Source: Amanita rubescens
Lineage: Eukaryota; Basidiomycota; Agaricomycetes; Agaricales; Amanitaceae
Direction of reading: 5' to 3'
Assembly (NCBI GenBank): GCA_015039365.1
Contig: WION01000031.1
Span: 186,001-250,000, forward strand
DNA: 64,000 bases
Every line of letters starts with the position of its first letter. Position 1 is the first letter of the stretch. The notes beneath the pieces were generated by a model, which was given only the letters and a program-made list of their open reading frames with translations, ran no database searches and was not told the origin of the DNA. A program made the translations under genes and the position numbers. Of this stretch, positions 1 through 64,000 are shown piece after piece.

Positions 1-135
1 CACTATCGACGAGTAATGAAAAAGAACCAAAGTTAACACATATTGCAGCTTTTTTTTGCCACCCCCGGCCCTGATTAAGTGATCTGACCAATCTTCGGCC
101 TGAATCATCTGCGCCTTGAACTCGTCCACTAGAGC
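1..135 (-). CDS. Possible partial exon running off the left edge
   Basis: Read on the minus strand from 135 down to about 30, the sequence is open and protein-like (PQALVDEFKAQM..., then EDWSDHLIRAGG). It is preceded by a plausible acceptor (ACCGCAG ending at 136). It may be an internal or last exon of a gene lying mostly outside the window. I do not recognise the family. The reading frame stays open to the edge but becomes low-quality after about position 55, so the exon end is uncertain. Confidence 0.3.
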
Positions 136-605
136 CTGCGGTATGGGGAACGAGGGAGGAGACATAAGAGAATAACGAATGTTGTCTTACGTCGTTGAAT
201 AGGGGCGGTTTCGTAGTAACGCGTTAGTACTAAAGTGCGTTACTACTACTCGCTTTGCAGCCTGACCCTCTCTAAAAGCTTCGTCATTTGGCTAGTACCA
301 GCAACTCGGACAGATGGGACCGCATCTTGAGCATTTGGATGAAGGGCTAGTTTATGAACGTGAGCCTGATGTACAGCGTCTCGAGCTTAATGGTTATTCC
401 TGTGTTCCAGGAAATGTGCATTTGGCATGGGTTACTGTTAGTCGTCTGATTATGTAGCGCAACGTAAATGCATCAACTATATGATAATCCACCTGCCTGC
501 CTGGCACATTCAGAAAGCAAACGCAACGCTATAGTTGCAGGTGAAATCAAGCGGTATAAAGTTTGAGCATTTCCTCCTCCCGTTGCCAATGATACATATA
601 TTGCA
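136..605. other. Intergenic, nothing recognised
   Basis: This stretch lies downstream of the COG6 stop codon on the minus strand. I see no reading frame with protein-like composition, no tRNA-like fold and no repeat shared with the rest of the window. It probably holds the 3' untranslated region of COG6. Confidence 0.4.
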
Positions 606-3320
606 TCATACAGGTGCGTCCCCCTCTAGCCCAAATATCTGCCATAACAAGTGCACCTGTCCAAACGGTCTCTCGCTCCCAAGCAAAGTAGAAGCGGCCT
701 CATACTTGTTTTCTGAACTCCGCACATGCTCGCATATAGTTCTATACGCGCGCACCACCCGCTCTAATGCCGCTTGATGAATTTGGGCATGGTACCGTTG
801 CACTGTCAGCTGAGCGAGGCGCGAAGAGTGCACAACCTCGGGTCCCGATAGCCACATGGAGAAATGCCGAAGTGCCTTTTGTAGATCAGATGGCTGCATC
901 CCTGGAACATGCGATAATGGTTCCTATTCACGTGCGTGGCCCAATCAATTTCTTACCACACCAACATCGATTCTCCAACGCTCACCTGATGATGATGTCC
1001 CTCGCATATCTCCATCGCCTCTTCAAGGCCTGCTTCGGACATGATGTTTTCGTACTGATTACAACAGTGCGGCGTTTAACGATTTGCAATACAAAGAAAT
1101 GAAAGGGAATGGAGAAGATACTTGTACGTACATGATCGTTAATAAGGAACGCTACCCTCCCGTCAACAACCCCTTGGATCACTTCTCGCTTTTCCGATGT
1201 GAATTGGTATGGCTCTAAAACAGTCTGGGAAGGTGTCAAGACACGAATTGTTAGATAACCGGGATAGACTAGCTACCTGCAAATATGTCAACGCATTCAA
1301 AACATAGACTGGTTGATCCCATTTTGGCCTATGCCTCTTCTTGTCTTCACTCATGGAAACAATCGTTTCCAGTACAGGGTCGACCATGATATCCAACTGT
1401 TTACGAAATCCTGATACACGTGTTGTTTCATCTTCATCGCCGAGGAAGGAAGATTGATACACGACCATAATCTCACGCAAGATCTGGCAATGGTCCAAGA
1501 TTGCAAGAGATGGCGACAGGGACGTATCATCCAGGTCCTAAACGGGTCAGTACGTCACACAGCCCGAAGAAAGCCGCCTCACGATAGGAACACGAAGTAA
1601 GGCACGTCCTTGTGCTTCAATGGAGTCAAAGAACACCTTAAATGCAACGTCCGTTATCCTAGACAGGAAGTGTCAAATTTAGGCCCTGCGAGCGAAACGG
1701 GGGGACATACTCTTCCAACGTTTTGGAGACAGTGGCGTCTTCGCCAAGTGTTCGACGCATTGTGACAAGATAAAATTGTACGAGATTTGCAATTTTGTAT
1801 GAAACGATACTGCTTTCTTGCGAACGGACAGTTTGTAGAACACGAATCTTTTCATAACGAGGACATGAGTACTTTCATGGACAATATGAGGACGCCATAC
1901 CTTGAGAGGGTTGCACAGTTTCCCCACTCCATAATCCATGAGTTCCCGAATCCATTCTTCTTCCTCGTTTTCGTTAAACTTTCTTACACTGCCAACCATC
2001 CTACCATCGCTCTTCACTCCGAACAGAGCTTCAAGGAATTCTCGCTCCGCTGCTATTGCTTGGTGAACCCAGGCCAGCATATCGCCCACATAGCGCATGG
2101 GATCATGAGCATGCAACTCAATCGGACGAGGCAGCCCAGACGGTCCGCCTCGCGTTAGAGCTGTGGTAAAGGAAGTAAGAAGAGTTGCTTGTCGTGTTTC
2201 AGAAAGAATGGAAAGCGCTTCGCTGAAAGCTTATCTGTCAAACGAAATGACTCCGCAGCCTAAACAATGCGCATACCTAAGTAGCTCGGGCCTTTTCCGC
2301 AGCCGCTGAACACACTCGCATAAAGTTGGATTCACTTCATATTGAACGTCCCGGCTTAGTTGCCTGAATTCATTAGAGCACCAACGGAAAATTTTCTCAT
2401 AACCCTGTTCCAGGTGCGATGAAGTAGCCGCCATGATATCTACGCTAGAAACGTAATGTAAGAAGCAACCCATGAATGGACCATATATGAAGTATTCTCA
2501 CCCAGCTTGTGTGGGCGTCCCGTCATCGCCCGACATGAGTAACCTGCAGTCGTCTCTTATCCTTTCTGTCTTATCCATAGCAGCGAAGAAACGTGGACCG
2601 ACGAGGACGTCCCGTTCCGTTATCGCTTCTAATTCCTCCACCGTGAGGGTGAATCTCTGCAGAAACACTGTCGCGATAAGTTTCTTCGTCTCAGCTTCTT
2701 TTCTTTTCGCAACATGAGCAACAGCACGAACGAGCAAAAAGCATACACAAACCTTTCTTCCCGTAGCGTGCCTGCACGTTCCAGCAGCTCTTTGCTGGCC
2801 TCCTTTGTACGATCGAGGTGACCTTCAGCATCATCGCAGCTCGCCCGCATCTGGTCCACATGTCTTTGTAATTCCTCTACTTTCTAGACGGTTCTCTCAG
2901 TTAAACGAATAAAGCCGTCATATGCGCAACGCTTACTTCATTTACTTCTCCCAAGACTTTCATGAACTGTTGACTACCCTCCGCGAGCTTGTTTTCCATA
3001 TCTCTGCGAAAATTTTTCCGAGCCTTCGCCGCCAGCTCGCCTGAGACAACGCCAGAAGGCCCAGATTTCTTCATGATCCCAAATTCGTTACCATCGGTAC
3101 CGTTTACGCCAGAATCTGGTGGTTTGTCCCCGGATGAACTAGTCTGTGAGTAGAACTCGGACAATGTGTGAAGAGCTTCGCGCGTCGCGATATCGTCAAA
3201 ACTTGTCCCCAGTATTTTGTACAGCCTTAACGTGATCGGGTTTCTCCCCTGCGTTGGAGTACTGGATACATTTTGTCTGTCGGTCGAGGTATGTGACAAT
3301 GTGGAAGAGGAGGATGCCAT
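606..3320 (-). CDS. COG6: Conserved oligomeric Golgi complex subunit 6
   Basis: COG6 is a subunit of lobe B of the conserved oligomeric Golgi complex, which tethers retrograde vesicles at the Golgi. The N-terminal exon (about 2900-3320) carries the family-typical block NPITLRLYKILGTSFDD followed by REALHTLSEFY. Later exons are recognisable at about 2740-2860 and 2498-2710 (helical, Lys/Glu-rich, coiled-coil-like), 2290-2473, 1745-2116, 1290-1498, 1135-1200 and 606-899. The last exon ends LEGDAPV before a TGA at 606-608. Introns are short, as elsewhere here. I chose the ATG at 3318-3320; the upstream in-frame codon at 3326 is TTG. The gene lies tail-to-head with the glucanase gene, 206 bp away. 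I saw no disabling change. Exon borders are approximate. Confidence 0.85.
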
Positions 3321-3526
3321 TTTCAAAAACTGGCCCCATCAAGACCAATCAACTGATCTAGATTCCCACTAATTACACCAAAAACTGCTGGCACCACTAC
3401 CGGCGCCACTAGTATATCAATTAACTTTACAAATAATTGTCCTGCTAGCTACTATAATGAGTGACGAGATGCAATATAGCGAGTCCATTAAGCAGAATTG
3501 TATGAAGTCCGTTGGTTGTGTGTGAA
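3321..3526. promoter_or_regulatory. COG6 upstream region and glucanase 3' end
   Basis: This 206-bp gap separates the start of COG6 from the stop of the upstream minus-strand glucanase gene. It must carry both the COG6 promoter and the glucanase terminator. No TATA box is obvious in the expected place. Confidence 0.4.
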
Positions 3527-6173
3527 TCAGCTAGTGGCGGTCGTAGTTAGGGCTGTTGGGGTTGTGGATGTTAATACACCAGCCCCTGTGGAACTAGTGG
3601 CCGTCGCCGTTGCTTGGACGGTTGTGGTTGTTAAAGTGGGAACCGTCGGAGCTGTGGTTGCGACGGTGGGGACGGAGTTACCAGCGGGACAAGGAGCCGT
3701 GGGTGTCACAGCGAATGTTGCACTATATTCATTGAGGTACGTGCAACCAGCGATGGTCATTATGCCTCCTCCCGTATCAGCCGTGTCGAACCATCCATCG
3801 TAACCCTGGGTCACGCTGCTAGGAATAGAAGTGAAGGTAGGAACAGGGAGCGTGATGATAGTTGCGGTGTTTGTGTAAGTTGGCAGCAGGGACATGGGGA
3901 CGTCAATATTCCCGATGCTGGTAGGAGGCCATGGATACATCGACGACGATGACGCAGGAATGGACGAAGGTGTTCCAGTTTGCCAGGGTGAGAACGTGCC
4001 GCCGAAAAGCGTTGGAGTATAGCCCACAGATTCGCAAAATCCAGAAGCACTCCTCGGATCGCTGGGCATCCAGCCGTTCCTGTAGCCAAGTTGGTATGAC
4101 CACAACGGCGTTTCAATGTCTCCTGATTGTGCCGCGGCAATCTAGACATAAGCGCTGCATTCAGCTGCGCCATTCCCCCAATAGCACAATGAACATACCT
4201 TCCATGTCCAGAAGTACCAGTCGCCGAATGCGTCCATACTGGCCATCACAAAGTCTAGAATACCTTGCTTCATGTCCGAGGTGTAGGTAGACCAGTTGTC
4301 ATATTCACTGCAGTTGGGAGTTTGAGCTGGTGCATTAACGCCATGCAGGAACAGTCCGCAATCATTTGGTGAAGCCGCAAACTCTCCGACAAACGTCACA
4401 CCAAAAGTCGAACGGCTTTCAAGGAGCTGTCAGGATGTCGTCTAGTACTGCAATTGACGTCCACTGACCTTGCGTTGGTAGGTCCGCCCCAAGCACTACA
4501 AGCTGTAGAAGGCCATTGACCGCCTAGATAACCATTTGCACCAACAATATCCAAAGGTTGAGGTTGAGATCCGCCAAAAGAGAAATAACTGTGTTTATCC
4601 AACATGATGCGGTCTGAACCCTGTAGGAATCCTGCCCACTCTGAACCCTTCAGAAAACCGTCATGAATAGCAATATACTGCACGTGGTCAATGACGTTGC
4701 CAGATTGATGTCAAACTACTCACCGGTCCTTCCCCAAGTCCAGTAATATTCCTTATCATATCATGGGCTTGGAGGTAGAAGCTTGTAATCTCGGACATGC
4801 CGATGGTATTCACGAGGGCCTCGTTCACAATCCCGAAGATCGGAATGAGGTTACGATATTCCGGTTGTGAAATAAATTCGGTCAGGACGCGTAGATAGTA
4901 TAACGTCCTTTCAGCGTTGGCAATACCCATGTTCCCGTACAAGAAATTCACGGAACCTAGCCTTGATAGGGAAATTCAGTTGTTGGTATAAGCAGTGTAC
5001 GAAAGGAAACTTACCGTCCAGAGTGATTGTAACCGTTTTGCGACCCTGGAACGGCATGTAAGTCAAGGCAGACCCTTAATCCGTATTTTCTGGCCCAGCC
5101 CAAAAAGCGAAGGAAATACCTAGAGTTGGGGGATGAGTGGTTGGACTTAAATAAGTCTGAGGCACTCACTTCCACGAAGTCCGAGCTAGGAACGGTTCGT
5201 TGAACGGATCTTGTGTCCATGTCTCTACCGCCCAAAACGCGAGCGGTACCCTGATGAAGTTAAGCCCAGCAGCTATGATACTCCCGTTTCACCGTCATAT
5301 CCATATATAGACTAGCAGTACATACCAGCCATCTCTGCGATATCTTCCTCACTCTTAGAAGAGAATTATTGAGCTCTAATTCATTATGCTGAAAGATGGA
5401 CAGACTTACGATAAAGGTGTCGTAGTGTTGCTCTAGTTGGTTGAGACCGCCGTTTGCTGTGTCCGCGGCCATTGCTACACTGAGAGTCCATTCATCTACA
5501 GCCGTCGGGTACCTCTGATATATATCAGGAGTAATAAATGGCTCGAGGACCAGCCATCCGCCAAGGTTTACACCATAAATACGATCAACGCCCCAGGTCC
5601 AAGTTGAGTTCAATGGAGGTGTCCAGGAATTTGGACGAGCATTATCATTGAATGGATTCTCCGGATCATGAACCCCTACAGTGACGGATTAGTTTTACCA
5701 CAACCACAATCACAAGGGATCCAACTCAACAATATCCTCCAAAATTATTTATATAAGTGAACGACGTCCCATTGGCCAAAAGTACCGTAGATCCATTTCC
5801 CCCATACTTGAAAGACATTAAAACCTCAAAATTGACGAATTGACTTTATACTTACGATTACTCCGTCAGAAGCGGTTGTACCAGGGCCCCCGGAACTCCC
5901 TGAAGGATTGCTTGCATCCTCGTGTGTCTTTGGTTTGAGTATGACGAAATAGACAGGTAGAACCACCGCAAGGACGACCACGACTATTAAAGCGCTAAGA
6001 AGGCTGAGATAAACGATGAAACGCTTTCCAGTTGTTTTTGGCGTGGATTCAGTCACCGGATCAAAAACTTCGCTTGGAGACTGTTGTTCGCCCAACAAAG
6101 GGTCAGATACCCTCGACGAGAGACCATCTTGAGTCCCAAAGGCCTGAACGGAAGCGGAGGAGGCGAGGGACAT
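3527..6173 (-). CDS. GH5 exo-1,3-beta-glucanase, type II membrane-anchored
   Basis: This is a glycoside hydrolase family 5 (GH5_9-like) exo-beta-1,3-glucanase that likely trims beta-1,3-glucan at the cell wall. The first exon (about 5860-6173) gives a cytosolic tail, a single hydrophobic span (about residues 50-77, rich in Val/Leu/Ile) and a Gly/Ser linker, so the catalytic domain should face outside. The catalytic part has [27 protein letters not shown], the acid/base motif IVNEA (about 4830) and the nucleophile motif FVGEF (about 4390). The last exon (3527-4105) ends in a long Thr/Ser/Pro/Ala-rich tail that is probably O-glycosylated. The stop is TGA at 3527-3529. About eight exons are visible and all key motifs are intact. 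The membrane anchor followed by a Thr-rich C-terminus is unusual compared with classical secreted EXG1. Confidence 0.85.
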
Positions 6174-7795
6174 GGGGGACGGAGAGAGAAGCCAGTATGG
6201 GAATAAAAAACCTGTTGACGGCCGTAGCCCGTGTTACTATTAGCGTGTAACTTTAACCTGAATATCAGTTATCGCTACTGATTTGGCAATGACATCAAAA
6301 ATTGTCAGCTTCGCGTACTCGGAGGCGATGCCGAGACTCGAAAACAAATATCCCACGCCAGTAACGCCAAAAGATTTGCATGCTGAAGCTTGCTGAGTCC
6401 TGCTGAGTTGATAAGGTGAGGGTACTATATAACTAGCGCACGCGCCAAGATTCTGCATCAGCCTCATGATGTCCAGACATGAAACTATTCGCCACGTGTC
6501 GTTCCGGCGCCTGCCGAAGAAATGCTGTACAGTGTCAAGCGTACCCTAGAAGACCCTAGACCAGGACCTGGGTAACTCCCAGCCTCTAAGTATATATGGG
6601 TCGCACTACTACCCTCAGTCTGGGCCGGAGCCAACCAGAAATGCGGATAATAGAATTCGAACTCTTGTTCGTCTCTGAAATTCACACAATCATCTCTCCA
6701 TGTCTATGACATAACACACGCGCTACGCGCTCCCTGACCGGTCTCCAAGTTTGTCGGCTGCAATTCACGCGTCATGCCTGGCTGGGGATGTCCTCTTGAC
6801 AATCGTGGTAAGACCCTCCCAAGATAGCACTCGTGTTCTGACTGTTGACGGCCCTTTATTTGTCGTTCCAGCCATGCTGTGATGGTTGTAGTGCGACTTT
6901 GATGACTGTATTGCCGACTTCGCGCCGACTGCCAAAAGTAAGCTCTTACTGCATCAACCCGCGCACCAACAGTTCTTGATGAGTTTGCCGACTTCATTAT
7001 CTGTCATCTCATCGGGAGCATCAATAACTCCTGTAAGCGCGCCATGGGCGTGGCACGCAGAAAAAAAACTTGAAGCTCTGGCTCATGGACCGTCGGTCCT
7101 GTCCCCCGACAATACCATTTTTTGCACATGATTTCACACCCATTTCCCCACAAACCTGACAAACATTTCGTACTAACGCTGATGTCAACTTTCCAGAAAA
7201 TCCTGTGACAAAGTATCGGCGAATCAGATCTATGCCTCACCGGCGATCGAAGGGCAAATGCCGTGTCCCCATTCTGTCGGCCCCGGAACAGCTCATAGTC
7301 CCGAGCACTCTTTGAGAGAAACTTGAATAGAGTAACGCCACCGCCGAATAAGATTAGCATCAGACGCTCAACCGACGTTATGCTGGCGTCGAATCGGTTA
7401 CATTACAATCGCCCCTGCGCCAGTTGATTCGAAAAGGAAAGTTGCCTGAAGCTCCCCACTAGAATCGCTTACCAGACAAATGCGGTAGTGCCATCAATTT
7501 TCATGTTACTTGTCCATTTAATATCCGTAGCGCGACGCGTCCCTGACGGAAACTTAGCAAATAGTCGTTTTCGGATCGTTTCTTATGCTATCCCAAGAAT
7601 TGCTTGAATGATTGGGATCCATCACCTTGCCGAGCCAAATGCAGTCAATTCATACCAAAACAATGGATTCGAACCGCCGGCGTTGCAACCGGAGAGATGA
7701 ACAGAGGAAGAACAACCGTAAAATGAAGCGCACCTATTTCTACAAGTACCCAAGCGGCGCGACTCCAGATCTCGTCCCTCCTACTCCTCGATCCA
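6174..7795. other. 1.6-kb intergenic region between divergent genes
   Basis: This gap holds the promoters of the minus-strand glucanase and the plus-strand zinc-finger gene. Minus-strand open frames at 6240-6467, 6704-6997 and 7004-7360 have no recognisable domain and no supporting splice pattern. I see no RNA gene or repeat. Confidence 0.4.
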
Positions 7796-9097
7796 ATGGC
7801 TCTTACACTTCCAGTGGAAGAGTTAACCCGCCTTCAAGTTATCTTCAAGCTATCGTTTCCCGATGACCTCCTCACGTTTGAGATGTTGTCAAATCTAGAT
7901 GCTCCGAACATCTCCACTCCCACATCCCTCAGCGGTTACAAACTTCATCTTCGGGGAAGCAGAGAGGGTTCGGGTCTTTGTCTCAGAGTGTGGGCCCACT
8001 ACGATGGTGGCTCCCAACTACAAGAGTCAACATCTGATGTGAGTGAAGGTGAGCAAAGTCGCGATAGTGAATTTTGCTACGCTAACTATTATCTTGCAGG
8101 CGAGCACCCGGAATCACCGTCACAGCATAGTATTGAGACGTCGTCTGTGGCCGATACACCGTTGGAGCTCGAGAATGATATCAATGTTTCCATTGGTCCG
8201 CCAGTCGGCATCTACCCGAAAGCTATGGCCGAACCAGTGTGGTACGATCTACAAGAACAAGATGGTCCAACCCAACTACCTGATGCCTTCGGTTGCACAA
8301 ACCCTTCTGTGGGCTTTGTGGGTGATGAGTGGCTCGAGGTGGACGCATGTGCGTAGTAAACTATCTCTGAAGCTTCGTAGGCGCTTGCTAATGAATTTCA
8401 CAGCATCAGGATTTTTGGGTTCTGTCGACGATGTGGTCCACACAGTGCCACACATCAACGCCCACTTTGATAAACAAGTCTCATGTGACTATAATGGTAA
8501 GCCTTGTTGCGCCAGGAATCAAGCTCTGATTAATGATAATAACACCTGATAGGGATTCCTCCATCCACACCATACACGTCGTTCTTATCGGGCTCGAATC
8601 CTTTGTGCGACGGGAACCCCACAGACCCTAGTTGTCCACAATTCCTCGGTTCTCACTCAAGATCCCAACCTAGGCTGCTCCACATGCCAGTCAATTTACC
8701 CGTAGATTCGTTATCCAGCCCGTCCTCGGACGAAGAGTCTCATAGCGCCACATCGCCCACATCATCGCCCACCATCGGCCCGAGGCCATATCGTTGCTTA
8801 GAGCCTGGCTGTGACCGGTGGTTCAAACGCGATTATACGCGTAAAGTACACATGCATACACACCGACGAAGGGATAGAAAACCCTTCTGTTGTAACTTCC
8901 CCGGCTGCCCTGAGCGTTTCTCGCGGAAACACGATCGGCTCAGGCACGAGGTCGGACGTCATGGACTTGAAAGCGAATGGAACTGCCAACCCTGTCATCG
9001 ATTCTTCTCCTCCAGAGCAACGATGGAACGCCATATTTTTGACAAACATGGAGATATTGCCATCACCACAAAGACGCAGACTCGGAAGCCTTCATGA
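7796..9097 (+). CDS. C2H2 zinc-finger transcription factor-like protein
   Basis: This is a probable nuclear DNA-binding protein. The C-terminal exon (about 8551-9097) encodes three zinc fingers: YRCLEPGCDRWFKRD... with a C-x4-C pair, FCCNFPGCPERFSRKHDR..., and a final C-x2-C finger (NCQPCHRFF...). A Ser-rich linker precedes them. The N-terminus (MALTLPVEELTRLQVIFKL) is a conserved-looking acidic/hydrophobic segment of unknown role. Introns: 8049-8099 (51 nt, donor GTGAGC, branch GCTAAC, acceptor TTGCAG), one at about 8349-8403 and one at about 8494-8550. The first intron is a multiple of three and has no in-frame stop, so retention would give a protein 17 residues longer. I chose the ATG at 7796 because the frame upstream is unrelated. 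The target genes are unknown. Confidence 0.75.
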
Positions 9098-9547
9098 TCC
9101 TTTATATGGACCATGTTCTTTATAGTAATTTATCCCCATAGTTGATGAAGCAAGCATTTTACATGGTCTAATGCCTTACTCTTTATGTAAGTGTCGGACA
9201 GATATGCATCGGCAACTATGTACCACAGCATACGCATTTTTTGTGGCAGTCGACGACACGGTGGCTTTATACATAAAAGGTGCCTAGTAATGGAGGAGTC
9301 GGATCATGTGGTATACTTGTTTCTAGCATGATATGCATAGGCAACAAGTAAAAGGGGGAATGTAACGTCCTTGTTGGGATCATACTACTAGCCGCTCGGC
9401 GCGTCGGTGCGAGACGCAAGTTATTACGTAATGTATTGTGGCAGCTCTACCACTTGGCACTTACCGGGAACCCTGATATCTTCATCGAGGCAAATCTGGG
9501 ACAGCGAGAATAGCAACTTCTACCAGGTTTAAAGTAATACCATCGTC
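9098..9547. other. Intergenic, nothing recognised
   Basis: This 450-bp gap lies between the zinc-finger stop codon and the BTB gene start. It is AT-leaning at its left end (likely 3' UTR). A near repeat, GATATGCATCGGCAAC at about 9200 and GATATGCATAGGCAAC at about 9331, is present but its role is unclear. Confidence 0.4.
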
Positions 9548-10628
9548 ATGACCCACGGAAGGTTTCAGAGCACCAACATCCATTCTGCATATTGGTTCGA
9601 TGATGGTTCCATCGTATTGCGTGTACAGGAACAATTGTTCAGGGTTCATCACAGCCTCCTATCTCGTCTCTCCCCATTCTTTACCACTTTAGGAACGGCG
9701 GGAGCCGCCCCGAGCGATGCTGGTGATTTCAATCTCTTCCCCGAGACGGCTAGCCTTGTTCACCTGTTCGGTTTCAGTGGACCTTAGCGCCGAGATAGCG
9801 GCATCTGACCTCGTAATCTTACTTCAGCATCTATACCATGACATGTGAGTGGATTGAATACACGTACTGAATGCGCCCTGCCTTGACGCCTAATGCTGTT
9901 AAGTCCAATCTCTCCGGATACATCCATGGATCGTTTTGCATCCATTCTACGCATCACAAGCCCTCGGTTACTTGATTTTCCGGCCGTTCATTCTGTGGCT
10001 AAAGAAGCATTTGTTGCCAAGTTCCCCCGGGAGCTGGTGCTCGACTACCAACCTTCGGATACCCTTCAGGCACTTGCACTCGCCAATGAGTACAAGCTAC
10101 TAAAAGTGAGCGCCATCCATTCATACCATGTGACATCATCTTACGCTTGCCTGTCTCCTGCGTTTGAAGGTCCGGAAAGCCTTGCTGTATAGCATCGTCA
10201 TAAGCGATGATTACAACTTCCACGGAACAAGCGAAGCGGCAGGACCCATCACCATCAAGCCTGATGCTGAGTCTGAAATTACCATCATCAGGACCCAACA
10301 AATCGTTTCCGGCACGGATGCAAAATGTTGCGCCGACCTCCTGAATAAGTTAATCGACCACTTCACCCCGGTCGTTTTCACGCCGGCCACCACGCCCCAT
10401 ATCGCCTGCACTGACGTGTTTGCGGACACGTGGTCGTCGCTCATCGCTGAACCTGCGATTGTAAATGATTGGTTAATAAGACCCCTTGAAACTCTGGAGC
10501 GGATGAAAAATATCGACTGGCAGGGACAAGGCCTATGCGCCTCGTGCACATCGACTCAGCGAAAGGAATGGACGACAAAACAATATGCGATTTGGAATAT
10601 GATGGACGGCTGGTTAAATGATGATTAA
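9548..10628 (+). CDS. BTB/POZ domain protein
   Basis: This belongs to the expanded family of Agaricomycete proteins with an N-terminal BTB/POZ fold, a protein-protein interaction domain often used by Cullin-3 adaptors. Typical motifs are FDDGSIVLRVQEQLFRVHHS and LLSRLSPFF (residues about 15-45), then SAEIAASDLVILLQHLYHD and DFPAVHSVAKEAFVAKF. Three introns fit the frame: 9723-9777 (55 nt), about 9844-9898 and about 10108-10170. The C-terminal exon (about 10171-10628) has a conserved-looking Cys pair (GLCASC) near the end and stops at 10626-10628. The reading frame is intact after splicing. The partner and role are unknown. Confidence 0.75.
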
Positions 10629-11287
10629 CAATGAAAAGGTGTTTCTCTCGTGTTATTAAAGGCGTGTATTCTGCTGCTCGTTATATTTGTGGGTCAAAGC
10701 TTGTATGAACGATTCTCATTGAATGCGGTATGTGGGCAATTCAGGACTCTATTTTATTCTACCACTCATTTCTTTTAAGCCATTAGCCAGCCGATACAGC
10801 TTTCCTGCCCTATCAGTTCCAAAGTCGTGAGGGAACGTCAAGAAATGACGCACACATAATAAGGAGTGTGAATTTCAATCTCTGATCCGACCGCCACAAG
10901 AACAAATGCATGATAACGGTGACTTAACAACTGCTGTTAAATCCAGTCTGGAGTGCGTTGCTATGTGCCGTAAAATCTGTACTAAGCCTATCAAAAGTTA
11001 TTAACACGTGCTATCTAACAGTTTTCCTGTGTCGAGCCACCACAGTTTGTTGTTTTGCGGTGAAATGAAATCGAGGTCATCGTTGTGTGGGTCCCGATTA
11101 CAACAATGCAATACAATTGCTCATGAGACCATCTTGTTACTCCGCGCGCCCACAGGTCCCTAATGTTGGGCCTTGTGGTCAAGGGGTTAAACCAACAGCG
11201 GGAAGTAGCAAGGCACTGAACACCCATTGTTCCGTCTCTTGTGAAGTGCGATTTCACATAGCAATTGCGAGTCAACTAACGGCCTGG
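10629..11287. other. Intergenic, nothing recognised
   Basis: This 660-bp gap precedes the ABC transporter gene. Open frames in it (11015-11275 minus, 11087-11521 plus) are not protein-like. It should contain the transporter promoter at its right end. Confidence 0.4.
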
Positions 11288-11293
11288 TATAAA
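11288..11293 (+). promoter_or_regulatory. TATA box of the ABC transporter gene
   Basis: A perfect TATAAA lies 44 nt before the ATG at 11337, a usual spacing for a fungal gene with a short 5' leader. Confidence 0.5.
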
Positions 11294-11336
11294 GGGAGAC
11301 GCCCCACTGCTAACTGTCTACAAATTCGTGCTCGAT

Positions 11337-13940
11337 ATGTCCCGCGACAAGTGCATCAAGACGTTCCCTGGTGTCGTACGCCTGACCTGGGGAATTTTCG
11401 ACATCGCATATGTTCCCAAGTTACGCTTATCCGTTCTACCTCAACTATCCATTGGCACCATTTCCAATACGCTCACACTGACCTGGTACATGTTCAAACT
11501 CATCTTGGAAGTTTACCATAGCAGCCGCCTGAACGCCATCTTGTTCATATTATGTCAAGTTTGGCTATGCGCGAGCCCCGCTATGTCCCTTTATTGCGCA
11601 TTTCGTACTCTGCGAATCGTGAGTCTAATAGATTCGTTGGCGCCGGCGCACGCAGACGATATGATATAGCTCGATGGTGTAACACCTCCGGAGGCGCTCT
11701 CTGGGCGCCACAATCCATACAAGTTCTGGGTGACATGCTGGTTCCTGAGCGTTTGTTTGACCGCGTTTGCGCACAGAAAGCAGTAAGTAATTGGTTGCCA
11801 CCATCATCAGGCCCCTAACGCTATCTCAGTAGTGCTTTGACGAATTGCTTGGCCGGCCATTTAAGGGCGCGACTCCTGCCTCGGTTAGCAAGAGGTGCGA
11901 GATTAACTAATACAGAGTCGTTTTCAGCACTTACCCTACTTTACAGCAAGCTTACGGTTAGATATGCAATACGCTGGAAGTAGGTTTGTCGCCTCTTCGT
12001 TTTAACTATCATTCATGTATATCAAGCGTCACTTTATGGTAGTGCCTTCCAAACAGATTCTTGTCATTTTGGTTCCGTACCTGAAATGGATATTTTACGG
12101 AACTTTTTTGCGCGCTTGGGCGATTTTCTTCGAGTCCTTCTCGAACTTCTCGTGGTCGTTTGGATTATACATCAAACAAAGGATCGAGCTGGGAAAGTAT
12201 TTGTGACAGTGGGCTTCTGTATGATCATATTTAGTATGAACTCGCCCACGAATTGGATTGGTGGCGCAGGTAAGGATTTTCATGTCCGACGAACTCCACG
12301 CCAAATGTGATCGTTGAAGGTTACACGTTTTGGACAACTCATCCCGCATACCATAAGCTGCACGCTCTTTATTCTATGATTTTCGAGACACGTTACCGCG
12401 AGTCTATATGCAAAGACGGTCTTGCCGATCGCCTAGCAGAAGGTACGATTCATTGTTGCCCATCTAACTCGATTGTCTGATGGTATCATGCAGAGTTTAC
12501 GGCAACGTCGAACCGGCTTGGGCCGCAGGATATCGATACGTGGCGTCTTGCGTGTTATGTAGAGCCAATTCCCTGGTACTGGGAGCTCGGGCAAAGCGTG
12601 ATCCTTGAAAGTCCAATGGTAAGTCTAACAATCTCCATATAGGTACTGAACTCATGATTCTTATAGGTTATTTTTGCATCTATCTCATTGTGGTCTTTCC
12701 CAACCTCTGCTCTTCTTTCCCTGGCGTTAATACAGTATGCTACTGGTATGCTAAAGGCCGACTTCTACCGTATGCGCGCGGGTTCCACCGGCTCGAGTTT
12801 CGTAGAAATAATGAAGAAATCGAAGACTCTCTATGAAACGATGGAAGTAGTAGAGAACGAACGAATCCCCGCTGCATATCCAACCTCAACCTCTGATGCT
12901 GCGGGGATGAAGATATCCTTGAAGTGCGTCTAAGATAATGAATTTTTATGTCATCATTACTTAGCCAAGAATAGGAATGTATCCGTCACTTATGAAGGGG
13001 GAAATGAGAGAAAGAACATCAACGCTGTACTAGGCGTTTCTGTGGACATCGAACCTGGGCAACTCATCATCATAGTTGGCCAAAACGGGAGCGGGAAGAG
13101 TTCGCTTCTTAAACTTCTTCCTATGATAATGCAGCCCTCGTCTGGTGACGTCTATATCGACGACAAGTTGATCACAGAGTATGACATCTGTCAAGTTCGG
13201 AACGCCATGGCTATCCTTTCACAGGGTGAACGGATGTTTCCTCTATCCCTGCAGGAGAACATGGTTATGAGCTTGACAGAACGAGCGTCGAAACTCAACT
13301 CGCAACAATCGAAAGAGAAGCTCGTGGAATATGCCTCGAGATTGGGAGGATCCTGGGACATCATGCGTAATGTGGGTCTCAACACGGTACTCGATCCTGT
13401 CTGCGTTGTCCGGCAAAGCACGGAATGCGTCGGCAATGCAAAGGTCGAACGAGCTGCATACGATGAACTCGACAAATGTGCCACCGGGGTGAAGCCTGTC
13501 AAGATCTCAGGAGGAGAACGACAGCGTCTGCTGGCGTACGTTGTCAATTATATGTCGCTGAAGTTTATCGCCTAACTGTTCGCCAGTACTCGTTTAATAA
13601 CACGAGCAGTGGATGACGATGATATCAAGCTAATTGTAGTGGATGAGCCAAGCTCAGCCTTAGATCCCATTGCTGAACGCAACCTGTTCAACACCTTCAT
13701 GCGAATGCGCAAAGGTCGCACGGTTATTTTTGTGACCCATCGCTTCAGGCAGTTGGCGGATCATGCGGATTTGATCCTGTTCGTTGTTACATATCTCTAG
13801 CACGCGTCATTCGGCTCATGCTCATTTAGGTGTATGGCGGATGGCAAGGTCGTGGAGCGCGGCACCCACGCTCAGCTCCTGTGGGCAAATGGCGAATATG
13901 CGAGGCTGTATAATGCCCAACTCCAAGATTCTGATAAGTA
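11337..13940 (+). CDS. ABC transporter, half-size (membrane domain plus ATP-binding domain)
   Basis: The product is a membrane transporter with one multi-span domain followed by one nucleotide-binding domain. The N-terminal exons (11337 to about 12930) encode hydrophobic segments split by several short introns. The ATP-binding domain (about 12965-13940) is complete: Walker A GQNGSGKSS (about 13080), Q-loop region AILSQGERMFPLS, signature ISGGERQRLLA (about 13505), Walker B IKLIVVDEPSSALDP (about 13630), H-loop VIFVTHRF (about 13725), and the usual C-terminal MADGKVVERGTHAQLL ending in TAG at 13938-13940. I placed the start at the ATG at 11337-11339; an upstream in-frame GTG is not used. The insertion between Q-loop and signature is longer than in typical multidrug exporters. 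The substrate is unknown. Confidence 0.75.
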
Positions 13941-16658
13941 GTCCTCTAGTGAAGAGAGACGATCCCGTGCTGTTTATTTTAAGAGCATGAGAGAGATACG
14001 ATTATAGCCTTATACCTATATGTATGATCGTCCGAACAACAGATTCGAAGTGTTATCATCATGCCAGTGATTGTGAGGCTACTGTCCTGATTAGGTTAGC
14101 TTCGGTGTTTTCCGGACGAGTCCGCCTATCCATGACCCCCACCGCCGTTGAAATGCGACGCAAGCACCATGCGCCAACGCCCACGAAAAGCCTAAGATTC
14201 GCAGGGTTCTACTTTCGAATGAAGATCCGGAGCGAAATGAAAGGAGGAATCGAATTATGAATGTGGCGGGTTTGACATTCAATCAGTTACACTTACGGGG
14301 GTGTCCGACCCTCTGGCATGCATTGAAAACTGAACGTTTCTTATTTTAGGTGGCGCGCGCAGCCTTGACTTTGAGCCAACAGATCATCGATCAATCCTGG
14401 TACCCGTGACCATCTGAGCCAGCACTGACATTTCCTCTCTTGTCGAGACATAAATTCGCGAACAAAAATGAAGAAAGGCAGACAAAAGTAGCAAAGGAAA
14501 TGCAAAGGATTCAAGGAGAAACGACGACCTCATTGGGACCTCTGGGACTTTATGAACTAATCGAACACGATTTTTCGGCGTCCAGTTAGATACTGGCACT
14601 CTACATGTCCATCAGACGACGCCAGAAATTCATTCCGATCGTATCTTGTAAAATTTGCTCTCTCCTTACATGCCCTGTCGCACCTGAATTTTCGGGAGAT
14701 CGCGCCACCTAGAAGCCCCAGAATGCCGTGAACGTTGACAACCCCAAAGGGAGCTGACGCCAGCGCCGTTGTCATTTTTTCTCCGCAAAGTATCCACACA
14801 AGCAGGTATTCAGAAAGCTCTTTTTTCAAAGTAGTACTAATAACCCCTCCTCTCTGGGCCGCAATACTACTGGTTTCGTGGCTTATTTAAATCCACGGTG
14901 CCTGGATAATAACCACATTAGAGCATATTGCAACGCTTTCGGCGCTAGGCTGATACACAATGAAGCAGGTGTTTTTTTTTTGCCTTAGTCGTCAAGAGGT
15001 CAGAGCGATGGCCCTCGCCCTCGCGCAGTATCCTTGTCCCCCTGGTTCATGACAGTTATTAACCATGCCGTCAGCCAATAATGATGATATAAAACAGCTC
15101 ACGTCTTGTCAGGTGCCGATCACCCGCGCCAGGACGCTGGTTAACTACTTCCCTATGAAGAAATACCACAAAGTTTGAAACCTAGGACGAGAAAACCCCA
15201 TATAAGCTGGCACTTGATTCCACAGCGATATTCTGAATGCCGAAAAAATGGCGTCTTGACGTGCTGAACGTAATGATACGTGTGTCCGTGAGTATGATAC
15301 TCCAAGGAACAGATTCTCCGAGCGAGCCCATAGGGGGCCGCTCGTCCTCACCCTCTCTGACTAAGGATCGCGGGTACGATGCCCGAATATTAAGGGCGTG
15401 CTCCCATGGATCTACAGTTATGTTTTATTAAGTTATATGTCTTGCCTAACTTGACACGGAGACCGACTCTACGTACAAATATGAAAACCTGACTAATGGG
15501 GAACACTGGCGACAATCAGCTCTACATGCACCTACAAATCTTCTACCCACGATAACGCTCCCCTTGCTTATATCCGCCAGTCGCAAGTTCAATCCAAGTC
15601 CCAAAATGGATATCCGAACGTACGTCACTCCATGATTATGTTTTTCTTCTTAATTTCCGGAGAAACCCGCGCCATACTGTTCTTCGAACATATACATGTG
15701 TGGGCGAGACTTTGGCTACGCCTCCAAGCTAGCGGAATTACTGGAAAAGGACGGAAGAAGATCGCGGGAAGTGCAGAAAGCACAAAATAGGATAGCGTGA
15801 CAAGAAGATAAGGTCACCAGACTATTGATAGAACGGACTCGCAATTGCAGCTTCTCCATTGAGAAAGTGGGCACAACTTCCATCGCCATTTCCACCCACC
15901 CCGAAAATCCAAGTCAACAGACGATTCCGAGAATAACTTGGTGGCGTTTAACACGAGTGATCTAACAGCTCGGGAGGCTCCTGGGGCTAGGATAAAACGG
16001 GGTATCGCGCGGAATAGCGGCGAAAGTAGTGATATCTGCTGATTCTGCTCATCCTTGACGCGTGAAAAAACTGCATTTCACGATTTCAAGATTGTTGTTA
16101 CCAGTTACCAGTTATCAGTTACCAAGGAACGGACGAGCGACCGAGTTCCGTATCGGAATTCAGTTGAATCTTTTGCCAAGACCCGAACAAAGGTTGGCGT
16201 TCACACAATTCGGGTACCAGAGCAATACCGTTCGTCTTGGGAATTATGCTAAAAAAATACGCTAAGAATTCACTACGGTCATTATAGAAATGTGAACGCG
16301 CGAACTTGGGTCACGAGTGCCAAGTCTCTATTGCGCGATCGAGCGGGCCTGACAGGATGGATGATCGTTTGATGGGCCGTGTCTACTTAATGAACAGATT
16401 CTGTCAATTGTTGAGCGTTTTGAGCTTTTACATTCTATGGCAGCCGTGTAGCTGCGAAACAATAATACAACGGCGAGCAAATCCTGTCAATATATTGCTC
16501 GCGTCCAGTTCTCATCCAAATCGGTTCCGCATCATTGAGGGTAAAGATCTCTCTAGTCCAACGCGTTTTTTTACATTGCATACCAAAGTGCATGGATACG
16601 GGAAAGCGCAGCGATGAATTGAATCACGAGTACCGTAGCAGTCACTTGCTTCTGCAGC
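13941..16658. other. 2.7-kb gene-poor interval
   Basis: I find no protein-like frame, no RNA gene and no transposon feature here. Several open frames on both strands (14091-14282, 14384-14829, 15145-15351, 16306-16617) lack recognisable motifs and splice context. A small imperfect tandem repeat of TTACCAG-like 7-mers sits at about 16097-16124. The right end includes the 3' flank of the cis-prenyltransferase gene. Confidence 0.45.
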
Positions 16659-17992
16659 CTACACTTTTCGGCTCCACACCTTCCTTTGATAAGCCAATAT
16701 GACGGGTACAAAATCCCAAAATCCATATTCTGGCCAATACGCATTACTAAAATGGATTTGTGTATTTTCGCAACACTGTTAAAAAAAAAAGAAAGTGTGA
16801 GCCAACTTTTTAGGTGAAATCCGGAAGGGGCAAAAAAAAAAAAGAGAAAGGAAAAAAGTAAGACTAGAACGCGACGCAAGCGATCAAACGTGTACGTCCT
16901 CGTTGCGTGGGCCGTTAGTGATGAGAGATCAATCGGCGAGGTCATGTGAGGTTGAGAATAGAGATATGTCATGGAGCATGGGGAACAAAGGGAATGCCCC
17001 GAAATGCTTCTGTATATGATTCGCCAAGGCGGGTGGGCAACGGGAGGGAGGGGGGGTAAAAAAAAAAGAATTGAATGGAATCGGACTTGGACTTGCCTGC
17101 CAGAGCATAAAATCGCTTAGTCGCTTAACACCGCTGGTGCGTACTAGGATGTCGAGTGGAGGGCTGCCTGCGCGTGTGATCATTAGGTGGGACGTAATGT
17201 CATGTTCCGTTATGGTTCTTGTAGGGAGAAAAAAAGAAGTCAGGAAGTGATGGGAAGAGAATTTCTGCTTACGGTGGATCATCCGGTGAGGAAGAAGATA
17301 GCAGTGCCTCGTGCACGGCGGATTGGGCAGCAGTTGCAATCTCATCGCGCGCCGTGTAGGGCATAAGAATGTTGAGGATCGCGCGGTTGTTGTGCTTCGT
17401 TATACTCTCTGCTTTTTGGGCTGTACGTTGGACAGATTCGGGTAACAATTCAGTTTTACCAATGACGTTGAGTCGAACGCCATATTCTTCCAACAAGTCC
17501 CTTGCATTCCATTATTAAAAAAAAAAATTCAAATCTCCTAGCACCCTGAGAACAGCGGAACCTACCCATGTCTACACAGCTCTTCCAACTTCTCCTCAGC
17601 CAGATTCATAAGCGCATCAACCTCTTCTTTGCTCCTTTTGAAATTTTCAATTGAAAACGCGTAGACCGAAACGCATTTTACGCCAAGACGCAGGCACATT
17701 TCCAAGATCTGATCGTCATAAAATTAATAACCACGCCTGCCTTTAGTTTTTTTTTACTTTTGAAGGTTGGGACGGGCGAGGAAGGGGTACTTACGTATCG
17801 GAGGGTCTCGTAGCCCTGGTTGTGGCCTTCTTGGACTGCTTTGTGTTGTGATCGGGCGTACCGCCTGTTGCCGTCCATGACGAAAGCGATATGAGCGGGT
17901 ATAGGCCCAGAAGCGAGGACATATAAAAGAAAATTACGGAGATGTATTAAGAGGGGTGAAATTAGAGATAACAAAAAGGTAGGGAGATACAT
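16659..17992 (-). CDS. RER2: Cis-prenyltransferase (dehydrodolichyl diphosphate synthase)
   Basis: This enzyme elongates farnesyl diphosphate in cis to make dolichol precursors at the ER membrane. The N-terminal exon has a hydrophobic segment ([17 protein letters not shown]...) and then the catalytic block [16 protein letters not shown], with the conserved Asp of the DGNRR motif. Later exons show [17 protein letters not shown] (about 17630-17700), [36 protein letters not shown], then [18 protein letters not shown] (about 17100-17160). The last exon (16659 to about 16790, preceded by a polypyrimidine acceptor) has the [19 protein letters not shown] block and ends KVWSRKV before TAG. The upstream in-frame codon at 18052 is GTG, so I use the ATG at 17990-17992. 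All family motifs are present. RER2 versus SRT1 cannot be decided here. Confidence 0.85.
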
Positions 17993-18108
17993 GGGTTGGG
18001 TATGGTGAGTTGGGATGGCATACTGCTGAGCTGGCGAATCGTGGGAAGCCACGTTTATCGCTGAAAAAAAAAATACATTTCTAATTACTGTAATACATGA
18101 TGGGGTAT

Positions 18109-19476
18109 CTAGTATAGCACTTTGCTCAACCGTTGTACCTGGTTGAGCAAAATGTCTCCCTTTCTGATCACAGTTTCGTACTGAGCGTTTTTGACTGAAG
18201 GACGTGTCGTTTCCACGATGCCCTGGACTTTGTCAATCGTGCAATGTAGACGGCCATTTGCTATGAAGCGCGACAGTTCACTGTTGGTAAGATGTAAGGA
18301 AATGATAAGGGAGGGGTAAGGTGAAAAAGACATACTTGTCTATAAACTCGACGCTAACACCAAATGCGCCGCTAAGGCTTTCCAGCGTTAAACTTCGATA
18401 TGATTCAAGAAGTTGACTGTAAGCTAGAATACGCATTTCCCGGACATAGAATCGTGTATGAGGATTTAGTATTCGTGAAGGGAGGAGGTACGTTTGCTCC
18501 AGAGACGCTGCGAAGTGTAGATAAGTAAAAAGAATCCATGAAGTACAGTAAGCAAACTTACCCAGTGCAATGAAAAACTTGTTATAATGGCACTCATACA
18601 AGTTTTTCACCAAATCCCCTAGTACGGGAAGTTCTGGTAAAACCTGTATCACCTCCGGAGCGTTGATAATTTTCTTCTTGAGATCCACCCTGTTCAGCGT
18701 AAGAGTATTGGAGATTACGGTCAACGCGACAAAGTCATTGTAAGACAACAACTCTGAAGCCGTGAAAGTTGATAATGCATCAGAGAATAGCTCTCCTCCG
18801 CGTTTGAATTGCCGTATTGAAAGCAAATGCAAGCCGTTGTAGACCTTTAGACGGTTCCGTCTATCCCAGTCACCGCCTTCTTCTATCAGGGCCTCCGCTT
18901 TCTTGAGGTTGGACGTAATCACGTCATGGTCACCAAAGAAAAACCCAATCCTAATCAGAGTGAGAACGATATCAATCCTGGAGCCCAATCCTGGAGTTTT
19001 CTCGAGTGCCAGCTTCTGTGCGGCGATCGCTCGGTCCTACCCACGCAGTCAGCTCATACGAGTGATTGACATGACCAAAAGACGGTACCTTGTCCCCAAT
19101 TCTTGTAAGATAGTTAGCCTTTGCTCTTAGGGCGTCTGATATTTCAGACTCTCCCTCGGTCTTCTCGGCTTCCTCCAATCGTTCGTCGAGTCGCTTCAAC
19201 TCTTCTTCGTTTTCCTTTTCCATCTCTTCCAACAGACTTTGATCCAATACCAGACCAGAGGAAGCAGATATAATCATCTTATAGTACGGAGCCATCTCTG
19301 CTCTTATTAGTATGAATCCATGCCATAAGACGACTGTACGAACGGTCTGCTTTGATACCCTGCAACAAGGTGTTCCGAGCATCATCATGTAATGTCGAAA
19401 GTGATGGTTTTGAGAGTATAAAGAGTTGCTGCGGCAAATTGAGATTCGGAATTGGGAGGACGATGTCATCTGCCAT
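18109..19476 (-). CDS. RPN7: 26S proteasome regulatory lid subunit RPN7
   Basis: RPN7 (PSMD6 in animals) is a PCI-domain subunit of the proteasome 19S lid. The N-terminus reads [19 protein letters not shown], followed by helical repeats ([58 protein letters not shown]). The PCI part has [55 protein letters not shown] and [20 protein letters not shown]. It ends SKVLY before a TAG at 18109-18111. Introns are short. The ATG at 19474-19476 lies only 128 bp from the ATG of RPN6 on the opposite strand, so the two lid genes share a promoter. The frame is intact. Confidence 0.9.
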
Positions 19477-19604
19477 TTTGCTTGAGCTTGCAACTCTGCC
19501 ATCTTCAAAACCAGACGCGTCATCGCAAATGTTCCCACGATTAGGTCGACGCGTGTCCCTATTAGTATTCGGACCAGAGCCACGAACGACGGTGACGACG
19601 ACAA
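19477..19604. promoter_or_regulatory. Bidirectional promoter of RPN7 and RPN6
   Basis: Only 128 bp separate the two start codons. The gap contains two ACGCGT hexamers (19515-19520 and 19549-19554), 34 bp apart. I see no copy of GGTGGCAAA, the yeast Rpn4 site. The shared promoter would keep the two lid subunits in balance; that is inference. Confidence 0.6.
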
Positions 19605-21316
19605 GATGGCGACGCGACAGTTACTTGCACAGGCAGAATCTCTCAAATCAACAGATTGGAAAAAGTCAGAAGCCTTGTACAAGCAAATTCTTAACGACAC
19701 TGGTTAGTCTCTATATCCCTCGCGAATCAGCTAATTCAAACTCTTTTTATAGTCGCTTTCACATCTGAGGATGCGTCAAGAGATGCTGAACAGTCTCAAG
19801 GTCTCAGAGATCAAGAAACGGCTCTTGTCAAACTAGGAGAACTATACCGGGATCAAAAGTTTGTCTCCGTATTGATTCACAACCCATTTCCTCATATCGA
19901 ACAGGAACGCAGAAGGCCTAGCACAGGTCATCACACTTTCAAGATCATTCACCTCATCCACCGCAAAAGCCAAGACCGCCAAACTCAGTACGTACACTTT
20001 TTTCGCGCTTGTTAACCATCCCACCAACCTTACGCAGTCCGCACCCTCCTCGACTTCTTCAACACCATCCCAAACAGCCAACAAGTCCAAATCGACACCC
20101 TAACCGACAACATCGCCTGGGCCAAACGTGAAAAACGTATCTTCCTCAAACACTCCCTCGAAACCCGTCTCGTCTCCCTCCAATTAGAATCTCACCAATA
20201 CAAACCTGCATTATCCCTCATCGACAATCTATTGGCCGAGCTGAAGCGGTTGGACGATAAGATGATTCTAACCGAGGTTCATCTATTGGAGAGTAGAGTG
20301 TACAGAGGGATCGGGAACCTGTCGAAAGCAAAGGCGGCTTTGACGTCTTCACGCACGGCAGCGAATTCGATCTATTGTCCGCCTGTGTTGCAAGCTGCGT
20401 TGGAGCTTCAGTCGGGTGTTTTACATGCGGAAGACAAGGATTATACGACTGCTTACTCGTATTTCTTTGAAGCGTTTGAGAATTCCTCGTCTCAAGGTAA
20501 TGAAGAAGCTGCGCTTATGGCGTTCAAGTATATGTTGTTGTGTAAGGTTATGTTGAACTTGGTGAGTGTCAGCTTTTTGCTCGTAAGGATGTATTATTGA
20601 ATGTGTGTCGTAGTCGGAAGATGTGACGTCGCTATTGACGATTAAACTTGCCCTCAAGTATGCAAACTTACGAGAAGTGGAAAGTATGCGTGCTATTGCA
20701 CGGGCGCATCAAGGACGGAATCTCGCCGAGTTCGAAAAGGTGTTGAGAGACTACAAAGAAGGTAACGTCAATGTGTAATTTCACTTTTGTTGAATAACCA
20801 AATGCTGATTGTACGAAGAGCTATCGTCGGATCCCACGATCCGATCACATCTTGCCGCTCTCTATGACACCCTTCTCGAACAAAATCTATTGAGAATCAT
20901 CGAACCATACTCTGTTATCGAGGTTGATTATGTTGCGGAGACGGTCGGACAAGCGAGACAGGCCGTTGAGACAAAGTGAGTGGCATTTATGCCATATTTG
21001 TCCAAGAAAGTTCACATATACCGTTACAGACTCTCTCAGATGATCTTGGATAAAGTTTTCCACGGTGTACTTGACCAAGGACGGGGGTGTCTACTGGTAT
21101 TTGACGAACCCAAGGCAGATGTGAGTTTTTCGTATGATCTTTTGTCTTTTTTTCACTTTATTGATCCCGATTCAGAACACGTATGGAGCTGCGATAGATA
21201 CGCTAGAACAGGTTGGTAAAGTTGTAGAGTCGTTATACGCAAAGGCAAGTTGCTTTTTCATTTATCAGATGAGATAAAGGCTGATAAGATCTGTCTAGAC
21301 TGTAAAAATCGCATAG
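19605..21316 (+). CDS. RPN6: 26S proteasome regulatory lid subunit RPN6
   Basis: RPN6 (PSMD11) is the PCI-domain lid subunit that clamps the 19S to the 20S particle. It begins [20 protein letters not shown]. Recognisable blocks include [20 protein letters not shown] and [19 protein letters not shown], then [50 protein letters not shown] text read as [11 protein letters not shown], and the PCI part with [39 protein letters not shown] and [14 protein letters not shown]. The last intron appears to be GC-AG (21245-21298, AAG|GCAAGT ... CTAG), giving the short last exon TVKIA and TAG at 21314-21316. Without splicing it the protein would end differently at 21277. A decayed copy of the C-terminal exons lies at 26830-27237. 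Confidence 0.9.
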
Positions 21317-21562
21317 TTTGTTTTCAATCTGTTGTAATAAAACCAATTTCTTCTACGTATTGTCCCATTAAGCTCGTTTCCTCATATGAGCTTATTGCGT
21401 AATCCGGTATCAATACCAAACCACGATGGGTGTTAATGGCCTTATGTTTCCCAGGATACATAACTCCGCGGTGTTGAGCGCTGAGCGCCCGACTCGGGAC
21501 CGTAGGCGCTAATCACCAAGGGTACCTCTCCTATCAACCCCGTTGTGCATCTAGACGAAAGA
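21317..21562. other. Short intergenic region
   Basis: This 246-bp gap between RPN6 and the kinase gene holds the RPN6 3' end and the kinase promoter. No motif stands out. Confidence 0.4.
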
Positions 21563-23874
21563 ATGAAGAAGCTTGAAGAGCGAGCGAGGACGCTAAACGA
21601 ACGGTCGAGGGGTAGGATTCCGATCTATATTCACAGCAATAGTGTAATGATCTAACCTGCAGAGATCAAATTTGCATCAAACACATCTTCTCCAGATCAA
21701 GCCGGTAGTATAGACCATGGACAAATACACTCTTCTTTCCGCTCCGCCCGTCACCATCCTCCCGCTCCCCGTTACCCATGGGAAAACACTCCAGCTCCAC
21801 CCGAATCTAAGCAGCGCAAGAACGTTACAGTTCCTCCATCCCCAAGCACAGATAACGCCGGGCTGATAACGCAGTATCGTCCAACGCCTGCATCTAGTCC
21901 ACCAAGGGGTCATGCATCTCTGGCCGATTTAATTTCAGAGGAGTCCGCCGCAGGGCCAAGCCGCATTCCAATCCCGATATCAACGTCAAGCCGACGTTCC
22001 TCCACTTCCAGCCATGGTCCATTTTCTAGACAATCCTCCATTCCTAGCTCCGCTCCCATGTCCAGACGTACCTCTACTTCTAGCTTTACTAGTTCACCCC
22101 TTGATGGTCGAATTGGTCCCCGATCTCCAAATACAGGTTACCGTTATATCGACTTTCATTCGACGAATGTACGTCCCAAAACAGAATGACGTTAAAGATA
22201 ACACGTACTGATTGGTTTTTAGAATAGGATTTATGATGGGGACGTTCTACGTAGACGAGAAGGCAATTCTTCTACAGATGTTGCATGGTCACTGGAAGAA
22301 TTACAGGCTAGTATCGAGTTGGAGGTACATTCTCGATCATCTATATGTGGAATTTTTTGCTTAGTATAAGAAGAAAAGGGAAATTGCTGTGCAAACTGTT
22401 TCGAGGGAGGACATTCAACATGACCTGGACGACTACCTCCTTTCACTGCTGGCTATCCTGCGTAACAAGGTAAGGAGAATTTGAAAGGATGTATCACATC
22501 GATCTGATTAGAGCAGGACGCATGTATGCCGATGAGCTCAGTGGCGAACGTGGCAACTGTTGGCATTGTACGCGAACTTTTGGATATGGAAGACACGACA
22601 AGTGTTGTCGCGAAACTCGGCTCTCTACCAGATAGCGATGTCCAAACTTTTCTTGACTTCATAATCTACGTACGTCAATCCGAGTTTGATGGGGCCCAAA
22701 TACTCACGACGGTGGCTTTAGTTACTTGACAACAATTTTCTTCTGGAGAAGGGAGCCAATGAGATAAAACGCAAAGCGAGGCGCTTAGCGTTAAAACTAC
22801 TTAAACGGAAGCCAACCATGCCGCCCTCCCTTCTACTACCAGAAATTGTGATGAAGACAGATAGTCAAGAAGTCGGAAGGGGCGGATTTGCATTTGTTCT
22901 CAAGGGAGAGATGCAAGGAAGGCCTGTTGCTTTGAAAATATTGCATAAAGTGCGGCATAACGACGTGCGTACCCATTTGCAACTCGTAGTTGAACCTAAC
23001 CACATCGTAAGGCAGGATTTCTGCAGAGAAGCTTTCATATGGCGAACCTTCTCCCACGAGCACGTACTTACTCTCCTGGGTATACATGAAAACCCATTAG
23101 GGCGTTTCCTTGTATCGCCCTACATGGAGAATGGCACATTAAGTGAATGGCGGAAGAAAAAAACGCATTCTTTGGCCGAGGTGCAACAACGTGTAAGGGT
23201 TTACTGGAATGTACCCGCACTTTAATTGGGTCCCAACAGATATTGGAAGCGGCCAAGGGCATTCGATATATTCACTCAGAAAATATGGTCCACGGAGATA
23301 TTCGAGGAGTTAGTCTTTCCTGCATTGACGTTAAAAGGATGTCATTGACCTGTTCTCCATATTCCAGGACAATGTTCTCCTCGATGGTAATTTTCGCGTG
23401 AAAATTGCAGATTTTGGATTAGCGCGGCATAACGATGCTACTGCTACACAGTCATGGGCTCTGTCGTACAACTTTGCAGCACCAGAACTCTTTGGCGATT
23501 ATGACAGCGATGATATCTCTTCAGAATCTGATGGAGACGTTCAGTTGATGAAAAGGACGTTCAAAACGGATATTTATGCTTTTGCTTGTCTTTATTACGA
23601 GGTAGGCTATCGAATTAACTGTCACACGTTGGGAATACTGAATGAAGCTCGACAGATACACTTTGATTCTATACCCTTCAAAAATAATAGCCATCCCCAG
23701 ATAATAAAGGCAGTCACGAGCGGGCAGCGCCCGCCCCTTTTGCCAAAACCTGAGCTAAATGCAGTCGCGTGGAAATTGATCCAGCGCTGTTGGAGAAGAG
23801 AGCCAGCTAGACGTCCAAGCATGGAAGATGTGGTGGAAAGAATGATGTCCTGGCAATCTCCTTCCAAAAAGTGA
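21563..23874 (+). CDS. TKL-like protein kinase with disordered N-terminus
   Basis: The first exon (MKKLEERARTLNERSRG) is joined by a 51-nt intron (21612-21662) to a long Ser/Pro/Arg-rich disordered exon (to about 22135), then helical exons (about 22215-22670, e.g. WSLEELQASIELEYKKKREI). The kinase domain follows: glycine loop GRGGFAFV, VALK (ATP lysine), catalytic loop HGDIRG...DNVLLD (HGD in place of HRD, Asp kept), DFGLA, APE, then DIYAFACLYYE and CWRREPARRPSMEDV. It ends SWQSPSKK before TGA at 23872-23874. This architecture is common in expanded basidiomycete kinase families, and function is unknown. The part from about 23540 is duplicated at 27238-27583. Catalytic Lys and both Asp residues look intact, so it may be active. 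Confidence 0.75.
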
Positions 23875-24415
23875 ACTCGAGGATGGCCGCCCGGCGCCCG
23901 ATTTACTTTACATGCATCACTATATGGCCATGTCAGGGACATCATCCTTCGTTCAACACATGGAAGAGCCTAGGGCCGTAGAGTCGTAGAAGGTATTCGT
24001 GTTTCACAGACTGTCAACTGTCACACCACGCTTTATTAATAGTAAAAGGTTCCACCGAGAACTAGGTTCCCTGTTTCCCATGTCTCTCGCTCTGGAGGCA
24101 GTGAGTAAGCTGATACGGATCAGTGGTCCCTTTCATTATTCATTCATGGTTTTGTTATTGTTCCTTCCTACTTGTTAGCGTGTGAATGACGAAACATTTA
24201 TCTCGCCAGGCTGTGGGTATATACCTGACTATGAGGCGTGTACCCGGCACCCGCCGCCCGCTCTTCGGATCCTCCCCATACCGTGGGCCGACAAACCTAT
24301 TTTCTTGCTAGAATGAGGTTCCTGCTTGAAAATAGAGAGTGGTTCAAGTTCATCGTTCAGGTACTAGGCGCAGGCTTTCAATGATTGCACAAGTACCGTC
24401 AAGTGACATAGTTGT
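23540..24415 (+). repeat. Segmental duplication, source copy C (kinase tail and 3' flank)
   Basis: The last kinase exons and about 540 bp of downstream DNA are repeated with high identity at 27238-28116. Similarity ends where the copies diverge after GTCAAGTGACAT. The 3' flank here (23875-24536) has no gene that I can support. Confidence 0.75.
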
Positions 24416-24536
24416 AGAAATATGGGTTCAGCTTTACACTAGGATATTAATTACCATTAAACAGCGTGTACATGTCTCGCCGCTGCCGTGACCTGTATAT
24501 CGTATGGCCAAGTCCCACTGATCAACAATCCATAAA
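23875..24536. other. Intergenic region between convergent genes
   Basis: This 660-bp interval lies between the kinase stop codon and the stop of the convergent Crinkler-kinase gene. Most of it (to about 24415) is duplicated downstream. No RNA gene or reading frame is convincing. Confidence 0.4.
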
Positions 24537-26705
24537 CTACGGAGATATGGCCCGGAGTTTAGACAGGGTCTTCCTTAGTACCCGCCTATCATCCTCTTTC
24601 GTGATTCTTAAATCATTGGACACCCTACCATCCAGCAACTCAGGGTTGAGGTTTGCTGTAGGATAGAATAACTCTCCATCTTTACCACCCCAATCGAAAT
24701 CAATCAACCACATAGATTCTTCCTTGCAGAGGATATTCGCGTCCCGCAAGTCGCCGTGGACTAGGCCTGCCAAATGAAACTTCTCCACGAGGTCCTGAAG
24801 CTCTTTTTTCCAACGGTCTAGGTGAGCAGCAGATAGGGTTGACTCGGAGTGAGTGATTGGGACTCCAGACTCGATCCATTCCATCGCGATACCATACCAC
24901 CCACCAGGAAGCCGTTCAAAAGCAAGAATCTGTGGCGCATGACCTAATCCGAGACAAAAATCATGCAGCTCGATCGAATACCGTCGAGCAAACTTGATTA
25001 GGACAATTTTCTCGTCTGGCGTCTGGGCGACGTACAAGAGGCGGTTAGGTCGTGGGTCGGGAAATAAGAGTTGAATCTTAAAACTGAAATAGTCGTTGGA
25101 TGGGGGTGGGTATTTGCGTAATTTGAAGACTGCCGGAAAACAATTGTCATAACGTAAGACTGGCCCAGAAGGGGGATTGTCCAGGAGTTTCTCGACATCT
25201 TGGAGAATGCGAGCTTGGAGTACTGATGCTGCAGTAAAGGCCAAATAGAGTGATGCGCGGTCGCGCCCATCAGAAGCCGATTGGATACATGAGAATGTTG
25301 GTGTCAGACTAACGAGCTTCAATTGATGGCCGATTGTGATGATAGCATAGAACGTCAATTTGCATCCTACAAATATTCAGATCTTCAAATAACCAACTTC
25401 AGAAACGTCCAACTCACCAACAATGGTTAGACCGAGACATGGCACCCTCCATTGTTGAAAAAGTTCTGGATGGTTACCCATTCCTGTCGCATTCAGACGC
25501 ACGACGTAGCATGCAAGCTCTACGTAAGGAATTGCATTGATCCCTGTGATCCTGTTTTTAATGTCTACAACCGCCGTCGCTGCGCGATGAGGCCCAGTAT
25601 TATAGCCATCGCTGTTGCCGGAATCAATGGCAGCTGCACTTAGCGGGGGATCTTGATACCTCGACGTGCCGAGAAAATGTTGTTGAGGCAGGGTAGAGCT
25701 GCATCCCTCCGCTCATATTCGTAACCATAGTGTTTGTTCATCTCGCTGGCAAACTCATCGACCTCCCTATGCAACTTCATAACGTCGATATCAGCCATCC
25801 CGGGAACATCGCGACCGTCCATGATGTCCAGGAAGTGTCCAAAGCCTTCGTAAAGAAGAGCGACGGGTGGAATGTTGGGATCCGGTTCTGGACGATCATC
25901 GAAGATCTTCTCAGTCGGTTCCAACGTCTCGGAGATATCTGGCTTCGCTGCACTTGACGGCGCAATCGTAACAATTTTAGCACGTTTGACACGATAGAGG
26001 ATGTCTTCTTGTTCAGAAAGCACGCGTTTCTGTTGAATGACTATGGATTAGATGCAGAAGATCAAGAAGGAAGGGTCGGGATCGGGATCGGGATGAAGGA
26101 AAAGGAGGATGAGGGGAACATGAGGGAGGCGGAATTGGAAGGTAAAGAAGGTAACCGGATGACAGCACGTGAAAGCCACGGAATATGAATGATCGGATGA
26201 GAGGTGGCACGAAACCGTCACGAGATTGAGGGTGGTGCCAGAAACCAAAGAGGCGGAGTCAGCAAAACGCTCAATCATGGAAATTTACTTCCACTCACCA
26301 GTGGCCAGCCCGGGGACCTTTACAATTATGTGGATGTCGTTGGGGTTCGGAGGCCACCTTGAAAAGATACTGAAGAGCTTGTCCGTGGGCTCTAATTTGT
26401 CCGCAATTTTCGAAAGATCATTTCCAATACGTTGAGCCAGAGTGTTGGCTGGCGTCGCAGCGATAGAGTCCTTGGGCTGAGAAAAGCGATGTTACTTCAT
26501 ATCGTAAGTCGTTAATTTCGCTCACCTTCCACAATTCCAGCGTGGGGGGATCGACATCCTTCAAGGTACCCTCTTCTCGCTTGCCTTTAATAACTCGCTT
26601 GAACTCATCAACCGCATAATCATGCTCCACGGTAACTAGAAATACGATAAATTCGCCTTCGATAAGACAATTAAACGTGTAAGGGTCGTCCTTTTCAAAT
26701 TCCAT
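24537..26705 (-). CDS. Crinkler-type N-terminus fused to a kinase-like domain (frameshift near 25645)
   Basis: The N-terminal exons read like the Crinkler (CRN) ubiquitin-like domain: FNCLIEGEFIVFLVTVEHDY, DEFKRVIKGKR, DPPTLELWK, then LEPTDKLFSIFSRWPPNPND and IHIIVKV. After a long intron (about 26035-26303) follows a helical exon (25640-26023) and the kinase-like part: VALLYEGFGHFLDIMDG, RVPCLGLTIVGCKLTFYAI, IQSASDGRDRASLYLAFTAA, then IVLIKFARRY, VHGDLRDANIL (catalytic loop) and LIDFDWGG (metal-binding Asp). It ends LSKLRAISP before TGA at 24537-24539. I use the ATG at 26703-26705, where CRN proteins normally begin. The frame breaks by one base near a 5-C/G run at 25645-25649. A 26-nt intron (GTATCA...GTGCAG) would also bridge the break but would be very short. 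It may be a recent pseudogene, an assembly error, or spliced there. Confidence 0.65.
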
Positions 26706-26829
26706 GTTGGGATCATGGAAGTAAAGCACGGGATCGTGGAAAAAGACACGTGAGGGTCTATTTCGTTGCGTTGTAATTTGTAAGTTACTAACTGCCGTAG
26801 CGCGCCGTAGCAACCGCGTTTCCATATAG

Positions 26830-27237
26830 GCCCGAACAAAATCTATTGAGAATCATCGAACCATACTCTGTTATCGAGATTGACTGTGTTGCGGAGACGG
26901 TCGCACAAGCGAGACAGGCCGTTGAGACAAAGTGAGTGGCATTTATGCCATACTTGTCCGAGAAGAGCTCATGTATACCGTCGTGACAGACTCTCCCAGA
27001 TGAACTTGGATAAAGTTTTCCACGGTGTACTTGACCAACGACGGGTGTCTACCGGTATTTGACGAACCCAGGGCAGATGTGAGTTTTTCGTACGATCTTT
27101 TCACTTTAGTGATCCCGATCTCCCGAATACAGAACACGCATGGAGCTGCGATAGATACGCTAGAACAGGTTGGTAAAGTTGTAGAGTCGTTATGGCAAGT
27201 TGTTGTTCATTTATCAGATGGGATAAAAGGCTGATAA
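26830..27237 (+). pseudogene. Decayed copy of the RPN6 C-terminal exons
   Basis: This matches about 20877-21285, beginning CCGAACAAAATCTATTGAG and running through the PCI-domain exons and the start of the GC-AG intron. It has small deletions and substitutions (for example in the DQRRVSTG region) that break the frame. It lacks all upstream exons and a start, so it cannot make RPN6. Its left end lies about 125 bp upstream of the Crinkler-kinase ATG, so the duplication breakpoint sits in or near that gene's promoter. Confidence 0.8.
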
Positions 27238-27583
27238 GTGAGAGAGACGTTCAGTTGATGAAAAGGACGTTCAAAACGGGTGTTTATGCTTTCGCTTGTC
27301 TTTATTACGAGGTAGGCTATCGAATTAACTGTCATACGTTTTGAGAATACTGAATGGAGCTCAACAGATACGCTTTGATTCTATACCCTTCAAAAATAAT
27401 AGCCATCAGATAATAAAGGTGGTCACGAGCGGGCAGCGCCTGTCCCTTTTGCCAAAACCTGAGCTAAATGCAGTCGCGTGGAAATTGATTCGGCGCTGTT
27501 GGAGAAGAGAGCCAGCTAGACGTCCAAGCATGGAAGATGTGGTGGAGAGAATGATGTCCTGGCAATCTCCTTCCAAAAAGTGA
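27238..27583 (+). pseudogene. Duplicated kinase C-terminal fragment
   Basis: This matches the last two exons of the kinase at 21563-23874 (from about 23540). It keeps FDSIPFKNNSH, LLPKPELNAVAWKLI, CWRREPARRPSMEDV and the identical end SWQSPSKK before TGA. It starts directly after the RPN6-tail copy, with the whole kinase head missing. It lacks the glycine loop, catalytic loop and DFG motif, so it has no kinase activity. Confidence 0.8.
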
Positions 27584-28116
27584 GCTCGAGGATGGCCGCC
27601 CGGCGCCCGATTTACTTTACCTGCATCACTATATGGCCATGTCAGGGACATCATCGTTCGTTCAACACATGGAAGAGCCTAGGGCCGTAGAGTCGTAGAA
27701 GGTATTCGTGTTTTACGGACTGTCAAGTGTCACACCACGCTTTATTAATAGTAAAAGGTTCTATACCGAGAACTAGGTTCCCTGTTTCCCATGCCTCTCG
27801 CTCCTGGGCAGTGAGTAGCCGATACGGATCAGTGGTCCCTTTCATTATTCATTCATGGTTTTCTTATTGTTCCTTCCTACTTGTTAGCGTGTGAATGACG
27901 AAATGTTTATCTCGCCAGGCTGTGGGTACCTGACTATGAGGCGTGTTCTCTGTACCCGGCACCCGCCGCCCGCTCTTCGGATCCTCCCCATACCTTGGGG
28001 CAACAAACCTATTTTCTTGCTAGAATTAGGTTCCTGCTTGAAGATAGAGGGTAATTCAAGTTCATCATTCAGGTGCTGGGCGCAGGCTTTCAATGTACCG
28101 TCAAGTGACATGGTTG
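27584..28116 (+). repeat. Duplicated 3' flank of the kinase gene
   Basis: This continues the duplication beyond the kinase stop and matches 23875-24415 with small indels. No gene is supported here. A minus-strand open frame at 27884-28120 has a counterpart at the source copy only in fragments and looks like chance. Confidence 0.7.
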
Positions 28117-28288
28117 TCATTGATAACGAACGAACGTCGCAATGTCACCGAAACACAGGGCCTCCTATTCCGCCTAGTACAGTGTACACGGGCATCTGAG
28201 GAGCGGAGATTAGCTGGGCGGGAGCAAACTGGAACGCGCATTACATCACTTGCTTCCGCCCCCTTTTCACCATTCCAACGACTATCAG

Positions 28289-30203
28289 ATGTCGTTTGAC
28301 CTAAACCAAGATTTGTATATCCCTGGGTCTTTCCCTCTCGACGCGCTCCGCGACATTCCTAGTGACCCTCCCCTCGCCACGTACGAGAACGAATCGTCTA
28401 GGCTTCAAGACATGGGTCAATCAACGATAGACTCTGCGAGACGGTCACGTATGTCGCCCTTGTTTAACACTCTCATTCATCAGACCTGTTACACTCACAA
28501 AGGGGAAGGCGAGATTGACGAAGAGCAGACGAGAAACGTTGCACCCGGTGAGAGGAACACAGTCTGCCTGCGTCATGTCTCATGTTCGCAAAGAGTACCA
28601 CACTGACGATGGTCAGCGGTCGAGACATACTATGACACGTTGCTCATTAGAGCAGTAGCGGAAACATCTACTGGGCGGGAGGTCACGGAGTCTGCCCTCG
28701 ACGACAACGAAAACCCTCCGCTTGACGCGCAGGACGGTCAGTTGAGGTTTCCTGAAGAAGACTTTGAAGCGGTGACTCGAGAAATTCGAGGTATCACTAA
28801 TGCTGCAGGGAGAAGACTACGGGTGGCAACCGTTCCCATCGCAGCAAAGAGTGACCAGCAATCAAGCCATTATGACGAGATAATTGACCCCGACAGTGCG
28901 GGGACGAATGACGTATATGTCATCACAAACCAGATTTCAGTGCAAGACAGGGGAATCGAGGACGAACCACAATCCCCTGACCACGAAGCAGTCTTGACGA
29001 ATGCCGTTGTAGAAGACCGACTCTTGGCAGATTATTTGCACTCATGCTCCCAACCACATCATGAAACTGAAAGGAAGCGGTTCAGGCCACAGTCCGGTTT
29101 GCGTTTTGTCCGATTTGGATCCTTCTCGTTTGCTAAAAAGTTCTGACTTTAGATTTTTCTGGTGGCACTGTCAAACCTACTAGTGTGGCAATGGAAAAGA
29201 CTCGCCAGTCCGTTCGAGGTCCAGAAGAAGATTGGCCACACCGCGATGTCACTTCGTCAGGTACACTTGCAGAACCAAGCAGATTGCAAACAGAGGATGT
29301 CAGGACAGACTCGGACATGACTATGGGAGCAGAAAACGCTGGTGATTCAAGTCGAAGGTCTGGAATTGCCATTCAACAGACTGATGGTTTGATCAAACAC
29401 CGTCGCCACTTACTCTTCCATTGACTCCAATTTTCATTGTAGGTAGTCGGCCGAGACGATGGAGTTCAGATTCTGCTCCTCGATACTATGGTCGAGCTAT
29501 ATGCTCAGGCTATCTTGCAACTGGTGATGATGAAAATGTTTTCTCCGACTCCAGCCACCCTGAAGTCGCTACGATCTCCAGTCAAGCAAGTACATCTGAC
29601 GATTTATCAACTATTAGTACCTCAGAAAGTAACATCGTGATACGGCCGCGACGGCGTGTAAGTGATTCTCCCAGGACAGGTTTAATAATAATTTAAGTAT
29701 TTCACCAGTCTCTTGTACGGGTCAGTCGCGAGGAACTAGCATTGAAGTTGCAAAATATCCAGGAAAAGACTCGTGATAACCGCTTAGCACCACCACTCCC
29801 TGAGGGCGAATCATCGCAGCTTTTACCTATCTCCCAAAGTTTGCCTTCAGCGTCCAAGCCTCGATGGTGGTCTCGCACTGATGCAAAAGTACCTCGGGCG
29901 GTAGTTCCTACAGCCCCCGCCGACCGAAGGGCGCGTGCAACTTCTGCAATAGTTCGCTTCTCTGCCAGTCAGGATGATTTACGAGTTGACTTCGAACCCG
30001 TGCGGCCGGATAACGAGGAGGTGATCAAGAAAGCTTCAGAGGAGCCTGAGCCTGGCGGTAGAAATGAGACCTCGAAAGTCGCTCAACCTAAGAAGATGGG
30101 TCTTTGGGAAAGAATCAGGGGCATCATGTCAGGGGGAACTTCGAAGGGTGCATCAAGGGCAGAAAAGGTTCAGAAGGGGGAAATGGAAGATCCTAATGGG
30201 TAG
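28289..30203 (+). CDS. Hypothetical disordered protein, multi-exon
   Basis: I do not recognise this protein. Starting at ATG 28289 (MSFDLNQDLYIPGSFPLDAL), about seven exons can be chained with good splice signals: introns near 28449-28490, 28547-28650, 29097-29152, 29387-29441 and 29658-29709. The product is hydrophilic, rich in Ser, Arg, Glu and Pro, with no membrane segment and no known domain. The last exon (about 29710-30203) holds a helical stretch (SREELALKLQNIQEKTRDNR) and a basic C-terminal patch (KKMGLWERIRGIMSGG). It stops at 30201-30203. The consistent low-complexity composition across exons supports a real gene. A regulatory or scaffold role is possible but unproven. Confidence 0.5.
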
Positions 30204-30543
30204 GCGAGACGGTGTGCAATCGAGTCATCCTACAGTCAGTTATAGGATTGCTTCACATAGAGGTTGAGTGACCGGCGCGAATAATAGATCAGAACCACCT
30301 GAAAAAGCACTGGTAGGAATCAAATGTATCCTCGCAGCATGCCACGCCAAAGAAACTCTCCTTGAAACATCGGTGATCCTTGTCAATCACACAGCCGAGA
30401 TGACTTCCAACAAGACGCCACGTGAATACCACCTACACTATCCAGTTTCTGTTTCTGAAGTGAATACGTATCTCGAGAGTTCGAGTCCATCAGGTATACT
30501 ACTAGTCCTCGTAGTAGTCCATCATGTCCATTGTCATCATTAC
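30204..30543. other. Intergenic region between convergent genes
   Basis: This 340-bp gap lies between the hypothetical gene and the small secreted protein copy 1. Its right part resembles the 3' flanks of the other secreted-protein copies, so it belongs to the tandem duplication unit. Confidence 0.4.
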
Positions 30544-31088
30544 TCAAACAACCCTCAGCATCGTATCGGCTGGTTCGGCGAGTACCTCACCTGTTTCCAA
30601 TATAATCAATACCACAGTATGGCATGCATCGGGAATGACAGAAGAAGACATACGTCAAAGACACCGGCAAACACAACGTTGAGCTGGGCCTCGCCCATGG
30701 GCAAAAGGGGAGGAATCTGAACGGTGAAGTTCTGGTAGAATCCCCCACGCGGATCCTGCCGGTGTAGCAGCGGCAGGTAGGGCCCAGTATATAACAGATG
30801 TTCTCCCACGAACTGGATAGGCGGCGCGCAAGGTCGGGCAATGCAGGTCGAGATACCGACTGCAATGCCAATACTACTGGGTCCATCAATGATTTCCTGT
30901 GCAAAAAGTTCAATATTCTGACGGAGTCTCCGATAACAAAGCAGAGCCCTCACAACTAGTTCCACTTGAACCGTCAATGGTCGGCCCTGTTTGATATGTG
31001 TGTTAGCAGGCGGATATCCAATCGCGATGCTCTGAGCCACCGCGATCGCTGCGAGAGTGGCGAAGAGGATGACACTCAGGAGCTTCAT
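30544..31088 (-). CDS. Small secreted protein, tandem copy 1
   Basis: This is a short secreted protein of a family frequent in Agaricomycetes. The signal peptide is MKLLSVILFATLAAIAVAQ (residues 1-19). Family marks follow: YPPANTHIKQGRPLTVQV, GIAVGIS with a Cys pair, YTGPYLPLLHRQDPRGGFYQ, NFTVQIP and GEAQLNVVFAG. The last exon, reached through an intron ending CAGGTGAG, gives LAEPADTMLRVV before TGA at 30544-30546. The start is the ATG at 31086-31088. It has three exons, like copy 2. Function is unknown; secretion and a tandem array suggest a role outside the cell. Confidence 0.7.
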
Positions 31089-31960
31089 TGTCGTGACAAA
31101 TCTGTAGAAACTTGAAGAATCTAACGCGGGGAACCTACTTGGACGTGGCACAGAGCACTCATCATGACCTGGAGGTGAGTCCGAGATTCTCAATGTCATT
31201 GGGCGTTAGAAACGTCACCATATCGTCGACAACCTAGCTGGTTACCGACTGGGGCCGGGGGGGGCGCAACTTGCAGCTAAACGCTGAAAGTTGATTCTCG
31301 ACAAATCGAACCCGAGTTGTCATCAGGGCAGGGATAAGAATCATACCCCGCAACGAACGCCAAATAGAGAGCGATCAAACCCAAGGACTCATTACGGACA
31401 TCGGGACGTGATGCCTAATATCACTGTTTGCTTCCGCTTCGTATGTGTCCTGGAACTTAATGGGTTTACTTGCATATCCTGTCACAACAAGCCCAGGGCC
31501 TAGCCCTCCGCTTCCGGTCGGACTACAATTGGCACAGCGTTGAACGCGTACGCACAGCCTCAGTATGTTCATGCCCCTAATCGAGACAATAAGGCACTAG
31601 TAATGATAGCGCCAATGTTTAGGGATTATGGTGAAAGCAGGAACCCATGGTCACGAACCTCGATTGCATTGAAGAAGCCAACGGACGTGAGATCTCTAGC
31701 GTTACCGAATAACAGGAAATTGTAATTGGAATTATATATGACTTTACCTCGCAACGTGCAAGCTTCATATATCATAACTCCTTAAAACCTAGCCGGAATA
31801 GCCGACATGAATTCGAACAGTGGTGTTATATTGTTCAACGTGAGTGAGTACGTGACCAACAGTCCAGTTTCTGCAAACGAACGCGTATCAAGAATTGTCC
31901 TAAGTTATATACTATACGTATGTCCATCAGATATAGTCCAATCATGTCCATTTGTCGTCA
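31089..31960. other. Intergenic spacer of the secreted-protein array
   Basis: This 870-bp spacer between copies 1 and 2 holds the copy 1 promoter and the copy 2 3' flank. The segment at about 31850-31960 resembles 30440-30545 (shared words such as CCAGTTTCTG and CATGTCCAT), showing that the duplication unit includes downstream DNA. No other gene is visible. Confidence 0.45.
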
Positions 31961-32498
31961 TTAAACAACGTTTAGCGTCTTACTAGTAGTCTCCCAGATC
32001 AGAGAATTGCTCGCCTGTTACCAATATATAATCAATATCACTGAACGGTCCCGTTAGAAGAAAACTTACCCCAATGAGTCCGGCCAACGCAACGTTGAGG
32101 TGTGCTTTCCCTTTTGGGATGCCGGAGGGAATAAAAACCGTAAAGTTCTGGTAGAATCCCCCACGCGGATCCTGCTTGTGCAACACCGGCTTGTAAGGCC
32201 CAACGTACAGGTTTATCTCGCCCGAGGACACGTTAGCCGGCTGGCAACCCGCACTACAAGGCTCGAGGCCGATTGCAAGGCCAACGATAATGGGACCTAT
32301 GATACTATCCTGTGAAGGGTTCATCAATGTTTTTTGGCAACAGCTTAGAATGGGAAGACTCACGGGCTGGACCACCTGAACCGTCAAGTTTTGGACTGGG
32401 TGGATATACTTGTTGGCAGGCGGATATCTAATGACGATGCCCTGTGCGACGGCAAAAGCTGCAAGAGTGGAGAAGAGGATGACACTGAGGAGCTTCAT
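31961..32498 (-). CDS. Small secreted protein, tandem copy 2
   Basis: This paralogue of copy 1 has the same three-exon layout. The signal peptide is MKLLSVILFSTLAAFAVAQ. Conserved blocks: YPPANKYIHPVQNLTVQVV, IIGPIIVGLAIG with several Cys, YVGPYKPVLHKQDPRGGFYQ, NFTVFIP and GKAHLNVALAGLIG. The last intron (GTAAGT...TAACAG) leads to a last exon SLIWETTSKTLNVV before TAA at 31961-31963. The start is the ATG at 32496-32498, with a TATAAA element at about 32553-32558 on the same strand, 55 bp upstream. The frame is intact. Confidence 0.75.
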
Positions 32499-32552
32499 TG
32501 TTGCTGGTAAGAGTCCTGGGGGATGTAGAATTCAGGACGCAAGATCCGAGCC

Positions 32553-32558
32553 TTTATA
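32553..32558 (-). promoter_or_regulatory. TATA box of secreted protein copy 2
   Basis: TATAAA on the minus strand lies 55 nt before the ATG. Copy 3 has the related element CATAAAA at a similar distance. Confidence 0.45.
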
Positions 32559-33002
32559 GCGTAGGCGTCAGCCATTTGTTACAAGCGGGGATCGTTCGCC
32601 TCCGGTGTGAATGGTATGGACCACACCTCGTGAGTGGTAAGGATCTAGTAACATTGTGTGAGAATAACATTTCGGGTCTGGGCACTGGGCAGAGGGTTCC
32701 GGGTCGGCCTCGTCTGATTACGTAACTGACGGTCCTGTACTCTCTGACTTGACCTCAATAGTGACAGCAGTAATCATGTCTCTGTGTTTGCAGACGCAGG
32801 ATCGCGATCAAGGCGGGTTGCCGTTCCAGGGTCACGACGACAGGATCTATGCCATGCGTGTTTGATAAAACGTGTCAATCCTTGTTGTGCACGCCTGAGA
32901 CGACTCCCAGCAGCCAACGTTCCAGTTTCTGCAGCGAATTGGATCAAGGTCCTAGTTGCATATGGTGCAACTCCATCAGGAATCATCTATCACGTCTATC
33001 GT
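32559..33002. other. Spacer between copy 2 and the broken copy 3
   Basis: This 440-bp spacer has no convincing gene. A short plus-strand/minus-strand open pair at 32774-33029 has no recognisable domain. Its right end resembles the downstream flanks of copies 1 and 2. Confidence 0.35.
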
Positions 33003-33418
33003 TGTCATTATACAACGTTTAGGGTCTGACTAGTAGTCTCCAATATAATCAATACCATAGAATGATTGTGCTGCAAGAAACCTACCCCGATAAATACAAC
33101 GTTGAGCTGCGCTCTTCCCTTGGAAAGGACAGAAGGAATATAAACGGTAAAGTTCTGGTAGTACCTCCCCAGGAATCCCGGGTCCACGTGCGGCTCCGGC
33201 TTGTAGGGTCGATTGCGAGGCCAACGATAATGGGACCTATGATGCTTGACTCGTTGAGCATTTGATGTAGTTTATGGCAACGAGATTACTCACGGTTTGG
33301 ATCACCTGAACCCTCCAGTTCTGGTTTGGTTGGATGTATTTGTCGGTCCAATGACGATGTCCTGAGCCATCGCAATGGCGGCGAGAGCGGGGAAGATGAT
33401 GACATTCACGAGTTTCAT
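33003..33418 (-). pseudogene. Small secreted protein, tandem copy 3, broken
   Basis: This begins with an intact signal peptide (MKLVNVIIFPALAAIAMAQ, ATG 33416-33418), then loses its frame: the block DKYIQPNQNWRVQV is in a different frame from the start. About 45 nt covering the Cys-rich segment are missing between GLAI and the PGFLGRYYQNFTVYIP equivalent. The 3' end with SQTLNVV is still recognisable near 33005. At least one frameshift and one deletion make it a pseudogene. Confidence 0.75.
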
Positions 33419-33911
33419 TGTTGTCACAAATTCTGGGGGTGTCAGATCGCAGGAGCCCCAAGCTTTTATGCCGCAAGCGTTTTAACCATTTACATAGTAC
33501 AAGCCTGGTGTGAAGGTTTCATGATGTCGCGATTCGTAAGAATCTAGTAAGACATAGAACGAATATAGCACGGGGAAGAGTGACGTATCAGTCTGAGCAG
33601 AGAGCCTGGGTGTTGGGCCATCCTTTTGCCAATGGTGATCGACAACACGCAAGCGTTGATATGTCGACAGCTGAGCCCGAGCTTCTGTTGGTGCTGGAAT
33701 AAGGATGGAACCAAGTTGTGGTGAATGCCGGCACCAAGACTGAGTGAAAGAGTGGGCGCTGGCTCCGAGAAGCGCGCTTCGATGCTATGTTCGAACGTCC
33801 GCTATTCAATGTGGCCTCACGATTCCGTGGGGTCTATCCGACATATATGATGGCAGTAGTGAGAGTGACTCGGGGTCACACAGCAGCGTTACCATACGTA
33901 CACTACACATT
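33419..33911. other. Intergenic, nothing recognised
   Basis: This 490-bp gap precedes the HEL2 stop codon. It contains the old promoter of secreted protein copy 3 (CATAAAAG at about 33463-33470) and the HEL2 3' region. I see no gene. Confidence 0.4.
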
Positions 33912-36640
33912 CTACGCGGGGAATGACCCAAGCGTGAATAACGTCTGCTTCTGCTTCCCCTTCCCTTTCTTCCCCTTCCCTTGTCCACCCCCACCCCCTT
34001 GCATCGAAGCAGCTTCACCTCCCACATCCAAAGTCTCCGTCACATTCAATCCCACAAAATCCGAGCTGATAACACTAACAGACTCCGAAGCCCCAGCTTG
34101 CCATGCCGCCACAGAAGGACCCGGCGAGACGCCCAATATATTTTTCAACGACGAATTTCCTCCCATTGACGGTTTTTGTCTTGGAGCAGACGACGAAGGG
34201 AGTTCCGGAAACTGGGAGGAAGTCAGCTTAGGTAGTCGTTGTGATTTCTTTGAAGAGTTTGAAGTTGATCGTTGAAGTGTAGGGACGACCTGTACTTTCG
34301 CTTCTGCAGGGCGTGGGGCACTGCTGGAGCCCATAACTGATCCTGTCCATGGTGTCGTTCTCTGGCCTTGTGATGGTGGTCGGATGGCAGGGCCTGACGA
34401 TGAGGCTGTTTGGAGCACTGGGAATCGTTCTAAAGCCGGGAATTGGTTTAATGAGGACGTAGATGCAGAGGGCGCAGAAGATGAGCTAGCTGCTTGGGCA
34501 ACGCGTTCCCAGACGGCTCGCGATGATTTCTGGGAAGAACGCGATTTTGTCGAGTGTTTTGCGTTCAGGACTCGACCAGAAGCAATCCCCGCAAAGTTTC
34601 CACCAACAGCAGTAGGCAGCAATTCCGGGAATTGTCTACGTTGCTAAGATGAGGCATCAGTTGTCTGTATCGTAAGCAGGAGCTGTGAGGTTACAAACTT
34701 CAATTGCAAAACCGTTCCAGGAAGCTAACAAATCCTCTTTTTTCTCTTCATCGTCAAGTAAATCTACAAACGCGTTGATTATGCTTGCTGTATGCTCTAA
34801 ATTCCTATCCAAGATGTTCCATATTGTTGATATTAAATCGCGCGCACTTGACTCTGACGCACGATATCCGCGCATCGCAGCCTTGGCAGCGGGAACGGCT
34901 GTCGTTGGATTCATTGCTAACGACTGCAAACGCGCGATTAAAGCCGAGTGGCGTCTACGTGATGGTCAGACTCGATCATAGACAGAGAAATGGGCACGTA
35001 CTCCGCCACAGCAGGATCAGCATCGTCCGTCGACGTTAAAATCACCTCCAAGGTGCCTGGACTTGAAGAAGGCGCCGGTTCACCAATAGGGATTCCATCG
35101 GCAGTCAATCGTGCCCCAAACGCTTCCCTCCGCCTACTTTGTCCCGTAGGCTGTGGTCGTGATATAGTAGGTGCGGGTGGTGGTCGAGATGGAGGCGGTT
35201 CACTTTCTCTTTCTCGTTCATGATGATCTCTTCGCCCATGTCCATGACGACCCCCCGCGTCCTCGAACGCGAAATCTGCAACGACGCGACGCGCGTCTCT
35301 TCTATCTTTTGAACTCATGGCGCCGCCGTGTTCCTCTACCATATGGGCTTTGAGATCTAAAACAGAGCCAAAAACGACAAATTTGCGTGCTAAACATTGG
35401 GATTGGATGCATGGATAATGTACTTCGTTGAAGTGTTGTTCCTTGCAAATGATAAGAATAGACGTAGATATCTTCCATCTGGACTCACTAAGCTATCGTA
35501 GTCCCGGAAACTACGACAAAAATTCAAGTTAAATCTCTAGCTAGGACCCACAGAAACTTACTATTGATTTCGTATATCGTTCCTCTTGCAGACGAAGCAC
35601 TCTTCATGCCTCTCTCGACAATGCATGTACAATTCATCATCGCCAAAGAAACACTCGTGGCAAAACCCGCACATCGGATGAATTCCTCCCTCCACCTGAT
35701 CTTTCGATATGATTGCCCGATGCCTCTGATTCATAGAAGGTAAATGGACGGGAAGCACGTTGGTTGGGTACAACGCGTGTTCATGCGCGAATACTTTTTT
35801 GTTTCGTATGCACAAGTCGCTGCGGCTCATGAGTATACATCAACTTGATTGTTAAACGTCAGGGGCACACACCATATAAGCCTGCTATGAACCGCTCTCG
35901 TATGCAGTTTCAAGTCTCCCCATCCATTCCCAATATAATCACAATCGGGATCGGGGCAGTTGAACCGCAGCAAGACGAACGTCTCCTCCATCATTTCCTG
36001 CGTCTCGAAATAGATAGAAAGCTTGACATCGCGATGATCCATGCTTTCTAAACCATACTCCGCATATGGCTTTTCTGAAGAAGCAGTAAAAATGACAGCT
36101 TGTTGCGGTTCCTATATATCCGAAGCCCTGCGTCAGTTCAACTCGATAAAGATGGAAGTTTGAACACACACACACCTTGCAAAACGCGCAATCCAACTTT
36201 TTGTACAATGCACGTAACCTCAACGCGCACACATGACACGTTCTGTGGTTACACGTCGAAACAGAGTAGTATTTGACCGGTTCGGCGCAAATCCAACATA
36301 CGGCCTCCACGGTATCTCCTCCATCTGTGCCAGTACCAGCTCCCGTGCCCGCCTCAGTTGGCGATGACGGCGATGTTCTTGCCTCGTCAGATTTTTGCTG
36401 TCCTTGAGCGCCGGGCGGGGCTTTCAATGTTTTGCCTTTCTCCTTGTCTCTTTGTTGACTTTGACCCTGAGCTGGAGCTGCTCCGCGGTTCTTCCCAGCC
36501 TTACCGCTTTTTCCCCCGCCTCTCTTTCCACCGCCAGAACCACCGGCGCCTACACCGCGCGCACTTGAGGCACTAGGGGCATTCTCCGAATCACCGGCGC
36601 GCGAACCGTTGGTTTGCGCAGTTGTGATCTTTGTGGCCAT
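33912..36640 (-). CDS. HEL2: RING E3 ubiquitin ligase HEL2 / ZNF598
   Basis: HEL2 senses collided ribosomes and ubiquitinates small-subunit proteins to start ribosome quality control. The first exon (about 36180-36640) has a Gly/Lys-rich disordered leader, then the RING: VCWICAEPVKYYSVSTCNHR and TCHVCALRLRALYKKLDCAF. Next come FNCPDPDCDYIGNGWGDLKL with HTRAVHS (zinc finger), MCGFCHECFFGDDELYMHCR and ECFVCKRN. A disordered Arg/Glu/Pro-rich exon (about 34990-35342) and a helical exon (ISTIWNILDRNLEHTASIIN) follow. The splice 34634-34690 (donor GTTTGT) joins FAIE to QRRQFPELLP. The last exon ends KQTLFTLGSFPA, TAG at 33912-33914, after a Gly/Lys-rich tail. All zinc ligands look present. Confidence 0.88.
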
Positions 36641-36921
36641 TGTTCGGGTTCTTGAGTATCGTTGGTATAATATACGTTGTTCAGTTGACTATGCGCGCTC
36701 GAGGAAATGCAGTCGTGGATGCTGAGCAATACGTGTGATGCCCAACTTTAATGTTCATCTAATCTAATCTCTGTTAACACAAACGTTCAATGTTCCACCC
36801 GAGAACAACACAAGGCACTCATGACCTGGTTCCACTGTCCGGGTAAAGCAAATCCGTGCAGTGAGTCAAGGTGAGCTCCGAAGGATCGAAATGCAGTATG
36901 ATATATGATAACGTAGAGCGT
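36641..36921. other. Intergenic, nothing recognised
   Basis: This is the upstream region of HEL2. No gene or repeat is recognised in it. Confidence 0.4.
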
Positions 36922-37150
36922 CAGCAATCGATGATTCAGTCATTACATCTGAATCCCAACGTCCAGCTTTGCCTTAGGTTTCAACATCCCTCGAGTTGAG
37001 AACTTCTTCCTTGTCTACATGAAATTCAGATTCCCTGGCAACAAACGCAATGCCGCCGCCGCGAGCCGGTCATACCTGTGCAGCCCATCCTCACCTTCAT
37101 GGACCTTCCAACGTGCGAGATGGCGCCAGACTCCCAACTCATGCCTGCTT
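36922..37150 (+). pseudogene. Relic of an F-box gene 5' end
   Basis: About 230 bp match the 5' end of the F-box gene at 50230: shared words include CATCCCTCGAGT, GAGAACTTC, ATGAAATTCAGATTCCCTGG and CTCACCTTCATGGACCTTCCA. The predicted start MKFRFPGNKRNAAAA is kept, but the frame is lost before the F-box motif (the MDLP words are out of frame) and everything downstream is missing. It is a truncated pseudogene. Confidence 0.75.
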
Positions 37151-37336
37151 GTGCTCGCTGCCACCGCCGTTCCCCAGTAAACGATGGGTTTTGCTGCCAG
37201 TGACGCGGTTTTCATGATCGTCGGACTTATCCACAGTCTCTGGATCCATGGGCCATGGCCATGTTCATTCGTGAATGATGTGTATCTCTAATTGTATTGT
37301 TGTACCTAGTAGACAAACTGCAATGGGAAATAACAT

Positions 37337-38277
37337 CTACCGCTCATTTGCTATCTTTGTCACCCAAAAATCAGCAGCATATTTTTGTAACTCCCCAACG
37401 TCAATGACAATATCACCTTCTTGGCCTGGCACTGGTTGTCGAAGGTAAACATCTACAAATTCAATGCGTAAGGGAGCCGTTACATCATACGATTCTGGAT
37501 CTGCGGGGTTGTTTGCAAGGGCACGGCGGGTAATATGGATACTTTGAATGCAAGCTGCTTCAAGTCGTGTTCTCACTCCAGGCCGGAGTACCTGTACTGC
37601 CTTCCACTTCTCGATGGTGATTCTCCCACCTCTAGATCGATCAAACTTTGCAAGGATGACAATCTTGACATCAAAGTGGGAGGCTGCAAACCACCATCTT
37701 CCTTTTTGTCGCAGCTCGTCCCAAGATTGGGTGTAGCCAGCCTCAATGACTACTGTTGGAAAGCCGTTAGTAGGCATACGTCCACTTGGCCGTAGGCAAG
37801 AGTCTCCTTCCCCCCCATGACCTCACATTACCAGTATCATCATGGTTGGTAAATGTTCCAGACCCCACACTTTGGAGATCCCTTCGTGGTACACCCATTC
37901 CCCCAGTTATCTCACGAATTGATTCACTAAGGTAAAGATGAAGTGCTTCGTGAACAACAGTGGGAATGGTGACAATGAGTCGTCCAGGATCAGCCGTGTA
38001 GAGTGATAACCGGAACCCCAAACCCCTTTTCTCCCTTTCTGAGAAAATTTGGGTGAAATTCGCCAGAGAAACGTTGTTTATGATGATGATATCACCCGTG
38101 TTGTTTCGGATCTGCTCTACCAGATCGGTGAACCCACTATATGGGAACTCTATAGAAAATTAGTCTAGATACCTCTATATAAAGATGATATGATTTACCT
38201 GGTGCGGAATTTGTTGTTGTCAATTGCGAAGCTGCCATTGAGACCATTGGTCCCTCAGAGCCAACAATACAAGCCAT
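37337..38277 (-). CDS. PD-(D/E)XK nuclease-like fungal protein with a frameshift
   Basis: The protein starts MACIVGSEGPMVSMAASQ (ATG 38275-38277). After an intron (about 38145-38195) it continues EFPYSGFTDLVEQIRNNTGD and LSLYTADPGRLIVTIPTVVH. The C-terminal part has the restriction-endonuclease-like core GFPTVVIEAGYTQSWDELRQ with KIVILAK further on, and ends VTKIANER before TAG at 37337-37339. The family signature GDSCLRPSGR just before the core is in a different frame from the upstream exon, and the shift lies at a 7-C run (+ strand 37810-37816). One base less would join the two frames. It is either a homopolymer assembly error or a recent break. The biological role of this fungal family is not known to me. 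Confidence 0.55.
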
Positions 38278-38700
38278 GGCAAATTATTGACTACAGTAAT
38301 GTTTGGAGGGGAGGTTGGGCAACAGTGCCTACCTTCAGCTAGAACGGCAAGAGTTGGCGGTAGATCCGAGTCACTGATGTATCGTGGCGAGCCCAAAGCG
38401 GCGGCGAGAACAGTGCGGTGGCGAGAACAGTGCGGCGGCGAGAACAAAGTGCAGGCGAGCACAGCGAGATTCAAGTAACGCGTGACGCGTGATTCACGTA
38501 GGGCAACTTGAACTTACGCACTCGCAGATGCAAACAAGTGTTAGTCATCTTCGAGGCATGCTATTCTCGTTCTGCGTTACAGAATGTTTCGGCGCGCGAA
38601 AAAGATAATACGTTGGTTGCGATTGGTTCTTAATATAACCATGGCCACAATGTTGATGTTCACTAATACGCGATTCCTGTCAAGTGTTGAGGACAATTTT
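38278..38700. other. Intergenic with short tandem repeat
   Basis: This is the upstream region of the nuclease-like gene. It contains a GC-rich tandem repeat (see next entry) and otherwise no recognisable feature. Confidence 0.4.
38396..38462. repeat. About 17-bp tandem repeat, GGCGAGAACAGTGCG-like
   Basis: Roughly four imperfect copies of a GC-rich unit (GGCGAGAACAGTGCGGT and variants) lie head to tail, the last ones degenerate. Confidence 0.6.
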
Positions 38701-38714
38701 CGTTCCGATTGTTG

Positions 38715-39060
38715 AGCAATAGTAGGTAGACAGATTCAACTGTATAAGGGATTCTCAATGTCATCCTAACCTTGCCTCCGAACATTTTCTGGTAAAGGCC
38801 TCTCGACGCTTGAAATCTGTCACTGGTTATAAGCATAGGGATTAAATTGAATGAACGAAGACTCACGGTGTGCGCGTCAGCCGCCCAACTCCGCTTTCTG
38901 GCTTCTTGCAAGCCCGATCTCCGGCGAAGATGCCTCTTTCCCCTCGACAGCCCCAGAGCGGCATGCCGCCGCGCATGGCGACTCTCACGCCAGCGTTTGC
39001 GGGAGGCCTTCTACGTCTTCATGTTGATTGTGCTACAAACAGGGATCAAAACGTTATTCT
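38715..39060 (-). pseudogene. UBP3/USP10 deubiquitinase fragment A
   Basis: Minus-strand pieces resemble one exon-intron-exon stretch of the deubiquitinase wreck at 57190-62530: LQEARKRSWAADAHTV matches LGWQEVGKRNQTVVTR, and GGKVRMTLRIPY matches EGKFRTTLRVPY. The right part (CGGGAGGCCTTCTACGTCTT) corresponds to the QEDAEEFLGF region. Only about 350 bp are left and the frame is broken. It lies upstream of an F-box gene, as a similar fragment lies downstream of the other F-box gene. Confidence 0.65.
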
Positions 39061-39978
39061 CATTCCTTAACGTCGAAACATCACTCACGGGCATAAGTAA
39101 TATCAAACCATTCATTGCATTGAACCGACCCATTGCCATTCGCGGAAAACACCCACAACCCCTTCACGGACTCGATCGTGACATCCACAAAGAAAAAGAG
39201 GCTAGACGAACGTCAGCAGCACGACAATGGGAAACCCATTGCCGTTATTGGCCAGTCTGCGAGGTCTGATCATCATGCCGTCGTTGTCGCATGGGCATTC
39301 GTGGCTCCGGTAGCATCAGGATGGCTCGAAAGCGTAACGTGTGCGGCTCGCCAGACGCGCATCCGTGATTGGAGAGGGCATGACGATAGGTATCCTTGTG
39401 ACATGACGTTTGACGTGGATCCTGATTGGAGGGGCTACCCATGATTGTTCGAGTACCAGAGCAGGAGGAGGTGAAGTCGTGGTCGTTGCGGCCGAAGTGT
39501 AACCTTTCCTTTTGCCCTAAACCTCTTCGTCAACTGCTCCTATGCCGTTGTCATCGACGAAACGTCAGATGGCGGTGGTAGGAACGACGGGTCCGCGTAG
39601 CCCACAAATTAGTTTGGTTAGTTTTTTTAACATTCCTCGGAACGAAGTCCCCTTAAAGATGAGGATGTGAATGTGATACGTTTCTGGAAATTACAGTGCG
39701 TGTGGCCGCGGTGCCGGTACTAGGGTCTCAGCTAGACCCTTTTCGACTGACTGGGTGTGAGGAAGTGAAAGCTGGTGAAGACTGGGTTTGCCACTAACTG
39801 AATATACTGATATGCGGCGCCGCGGCGGCGTTTTAACTTTTCACAGGTTTCGAATCTCGATCGGTTACGCTTTGCATCCGATCACTTTCCAACTGGCACA
39901 GCTTTTTTGCCATTATGATCCAGGAAGCTTCACAAATGCGCGAGTTGGCAGGCTTTAGCATCTTCACTACTATCTACC
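39061..39978. other. Intergenic, nothing recognised
   Basis: This 0.9-kb gap lies before the first F-box gene. Open frames at 39133-39444 and its antisense have no recognisable domain. Confidence 0.4.
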
Positions 39979-41703
39979 ATGAAATTCAGCCTATTCACTG
40001 GCGACAAACGCGACGTCCTGCCAGCCGCGTCCCCGCCCGAGCTAAGCACGCTCATCAAATTCATGGACCTTCCAGTAGAGATACATCACCGCATCGTTGC
40101 CGAAGTAAGCGTGCTAGTGTACTATAACCACGGCGCTTGACTAGTGGCTAACCAATTTCTCTCTCTCTCGTAGTTTCTGAAGGATTTGGACACGACTTTC
40201 GATGAAATTAAAGCACTCCGCCTTGTCTGCAGTCGTTTCAACGCGATTGTTAAAGCCAGAGTGTATTCCTCCCGTATCAAATTATTCCGGGGACCCGATT
40301 ATAAACATTTATCGTCCAATTTACGCCAGCTCCTGACTCTTTTGTCTTCGAAACCAAATGAGCAATTGCATACGACAAAAACTCTTTTCATTGGACACTG
40401 GGGCTGGCTTCATGAAAAAAACGGTTACATTCATTTTCATGAAGCCTCCACGATTGTCTGCGCAGTGCTTATGAATGTCGGAATTGCCGTAATTTACTAT
40501 CTCGTTGTGCCCATCGTAAATCCACGAGTTCTGCCCAAAAGGGTGGTCAAGACTACGCTGCGTGCGTTTGCAAAACTCAAGCTTTATCTTCCCCTTTCGC
40601 AGTTCAACTTGCCGAACGTCTCTTGCATTGTGTACGTTTGTGTATTTTATTCCTTGGAAAAACAGCTTAACGTATCTTAGATGGCAACCAGGGACCGACG
40701 ACCCGAAGTCGATAATATCCCGCATAGTTAAATTGCTCCAACAGCTGCCTCGGCTCGACGGACTCTCCCTCATCATCAATGAATCTTCGAAGAGGTTTGA
40801 CCATCTCGTCAATTGCGTGTCCAAGTTGCACAATTTGCGCAAGCTCAGCTTCAAATTTTATCATGATGATTCCTTCGGTTCATGGAGTCACACCTTCTGC
40901 GACCCCCGAATCAATGCAGTTTCAAAGATTATCGCGGCAAACCCCAACCTAACGCACCTTGAAGTGATGCACTCTCCAATGGTAGATGATCTCGAAATCG
41001 ATCTAGCGCAAATGCTTAGACACGTACCTGCCGATCGCCCTTTAAAGTTGGAACACTTTCACCTCTCTCATTCCTTCCGTAATTCGGAAGCTCTCGCACC
41101 CCATATCCGCTCCTTGACTTCCACTGATCTTCCCGACTCCGAAATCTTGGAGGAGCTGCTCGAACAATGCGTATTTCCTCCCACCTTGACATTAAAGATT
41201 ATAGGCCAGTATGCGATCGAATACCTGGACCGTCATCCTCAAATTATTAGCCTAACGACGTTCTATGCCTGCCGCGAATTCTTTACCTTTATGGGAATCC
41301 TGTCCCGGCACTCCGACACCTTGACGCACCTCGGCCTTTCCCATTGGGTTTTTTTCGATTGTATCGATCAAACAGAGAACAAGTTGGCATTGCTCCGATG
41401 CAGGAACCTCAAGCGGCTAGATCTTTACTATCGGTCTATCATGGACACGGTGACTGCTTTGGAGCTAGAGATGGTATGTTTGGCTCCGAATGCACCTGTC
41501 ACATACGCTGAACACCATGTCGGCAGGAAACAGTGTTGTCAGTAATCTCTCGCCTTCCGGACTCTCTTACGCTCGTGGTCAATGAAGCCTGGGCTTGTGA
41601 AGTGTGTAGTACGTTTTGTGGCAGATCTCAGGATCCCCTCCTGCGTGACCTAGCGAGGCGCATTGTGTGCGAACCGGTGCCATTGAACAACATTCTACTG
41701 TAG
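39979..41703 (+). CDS. F-box protein, paralogue 1
   Basis: This is a likely substrate receptor of an SCF ubiquitin ligase. The N-terminal exon ends in the F-box-like start FMDLPVEIHHRIVAE. After an intron (about 40105-40173) it continues FLKDLDTTFDEIKALRLVCS and RFNAIVKARVYSSRIK. Later parts are leucine-rich: KLHNLRKLSFKFY, NPNLTHLEVMHS, PLKLEHFHLSHSFRNSEALA and TLTHLGLSHW, typical of basidiomycete F-box proteins. Introns lie at about 40631-40679 and 41474-41526; the last joins to ETVLSVISRLPDSLTLVVNE and a stop TAG at 41701-41703. The start is the ATG at 39979-39981. The frame is intact. It is a paralogue of the gene at 50230. Confidence 0.75.
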
Positions 41704-42664
41704 ATTTTGTGAAAATGTCTTTCATATGCTACTGTGACAGTGCTACATGTAGGAACAACCTACTATGAATATACTGAAGGTAGGCCCTGCATACTAGTAG
41801 CTGGTGGTAGCTGTACTTTACACTGACAATGTTGAACAACTTGGTATGTACATAATTATCCACCAATTCCTGGGATAAACATGAACTGAGCCTCAGTTCC
41901 TGCATTAAATATTGAAATACCCCTGTAATGCTGGGACACTTGGCCCACAGAGTTCAAGGTTATTGACCACATATACATAAATCTAGCAGTGAATCTGATG
42001 CCTGAACTTGTTTAACAGAGTAGTATTTCAATACATACTGGCATGTATGTATGTCAATCAACACAATAAACATGCTGACTGCTGCTTTGACTATTATAAT
42101 TGTGACTTGGAGAAGGTAGGTTTGTCAGTGAAGTGACTTATGTATGTATCAGTGGCACAGTTTCAAGAATCACACAGTCAAAAATAAGTTGTAAGCTTGC
42201 TATTAGACTTCACATTTCCACATATGTATATGTATCATACACTGTCATATTGAAAAATCCTAATTAGGGCATACTATTCAACACTTCAGTTTTCTCCATA
42301 TGCCTTTGAGTCCCTTGATAAACCTATTCTTAGGTGAGATTGCAATGTGCTGAAGTTGTTGTTCACCAGAACTTGAAGGCTACATTAAAGAACAGGTTAG
42401 AAGTAATGTGGGAGTTGGTGTACAATGATAGGATACCATGGGCACCACATTTTGACTCTCCTCCTGCACCAGATGTGGAACCTCTTTGAAATGGTCATGG
42501 GTATTGGAGACCTATACACAATCCAGATCTAGTATGAAAATTAAGTCAATGTACATGTCACCCACTATGGCTTCTTGCTCTTCAGCTTGTTGGATCTCTA
42601 GTTGGTCAAGGGGCTTCAACTAAACAAAAAGAAATGAATAGATATAAAATAAAGTTCAACTTGC

Positions 42665-45600
42665 TTAATTTACCACATTTTCAGGTTTGTCATGATATTG
42701 CTGAGATGGTTGAAGGACTCCATTGGAAGAGGGTTGGTGGGTGATACTAGCAGTGAAAGTTGCATCCAGATGGCCTGATTCAGGCTTTCCATTTTTGGCA
42801 TTTATCACATCCAACTCTGGTTTCTCTGCCTCATTTAACTTTCCTTCATTCCTAGATGTTGCCTGCAAGCTAGATATGTTGGTGAGAGTGTCTGGGTGGC
42901 TGGACTCAAGCATTGCTTTACTTGCATACATAATATCCATGTCAAGCTTTTCTGCCTCATCTAACCTTCCCTGATTCCTGTATGTTGATGCCAAATTGAC
43001 CATGCTGGCAAGAGTGTCTGGGTGGTCTGATCCAAGCTTTATTTTTCTTGCATTCAACACATCCACACCAAGCATCTCTGCCTCATCCCACCTTCCCTGA
43101 TACCTGTATGTCAATGCCAGATTGGCCATGCCAGTGAGAGTGTCTGGGTGGTCTGATCCAAGCTTTATTTTTCTTGCATTCAACACACCTATCTCAAGCT
43201 TCTCTGCCTCATCCCACATTCCCTGACTCCTGTATGTTGATGCCAAATTGGCCATGCCAGTGAGAGTGTCTGGGTGGTCTGATCCAAGCTTTATTGTTCT
43301 TGCATTCAACACATCTATCTCAAGCTTCTCTGTCTCATCCCACCTTCCCTGATTCCTGTATGTTGATGCTAAATTGGCCATGCTGATGAGTGTGTCAGGG
43401 TGGTCTGATCCAAGCTTTGTTTTCCTTGCATTCATCACATCCTTGTCAAGCTTCTCTGCCTCATCCAACCTTCCCTTATTCCTGTATGTTGTTGCCAGAT
43501 TGGCCATGCTGGTAAGGGTTTCTGGGTGGTCTGATCCAAGCTTTGTTTTCCTTGCATTCATCACATCCATGTCAAGTTTCTCTGCCTCATCCAACCTTCC
43601 TTGCTTCCAGTATGTTGCTGCCAAATTAGCCATGCTGGTGAGAGTGTCAGGGTGGTCTGATCCAAGCTTTGTTTTTCTTCCATTCAACACATCCATCTCA
43701 AGCTTCTCTGCCTCATCCCACCTTCCTTGATCCCAGTATGTTGATGCCAAATTGGCCATGCTGGTAAGAGTGTCTGGGTGGTCTGGTCCAAGCTTTGTTT
43801 TTCTTGCATTCATCACATCCATGTCAAACTTCTCTGCCTCATCCCACCTTCCCTGATTCCTATATGTTGATGCCAAATTGGCCATGCTGGTGAGAGTGTC
43901 TGGATGATCTGATCCAAGCTTTGTTTTGAATGCATTCATCACATCCATCTTAATCTTCTCTGCTTCACCCCACCTTCCCTGAGTCAAGTATGTTGATGCT
44001 AAATTGGACATGGTGGCAAGAGTATTTGGGTGGTCTGGTCCAAATTTTGTTTTGGATGTATTCAGCACATCCATCTGAAGCTTCTCTGCCTCATCCCACC
44101 TTCCCTGGTCCTTGTATGTTGATGCCAAATTGGCCATGCAGATGAGTGTGTCAGGGTGGTCTGATCCAAGCTTTGTCCTGAATGCATTCAGTGCATCCAT
44201 CTCAAGCTTCTCTGCCTCATCCCACCTTCCCTGATTCCTGTATGTTGATGCTAAATCAGCCATGCTGGTGAGAGTGTCTGGGTGGTCTGATCCAAGCTTT
44301 GCTCTGAATGCATTCAACACATCCATGTTAAGCGTTTCTGCCTCATCCCACCTTCCCTGATTTCTGTATGTTGATGCCAAATTGGCCATGCTGGTGAGAG
44401 TATCTGGGTGATCTGATCCAAGTTTTGTTTTGAATGCATTCATCACATCCATCTCAAGCATCTCTGCCTCATCCCACTTTCCCTGATTTGAGTATGTTGA
44501 TGCCAAATTGGCCATACTTGTGAGAGTGTCCAGGTGGTCTGACCCAAGCTTTGATTTTCTTCCATTCGTCACATCCATCTCAAGCTTCTCTGCCTCATCC
44601 CATCTTCCCTGATTTGAGTATGTTGATGCCAAATTGGCCATGCTGGTGAGTGTATCTGGGTGGTCTGATCCAAGTTTTGTTTTGGATGCATTCAGCACAT
44701 CCATCTGAAGCTCCTCTGCCTCATCCCACCTTCCCTGCTCCCAGTATGTTGCTGCCAAATTGGCCATGCTGGTGAGAGTGTCAGGATGATCTGATCCAAG
44801 CTTTGTCTTGAATGCATTCATTACATCCATCTGAAGTTTCTCTGCCTCATCCCACCTTCCCTGATTCCAGTATGTTGCTGCCAAATTGGCCACACTGGTG
44901 AGAGTCTCTCGGTCATCTGATCCAAGCTTTCTTTTTCTTGCATTCAAAACATCCATCTGAAGCTTCTCTGCCTCATCCCACCTTCCCTGATTCCTGTATA
45001 TTGATGCCAAATTGGCCATGCTGGCAAGAGTGTCTGGGTCATCTGATCCAAGCTTTATTTTTAATGCATTCATCACATCCATGTTAAGCTTCTCTGCCTC
45101 ATCTAACCTTCCCTGATCCTGGTATGTTGCTGCCAAATTGTTCATAGCAATGAGTGTGTCTGGGTGATCTGATCCAAATTTTATTCTCTTCTGATCAACT
45201 GCCTCTTGTAACAATTGTTCTTCCTCATCCCAGCTCCCAGTATGATCAAATACAAATGCAAATCTTGCATACTCATCATCATAGTACTTGTTATCCAACT
45301 TTAATTCCAGTCCATGTGAAAAGTTTGACCTAATGTGTGGTGCAAGGGATCGATAGAATTCATAATTATCAATATTCCAGTCAAGAGATATTGAACAGGA
45401 CAGCAGTGCTCTTGCTTTGTAATAATGATCAGCTACTTCTATTTTTTGTATGCAGTTCCTGCTCCAGGCATTTACTAGTAGGTGCATGGAATACATGTGA
45501 TTATGACTCCTGACAAAAGAGAATGAGAGTAAAACCTGGATTCCATGTAGAAACTGTAATTTGTCCCACTCCCCATGTTTTCCCATGAACACAGTTTCAT

Positions 45601-46630
45601 CATTCAGCAAACTCAATGATGAAGAAGAATACTCATCAATATTTCTTCTCATGTAGTTCTCAGCAGCATTTTTGAATAATTCTTGTGGTATATTGGCATG
45701 GTTTATGAAAGCAAATATCCTCAAGAGCTTGATGGCACTTTGTGCTTCAACAGATTCCTGAAAACTAGCCATCTCCTCCATTTTTTTCAAGGAGATGTCC
45801 CATGTCCCATATGTAGATGTCCCATAATCTGCAGCACCCTCAAATCCTGGAGTATCCCTCATTAACTTGTCCTTGTATCTTGTGTACAATTCCAAATAAT
45901 CATTAATGCTGCAACCACAGGAATGCATATATGCTCCTGCTTGGTCAATGGCAAGAGGGATTCCATCCAATTGTGACACAAGCTGCTGGGCTAGATCATA
46001 GATATCATCATCTGCTGTGTCATCAAGCATGGCTGACTTCAAAAGCAAGGAAATAGCATCTTCATCTTCCATCCCATCAATCTCCATTGAGTTCAATGCA
46101 GACCTCTTCAACCCAATATTCCTACTTGTTATCATAATGTTTCCTCCATTTCCTGGTGGGAGGAAGTTCCCAACTACTGAGTAATGTTCATCTGCTCCAT
46201 CATACACCATCAAAAAGTTGGGCCTTTGAGAAATCCAATCAAGAGCAGACCTGGCTGAGGGTCTACCATCTGGTGAAGTACTGTAGGTTGAAGATATTTG
46301 TGTGAGTACAATTTCAACAGTTTTCTCTGAAGAAGCATCAATCCAGAATATGTCAGAGAACCTTGAATACATCAGTTATTTTGGATTACTATGCTAATGT
46401 ATACATAAAATACTCACAAATCAGTATTTTCTTCAATGAATTTAAGGCAAATCTGAGTCTTGCCAATGCCACCTAAACCATGCAATAAGAAAATCTTCCT
46501 TTGTCCTTGTTGGGAGGTAAAATAGTCCTTCAGCTTTTGCAAGTACTTATCTTGGCCTGTAAAGAAAGCACTAGAATGTTTAATAGGAGGTAGAGGAGGT
46601 AGATCAATGTTAGAAGGGTCTGGAAGATAG
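42665..46630 (-). CDS. NLR (STAND) protein: NB-ARC plus 19 TPR repeats
   Basis: This is a fungal NOD-like receptor type protein. The first recognisable exon (about 46419-46630) has the P-loop LHGLGGIGKTQIC. The main exon (42665 to about 46366, 1230 codons without a break) has FWIDASS, Walker B FLMVYDGADE, MITSRN and DGIPLAIDQAGAYM, a winged-helix-like stretch, then 19 TPR units of 42 residues (consensus KLGSDHPDTLTSMANLASTY then QGRWDEAEKL), many nearly identical. A donor at the end of the TPR exon (GTAAAT) could lead to extra exons at about 42512-42619 (LKPLDQLEIQQAEEQ) and 42278-42380, so the stop at 42665 may not be the real end. The 5' exon is not resolved; SADPPQVLNTSILPGYQ at about 46680-46780 may belong to it. 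Expected role: nonself recognition, by analogy. Confidence 0.8.
42700..45190 (-). repeat. Array of 126-bp TPR-coding units
   Basis: Nineteen units of 42 codons are repeated in tandem without interruption. Most of the central units differ at only a few positions, at both DNA and protein level; the first and last units are more diverged. Variable positions cluster at the same places in each unit (for example after ASTY and at the NARK/NAFK end). Confidence 0.85.
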
Positions 46631-46639
46631 TAGTTGATC

Positions 46640-46966
46640 TATGAGTCTTCATTATTGACAAGATCCAGGTGAAAAAATGCTAAAATGTAATGCCTCTATG
46701 AATTGGCCATCCATAACAACAACATTCTGGTATCCAGGAAGGATACTGGTATTCAATACCTGAGGTGGATCTGCTGACATGGCAATCAAACTCAATGAAA
46801 GAATCATATGTTGAGAATTATGCTTGGAATAGACCAAAATGAGGTTACCTTCGGATGCTGTGATGAATGATGTGGCTATATGGCAGTCGAGAAGAAAGGA
46901 AGTGATGTAACATGTCACATGGAACTTCGTGGAAAAGGTCTTCGGTTCAGCGGAATGTAGATACAA
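46640..46966 (-). other. Possible 5' exon of the NB-ARC-TPR gene
   Basis: A minus-strand frame reads ...SADPPQVLNTSILPGYQNVV and ends GSCQ before a stop. Its position 5' of the P-loop exon and its location inside the CpG-poor DNA at the left part fit a first exon, but no clear donor joins it to the next exon. Confidence 0.3.
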
Positions 46967-48690
46967 AAACTCTAATCAACAAACAAATCGCATATGAAAT
47001 AAATTGGAGGTGCTTCTGTGGGCAAGTTAGAGCCTTGACACTGTCGTGCTTCGTGGATACTCAGGATTTCGGCATGTAGCGGGTGTGAGCGATGCCGTGT
47101 CACGGCATTGTGACACTTCCATCATTTGCGTGGTTCTTCAACATCGGCGACGGGCGCCCCCTCAGTTGGTCTTGAAAGCGATTATGGTCGTCAAGGGTTG
47201 AGTGTGAGTGGGTTCAAGTCGGAGATGTATAGCTGTTGGATGCATGTGGAGAACAAGCTCAGAGGTTCGTTGAGCCTCAGCACTCAACTCGCGACTCTGG
47301 AAGGTTGACTGTATTGTTCAGGAAAGACATCGAAGACCGAAGGACCACAAGACGATCTAATACGCACCCCTGTCAATGTCAGTACCGGAGTATCAGTGGT
47401 GTATATTGGTTGAAATTCAAACACTTCAGGTCGTAAGTCCACATTTGCCGTTACTGTCTCTCTCCAGCTGCACACTCATGTACTTTATCTTAGCCACCCC
47501 CACACCTTTCGCCGTCTCACGTCCATTGCGCTTCCGGGACAGTCCTTAGTTCTTTCCTGCACTTAAGCCGCCCATTTTAAATGCCTTCGACTTGCATTTT
47601 TTCCCACTGTTTCCTCCGTTCATCGCCTGGTTCGCACCCGCACGTGCGTCTACAGCCTCAACACTTCTCCCATTTTGTTATCTACTAACTATATACGCAT
47701 CCTTTAGACTGCGACGAGCAGGTCGCTGGCGGGAATATGCGCAGCAACCAGCAGGGCATGCATCTTTTTGGAGCGGTTTATGGCAGCGTGAATCGGCCTC
47801 CACCGCAAGAAACATCTGCTGATTCCTTCCCTTCCCCGCGCCCTCAAATCACCCAAACACGCAAAGCATTCCTCCACCAAGACGCGCCTCGCACGTGGCC
47901 AGCGTCGCAGTCAAGGCGGGAGAGGAAACGGGGAGGGAGATGGTGGGGTTGGAAAGAAGTCAACATCGAGTGTGTCACTTTACCGGCTGGCATCACGTAT
48001 TTCGTCATGGCTTGGGCAGAGCAGTTGCACCGAGAATGGATATAATACAGTAACGTACAGTACTATGGTAGCGTACATGAAATGCAAGGATAGTACACAA
48101 AGTGGGTCCTGGCCATGATTGATATGGGTATATACGAGTATGGATATGGTCGTCGCGGGTGCACCCAAAGCCACGGAGGTGGTAGGCGATGCTGGTGATC
48201 GAAGCATACCGCGACTTGAAGAGGTGGGCCAAGAAAGAGGTAACTGACGATGGAATAGTTGATGACCTTCGCCCTTGCCCTCGCTTTCATTTCCCTCTCC
48301 CCCGTCAGCATCATGATTTGTTCATGCCACGCTTTCGTCATCGTGATGATGGGAAACATGACGGACAGCGGCGGTGGAGGAGACGAGGTAGATACCGCAT
48401 TTCGGCGCTTGCTGAATGAAGAAACAAATCAGCCGACCTTCTATTTCCCTTTGCTGAAAACCTCTAACTTACCGGATATTAGTCTCTGCCTTTCCACCTT
48501 CGTCTTCTATTCGTTTCTGGGCAACAGGTGCACCAAGACAGGCTCCTCCTAAGCATACACCCAAAATCCTTCATCCGCATACACTGCTCGGTCACGAACC
48601 CTCAGGGTTCTTTTGTGATGTTCAAAGTGAAAGTGCCGCTCCCTGGGCATACTAGTCTGTTTAACGAGCGTTTTGGCACGGGTATGATGA
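46967..48690. other. Accessory intergenic region, no supported gene
   Basis: This 1.7-kb stretch has normal CpG content. Frames at 47592-48045 (+) and 48005-48552 (both strands) are open but none has a recognisable domain. A minus-strand chain with an intron GTAAGTTAGAGG...CATTCAG at about 48415-48483 is plausible as a gene remnant (KRRNAVSTSSPPPPLSVM). Confidence 0.35.
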
Positions 48691-48852
48691 AACTTTGAGG
48701 ATTATGTCGTGCTATATTGTAGAGGGGGTGCTTAGAAAGGGACGGAGCGATGTCGTACAGGACGTAATGGCCAGGTGGCGGAAGAACGGGAGAAAGATGC
48801 AGAAAGATTCAAGAAAGCGTTGCGAAATGCCCATCGGAAAGCGGTGCGCCCC

Positions 48853-49560
48853 TCAAATGGTTCCTACTCGTCCAATTATCTCTCTTCCCGAGTCCCGTTT
48901 CTCCCCATCAAACTGTCTCGATGTTGACAGACGACGTAACCGCTGCTCACCCCGGTTCAGATCCGTTGTAGAAGCAGTGGGCCGGAGAATCAAGGTAGGT
49001 GTGATCCAGCAACGATTTTGATCTTGGGGGTGCATTGGTTTTTCCTGCGGGGCCAGCCCTTCCTCGTCGTCGACATCAAAGATGGGCGACGTCACCGACA
49101 GCTCCGGTGGTTTACACACTTCCAGTGGCGGGATCGCAGGAATATTAGAAGGCCCATCTGACGAGGGGACCGTATGGTTCACGGCGATTTTTGCCTGCGC
49201 TTTTGTGTTTGAGAGTGGACCTGTATTTAAACTGCGACTCGGGGCTCGAGCACTGGGGTACCGTGAAAAGAGGACGAAGGACATGGAACACGATGTGAGG
49301 GTGAGATTATATTGTAGTTGCTGCAGTGCAGTGTCGCGTTTGCCCGCCCCTTGAATGAGCAACAGACCAGCCTTTGTGAGGACGGCCACCAATTGTGGGT
49401 CCATGAAAGACGGCGCAGGATGGGCACCCCACGTGAAAAGTTCCGCCCTGAGGTGGGTGAGGGTTTGGAGGGTTTGAAGGGGCTCCCGTGATGGGGTGCT
49501 GTTGCAGAAGAAAGCGACGTGATGGTCGATACGGTTGTTGTGGTTGCGGTGAAGGTAGCT
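48853..49560 (-). pseudogene. Coding-like minus-strand segment, unassigned, probably a remnant
   Basis: One minus-strand frame is protein-like over about 230 codons: RIDHHVAFFCNSTPSREPLQ, TLTHLRAELFTWGAHPAPSF, MDPQLVAVLTKAGLLLIQGA, then a Ser/Pro/Asp-rich part with SPIFDVDDEEGLAPQEKP, ending before 48853. Upstream of about 49560 and downstream of 48853 the coding character is lost. I do not recognise the family. It may be one large exon of a gene with unresolved ends or the remains of a gene. Confidence 0.4.
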
Positions 49561-50229
49561 GAAGAAGGACGCAGCTAGCAGCTTTACCTCCTTTTCTCCC
49601 CACCGTCTGAGTTATCGTGCTAGAACACTTCGTCGTCATCAATGACCAACGCGTCACTGAGGATCGATCGGAGGCGTCGCGCTCACGTCCAGCAATACCT
49701 GCAGGTCGACATTCCGGGCTGGCAATTAGGAGTATTAGAAGGCGGACGACGGGGGAAGGGGGTCCGATGCGGCGGTGTCGGCTGCACAGTGCGGATGAGT
49801 TGAACGATGAAGCGTACACGCGAGTACTCAAGCTCAAGCTGCAAGCAAGCCACGGCGTCTGGCCGGGAACCTCCGGATCTGCCCGCTATTCAACTACTAC
49901 GTTTATACGCTCAACGTTCAACCTGACGTACAACATAAGATAGCCACGAAATGCTTTCACTATCCGAATTCGATTGTGCGAGGCAAGTCAAGGCGAGCTC
50001 CGACTCACCGCTATTGTCAAAACGCTGAGCGCTGAGCGGCCAAAGTGTGGATGCCAACTACAACCAAAAGGCTCCTGTCACCAATCAGATACTAGGACTA
50101 ACTAGTATCCAATCAATTTTCAACGAAGCTCGAATTGCGTCAGCGATCAGTTATTGCACCCGAATTTCAACGCACAGCTTTTTCCAAGCGTTTCAACACA
50201 TCCCTCGAGTCGAGAACTTCGGTATATCC
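49561..50229. other. Intergenic region upstream of F-box paralogue 2
   Basis: No gene is supported here. The last about 90 bp match the relic at 36922. Confidence 0.4.
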
Positions 50230-51935
50230 ATGAAATTCAGATTCCCTGGCAAAAAACGCAATGCCATCGCTGTGGGCGCGGCTATACCTGAGCAACGCAT
50301 GCTCACCTTCATGGACCTTCCAGTCGAGATACATCAATCCATCGTTACCGAGGTATGCGTGCTAGTGTTCTGTAGCCTCGGCACCCTATTGATCGTTTAT
50401 ATTCTCGTAGTTCATAAAGGATTTACGCACGACTTTTGATGAAATTAAAGCTCTCCGCCTTGTCTGCAGACGGTTCGACGCAATTGTTAAGCCCAGGGTG
50501 TATTCTTCCCGTATCAAACCATTCGGTAGTAGAGAATCGTGGCCCAACGTGCGTCAACTCCTGACTCTCTTGTCTTCAAAACCGAACGAACAATTGAATG
50601 TGACGACGACGCTTTTCATTCGGTCTTGGTTCTGGCTTAGTAATGGAGGGAGTGTTATCGTACCCTTTCGTGAAGTACACTTCATTGACTACATATTTCT
50701 GAATGCCGCGAGCCTCATTTATATCTATATCGTCATCCCCATCATGTTCCCGGGGGCACTGTCCAGAAGGGCGCTTAGTGAAGCCCTGTGTACTTTTGCG
50801 AAACTCAGGCTTTATGTGCCTTACAAGCTCAAGTTCAACTTGCCCAATCTTTCCTGTATTGTGTACGTTGTGCGTTATATTTCATCAGAAAATTGGCTGA
50901 TTCTTTCTTAGATGGAACGTGGATCTCAATGATCCGAAGTGGATAATCTCTCGCACAGCTAAAATACTCCGACAATTGCCTCGGCTCAGCGAACTTTTCC
51001 TTGGTATGGACGAAGCCTTGGAGGAGTTCAACCACCTCGTCAAGTGCTTCTCCAAGCTGCACAATTTGCGCAAGCTTGGGTTCAGATTTCGTCACGATTT
51101 TCCCCAACCAAACTGGTTATACACGCCTTCGGACCGCAACTTTAACCTTCCCCGAATTAATAAAGTGGGGAAGATCATTGCGGCAAATTCCAACTTAACG
51201 CATCTAGAAGTGACACATTCTCGGGCGGACCTTGGCAAAAACATTGATCTTGCGCAAATGCTTGCATATGTACCTGCCGATCACCCCTTAAAGCTGGAGC
51301 ACGTTTGCCTTTCTCATTCTTTTCGCAACTTGGCAGCTCTTGCACCTCATATCCGCTCTTTGACATCCATCGATCTCGCTGACCCTCGTGTTTTGAACGA
51401 GCTGCTGAGACAAGGCGTATTTCCCCCGACCATAACGTTAAAGGAAATAGACCAGCATACAATTGAATATCTCGACCATCATCCTCAAATTATCAGCCTA
51501 GTAACGATATTCTGTTCCCGCCATGACCCATTCGGTTCTACCATACTAAGAATCCTGTCTCGGCACTCCAAAACCTTAACACACCTTGGCGTTTCCTTTC
51601 ACATTTTATGCGATCAAACGGAAAACGAGCTGGCGTTTCTTCAATGCACAAATCTTAAGCAGCTGGCTCTTTATCAATCTGAATGTAGTAGTATCGTCAA
51701 GCAGGCGGCGGTAGGTTTGGACCGTAGTGTAGATTCTTACACATGCTAAAGATGATTTCAACAGGAAACGTTATTGTCGGTCATTGCGCAACTTCCGGAT
51801 TCACTTACGCTCGTGGTCGATGAAACTTGGGTTTGCAAATCGTGGACTAGGTTCTGTAGCGGGTCTCAGAATCCGTTTTTACGCAACTTAGCAAGCCGTA
51901 TTGTATACGAGCCCAGGTCACTTGTGTATACTTAA
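50230..51935 (+). CDS. F-box protein, paralogue 2
   Basis: This is a paralogue of the gene at 39979 with the same four-exon layout. It starts MKFRFPGKKRNAIAVGAAIP (ATG 50230-50232) and the F-box-like FMDLPVEIHQSIVTE. Introns lie at about 50353-50410, 50863-50911 and 51714-51765. Leucine-rich parts include CFSKLHNLRKLGFRFRHD, NSNLTHLEVTHS, PLKLEHVCLSHSFRN and TLTHLGVSFHILCDQTENEL. After the last intron the C-terminus reads ETLLSVIAQLPDSLTLVVDE and ends EPRSLVYT before TAA at 51933-51935. The frame is intact after splicing. The pair flanks the NB-ARC-TPR locus. Confidence 0.75.
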
Positions 51936-52169
51936 AGTTGGGGTAAACACTGAGTCGAGGATGGTACGCTTGTTTGTTGTCTTCTCGCTACGTGACGCGG
52001 GATCCACTCACGCGATAGAGCGCTGTATGAATGTATGAAGTAAATGGTCCATTCTCATTCTTCCATCATAGTATAGACTCGTGGTTTCAGCACGCGAAAA
52101 AGTTATAAATTGATTGCAATTGCTTTATCTTTATGAATAATATACCCATGGCCACGCTGTCGGTCCTCG
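51936..52169. other. Intergenic, nothing recognised
   Basis: This short gap lies between the F-box gene and the next deubiquitinase fragment. Confidence 0.35.
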
Positions 52170-52530
52170 CTAATACGAGATTTCTGTGTATAAGGAACTC
52201 TCAACGTCGTCCTAAACTTACCTGGAAACATTTTCTGGTATAGGTCTCTCAACGCTTGAAATCTGTCGCTGGTTATAAGCATGCGAATTAACTTGGATGA
52301 ATGAAGACTCACCGTGTACATATCAGCCGTCCAATTCCGCTTTCCGATTTCTTGCAAGCCTGGTCTCCGGCGCGAGCGCTTCCTTCTGCTCGGCAGCCCT
52401 TGAGCACCATGGTGCGAACTACAACTGTTGACGCCTTCTCGACAACGCCAGCTCCTCTTCCAGCGTCTGCAAGAGACCTTCTACGTCTTCTTGATTGCCT
52501 ACAGAACCGGGGTCAAGAAGTCATTCTCAA
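52170..52530 (-). pseudogene. UBP3/USP10 deubiquitinase fragment B
   Basis: This is the same part of the gene as fragment A at 38715: LQEIGKRNWTADMYTV and PGKFRTTLRVPY on the minus strand, with the QEDAEEFL-equivalent at about 52470-52530. The frame is broken and the rest of the gene is missing. It resembles fragment A more than the large wreck does, so A and B probably derive from one copy. Confidence 0.65.
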
Positions 52531-52600
52531 CGTCAGTGATTTCTCGCCTTCCGGACTCTCTTACACTTGTGGTCAATGAGCCCTGGGTTTGTGTGATTGA
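52531..52600 (+). pseudogene. F-box 3' exon scrap fused to the deubiquitinase fragment
   Basis: CAGTGATTTCTCGCCTTCCGGACTCTCTTAC followed by the TGGTCAATGA equivalent matches the last exon of F-box paralogue 1 (about 41537-41590). It directly abuts fragment B, so two unrelated gene pieces have been joined. Confidence 0.7.
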
Positions 52601-52649
52601 TCTCGGGATCTACGAGTTCATGAAAACCATGACGCTGGGAGCTGTATGC

Positions 52650-53480
52650 TTTGGGTGAAATTTTGTCGCAAATGCAGACTCTGTCGTGCGGAGATTTCCG
52701 TATCGTGGAAATGTGACCTGCAATTGTGACACACGAGGCATCCGTCTTGATTTTGCACTACCACAGCCACCGACCCTCGATAATATGAATCATCCTATCA
52801 GGTTCAAGGATAGTACATTCAATGAAGTTCATGGTAGCTATGTGTGTCATCCAATCTGATGCCAATCACATCACACTGACAACTGATATAACTTAGACAC
52901 AGAATACCATTCAAGTCACAAATGGTATGTGATAGTTTTTGTCACTGAAACTCATGTCTCAAATGTTACATTTAGTAAATAAGGAAGAGCTTCTTGGTTT
53001 GTTATTTAGCGGTCAACCTAAGATGCCTGACATATCCCTACTGCAGAAAAGTTCAAAAAGTGGTTGGCTGTACCTGACCCATCAATCAACCATAACATTG
53101 CTAGAGAGAAGCACCATGAAGGCACTTGTCAGTGGCTCCTAGATGACAAGAGATATATTTCCTGGAAAGAACAATCTAACTCTTTCATGTGGATCAATGG
53201 CATATGTGAGCAACATCTTTAAATGGTTTATTCTTAGTGACTCAATGATTGGTAGCTGGTTGTGGGAAGACTCTCATTTGGTGAATATTCTTTTTGGTGC
53301 TTTGTGCTGCTCAGCTAAGAGAAGAACAGCTCCACCATCATTGAGGACATCAAAGACATTGCTCAAGATCATCCTGGGACTGGTTTGGCCTATTTCTATT
53401 TTGACATCAATGACAAAATGAAGCAGACATCCAGAAGCCTTCTTTCTTCTCTAGTCCTGAGTTTGACAGCAAAGTCCAAG
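52650..53480 (+). repeat. Segmental duplication, copy 1 (NACHT gene 5' part)
   Basis: This matches 63165 to the right edge of the window with small differences, covering the upstream flank, the first NACHT exons and their introns. Confidence 0.85.
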
Positions 53481-56400
53481 GATTTTTTGCTGTTGGAAAA
53501 GCTTTATGACAAGCATGACCAGCTTCATAAGCCAACAAAGTCTGAACTTCTTCATCTGCTTATGAAGCTTTTGCAACTCTTCCAGCAAGCTTACATTGTT
53601 ATTGATGCTCTGGATGAATGTGATGATTATTACCAGTTATTTGTCCAAGTGGTCAAAATCATTTATGAATGGCAATTGCCACATTTTCACCTTCTGGTGA
53701 GCAGCAGAAGAGAGCAGCACATCATCACCTCTATGGGAGAATGTGGCCCAGCTGAAATATGTCTGTCTGCAGAATTGGTTGAGAGAGATGTGATATCCTA
53801 TATTTGTTCAGTTGTTAAAGAAGACCATAGGCTGAAGAGGTGGAGTGACATTGTACAACAAGATATAAAGAATGCACTTATTAGTAGTGCAAATGGAATG
53901 TATGTTTGATCACATTTTTAACTATCCAGAGGCACTTAAAGTGGCTGAGCAGGTTCCGCTGGGTTGCATGCCAAGTTGAAGAGCTGAAGTACTGCCAAAG
54001 TGAAGCTGTGCTTATACAAACATTGAAGTCTCTTCCAAAAGACCTTGAAACCACCTATGATCAAATACTTCAAAGGATTCATGAAAAGGAGATGTCATCT
54101 GCAAAAGTCATTCTACTGTGGTTAGCATTGGGCATGAGACCTTTCACACAAGAGCAACTAGCCATTGTGGTGACATTTGATCCCCTTAATAACACATTTG
54201 ATTCCAGGTTGGGATTGCCATGTCCTGATGATGTTTTACAAGTGTGTTCCAGCCTCATAATGAAGACCAGTTACAACACAGTCAAACTGGCTCATGCAAC
54301 TGTGAGGGAGTACTTGATTAACAAGCCAGAGAAAATTGGATTGTCTGGTTTAGAAGCAGGTCATGCTTCCATTGCTCATTTCTGCTTAAGTTATCTTCTG
54401 TACAGTGGGTGGAAAACAGAGAAAAATGAATTTCCACTTCTGCAGTACTCAGCACAACTTTGGCCAGACCACTACAAGCTTAGCAGCAAGGATGAAACCC
54501 TGCAGAAGACTGTAATAATGTTTTTTCAGTCAGAGAACGAGACTTTTAACAAGTGGATAGAGATTTATCATGGTACTTGGGAAATCACAGGACATTACTC
54601 CCATATCTCACCACTCCACTATGCTGTATTACTTGGACTGGGGGACATTGTGGAACACTTAGTCAAAGGGAATGATTCCATTCCTACATACAGTGGAATC
54701 ATTCAAATTGCTGCAAAGCATGGATATGTTGATATTATCAAAATGCTGTTGGACAAGGGTGTAAATGTGAATGCACAGGGTGAACATTTTGGCAATGCAC
54801 TACAGGCTGCAATACGTGGAAATCATGTTGAAATGGTCAGGCTTCTGGTGAATGAAGGTGCAGATGTCAATGCACAGGTTGGCAAATATGGAAGTGGATT
54901 ATATCAGGCATCACTACAAGGGCATGCTAAAATTGTTAGGCTTTTATTAGAAAAATCAGCAAATGCCAATGCCAAAGGTAGAGAATATGGGAATGCATTG
55001 CAAGCTGCATCATATCAGGGTCATATTGAGATTGTAAAACTTCTCCTGAAGAAAGGAGCAGATGTGAATGCACAGGGTGGAAAACACAGTAACCCATTGC
55101 AAGCTGCATTGGCAATGGGTCATGCAACTATTGCAAAGCTTCTTTTGGACACAGGGGCAAATGCCAATGCACTAGGTGGATTTTATAGAAATTATAATAT
55201 TGCTGGACTCCTTTTGGGAAAAGGAGTAGATGTGAATTCACAGGATGGGGAATATGGCTATACATTGCAAGCTGCATCATACAAGGGTCATGCTGAAATT
55301 GTCAGCCTGCTGTTGGACAAAGGAGCCAATGTGAATGCACCAGGTAGAGAATATGGCAATGCATTGCAAGCTGCATCAAACAAGGGTCATGCAAAAATTG
55401 TCAGTCTTCTGTTAGATAAAGGAGCAAATGTGAATGCACAGGGTGGAGAATATGGCAATGCATTGCAATCTGCATCACAAAATGGTCATGCTAAAACTGT
55501 CAGCCTTCTGCTACATAAAGGAGCAGATGTGAATGCACAGGGTGGATTCTATGGCAATGCATTGCAAGCTGCAGTATACAATGGTCACACTGAAATTGTG
55601 AGGCTTCTGTTGGATAAAGGAGATGTGGATGTACAGGGTGGAAGATATGGCAGTGCATTGCAGGTTGCATCAGACAAGGGTCATGCTGAGATTGTCAAGC
55701 TTCTATTAAATAAAGGAACAAATGTGAATGCACAGGGTGGAGGATATGGCAATGCATTGCAAGCTGCATCATATAAGGGCTATGCTAAAATTGTCATCCT
55801 TCTGTTGGATAAAGGAGCCAATGTGAACACACAAGGTGGAGAATATGGCAATGCATTGCAATCTGCATCATACAATGGTCATGCAAAGATTGTCAGTCTT
55901 CTGCTGGAAGAACAAGCATGTGTGAATGCACAGGGTGGAAGATATGGCAATGCATTGCAAGCTGCATCATACAAGGGTCATGCTAAAATTGTCAGGCTTC
56001 TGTTAGATAAAGGAGCCAATGTGAATGCAGAGGGTGGAGAATATGGCAATGCCTTGCAAGCTGCATCACATGAGGGTCATGCTGGAATCATCAGGCTTCT
56101 GTTGGATAAAGGAGCAGATGTGAATGCACAGGGTGGAAAATATGGCAATGCATTGCAAGCCACATCATCTGAGGGTCATGCTGAAATTGTCAGGCTTCTG
56201 TTGGATGAAGGGGCAGATGTGAATGGATTGGATGGAAAATATGGCAATGCATTGCAAGCTGCATCACACAAGGGTCATGCTGAGATTGCCAGGCTTCTGT
56301 TGGATAAAGGAGCCAATGTGAATGCACAAGGTGGACTCTATGGCAATGCATTGCAAGCTGCATTATGCAATGGTAATGCTGAACTCATCAGGCTTCTATT

Positions 56401-56875
56401 AGATAAAGGGGCAGATGTGAATGCACAGGGTGGATTCTATGGCAATATATTGCAAGCTGCATCATGCAATGGTAATGTTGAAATTGCCAGGCTTCTGTTG
56501 GATGAAGGAGCAGATGTGAATGCACAAGGTGGATTCTATGGCAATGCATTGCAAGCTGCATCATGCAATGGCAATGCTGAACTTGTCAGGCTTCTGTTGG
56601 ATAAAGGAGCAGATGTGAATGCACAGGGTGGAGAATATGGCAATGCATTGCAAGGTGCATCACACAGGGGATGTCCTGAAATTGTTGGACTTCTGTTGGA
56701 TAAAAGAGCAAACGTGAATGCACAGGGTGGGCCCTATGGAAATGCATTGCAAGCTGCATTACACATGAGTTATAATGTTGAAGCTGCATCTGGGTCATAT
56801 GTGGATTATGCTGGAATTGTCAGACTTCTGTTGGATAAAGGAGCAAATGAGGATTTGCAGTGTGAGGAGTTCTAA
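53047..56875 (+). CDS. NLR (STAND) protein: NACHT plus about 22 ankyrin repeats
   Basis: The first exon I can place starts after an acceptor (CTACTGCAG) with EKFKKWLAVPDPSINHNIAR. The P-loop GISGCGKT is split by a 50-nt intron (53206-53255); a second intron (53281-53329) follows, giving ICSTIIEDIKDI and GTGLAYFYFDINDK. Walker B is AYIVIDALDECDD, with LLVSSRRE after it. A third intron (53900-53952) joins ANGM to FRWVACQVEELKYCQSEA. Then comes the usual YDQILQRIHEKE/VKLAHATVREYL part and about 22 ankyrin repeats of 33 residues (consensus GNALQAASYKGHAEIVRLLL then DKGANVNAQGG). The stop is TAA at 56873-56875. The 5' exon (start codon) is not resolved. This domain order is that of fungal nonself-recognition receptors. 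Confidence 0.8.
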
Positions 56876-56910
56876 TGCAATGCATTGCAAGCTGGATTAT
56901 CCTTGAATGG
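54700..56910 (+). repeat. Array of 99-bp ankyrin-coding units
   Basis: About 22 tandem units of 33 codons, most highly alike. One unit near 55180 has lost about 10 codons, one near 55620 has lost one codon, and one near 56760 carries an insertion. After the stop codon a further start of a unit (AATGCATTGCAAGCTGGATTA) is still visible. Confidence 0.85.
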
Positions 56911-57189
56911 ATGAGTATGATAAGGTAGGTACTCAAACTCAATCAGTAATGCTAAAGTTTCTCAGACATGATTTCAGTGCATAAAGTTAGGTGTATGACA
57001 ACAGTTGTGAAACCAAGTATTCCTGATAAATGTGGGCTTGATCGAAGCCCTTAGCCAGTTCACTTGAACATTGTGTTCTGGGAAGCTGAAAATCTTCATC
57101 TCTTGTCAATGGTCATGTGTGCAATATGTTTGTAAGTATGTACCTTGCCGGATATGACAATTCTCGAAGTGTAGTAAGGGTAACCAATC
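56876..57189. other. Intergenic, remnant of one more ankyrin unit
   Basis: Directly after the stop at 56875 about 25 bp continue the ankyrin repeat pattern out to a second stop. The rest is without recognisable features; CpG reappears from about 57043. Confidence 0.5.
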
Positions 57190-59171
57190 CCCCATCCAGG
57201 CTCACCCGCCTATAAAATAACAAATACGCAGACCAACTCTCATCCCATTCCCAAGCCCCAAACACAGAGTCCTCATGTCTCACATCCGAAACCAGTTCAT
57301 CATCATCCTAACCCACCCATCCCGTGCCTTCACTCCTCCTACCCCAGCTCCACCCCATGCCGGAGCCGCACCGGACCAGCACCGGCATATCTCGTTGGAA
57401 GAAGTACGTCAAGTGTGTAATGCCCGCCGGACGCCGACAAGCCGTGATGGTACAACAACTTGTACTTTGGCGACCAGCTTTTCTTATTCCAGGTGCCAAC
57501 ACGTCTAAATGTACGCCTAGTCAGTTCCTTCCCTCAGAGAGCGAGAGAATGAGGAAACGCACTGTTCGCAATATCCAACTCGGGCCCAAACCGAACTTGT
57601 TTCCCAACTTTGACGACGCCGCCCACGTTCGTGTCGTAGCAAAAGCGTTTCATATGGAGAACCAATATAGGCGGTAGAGCGTCAATGTGGACTTGCTGTT
57701 GAGCTTCCAGAGTTGTACCCGGGCGACCGGGATGAGTGACTTGAACGGGTTGAGGGAGAGAAATGTAAGATAAAGCGTCCTGGACTGTGGGTGTTTGGTC
57801 GCGCTGCCAAAAGAATCCATCAGCGTTAGCAGAAGCGAAGACGAAAATAACAGAAATGTACCTGGATGTCTAATCTAACCGACCTCCAATCTTCAACAAT
57901 GACCGAATCCTTTTTCGCGTAGGGAACCCTCAACGTCGTCCTAAACTTGCCTTCGATATAGTGCTTAAGTTGTATCTATCCATCCATTAAGCGCACCCCA
58001 ACAAATATCATGAAAGAACGACGACTCACCGCCCGTGTGACGACAGTCTGATTCCGCTTCCCGACTTCTTGCCAACCTAGTTCCTCAGGCGGCGCAGCCT
58101 CTTCTTTTTCTTCAGTAGGCTCAGCGGGTGCTTGAGGCGTATGTCGACGACCGGTCACCTCTTCTCGCAACACCACCAATTCCTCTTCCAGCGTCCCCAA
58201 CATGAACCCTAAGAACTCTTCCGCATCTTCTTGCTGACCGCCCTACAGCATCAGAATCAGCAAACCATTTCAATAACCCTTCGCTCAAACACTTACCCTC
58301 ATATTGTCAAACCTCTTCTTCTCCTTCAACGCATCATACACATACGTCGGGATGAACGATTCGCCTTCCCACATTCCCTCATCCTTACCACCATCCTGGT
58401 TCCCATCTTCCCATTGTCGTTCCTTTCCCATTGTCGTTCCTTTTCCTTCCCTTTTCCTACACCCTACCCATTTAGCCAACGCATGTCCGTTCGCCAAACG
58501 AACGTCATCCACCACAAAATCAATTTTTCATAAACTCGATCATAGCGTCCACCAGAGGCGTCTTATCGCTACTCTTCGTCTTCTCCTTGTCGTCTAAGTT
58601 GGCCCCCTTCAACCTCCCAAGTTCAACAATAATAACTTTTGGACAGGCGGCGTGTAGACCAACATCTGCAACATGGCATTGGCAAAACATAGTCGCCTTT
58701 ATTGACCAATCCGCGAGGTCGTGTTGTGGTAGCAGTTGTTGTTGCTGTTGCAGCTGCAGCTAAACTCCCACCACCGCTCGCAAAAGCGACCTTGTTCTTC
58801 TCGTGTGCGCTGGTACTACCTGATGAAGACGGCTCGCCGAATGCGTACCCGTGACTGAGAGTAGAAGCAGGGATAAATCTCTACGACGGGAGGGCGTTCC
58901 TCCCTGAGACGACGAAGACTCGGAAGATTTAAGAAGGGACGCCCATGATGTCTTGGGGGAAGGCGAGAAGTGGTGGTAGTTGCGGCTGTCGTGGTTCCAG
59001 TCGTTGCAGTAGATGTAGCGGCGGTGGGGGTAACAGTGGGGAGGTAGTGCGAGCCACGGCCGTGGTTGATGCAACCGATTTTTCGTCCAGAAACTCGTCG
59101 TCCCCTTTGAGTGGTATCGTACCATTACCCACCACGGCGGGTGAAGAGACAGACGTAGTAGACATTCCCGG

Positions 59172-59568
59172 TGTAACGAGCCGATTCCGGCTACGTTGGA
59201 ACTGATCTCCGAAACCTTCCGAAGCTCCCTGAAGCACTCCGAGCCTATACTCGACCCCGGAGGATGATCGTTTGTGTTCGGACGCATGCACAGGCCTCGG
59301 ACTCGGTGCAGGAATTGTCACATGGTCACCTCATGCCTCCGTAGTATATATACCATTGTGTACGTAGTTGTACTTAGCGAATTATCACCCCATTACTGCT
59401 CCGAGTTTGATTCCTTCGGTTCCCTTCGTTCCTCGGTGCTTCAGACACCTTCCACTCGTTCACCTTCATCTTCGGCACCCTCTCTGCACCCAAGACTCCC
59501 TTCGGACTGACCTCCGTAGTCCCTTTGGCCGAACGCACTTCCGCATCGGCCTTCTTCTGATTGTTTCA
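59172..59568 (+). repeat. 5' LTR
   Basis: The 397-bp repeat begins TGTAACGAGCC and ends GATTGTTTCA. It contains a TATATATA-like stretch at about 59345-59352 (GTAGTATATATACC), a possible promoter. Confidence 0.85.
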
Positions 59569-59570
59569 AC

Positions 59571-59588
59571 TGGAGCCCACCGCGAGGG
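59571..59588 (+). promoter_or_regulatory. Putative primer binding site
   Basis: TGGAGCCCACCGCGAGG begins two bases after the 5' LTR, the usual place for pairing with the 3' end of a tRNA ending in CCA. I cannot tell which tRNA without a search. Confidence 0.45.
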
Positions 59589-59954
59589 GCTCTTAGGTCA
59601 GTCCGTCGGTCATTCCTTTCACCCAACTGCTGCACAGAAAGCATCGGACAAGCTCCGGTGTCACTTGGAATCTGCTCCGAGCCACTCCAAGCACTCTGCC
59701 GGCCCTCCCATAGCTCAGAGACCATACCCCGCCGACCTTTCTTCAATTATACCCTCCCCGCTCTTTACACTGCAGTAGCCTTCACCACTCGGCCCCACAG
59801 CACTGACACAGCATCAGCCGAACAACGCCCACACGTTCCACTACTCCCGATCCAGCTCCGATCGATCAATAGCTTTCATCCCTGAAGCCCCTTGCTTAAT
59901 CCACCTCGCTTTCCATCAGAACAGCTCGCTTTGCTTCGGCCTGCCAGTAACATC

Positions 59955-61496
59955 ATGACCAAACCAAACCGCCGCATGCCCATCCGAACGAACAAGGAGG
60001 CACCCTGCTTCCGAGGCACTGCCGCTGGTCTTGAGAGATACCTCGAAGATATCGAGATGATCTGCGAGGATAGACAACGCTCCGGAGATGCTGAACTGAT
60101 CAAATGGGCTGTCTACTATACTGATGAGAAATCTTCCGAGATCTGGAGAGCCGCTCGGGACACCCTATCGGATCCGAAAACCTGGGACGCGTTTAAGAAA
60201 GCGATTTCCGAGATCTACCCCGAGGCACAGCCCGATCGCCGCCACACTATCGCAGCACTACACGCCATTTCCGACCGCTTCTCAGCGCAAAATGTCACAT
60301 CCGAGACAGCCCTTGCTGAGTATCACAGGGAATTTTCTGGAACAGCTCAATACCTCATCGGAAAGCGCCGCATGACACGCCGTGAGGCAAGCATCATGTA
60401 CATGTCCGCATTCCCTCCCGAGCTCCGACCCGATATCACTACTCGGCTCACAATCAAGTACCCGGACGTCCACCCCGATGACGGCTATGATCTAAAGGAC
60501 ATGAATAGTGCCGCACAATTCATTATCAGCTCAAGGTCTGCTATAGCCTTGCTCGCCGCGACCACCCCACAAGCTCCGACGCTTCCGACGCCTCCGATGC
60601 CTATCCCTACTCCCCCTCCGAGCACAGCCTTCGCTCCGAGCACAGCTTCCACCCATCTCCTTAGCGGATGCGTTTTCTGCGGAGATATCAATCATCGGAC
60701 AGCCTGGTGCCATATCAGGGATGAATACGCAAGGCAAGGGAAGATCAAAATAGTCGATGGACGGATTCAATTTTTGGACGGCAACGAACCGAATGCATTC
60801 CAATACCGCCACTTCGGACAATGGTTCAAAGAACGCATTGATGTATGGCTGCTGAGGTACACACAGCCGACCGCTCCGAAGCCATTTGTGTCCTCCAACT
60901 ACTTCCTGGAAGCTCTAGACCACTCCGGAATGCATACCGCCGAGCCTGTCAATACTAAAGCACTGCAAAACGTACATACGACTCTGACGCACATACACAT
61001 TAGCACCACGATCCCTAATCAATCCACGCTCCCTAATACCACCCCCTCCGAACCCTCTGAACCCTCCAGACCCTCCGACGCTCCTACCACTACAACACAT
61101 GATACCACCGAGACCTCCGAGGCTCCTGATGACCCCACCACTGCTACGCCAATTTCTGCCACCCCGGAAACCCTCGGCGACCCCATCGCCGAAGTCTTTA
61201 TCATTTCCGAGCCATCTGGCATCCCAACAGCTGCCATTCCGAGACCTGATTCCGCCGAAATTCCAACTGCCGCCTTGACCACCTGCACGATCGAAGAAAG
61301 CGAGACGAGAAGAACCCACCCACCACTTCCCTTCTACTTTCTATCACCATCCGACCTCTCCGACCTGACCAGGAGGTCAGTATTAAAAGTACCCAGGAGG
61401 TGTAACGAGCCGATTCCGGCTACGTTGGAACTGATCTCCGAAACCTTGCGAAGCTCCCTGAAGCACTCCGAGCCTATACTCGACCCCGGAGGATGA
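59955..61496 (+). CDS. Gag-like protein of the LTR element
   Basis: A 514-codon frame from the ATG at 59955 (MTKPNRRMPIRTNKEAPCFR). The N-terminal half is helical and capsid-like (GLERYLEDIEMICEDRQRSG, YYTDEKSSEIWRAARDTLSD, ALAEYHREFSGTAQYLIGKR). A CCHC zinc knuckle follows (CVFCGDINHRTAWC, spacing C-x2-C-x4-H-x4-C). The C-terminal third is Pro/Thr/Ser-rich and disordered. The last about 32 codons lie inside the 3' LTR, stop TGA at 61494-61496. There is no protease or polymerase frame. The frame upstream of 59955 is open to 59892, but that codon is TTG. Confidence 0.8.
   Translation: MTKPNRRMPIRTNKEAPCFRGTAAGLERYLEDIEMICEDRQRSGDAELIKWAVYYTDEKSSEIWRAARDTLSDPKTWDAFKKAISEIYPEAQPDRRHTIAALHAISDRFSAQNVTSETALAEYHREFSGTAQYLIGKRRMTRREASIMYMSAFPPELRPDITTRLTIKYPDVHPDDGYDLKDMNSAAQFIISSRSAIALLAATTPQAPTLPTPPMPIPTPPPSTAFAPSTASTHLLSGCVFCGDINHRTAWCHIRDEYARQGKIKIVDGRIQFLDGNEPNAFQYRHFGQWFKERIDVWLLRYTQPTAPKPFVSSNYFLEALDHSGMHTAEPVNTKALQNVHTTLTHIHISTTIPNQSTLPNTTPSEPSEPSRPSDAPTTTTHDTTETSEAPDDPTTATPISATPETLGDPIAEVFIISEPSGIPTAAIPRPDSAEIPTAALTTCTIEESETRRTHPPLPFYFLSPSDLSDLTRRSVLKVPRRCNEPIPATLELISETLRSSLKHSEPILDPGG
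61390..61400 (+). promoter_or_regulatory. Putative polypurine tract
   Basis: The bases just before the 3' LTR (ACCCAGGAGG) include a short purine run AGGAGG, the expected site for plus-strand priming. The run is short. Confidence 0.35.
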
Positions 61497-61797
61497 TCGT
61501 TTGTGTTCGGACGCATGCACAGGCCTCGGACTCGGTGCAGGAATTGTCACATGGTCACCTCATGCCTCCGTAGTATATATACCATTGTGTACGTAGTTGT
61601 ACTTAGCGAATTATCACCCCATTACTGCTCCGAGTTTGATTCCTTCGGTTCCCTTCGTTCCTCGGTGCTTCAGACACCTTCCACTCGTTCACCTTCATCT
61701 TCGGCACCCTCTCTGCACCCAAGACTCCCTTCGGACTGACCTCCGTAGTCCCTTTGGCCGAACGCACTTCCGCATCGGCCTTCTTCTGATTGTTTCA
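61401..61797 (+). repeat. 3' LTR
   Basis: This 397-bp copy is identical to the 5' LTR except at one base. Its first 96 bp are also coding sequence of the gag frame. Confidence 0.85.
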
Positions 61798-62530
61798 CCG
61801 GGGACCCAGGCACTGTAGAAGACGTCGAATTGTCTATGACAGAAGCAGCTGAAGAAGGAACAGGCGACAAGTCTGTTGCCGCAGTAGCCGTTTTCGCTCT
61901 CGACGGTCTCGTTTGACTTTCTTCGTGTTTTGCCTCTTCAACCACCACCACTACTTTCTCCTTTGCTTCGGTACATGCCATGTCTTCGTCACCGACGAAA
62001 GGCAACGTGGCAGACAGCAATGGCGGTGGAGACGGAGGCGGCGTACTACGGATATCCAACGCTTGCCGAACGACATCTGGATCTGGTGGTGGATGCGCTT
62101 GAGGGGGATATAATGATGGCAGGAGCGTTGCAACGTTGGATGGATCCGCAGGACGTCGGGACCATATAGCCCACGATGCTTTTAGCTTGTGCTTTGGCAG
62201 TTGCAGTTGAGTCTGCGGTTGCGGCTGGGGTTCCCTTTGTTGTGGGGTTGGGGTTGGATTGGGACTTAAAACCTTTTTCGTTCGAGTCCGGTCGAGGAGA
62301 GAGCAGGGCGCTTAGGTGAAGGTGAGATGACGAGGATGAAGATGAGAGCTCTTGTTGGAGTAGGTGTGGCCCGTGGGTGCTGTCGAAGAGGGTGCTATCG
62401 ATAGGAGTAGAGGGTCTAGATGTTCAGGATCTCATGGGTGACCAGGAGTAAAGGCTGGCTCGGAGCCTCGGACGCTGGTGTTGTTGCTGGTCCAGGTGCC
62501 AATGAAATGATTGTGACTGAGGGTACGTAC

Positions 62531-63164
62531 CTCCGTGACCCCCACCCGTCTTTCCTCTGTTCAGTGGCACTACATTGGCGATGCTGGCGGAGGTGATACA
62601 GGCAGTCGGACAATGGAAAACCTGTTATCCTGCGTGGAACTACACAAGTTTCTCCGAGTCGTGTTCAGATTCCGAACATCGCGGCCCGTACTACTCAATT
62701 CAATTATTTATGCATCGAACGTCTAAATCATCCATTTCATGACTCGTAATTCCAGTTATATACGTTACCATCGATCGAGATTATCGATGAGTAATCTGAC
62801 CATGCGTCAATTGAACGGTGTGGCCCGTCCACTACCATGTTCCCGTGTAGCTGACTGCCGTATCGAGCCTCGATCCCCCCTCCAAGGACTGGCAAGCATA
62901 CACCCAATTCGAAAACGGAACTTCACCCACATGAACATCTTAGCCCAGTCTCCCACCTCTTCCATCACCAAGGCACTACATCACTTTGCGCCTGCACTAG
63001 CCATTATATAATATATGTGCAGCATTCGAATAAGTCTTCAAAGAGCCGTCAAGTTGGAGAACGTACCCGTGTGCCATCATGACGAATCTTGAGTTGTTCG
63101 AATGCACTGCCAAATACATTCAATGACGTTCAGAGAACACATTCGAATTGAGTTGTTCGGTTTG
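62531..63164. other. Intergenic, nothing recognised
   Basis: This gap lies between the start region of the deubiquitinase pseudogene and the second copy of the NACHT upstream region. No gene is recognised. Confidence 0.4.
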
Positions 63165-63314
63165 GGTGAAAGTTCGTCGCAAATGCAGATATCGTGGGGA
63201 GATTTCCGCATCGTGGAAATGTGACCTGCCGCAATTCGGACACGTGTCACCCGTCTTCTACTACAACCACCGACCCTTGATAACATGAATGCTATCAGCT
63301 TCAAGGATAGTACG

Positions 63315-64000
63315 TTCAATGAAGTTCATGGCAGCTATGTGTGTCATCCAGTCTACTGTCTGATACCAATACATTTACACTGACAACTTAACTGATATGA
63401 CTTAGACACAGAATATTCAAGTCACAAATAGTATGTCATATTTTTTGTCACTGAAATGTGTGTCTCAAAATGTTATACTTAGTAAATAGGGAACAGCTTC
63501 TTGGTTTGTTATTTAGCAGCCAACCTCAGCTACCACATTAAGAAGCCTGACATATTCCTACTGCAGAAAAGTTCAAAAAGTGGTTGGCTGTACCTGACCC
63601 ATCAATCAACCATAACATTGCTAGAGAGAAGCACCACAAGGGCACTTGTCAGTGGCTCCTAGATGACAAGAGATATATTTCCTGGAAAGAACAATCTAAC
63701 TCTTTCATGTGGATCAATGGCATATGTGAGCAACATCTTTAAAGGGGTTATTTCTAGAGACTCAATGATTGGTAGCTGGTTGTGGAAAGACTCTCATTTG
63801 GTGAATATTGTTTTTGGTGCTTTGTGCTGCTCAGCTAAGAGAAGAACAGCTCCACCATCATTGAGGACATCAAAGACATTGTTCAACATCATCCTGGGAC
63901 TGGTTTGGCCTATTTCTATTTTGACATCAATGACAAAATGAAGTGGACATCTACAAGTCTGCTTTCTTCTCTAGTACTAAGTTTGACAGCAAAGTCCAAG
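63315..64000. other. CpG-depleted island 3 (second NACHT locus, partial)
   Basis: I see no CG dinucleotide from about 63316 to the window edge, while the sequence just left of it is rich in CG. Confidence 0.75.
63567..64000 (+). CDS. Second NACHT-type NLR, 5' part, runs off the right edge
   Basis: The same exons as in the gene at 53047 are present: the KWLAVPDPSINHNIAR block, the P-loop region with the same intron, then ICSTIIEDIKDI (with N for A) and GTGLAYFYFDINDK, up to the edge. Compared with the first copy the intron inside the P-loop has diverged (AAAGGGGTTATTTCTAGAG). No break is visible in the coding part. Whether it also has ankyrin repeats cannot be seen. Confidence 0.7.

What the first reader, a model, noticed from the sequence alone, without database searches (positions are those of the whole stretch)
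41688..46850. NB-ARC-TPR gene sits in an almost CpG-free island with sharp edges
Only about four CG dinucleotides are visible in 5.16 kb, against dozens per kb in both flanks. The reading frame of some 1230 codons is nevertheless uninterrupted. Loss of CG with excess TG/CA is what methyl-cytosine deamination gives, but a gene damaged that way should hold stop codons. Intact coding plus near-zero CpG suggests long evolution under methylation-type mutation with selection, or replacement by donor copies that are themselves CpG-free.
Basis: seen in the sequence. Interest (0 to 1): 0.9.

Follow-up and report, generated by a model that had tools for sequence, protein, structure and literature searches.

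The report
CpG-free bodies of mushroom NLR genes
In the mushroom Amanita rubescens, many immune-receptor-like genes of two kinds have almost no CG letter pairs in their bodies, while neighbouring DNA, other genes and nearly all sampled transposon copies keep theirs; this likely reflects CG methylation that mutates only these gene bodies while selection keeps the proteins intact.

Summary
Window 41676-46851 holds 4 CpG (about 225 expected) between CpG-normal flanks; two more islands lie at 52779-57148 and 63314-64000. All three carry NLR genes.

The genome is Amanita rubescens. CpG loss follows gene class: all 38 loci with NB-ARC or its TPR relatives from two searches (duplicates included) and 20 of 23 ankyrin stretches are CpG-free. 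WD40 receptors with repeats up to 95% identical, 17 of 17 reverse transcriptase stretches, 4 P450s and 3 DNMT loci are normal. Some decayed repeats are CpG-poor too.

In 19 TPR-type loci, CpG falls from 49-80 per kb to about 4 per kb within 150 bp of a conserved promoter motif; it recovers 228-988 bp after the stop (11 loci). Introns and 3' DNA are CpG-free, so codon choice is not the cause. NB-ARC dN/dS is about 0.3. CpGs that arise do not last (16 of 19 singletons against 244 of 499 other variants).

Best explanation: lasting CpG methylation and deamination confined to the bodies of two NLR classes, with purifying selection. Methylation is inferred, not measured. Methylated multicopy genes are known in another mushroom; the promoter-bounded, class-limited pattern is the new part. 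Other species could not be tested.

The parts
41676..46851 (.). CpG-free island 1: body of the NB-ARC-TPR gene with its 3' side
   Evidence: 4 CpG; two-state segmentation
42665..46372 (-). main open frame, 1235 codons, part of NB-ARC plus TPR array; the real exon probably starts near 46361
   Evidence: Pfam NB-ARC 31 bits, TPR_10 18 stretches
46418..46620 (-). predicted upstream exon with the P-loop GLGGIGKT, followed by an intron; exon ends read by eye
   Evidence: sequence; P-loop position in L012
46871..46935 (-). conserved promoter element just outside the island (TTCCACGAAGTTCCATGTGACATGTTACATCACTTCC...), shared with paralogues
41676..42664 (.). non-coding stretch after the stop, 0 CpG in 989 bp
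52779..57148 (.). CpG-free island 2: body of a NACHT-ankyrin gene
   Evidence: 6 CpG
53385..53909 (+). NPHP3_N (NACHT-type) part of the ankyrin gene
   Evidence: PF24883, 66.7 bits, E 3.6e-18
53906..56875 (+). ankyrin-repeat open frame, 989 codons
52710..52735 (+). TGTGAC / GTGACA hexamers on the CpG-normal side of the island 2 edge (lead only)
63314..64000 (.). CpG-free island 3, start of a relative of the island 2 gene, cut by the window end
   Evidence: 0 CpG; 87% identical to island 2 over 872 bp

Best explanation
The CpG-free island is the body of a TPR-type NLR gene, one of many genes of two NLR classes (NB-ARC-TPR and NACHT-ankyrin) in Amanita rubescens whose bodies have lost nearly all CpG, likely because CpG cytosines there are methylated and deaminated while the promoter is spared. 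Shown: the loss is CpG-only; in TPR-type genes it begins just after a conserved promoter element and ends a few hundred bases past the stop; it includes non-coding DNA; it is absent from WD40-type NLRs, from sampled reverse transcriptase copies and from the ordinary genes tested; the NB-ARC domain is under purifying selection; and CpGs that arise do not spread among paralogues. Inferred: 5-methylcytosine is the cause (genes for DNMT1 and DNMT5 are present); the mark lies on transcribed or once-transcribed bodies, so it behaves like gene-body methylation; and it is placed anew on new CpGs, because an almost CpG-free body leaves maintenance nothing to copy. If the sequences are at equilibrium, CpG transitions run about 35-70 times faster there than other transitions. 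The likely outcome is lasting mutation pressure at every new CpG of these receptors, and possibly less recombination between their repeat arrays.
For: 4 CpG against about 225 expected, sharp edges. All 38 loci of two searches free. Ankyrin-linked NPHP3_N 6 of 6 free, 8 other NPHP3_N normal. Promoter-aligned profile drops from 49-80 to about 4 CpG per kb within 150 bp. TG and CA raised, GpC normal, non-coding DNA equally depleted. dN/dS median 0.32 over 174 pairs. CpG singletons 16 of 19 against 244 of 499. Duplicated flanks stay CpG-normal. DNMT1, DNMT5/Rad8 and DNMT2 genes.
Against: No methylation or expression data were at hand. 17 of 17 reverse transcriptase stretches are CpG-normal, odd if this fungus methylates repeats in general, though those copies may be young. 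7 of 12 ankyrin 5' stretches (L182-L188) do not show a sharp edge near the P-loop. CpG-poor decayed repeats exist as well, so the process is not NLR-only. In Pleurotus, gene-body methylation goes with low expression (passages of PMC5974365), which favours the silencing rival.
Confidence: 0.62

Rival explanations
1. Whole-gene silencing: these multicopy NLR genes are treated like transposons, kept methylated and mostly silent, and are expressed just enough for selection to keep the proteins; the CpG-normal promoter is simply where the silenced block ends.
For: 5hmC marks transposons and non-expressed multicopy paralogues in Coprinopsis cinerea (passage of PMC8889193); CpG-poor decayed repeats occur in this genome; in L182-L188 the CpG-poor DNA runs further upstream.
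Against: A conserved, CpG-normal promoter abuts the block; purifying selection; WD40 NLRs, P450s and reverse transcriptases escape although they are multicopy.
Confidence: 0.25
2. Repeat-triggered mutation (RIP- or MIP-like): internal tandem repeats or gene duplication call in methylation and C-to-T change.
For: The affected genes have tandem TPR or ankyrin arrays and many copies.
Against: WD40 arrays with tandem identity up to 0.95 are CpG-normal; duplicated flanks of near-identical copies stay CpG-normal; no CpA, CpT or CpC loss; the PF00145 search gave three matches, none of RID type.
Confidence: 0.08
3. Spread from CpG-free donor copies: the state arose once, long ago, and was handed round by duplication and gene conversion, with no mutation bias today.
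For: In 6 of 7 copy pairs with flanks the body is less diverged than the flank; NPHP3_N free rows lie on one side of one branch.
Against: Minority CpGs are singletons in 16 of 19 cases against 244 of 499 for other variants; paralogues with dS 0.2 or more should have regained CpGs by ordinary mutation (inference).
Confidence: 0.04
4. Selection on codons or on RNA against CpG.
For: None beyond the depletion itself.
Against: The 989 bp after the stop hold no CpG, the 479 bp of the 5' side hold none, and 3' DNA of 8 loci has o/e 0.04; TG and CA are raised as deamination predicts.
Confidence: 0.01

Closest known systems
Methylated multicopy paralogues in Coprinopsis cinerea (passage of PMC8889193, citing earlier work)
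   Same: A mushroom in which a modified-cytosine mark (5hmC) lies on transposons and on multicopy paralogous genes.
   Different: There a mark on non-expressed genes; here a mutational footprint on frames under selection, with the promoter spared, in two NLR classes, and not in WD40 NLRs or sampled reverse transcriptases.
Gene-body methylation of animals and plants (recalled; a review passage, PMC13297926, says it was largely lost in fungi, with exceptions)
   Same: CpG context, transcribed body depleted of CpG, promoter spared.
   Different: Here limited to two NLR classes, and o/e is about 0.02-0.03 where the same review gives a fivefold CpG deficit for the human genome; methylation not measured.
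CpG hypermutation in Rhizoctonia solani AG8 (passages of PMC4014442)
   Same: Agaricomycete; CpG to TpG changes inside protein-coding genes.
   Different: There spread over genes and repeats alike; here confined to particular gene bodies with sharp edges.
Allele-specific gene-body methylation in Puccinia striiformis (passages of PMC12129025)
   Same: Dikaryotic basidiomycete with CpG methylation in gene bodies.
   Different: There measured, and linked to secreted-protein genes and lower expression; no CpG-free gene class is described in the passages seen.
RIP (passages of PMC4352252 and PMC12258605) and its part in Podospora NLR repeat diversity (recalled)
   Same: C-to-T change touching NLR-type repeat genes.
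   Different: RIP favours CpA, needs RID and acts on repeats; here CpG only, no RID-type match, and WD40 repeats are spared.

Membership tests
Fungal NLR (STAND) protein | nucleotide-binding domain with P-loop | tested here: met
   NB-ARC match and GLGGIGKT in the upstream exon; NPHP3_N in island 2
Fungal NLR (STAND) protein | C-terminal TPR, ankyrin or WD40 repeats | tested here: met
   TPR and ankyrin arrays
Fungal NLR (STAND) protein | role in non-self recognition or cell death | not testable with these tools
   no functional data
Gene-body methylation | 5-methylcytosine present in the body | not testable with these tools
   only the CpG footprint was seen
Gene-body methylation | footprint in the body with the promoter spared | tested here: met
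   promoter-aligned profile of 19 TPR-type loci; not clear for 9 of 12 ankyrin 5' stretches
Gene-body methylation | gene expressed | not testable with these tools
   no RNA data
RIP | C-to-T change with CpA preference | tested here: not met
   CpA is raised, not lowered; only CpG is lost
RIP | RID methyltransferase | tested here: inconclusive
   three PF00145 matches, nearest to DNMT1, Rad8/DNMT5 and DNMT2; an exon-wise search can miss genes
MIP-like repeat methylation | effect limited to the duplicated stretch and reaching all of it | tested here: not met
   duplicated flanks are CpG-normal; WD40 repeats are CpG-normal

The most novel reading that the evidence does not exclude
A. rubescens runs a dedicated, promoter-bounded methylation-and-mutation regime on two clades of immune receptors: gene-body CpG methylation, described as largely lost in fungi, is recruited through a shared promoter class to NLR bodies and re-imposed on each new CpG. 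It keeps those bodies under a roughly 50-fold CpG mutation pressure that helps to diversify or stabilise their recognition repeats, while other NLRs and most transposon copies escape.
Probability: 0.22. Interest if true: 0.9.

Novelty: new variant of a known kind. Interest (0 to 1): 0.73.

Why it matters
It gives a sequence-only footprint of where a fungus probably methylates its genes, and the target is a defined set of immune-receptor genes rather than repeats at large. It bears on whether fungi kept gene-body methylation, and on how a large receptor repertoire survives for long under a mutational process that usually ruins genes. One methylome of a common mushroom would test it, with the CpG-normal WD40 receptors of the same genome as ready controls.

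Tried and rejected
Tandem repeats as the trigger: rejected, WD40 arrays with identity up to 0.95 are CpG-normal. Copy number as the trigger: rejected, reverse transcriptases, P450s and WD40 NLRs are normal. Duplication border as the edge: rejected, duplicated flanks stay CpG-normal. Codon selection: rejected by non-coding DNA. TET/JBP enzymes: four weak matches below the cut-off, not followed. Pairwise CpG differences do not by themselves prove loss today, since CpGs that are merely new would also differ; so the singleton test was added.

Limits of the counts. The 38 loci include the window gene itself (L012), several loci of one gene (L001/L014; L023/L037) and haplotype or assembly copies (for example L005/L006, L018-L020, L040/L041). 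Searches score only the best candidates: 126 of 237 for NB-ARC, 38 of 471 for the window protein, 150 of 525 for RVT_1. The 12 extra NB-ARC, 23 ankyrin, 14 NPHP3_N, 17 RVT, 11 WD40, 12 NACHT, 6 KDZ and 4 P450 stretches were picked by hand from those lists. The 40 random stretches came from 50 contigs (22.5 of 75.7 Mb) whose lengths I knew because earlier hits lay on them, so they lean towards such contigs. In one search the motif was sought within 250 bp before and 150 bp after the CpG edge, in variants chosen by eye; 3 of 22 loci had none and were left out. In one search the hexamers were chosen after looking, overlapping hits such as TGTGACA count twice, ankyrin windows were 300 bp against 200 bp for TPR, and L192/L193 are near copies. 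In one search only 174 of 253 pairs (dS 0.02 to 1.2) were kept. Searches dropped duplicate loci before counting, by differing lists. One search aligned 13 pairs; the 8 non-identical ones were totalled, positions in poorly aligned stretches masked.

Literature: searches listed no paper that, by title or abstract start, links NLR genes with CpG loss in a mushroom; only open-licence papers are held. Of eight papers and PMC12470499 (nothing on these genes found) I saw passages, not whole texts.
Full report
Check of the observation. The stretch 41688-46850 holds 4 CpG, o/e 0.018, where base composition predicts about 225. A two-state segmentation sets the edges at 41676 and 46851 and finds two further islands: 52779-57148 with 6 CpG and 63314-64000 with none. 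Window 1-41600 has CpG o/e 1.00.

What lies in the islands. Island 1 carries, on the minus strand, a 1235-codon frame with an NB-ARC match and 18 TPR_10 stretches. The P-loop lies in an upstream exon inside the island, followed by an intron (exon ends by eye). Island 2 carries an NPHP3_N part and a 989-codon ankyrin frame. Island 3 begins a relative of island 2, 87% identical over 872 bp. All three are NLR genes.

The organism. Many proteins found with the window protein are annotated as Amanita rubescens, and lengths of their contigs equal lengths of contigs of this genome (49,716 = C317; 447,660 = C113; 354,308 = C201; 184,121 = C768). The assembly is 75.7 Mb in 786 contigs. Many hits come in identical or near-identical pairs on different contigs, as an assembly with both nuclei would give (inference).

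Survey: CpG-free classes (o/e under 0.2). NB-ARC loci L001-L008: 8 of 8 over the domain. Loci found with the window protein: 30 of 30, cores at most 0.058. Further NB-ARC stretches: 8 of 12; the other 4 (C55, C99, C17, C341) are normal. Ankyrin stretches: 20 of 23; the exceptions are C100 (0.79), C112 (0.80) and C35 (1.12). NPHP3_N stretches linked to ankyrin frames and interrupted after the P-loop: 6 of 6 (linkage from coordinates).

Survey: CpG-normal classes. Eight other NPHP3_N stretches, 0.83-1.24, among them C327, which does have an ankyrin frame. NACHT stretches: 6 at 0.63-1.06 and those of 6 WD40 genes at 0.87-1.15; 11 WD40 stretches at 0.61-1.22. Reverse transcriptase: 17 of 17 at 0.87-1.51, three with a stop. 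P450: 4 of 4 at 0.84-1.04. DNMT loci: 3 of 3 at 0.88-1.04. KDZ transposase stretches chosen for stops: 5 of 6 at 0.71-1.10; the one with most stops is at 0.10. Random 300-bp stretches: 36 of 40 at 0.70 or more, two at 0.00, one at 0.16 and one at 0.40. One of the two at zero lies inside an NB-ARC gene; around the other three no frame exceeds 150 codons, and they look by eye like repeats or a gag-like remnant. So the process also touches decayed repeats; among intact genes tested, only these two NLR classes show it.

What marks the affected genes. In the hit tables, NB-ARC and NPHP3_N matches of affected genes start after the P-loop exon or hold stops where an intron would lie, while those of the normal genes tested run through in one frame (read). 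The NPHP3_N tree puts the seven free rows on one side of one branch with modest support (70/86) and warns of long branches. Repeat type alone does not decide, since C100 and C327 are ankyrin genes of the uninterrupted kind and are CpG-normal. TGTGAC-type hexamers occur two or more times at 15 of 20 TPR edges and 6 of 7 ankyrin edges, in 6% of random 200-bp stretches, and in none of 5 WD40 upstream stretches; the hexamers were chosen after looking, so this is a lead.

The edges. In closer paralogues homology mostly begins 0-165 bp upstream of the CpG edge, in a conserved promoter element; in distant ones only inside. Aligned on CTTCTTGAC and variants in 19 of 22 loci, CpG density is 49-80 per kb upstream, then 18.9, 10.5 and 4.2 per kb in the next three 50-bp bins, then 0-7.4. 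The P-loop lies 222-591 bp inside the edge in 27 of 28 loci with the 5' edge in view; L015 gave no P-loop match. The 3' edge lies 228-988 bp after the stop in 11 loci. Near copies share about 0.7-1 kb of flank (L013/L023, L016/L018, L026/L040, L029/L030) that is CpG-normal, so the edge is not where duplication ends. Among 12 ankyrin 5' stretches, 3 (L190, L192, L193) show a sharp edge 200-323 bp before the P-loop, L189 and L191 are intermediate, and in 7 (L182-L188) the CpG-poor DNA runs to or near the start of the stretch. The promoter-bounded picture is therefore firm for TPR-type genes and mixed for ankyrin genes.

Mechanism. The loss is CpG-specific: GpC and CpT are normal in island 1, TG and CA are raised (pooled). 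Non-coding DNA is depleted too: 0 CpG in 989 bp after the stop, o/e 0.04 over 3.6 kb of 3' DNA of 8 loci. Arg codons are 55 AGR to 2 CGA in the window gene, against 36 AGR to 119 CGN in CpG-normal NACHT stretches; about 7 stops would be expected without selection. NB-ARC dN/dS has median 0.32 and maximum 0.72 over 174 pairs (NG86). Among 20 sequences, minority CpGs are singletons in 16 of 19 cases against 244 of 499 for five other dinucleotides (p 0.004): they do not persist. In eight copy pairs, 33 of 56 island CpGs differ by a transition against 101 of 1609 GpC; in flanks 39 of 351 CpG and 43 of 399 GpC; this alone would also fit CpGs that are merely new. At equilibrium the CpG transition rate would be about 35-70 times that of other transitions. 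The genome has DNMT1, DNMT5/Rad8 and DNMT2 genes, in line with the DNMT1 plus DNMT5 set described for Basidiomycota (passages of PMC7862722). Maintenance alone could not keep an almost CpG-free body under pressure, so new CpGs are probably marked anew (inference).

Exchange between copies. The other haplotype of the window locus (L102, contig C158) is CpG-free over the body as well. Against it the window gene differs by 1-6% in the near flank, the P-loop and most of the NB-ARC part, 10-19% over most of the TPR array, and 2-4% at the 3' end (out-of-register repeats may add to this). In 6 of 7 copy pairs with flanks the body is less diverged than the flank, in L029/L030 by 5 of 3943 against 18 of 1027 sites; the window pair is the exception.

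What is known. A 2026 review says gene-body methylation was largely lost in fungi, with exceptions (passage of PMC13297926). In C. cinerea 5hmC marks transposons and non-expressed multicopy paralogues (passage of PMC8889193). In Pleurotus, gene-body methylation goes with low expression (passage of PMC5974365). R. solani AG8 shows CpG hypermutation across genes (passages of PMC4014442). CpG signatures in basidiomycete transposons are linked with a Masc2-like DNMT1 (passages of PMC4352252). P. striiformis shows gene-body methylation of lower-expressed alleles (passages of PMC12129025). In Sordariales the number of NLRs is only weakly related to RIP (passages of PMC12258605). A near-complete CpG loss confined to two NLR classes, with other NLRs of the same genome spared, did not turn up. 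Other fungi could not be examined at DNA level here.

Noticed in passing
40055-41675 and 50303-52593: Two related CpG-normal genes (pieces 71-89% identical), one next to each of islands 1 and 2; one frame has a weak LRR_14 match under its cut-off, and the start looks F-box-like by eye.
   Followed up: partly
59170-59469 and 61399-61698: An exact direct repeat of at least 300 bp, 2229 bp apart, in CpG-normal DNA, around an open frame 59892-61496 without a Pfam match.
   Followed up: no
L063 and L069 (WD40 arrays on C512 and C190): WD40 repeats 94-95% identical in tandem with GC 0.59-0.60, above the 0.48 of window 1-41600; perhaps homogenisation with GC-biased repair.
   Followed up: no
window 42665-46372 against L102: Between the two haplotypes the TPR array differs by 10-19% over most of its length, while the parts around it differ by 1-6%.
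   Followed up: partly
L029/L030, L026/L040, L013/L023, L016/L018: Gene bodies far less diverged than their own flanks (for example 5 of 3943 against 18 of 1027 sites), which suggests gene conversion of the body.
   Followed up: partly
L199, L200, L201: CpG-poor stretches without long frames found through the random sample, apparently decayed repeats.
   Followed up: no
G000 C774, C25, C190, C109: Four weak Tet_JBP matches, all below the Pfam cut-off.
   Followed up: no
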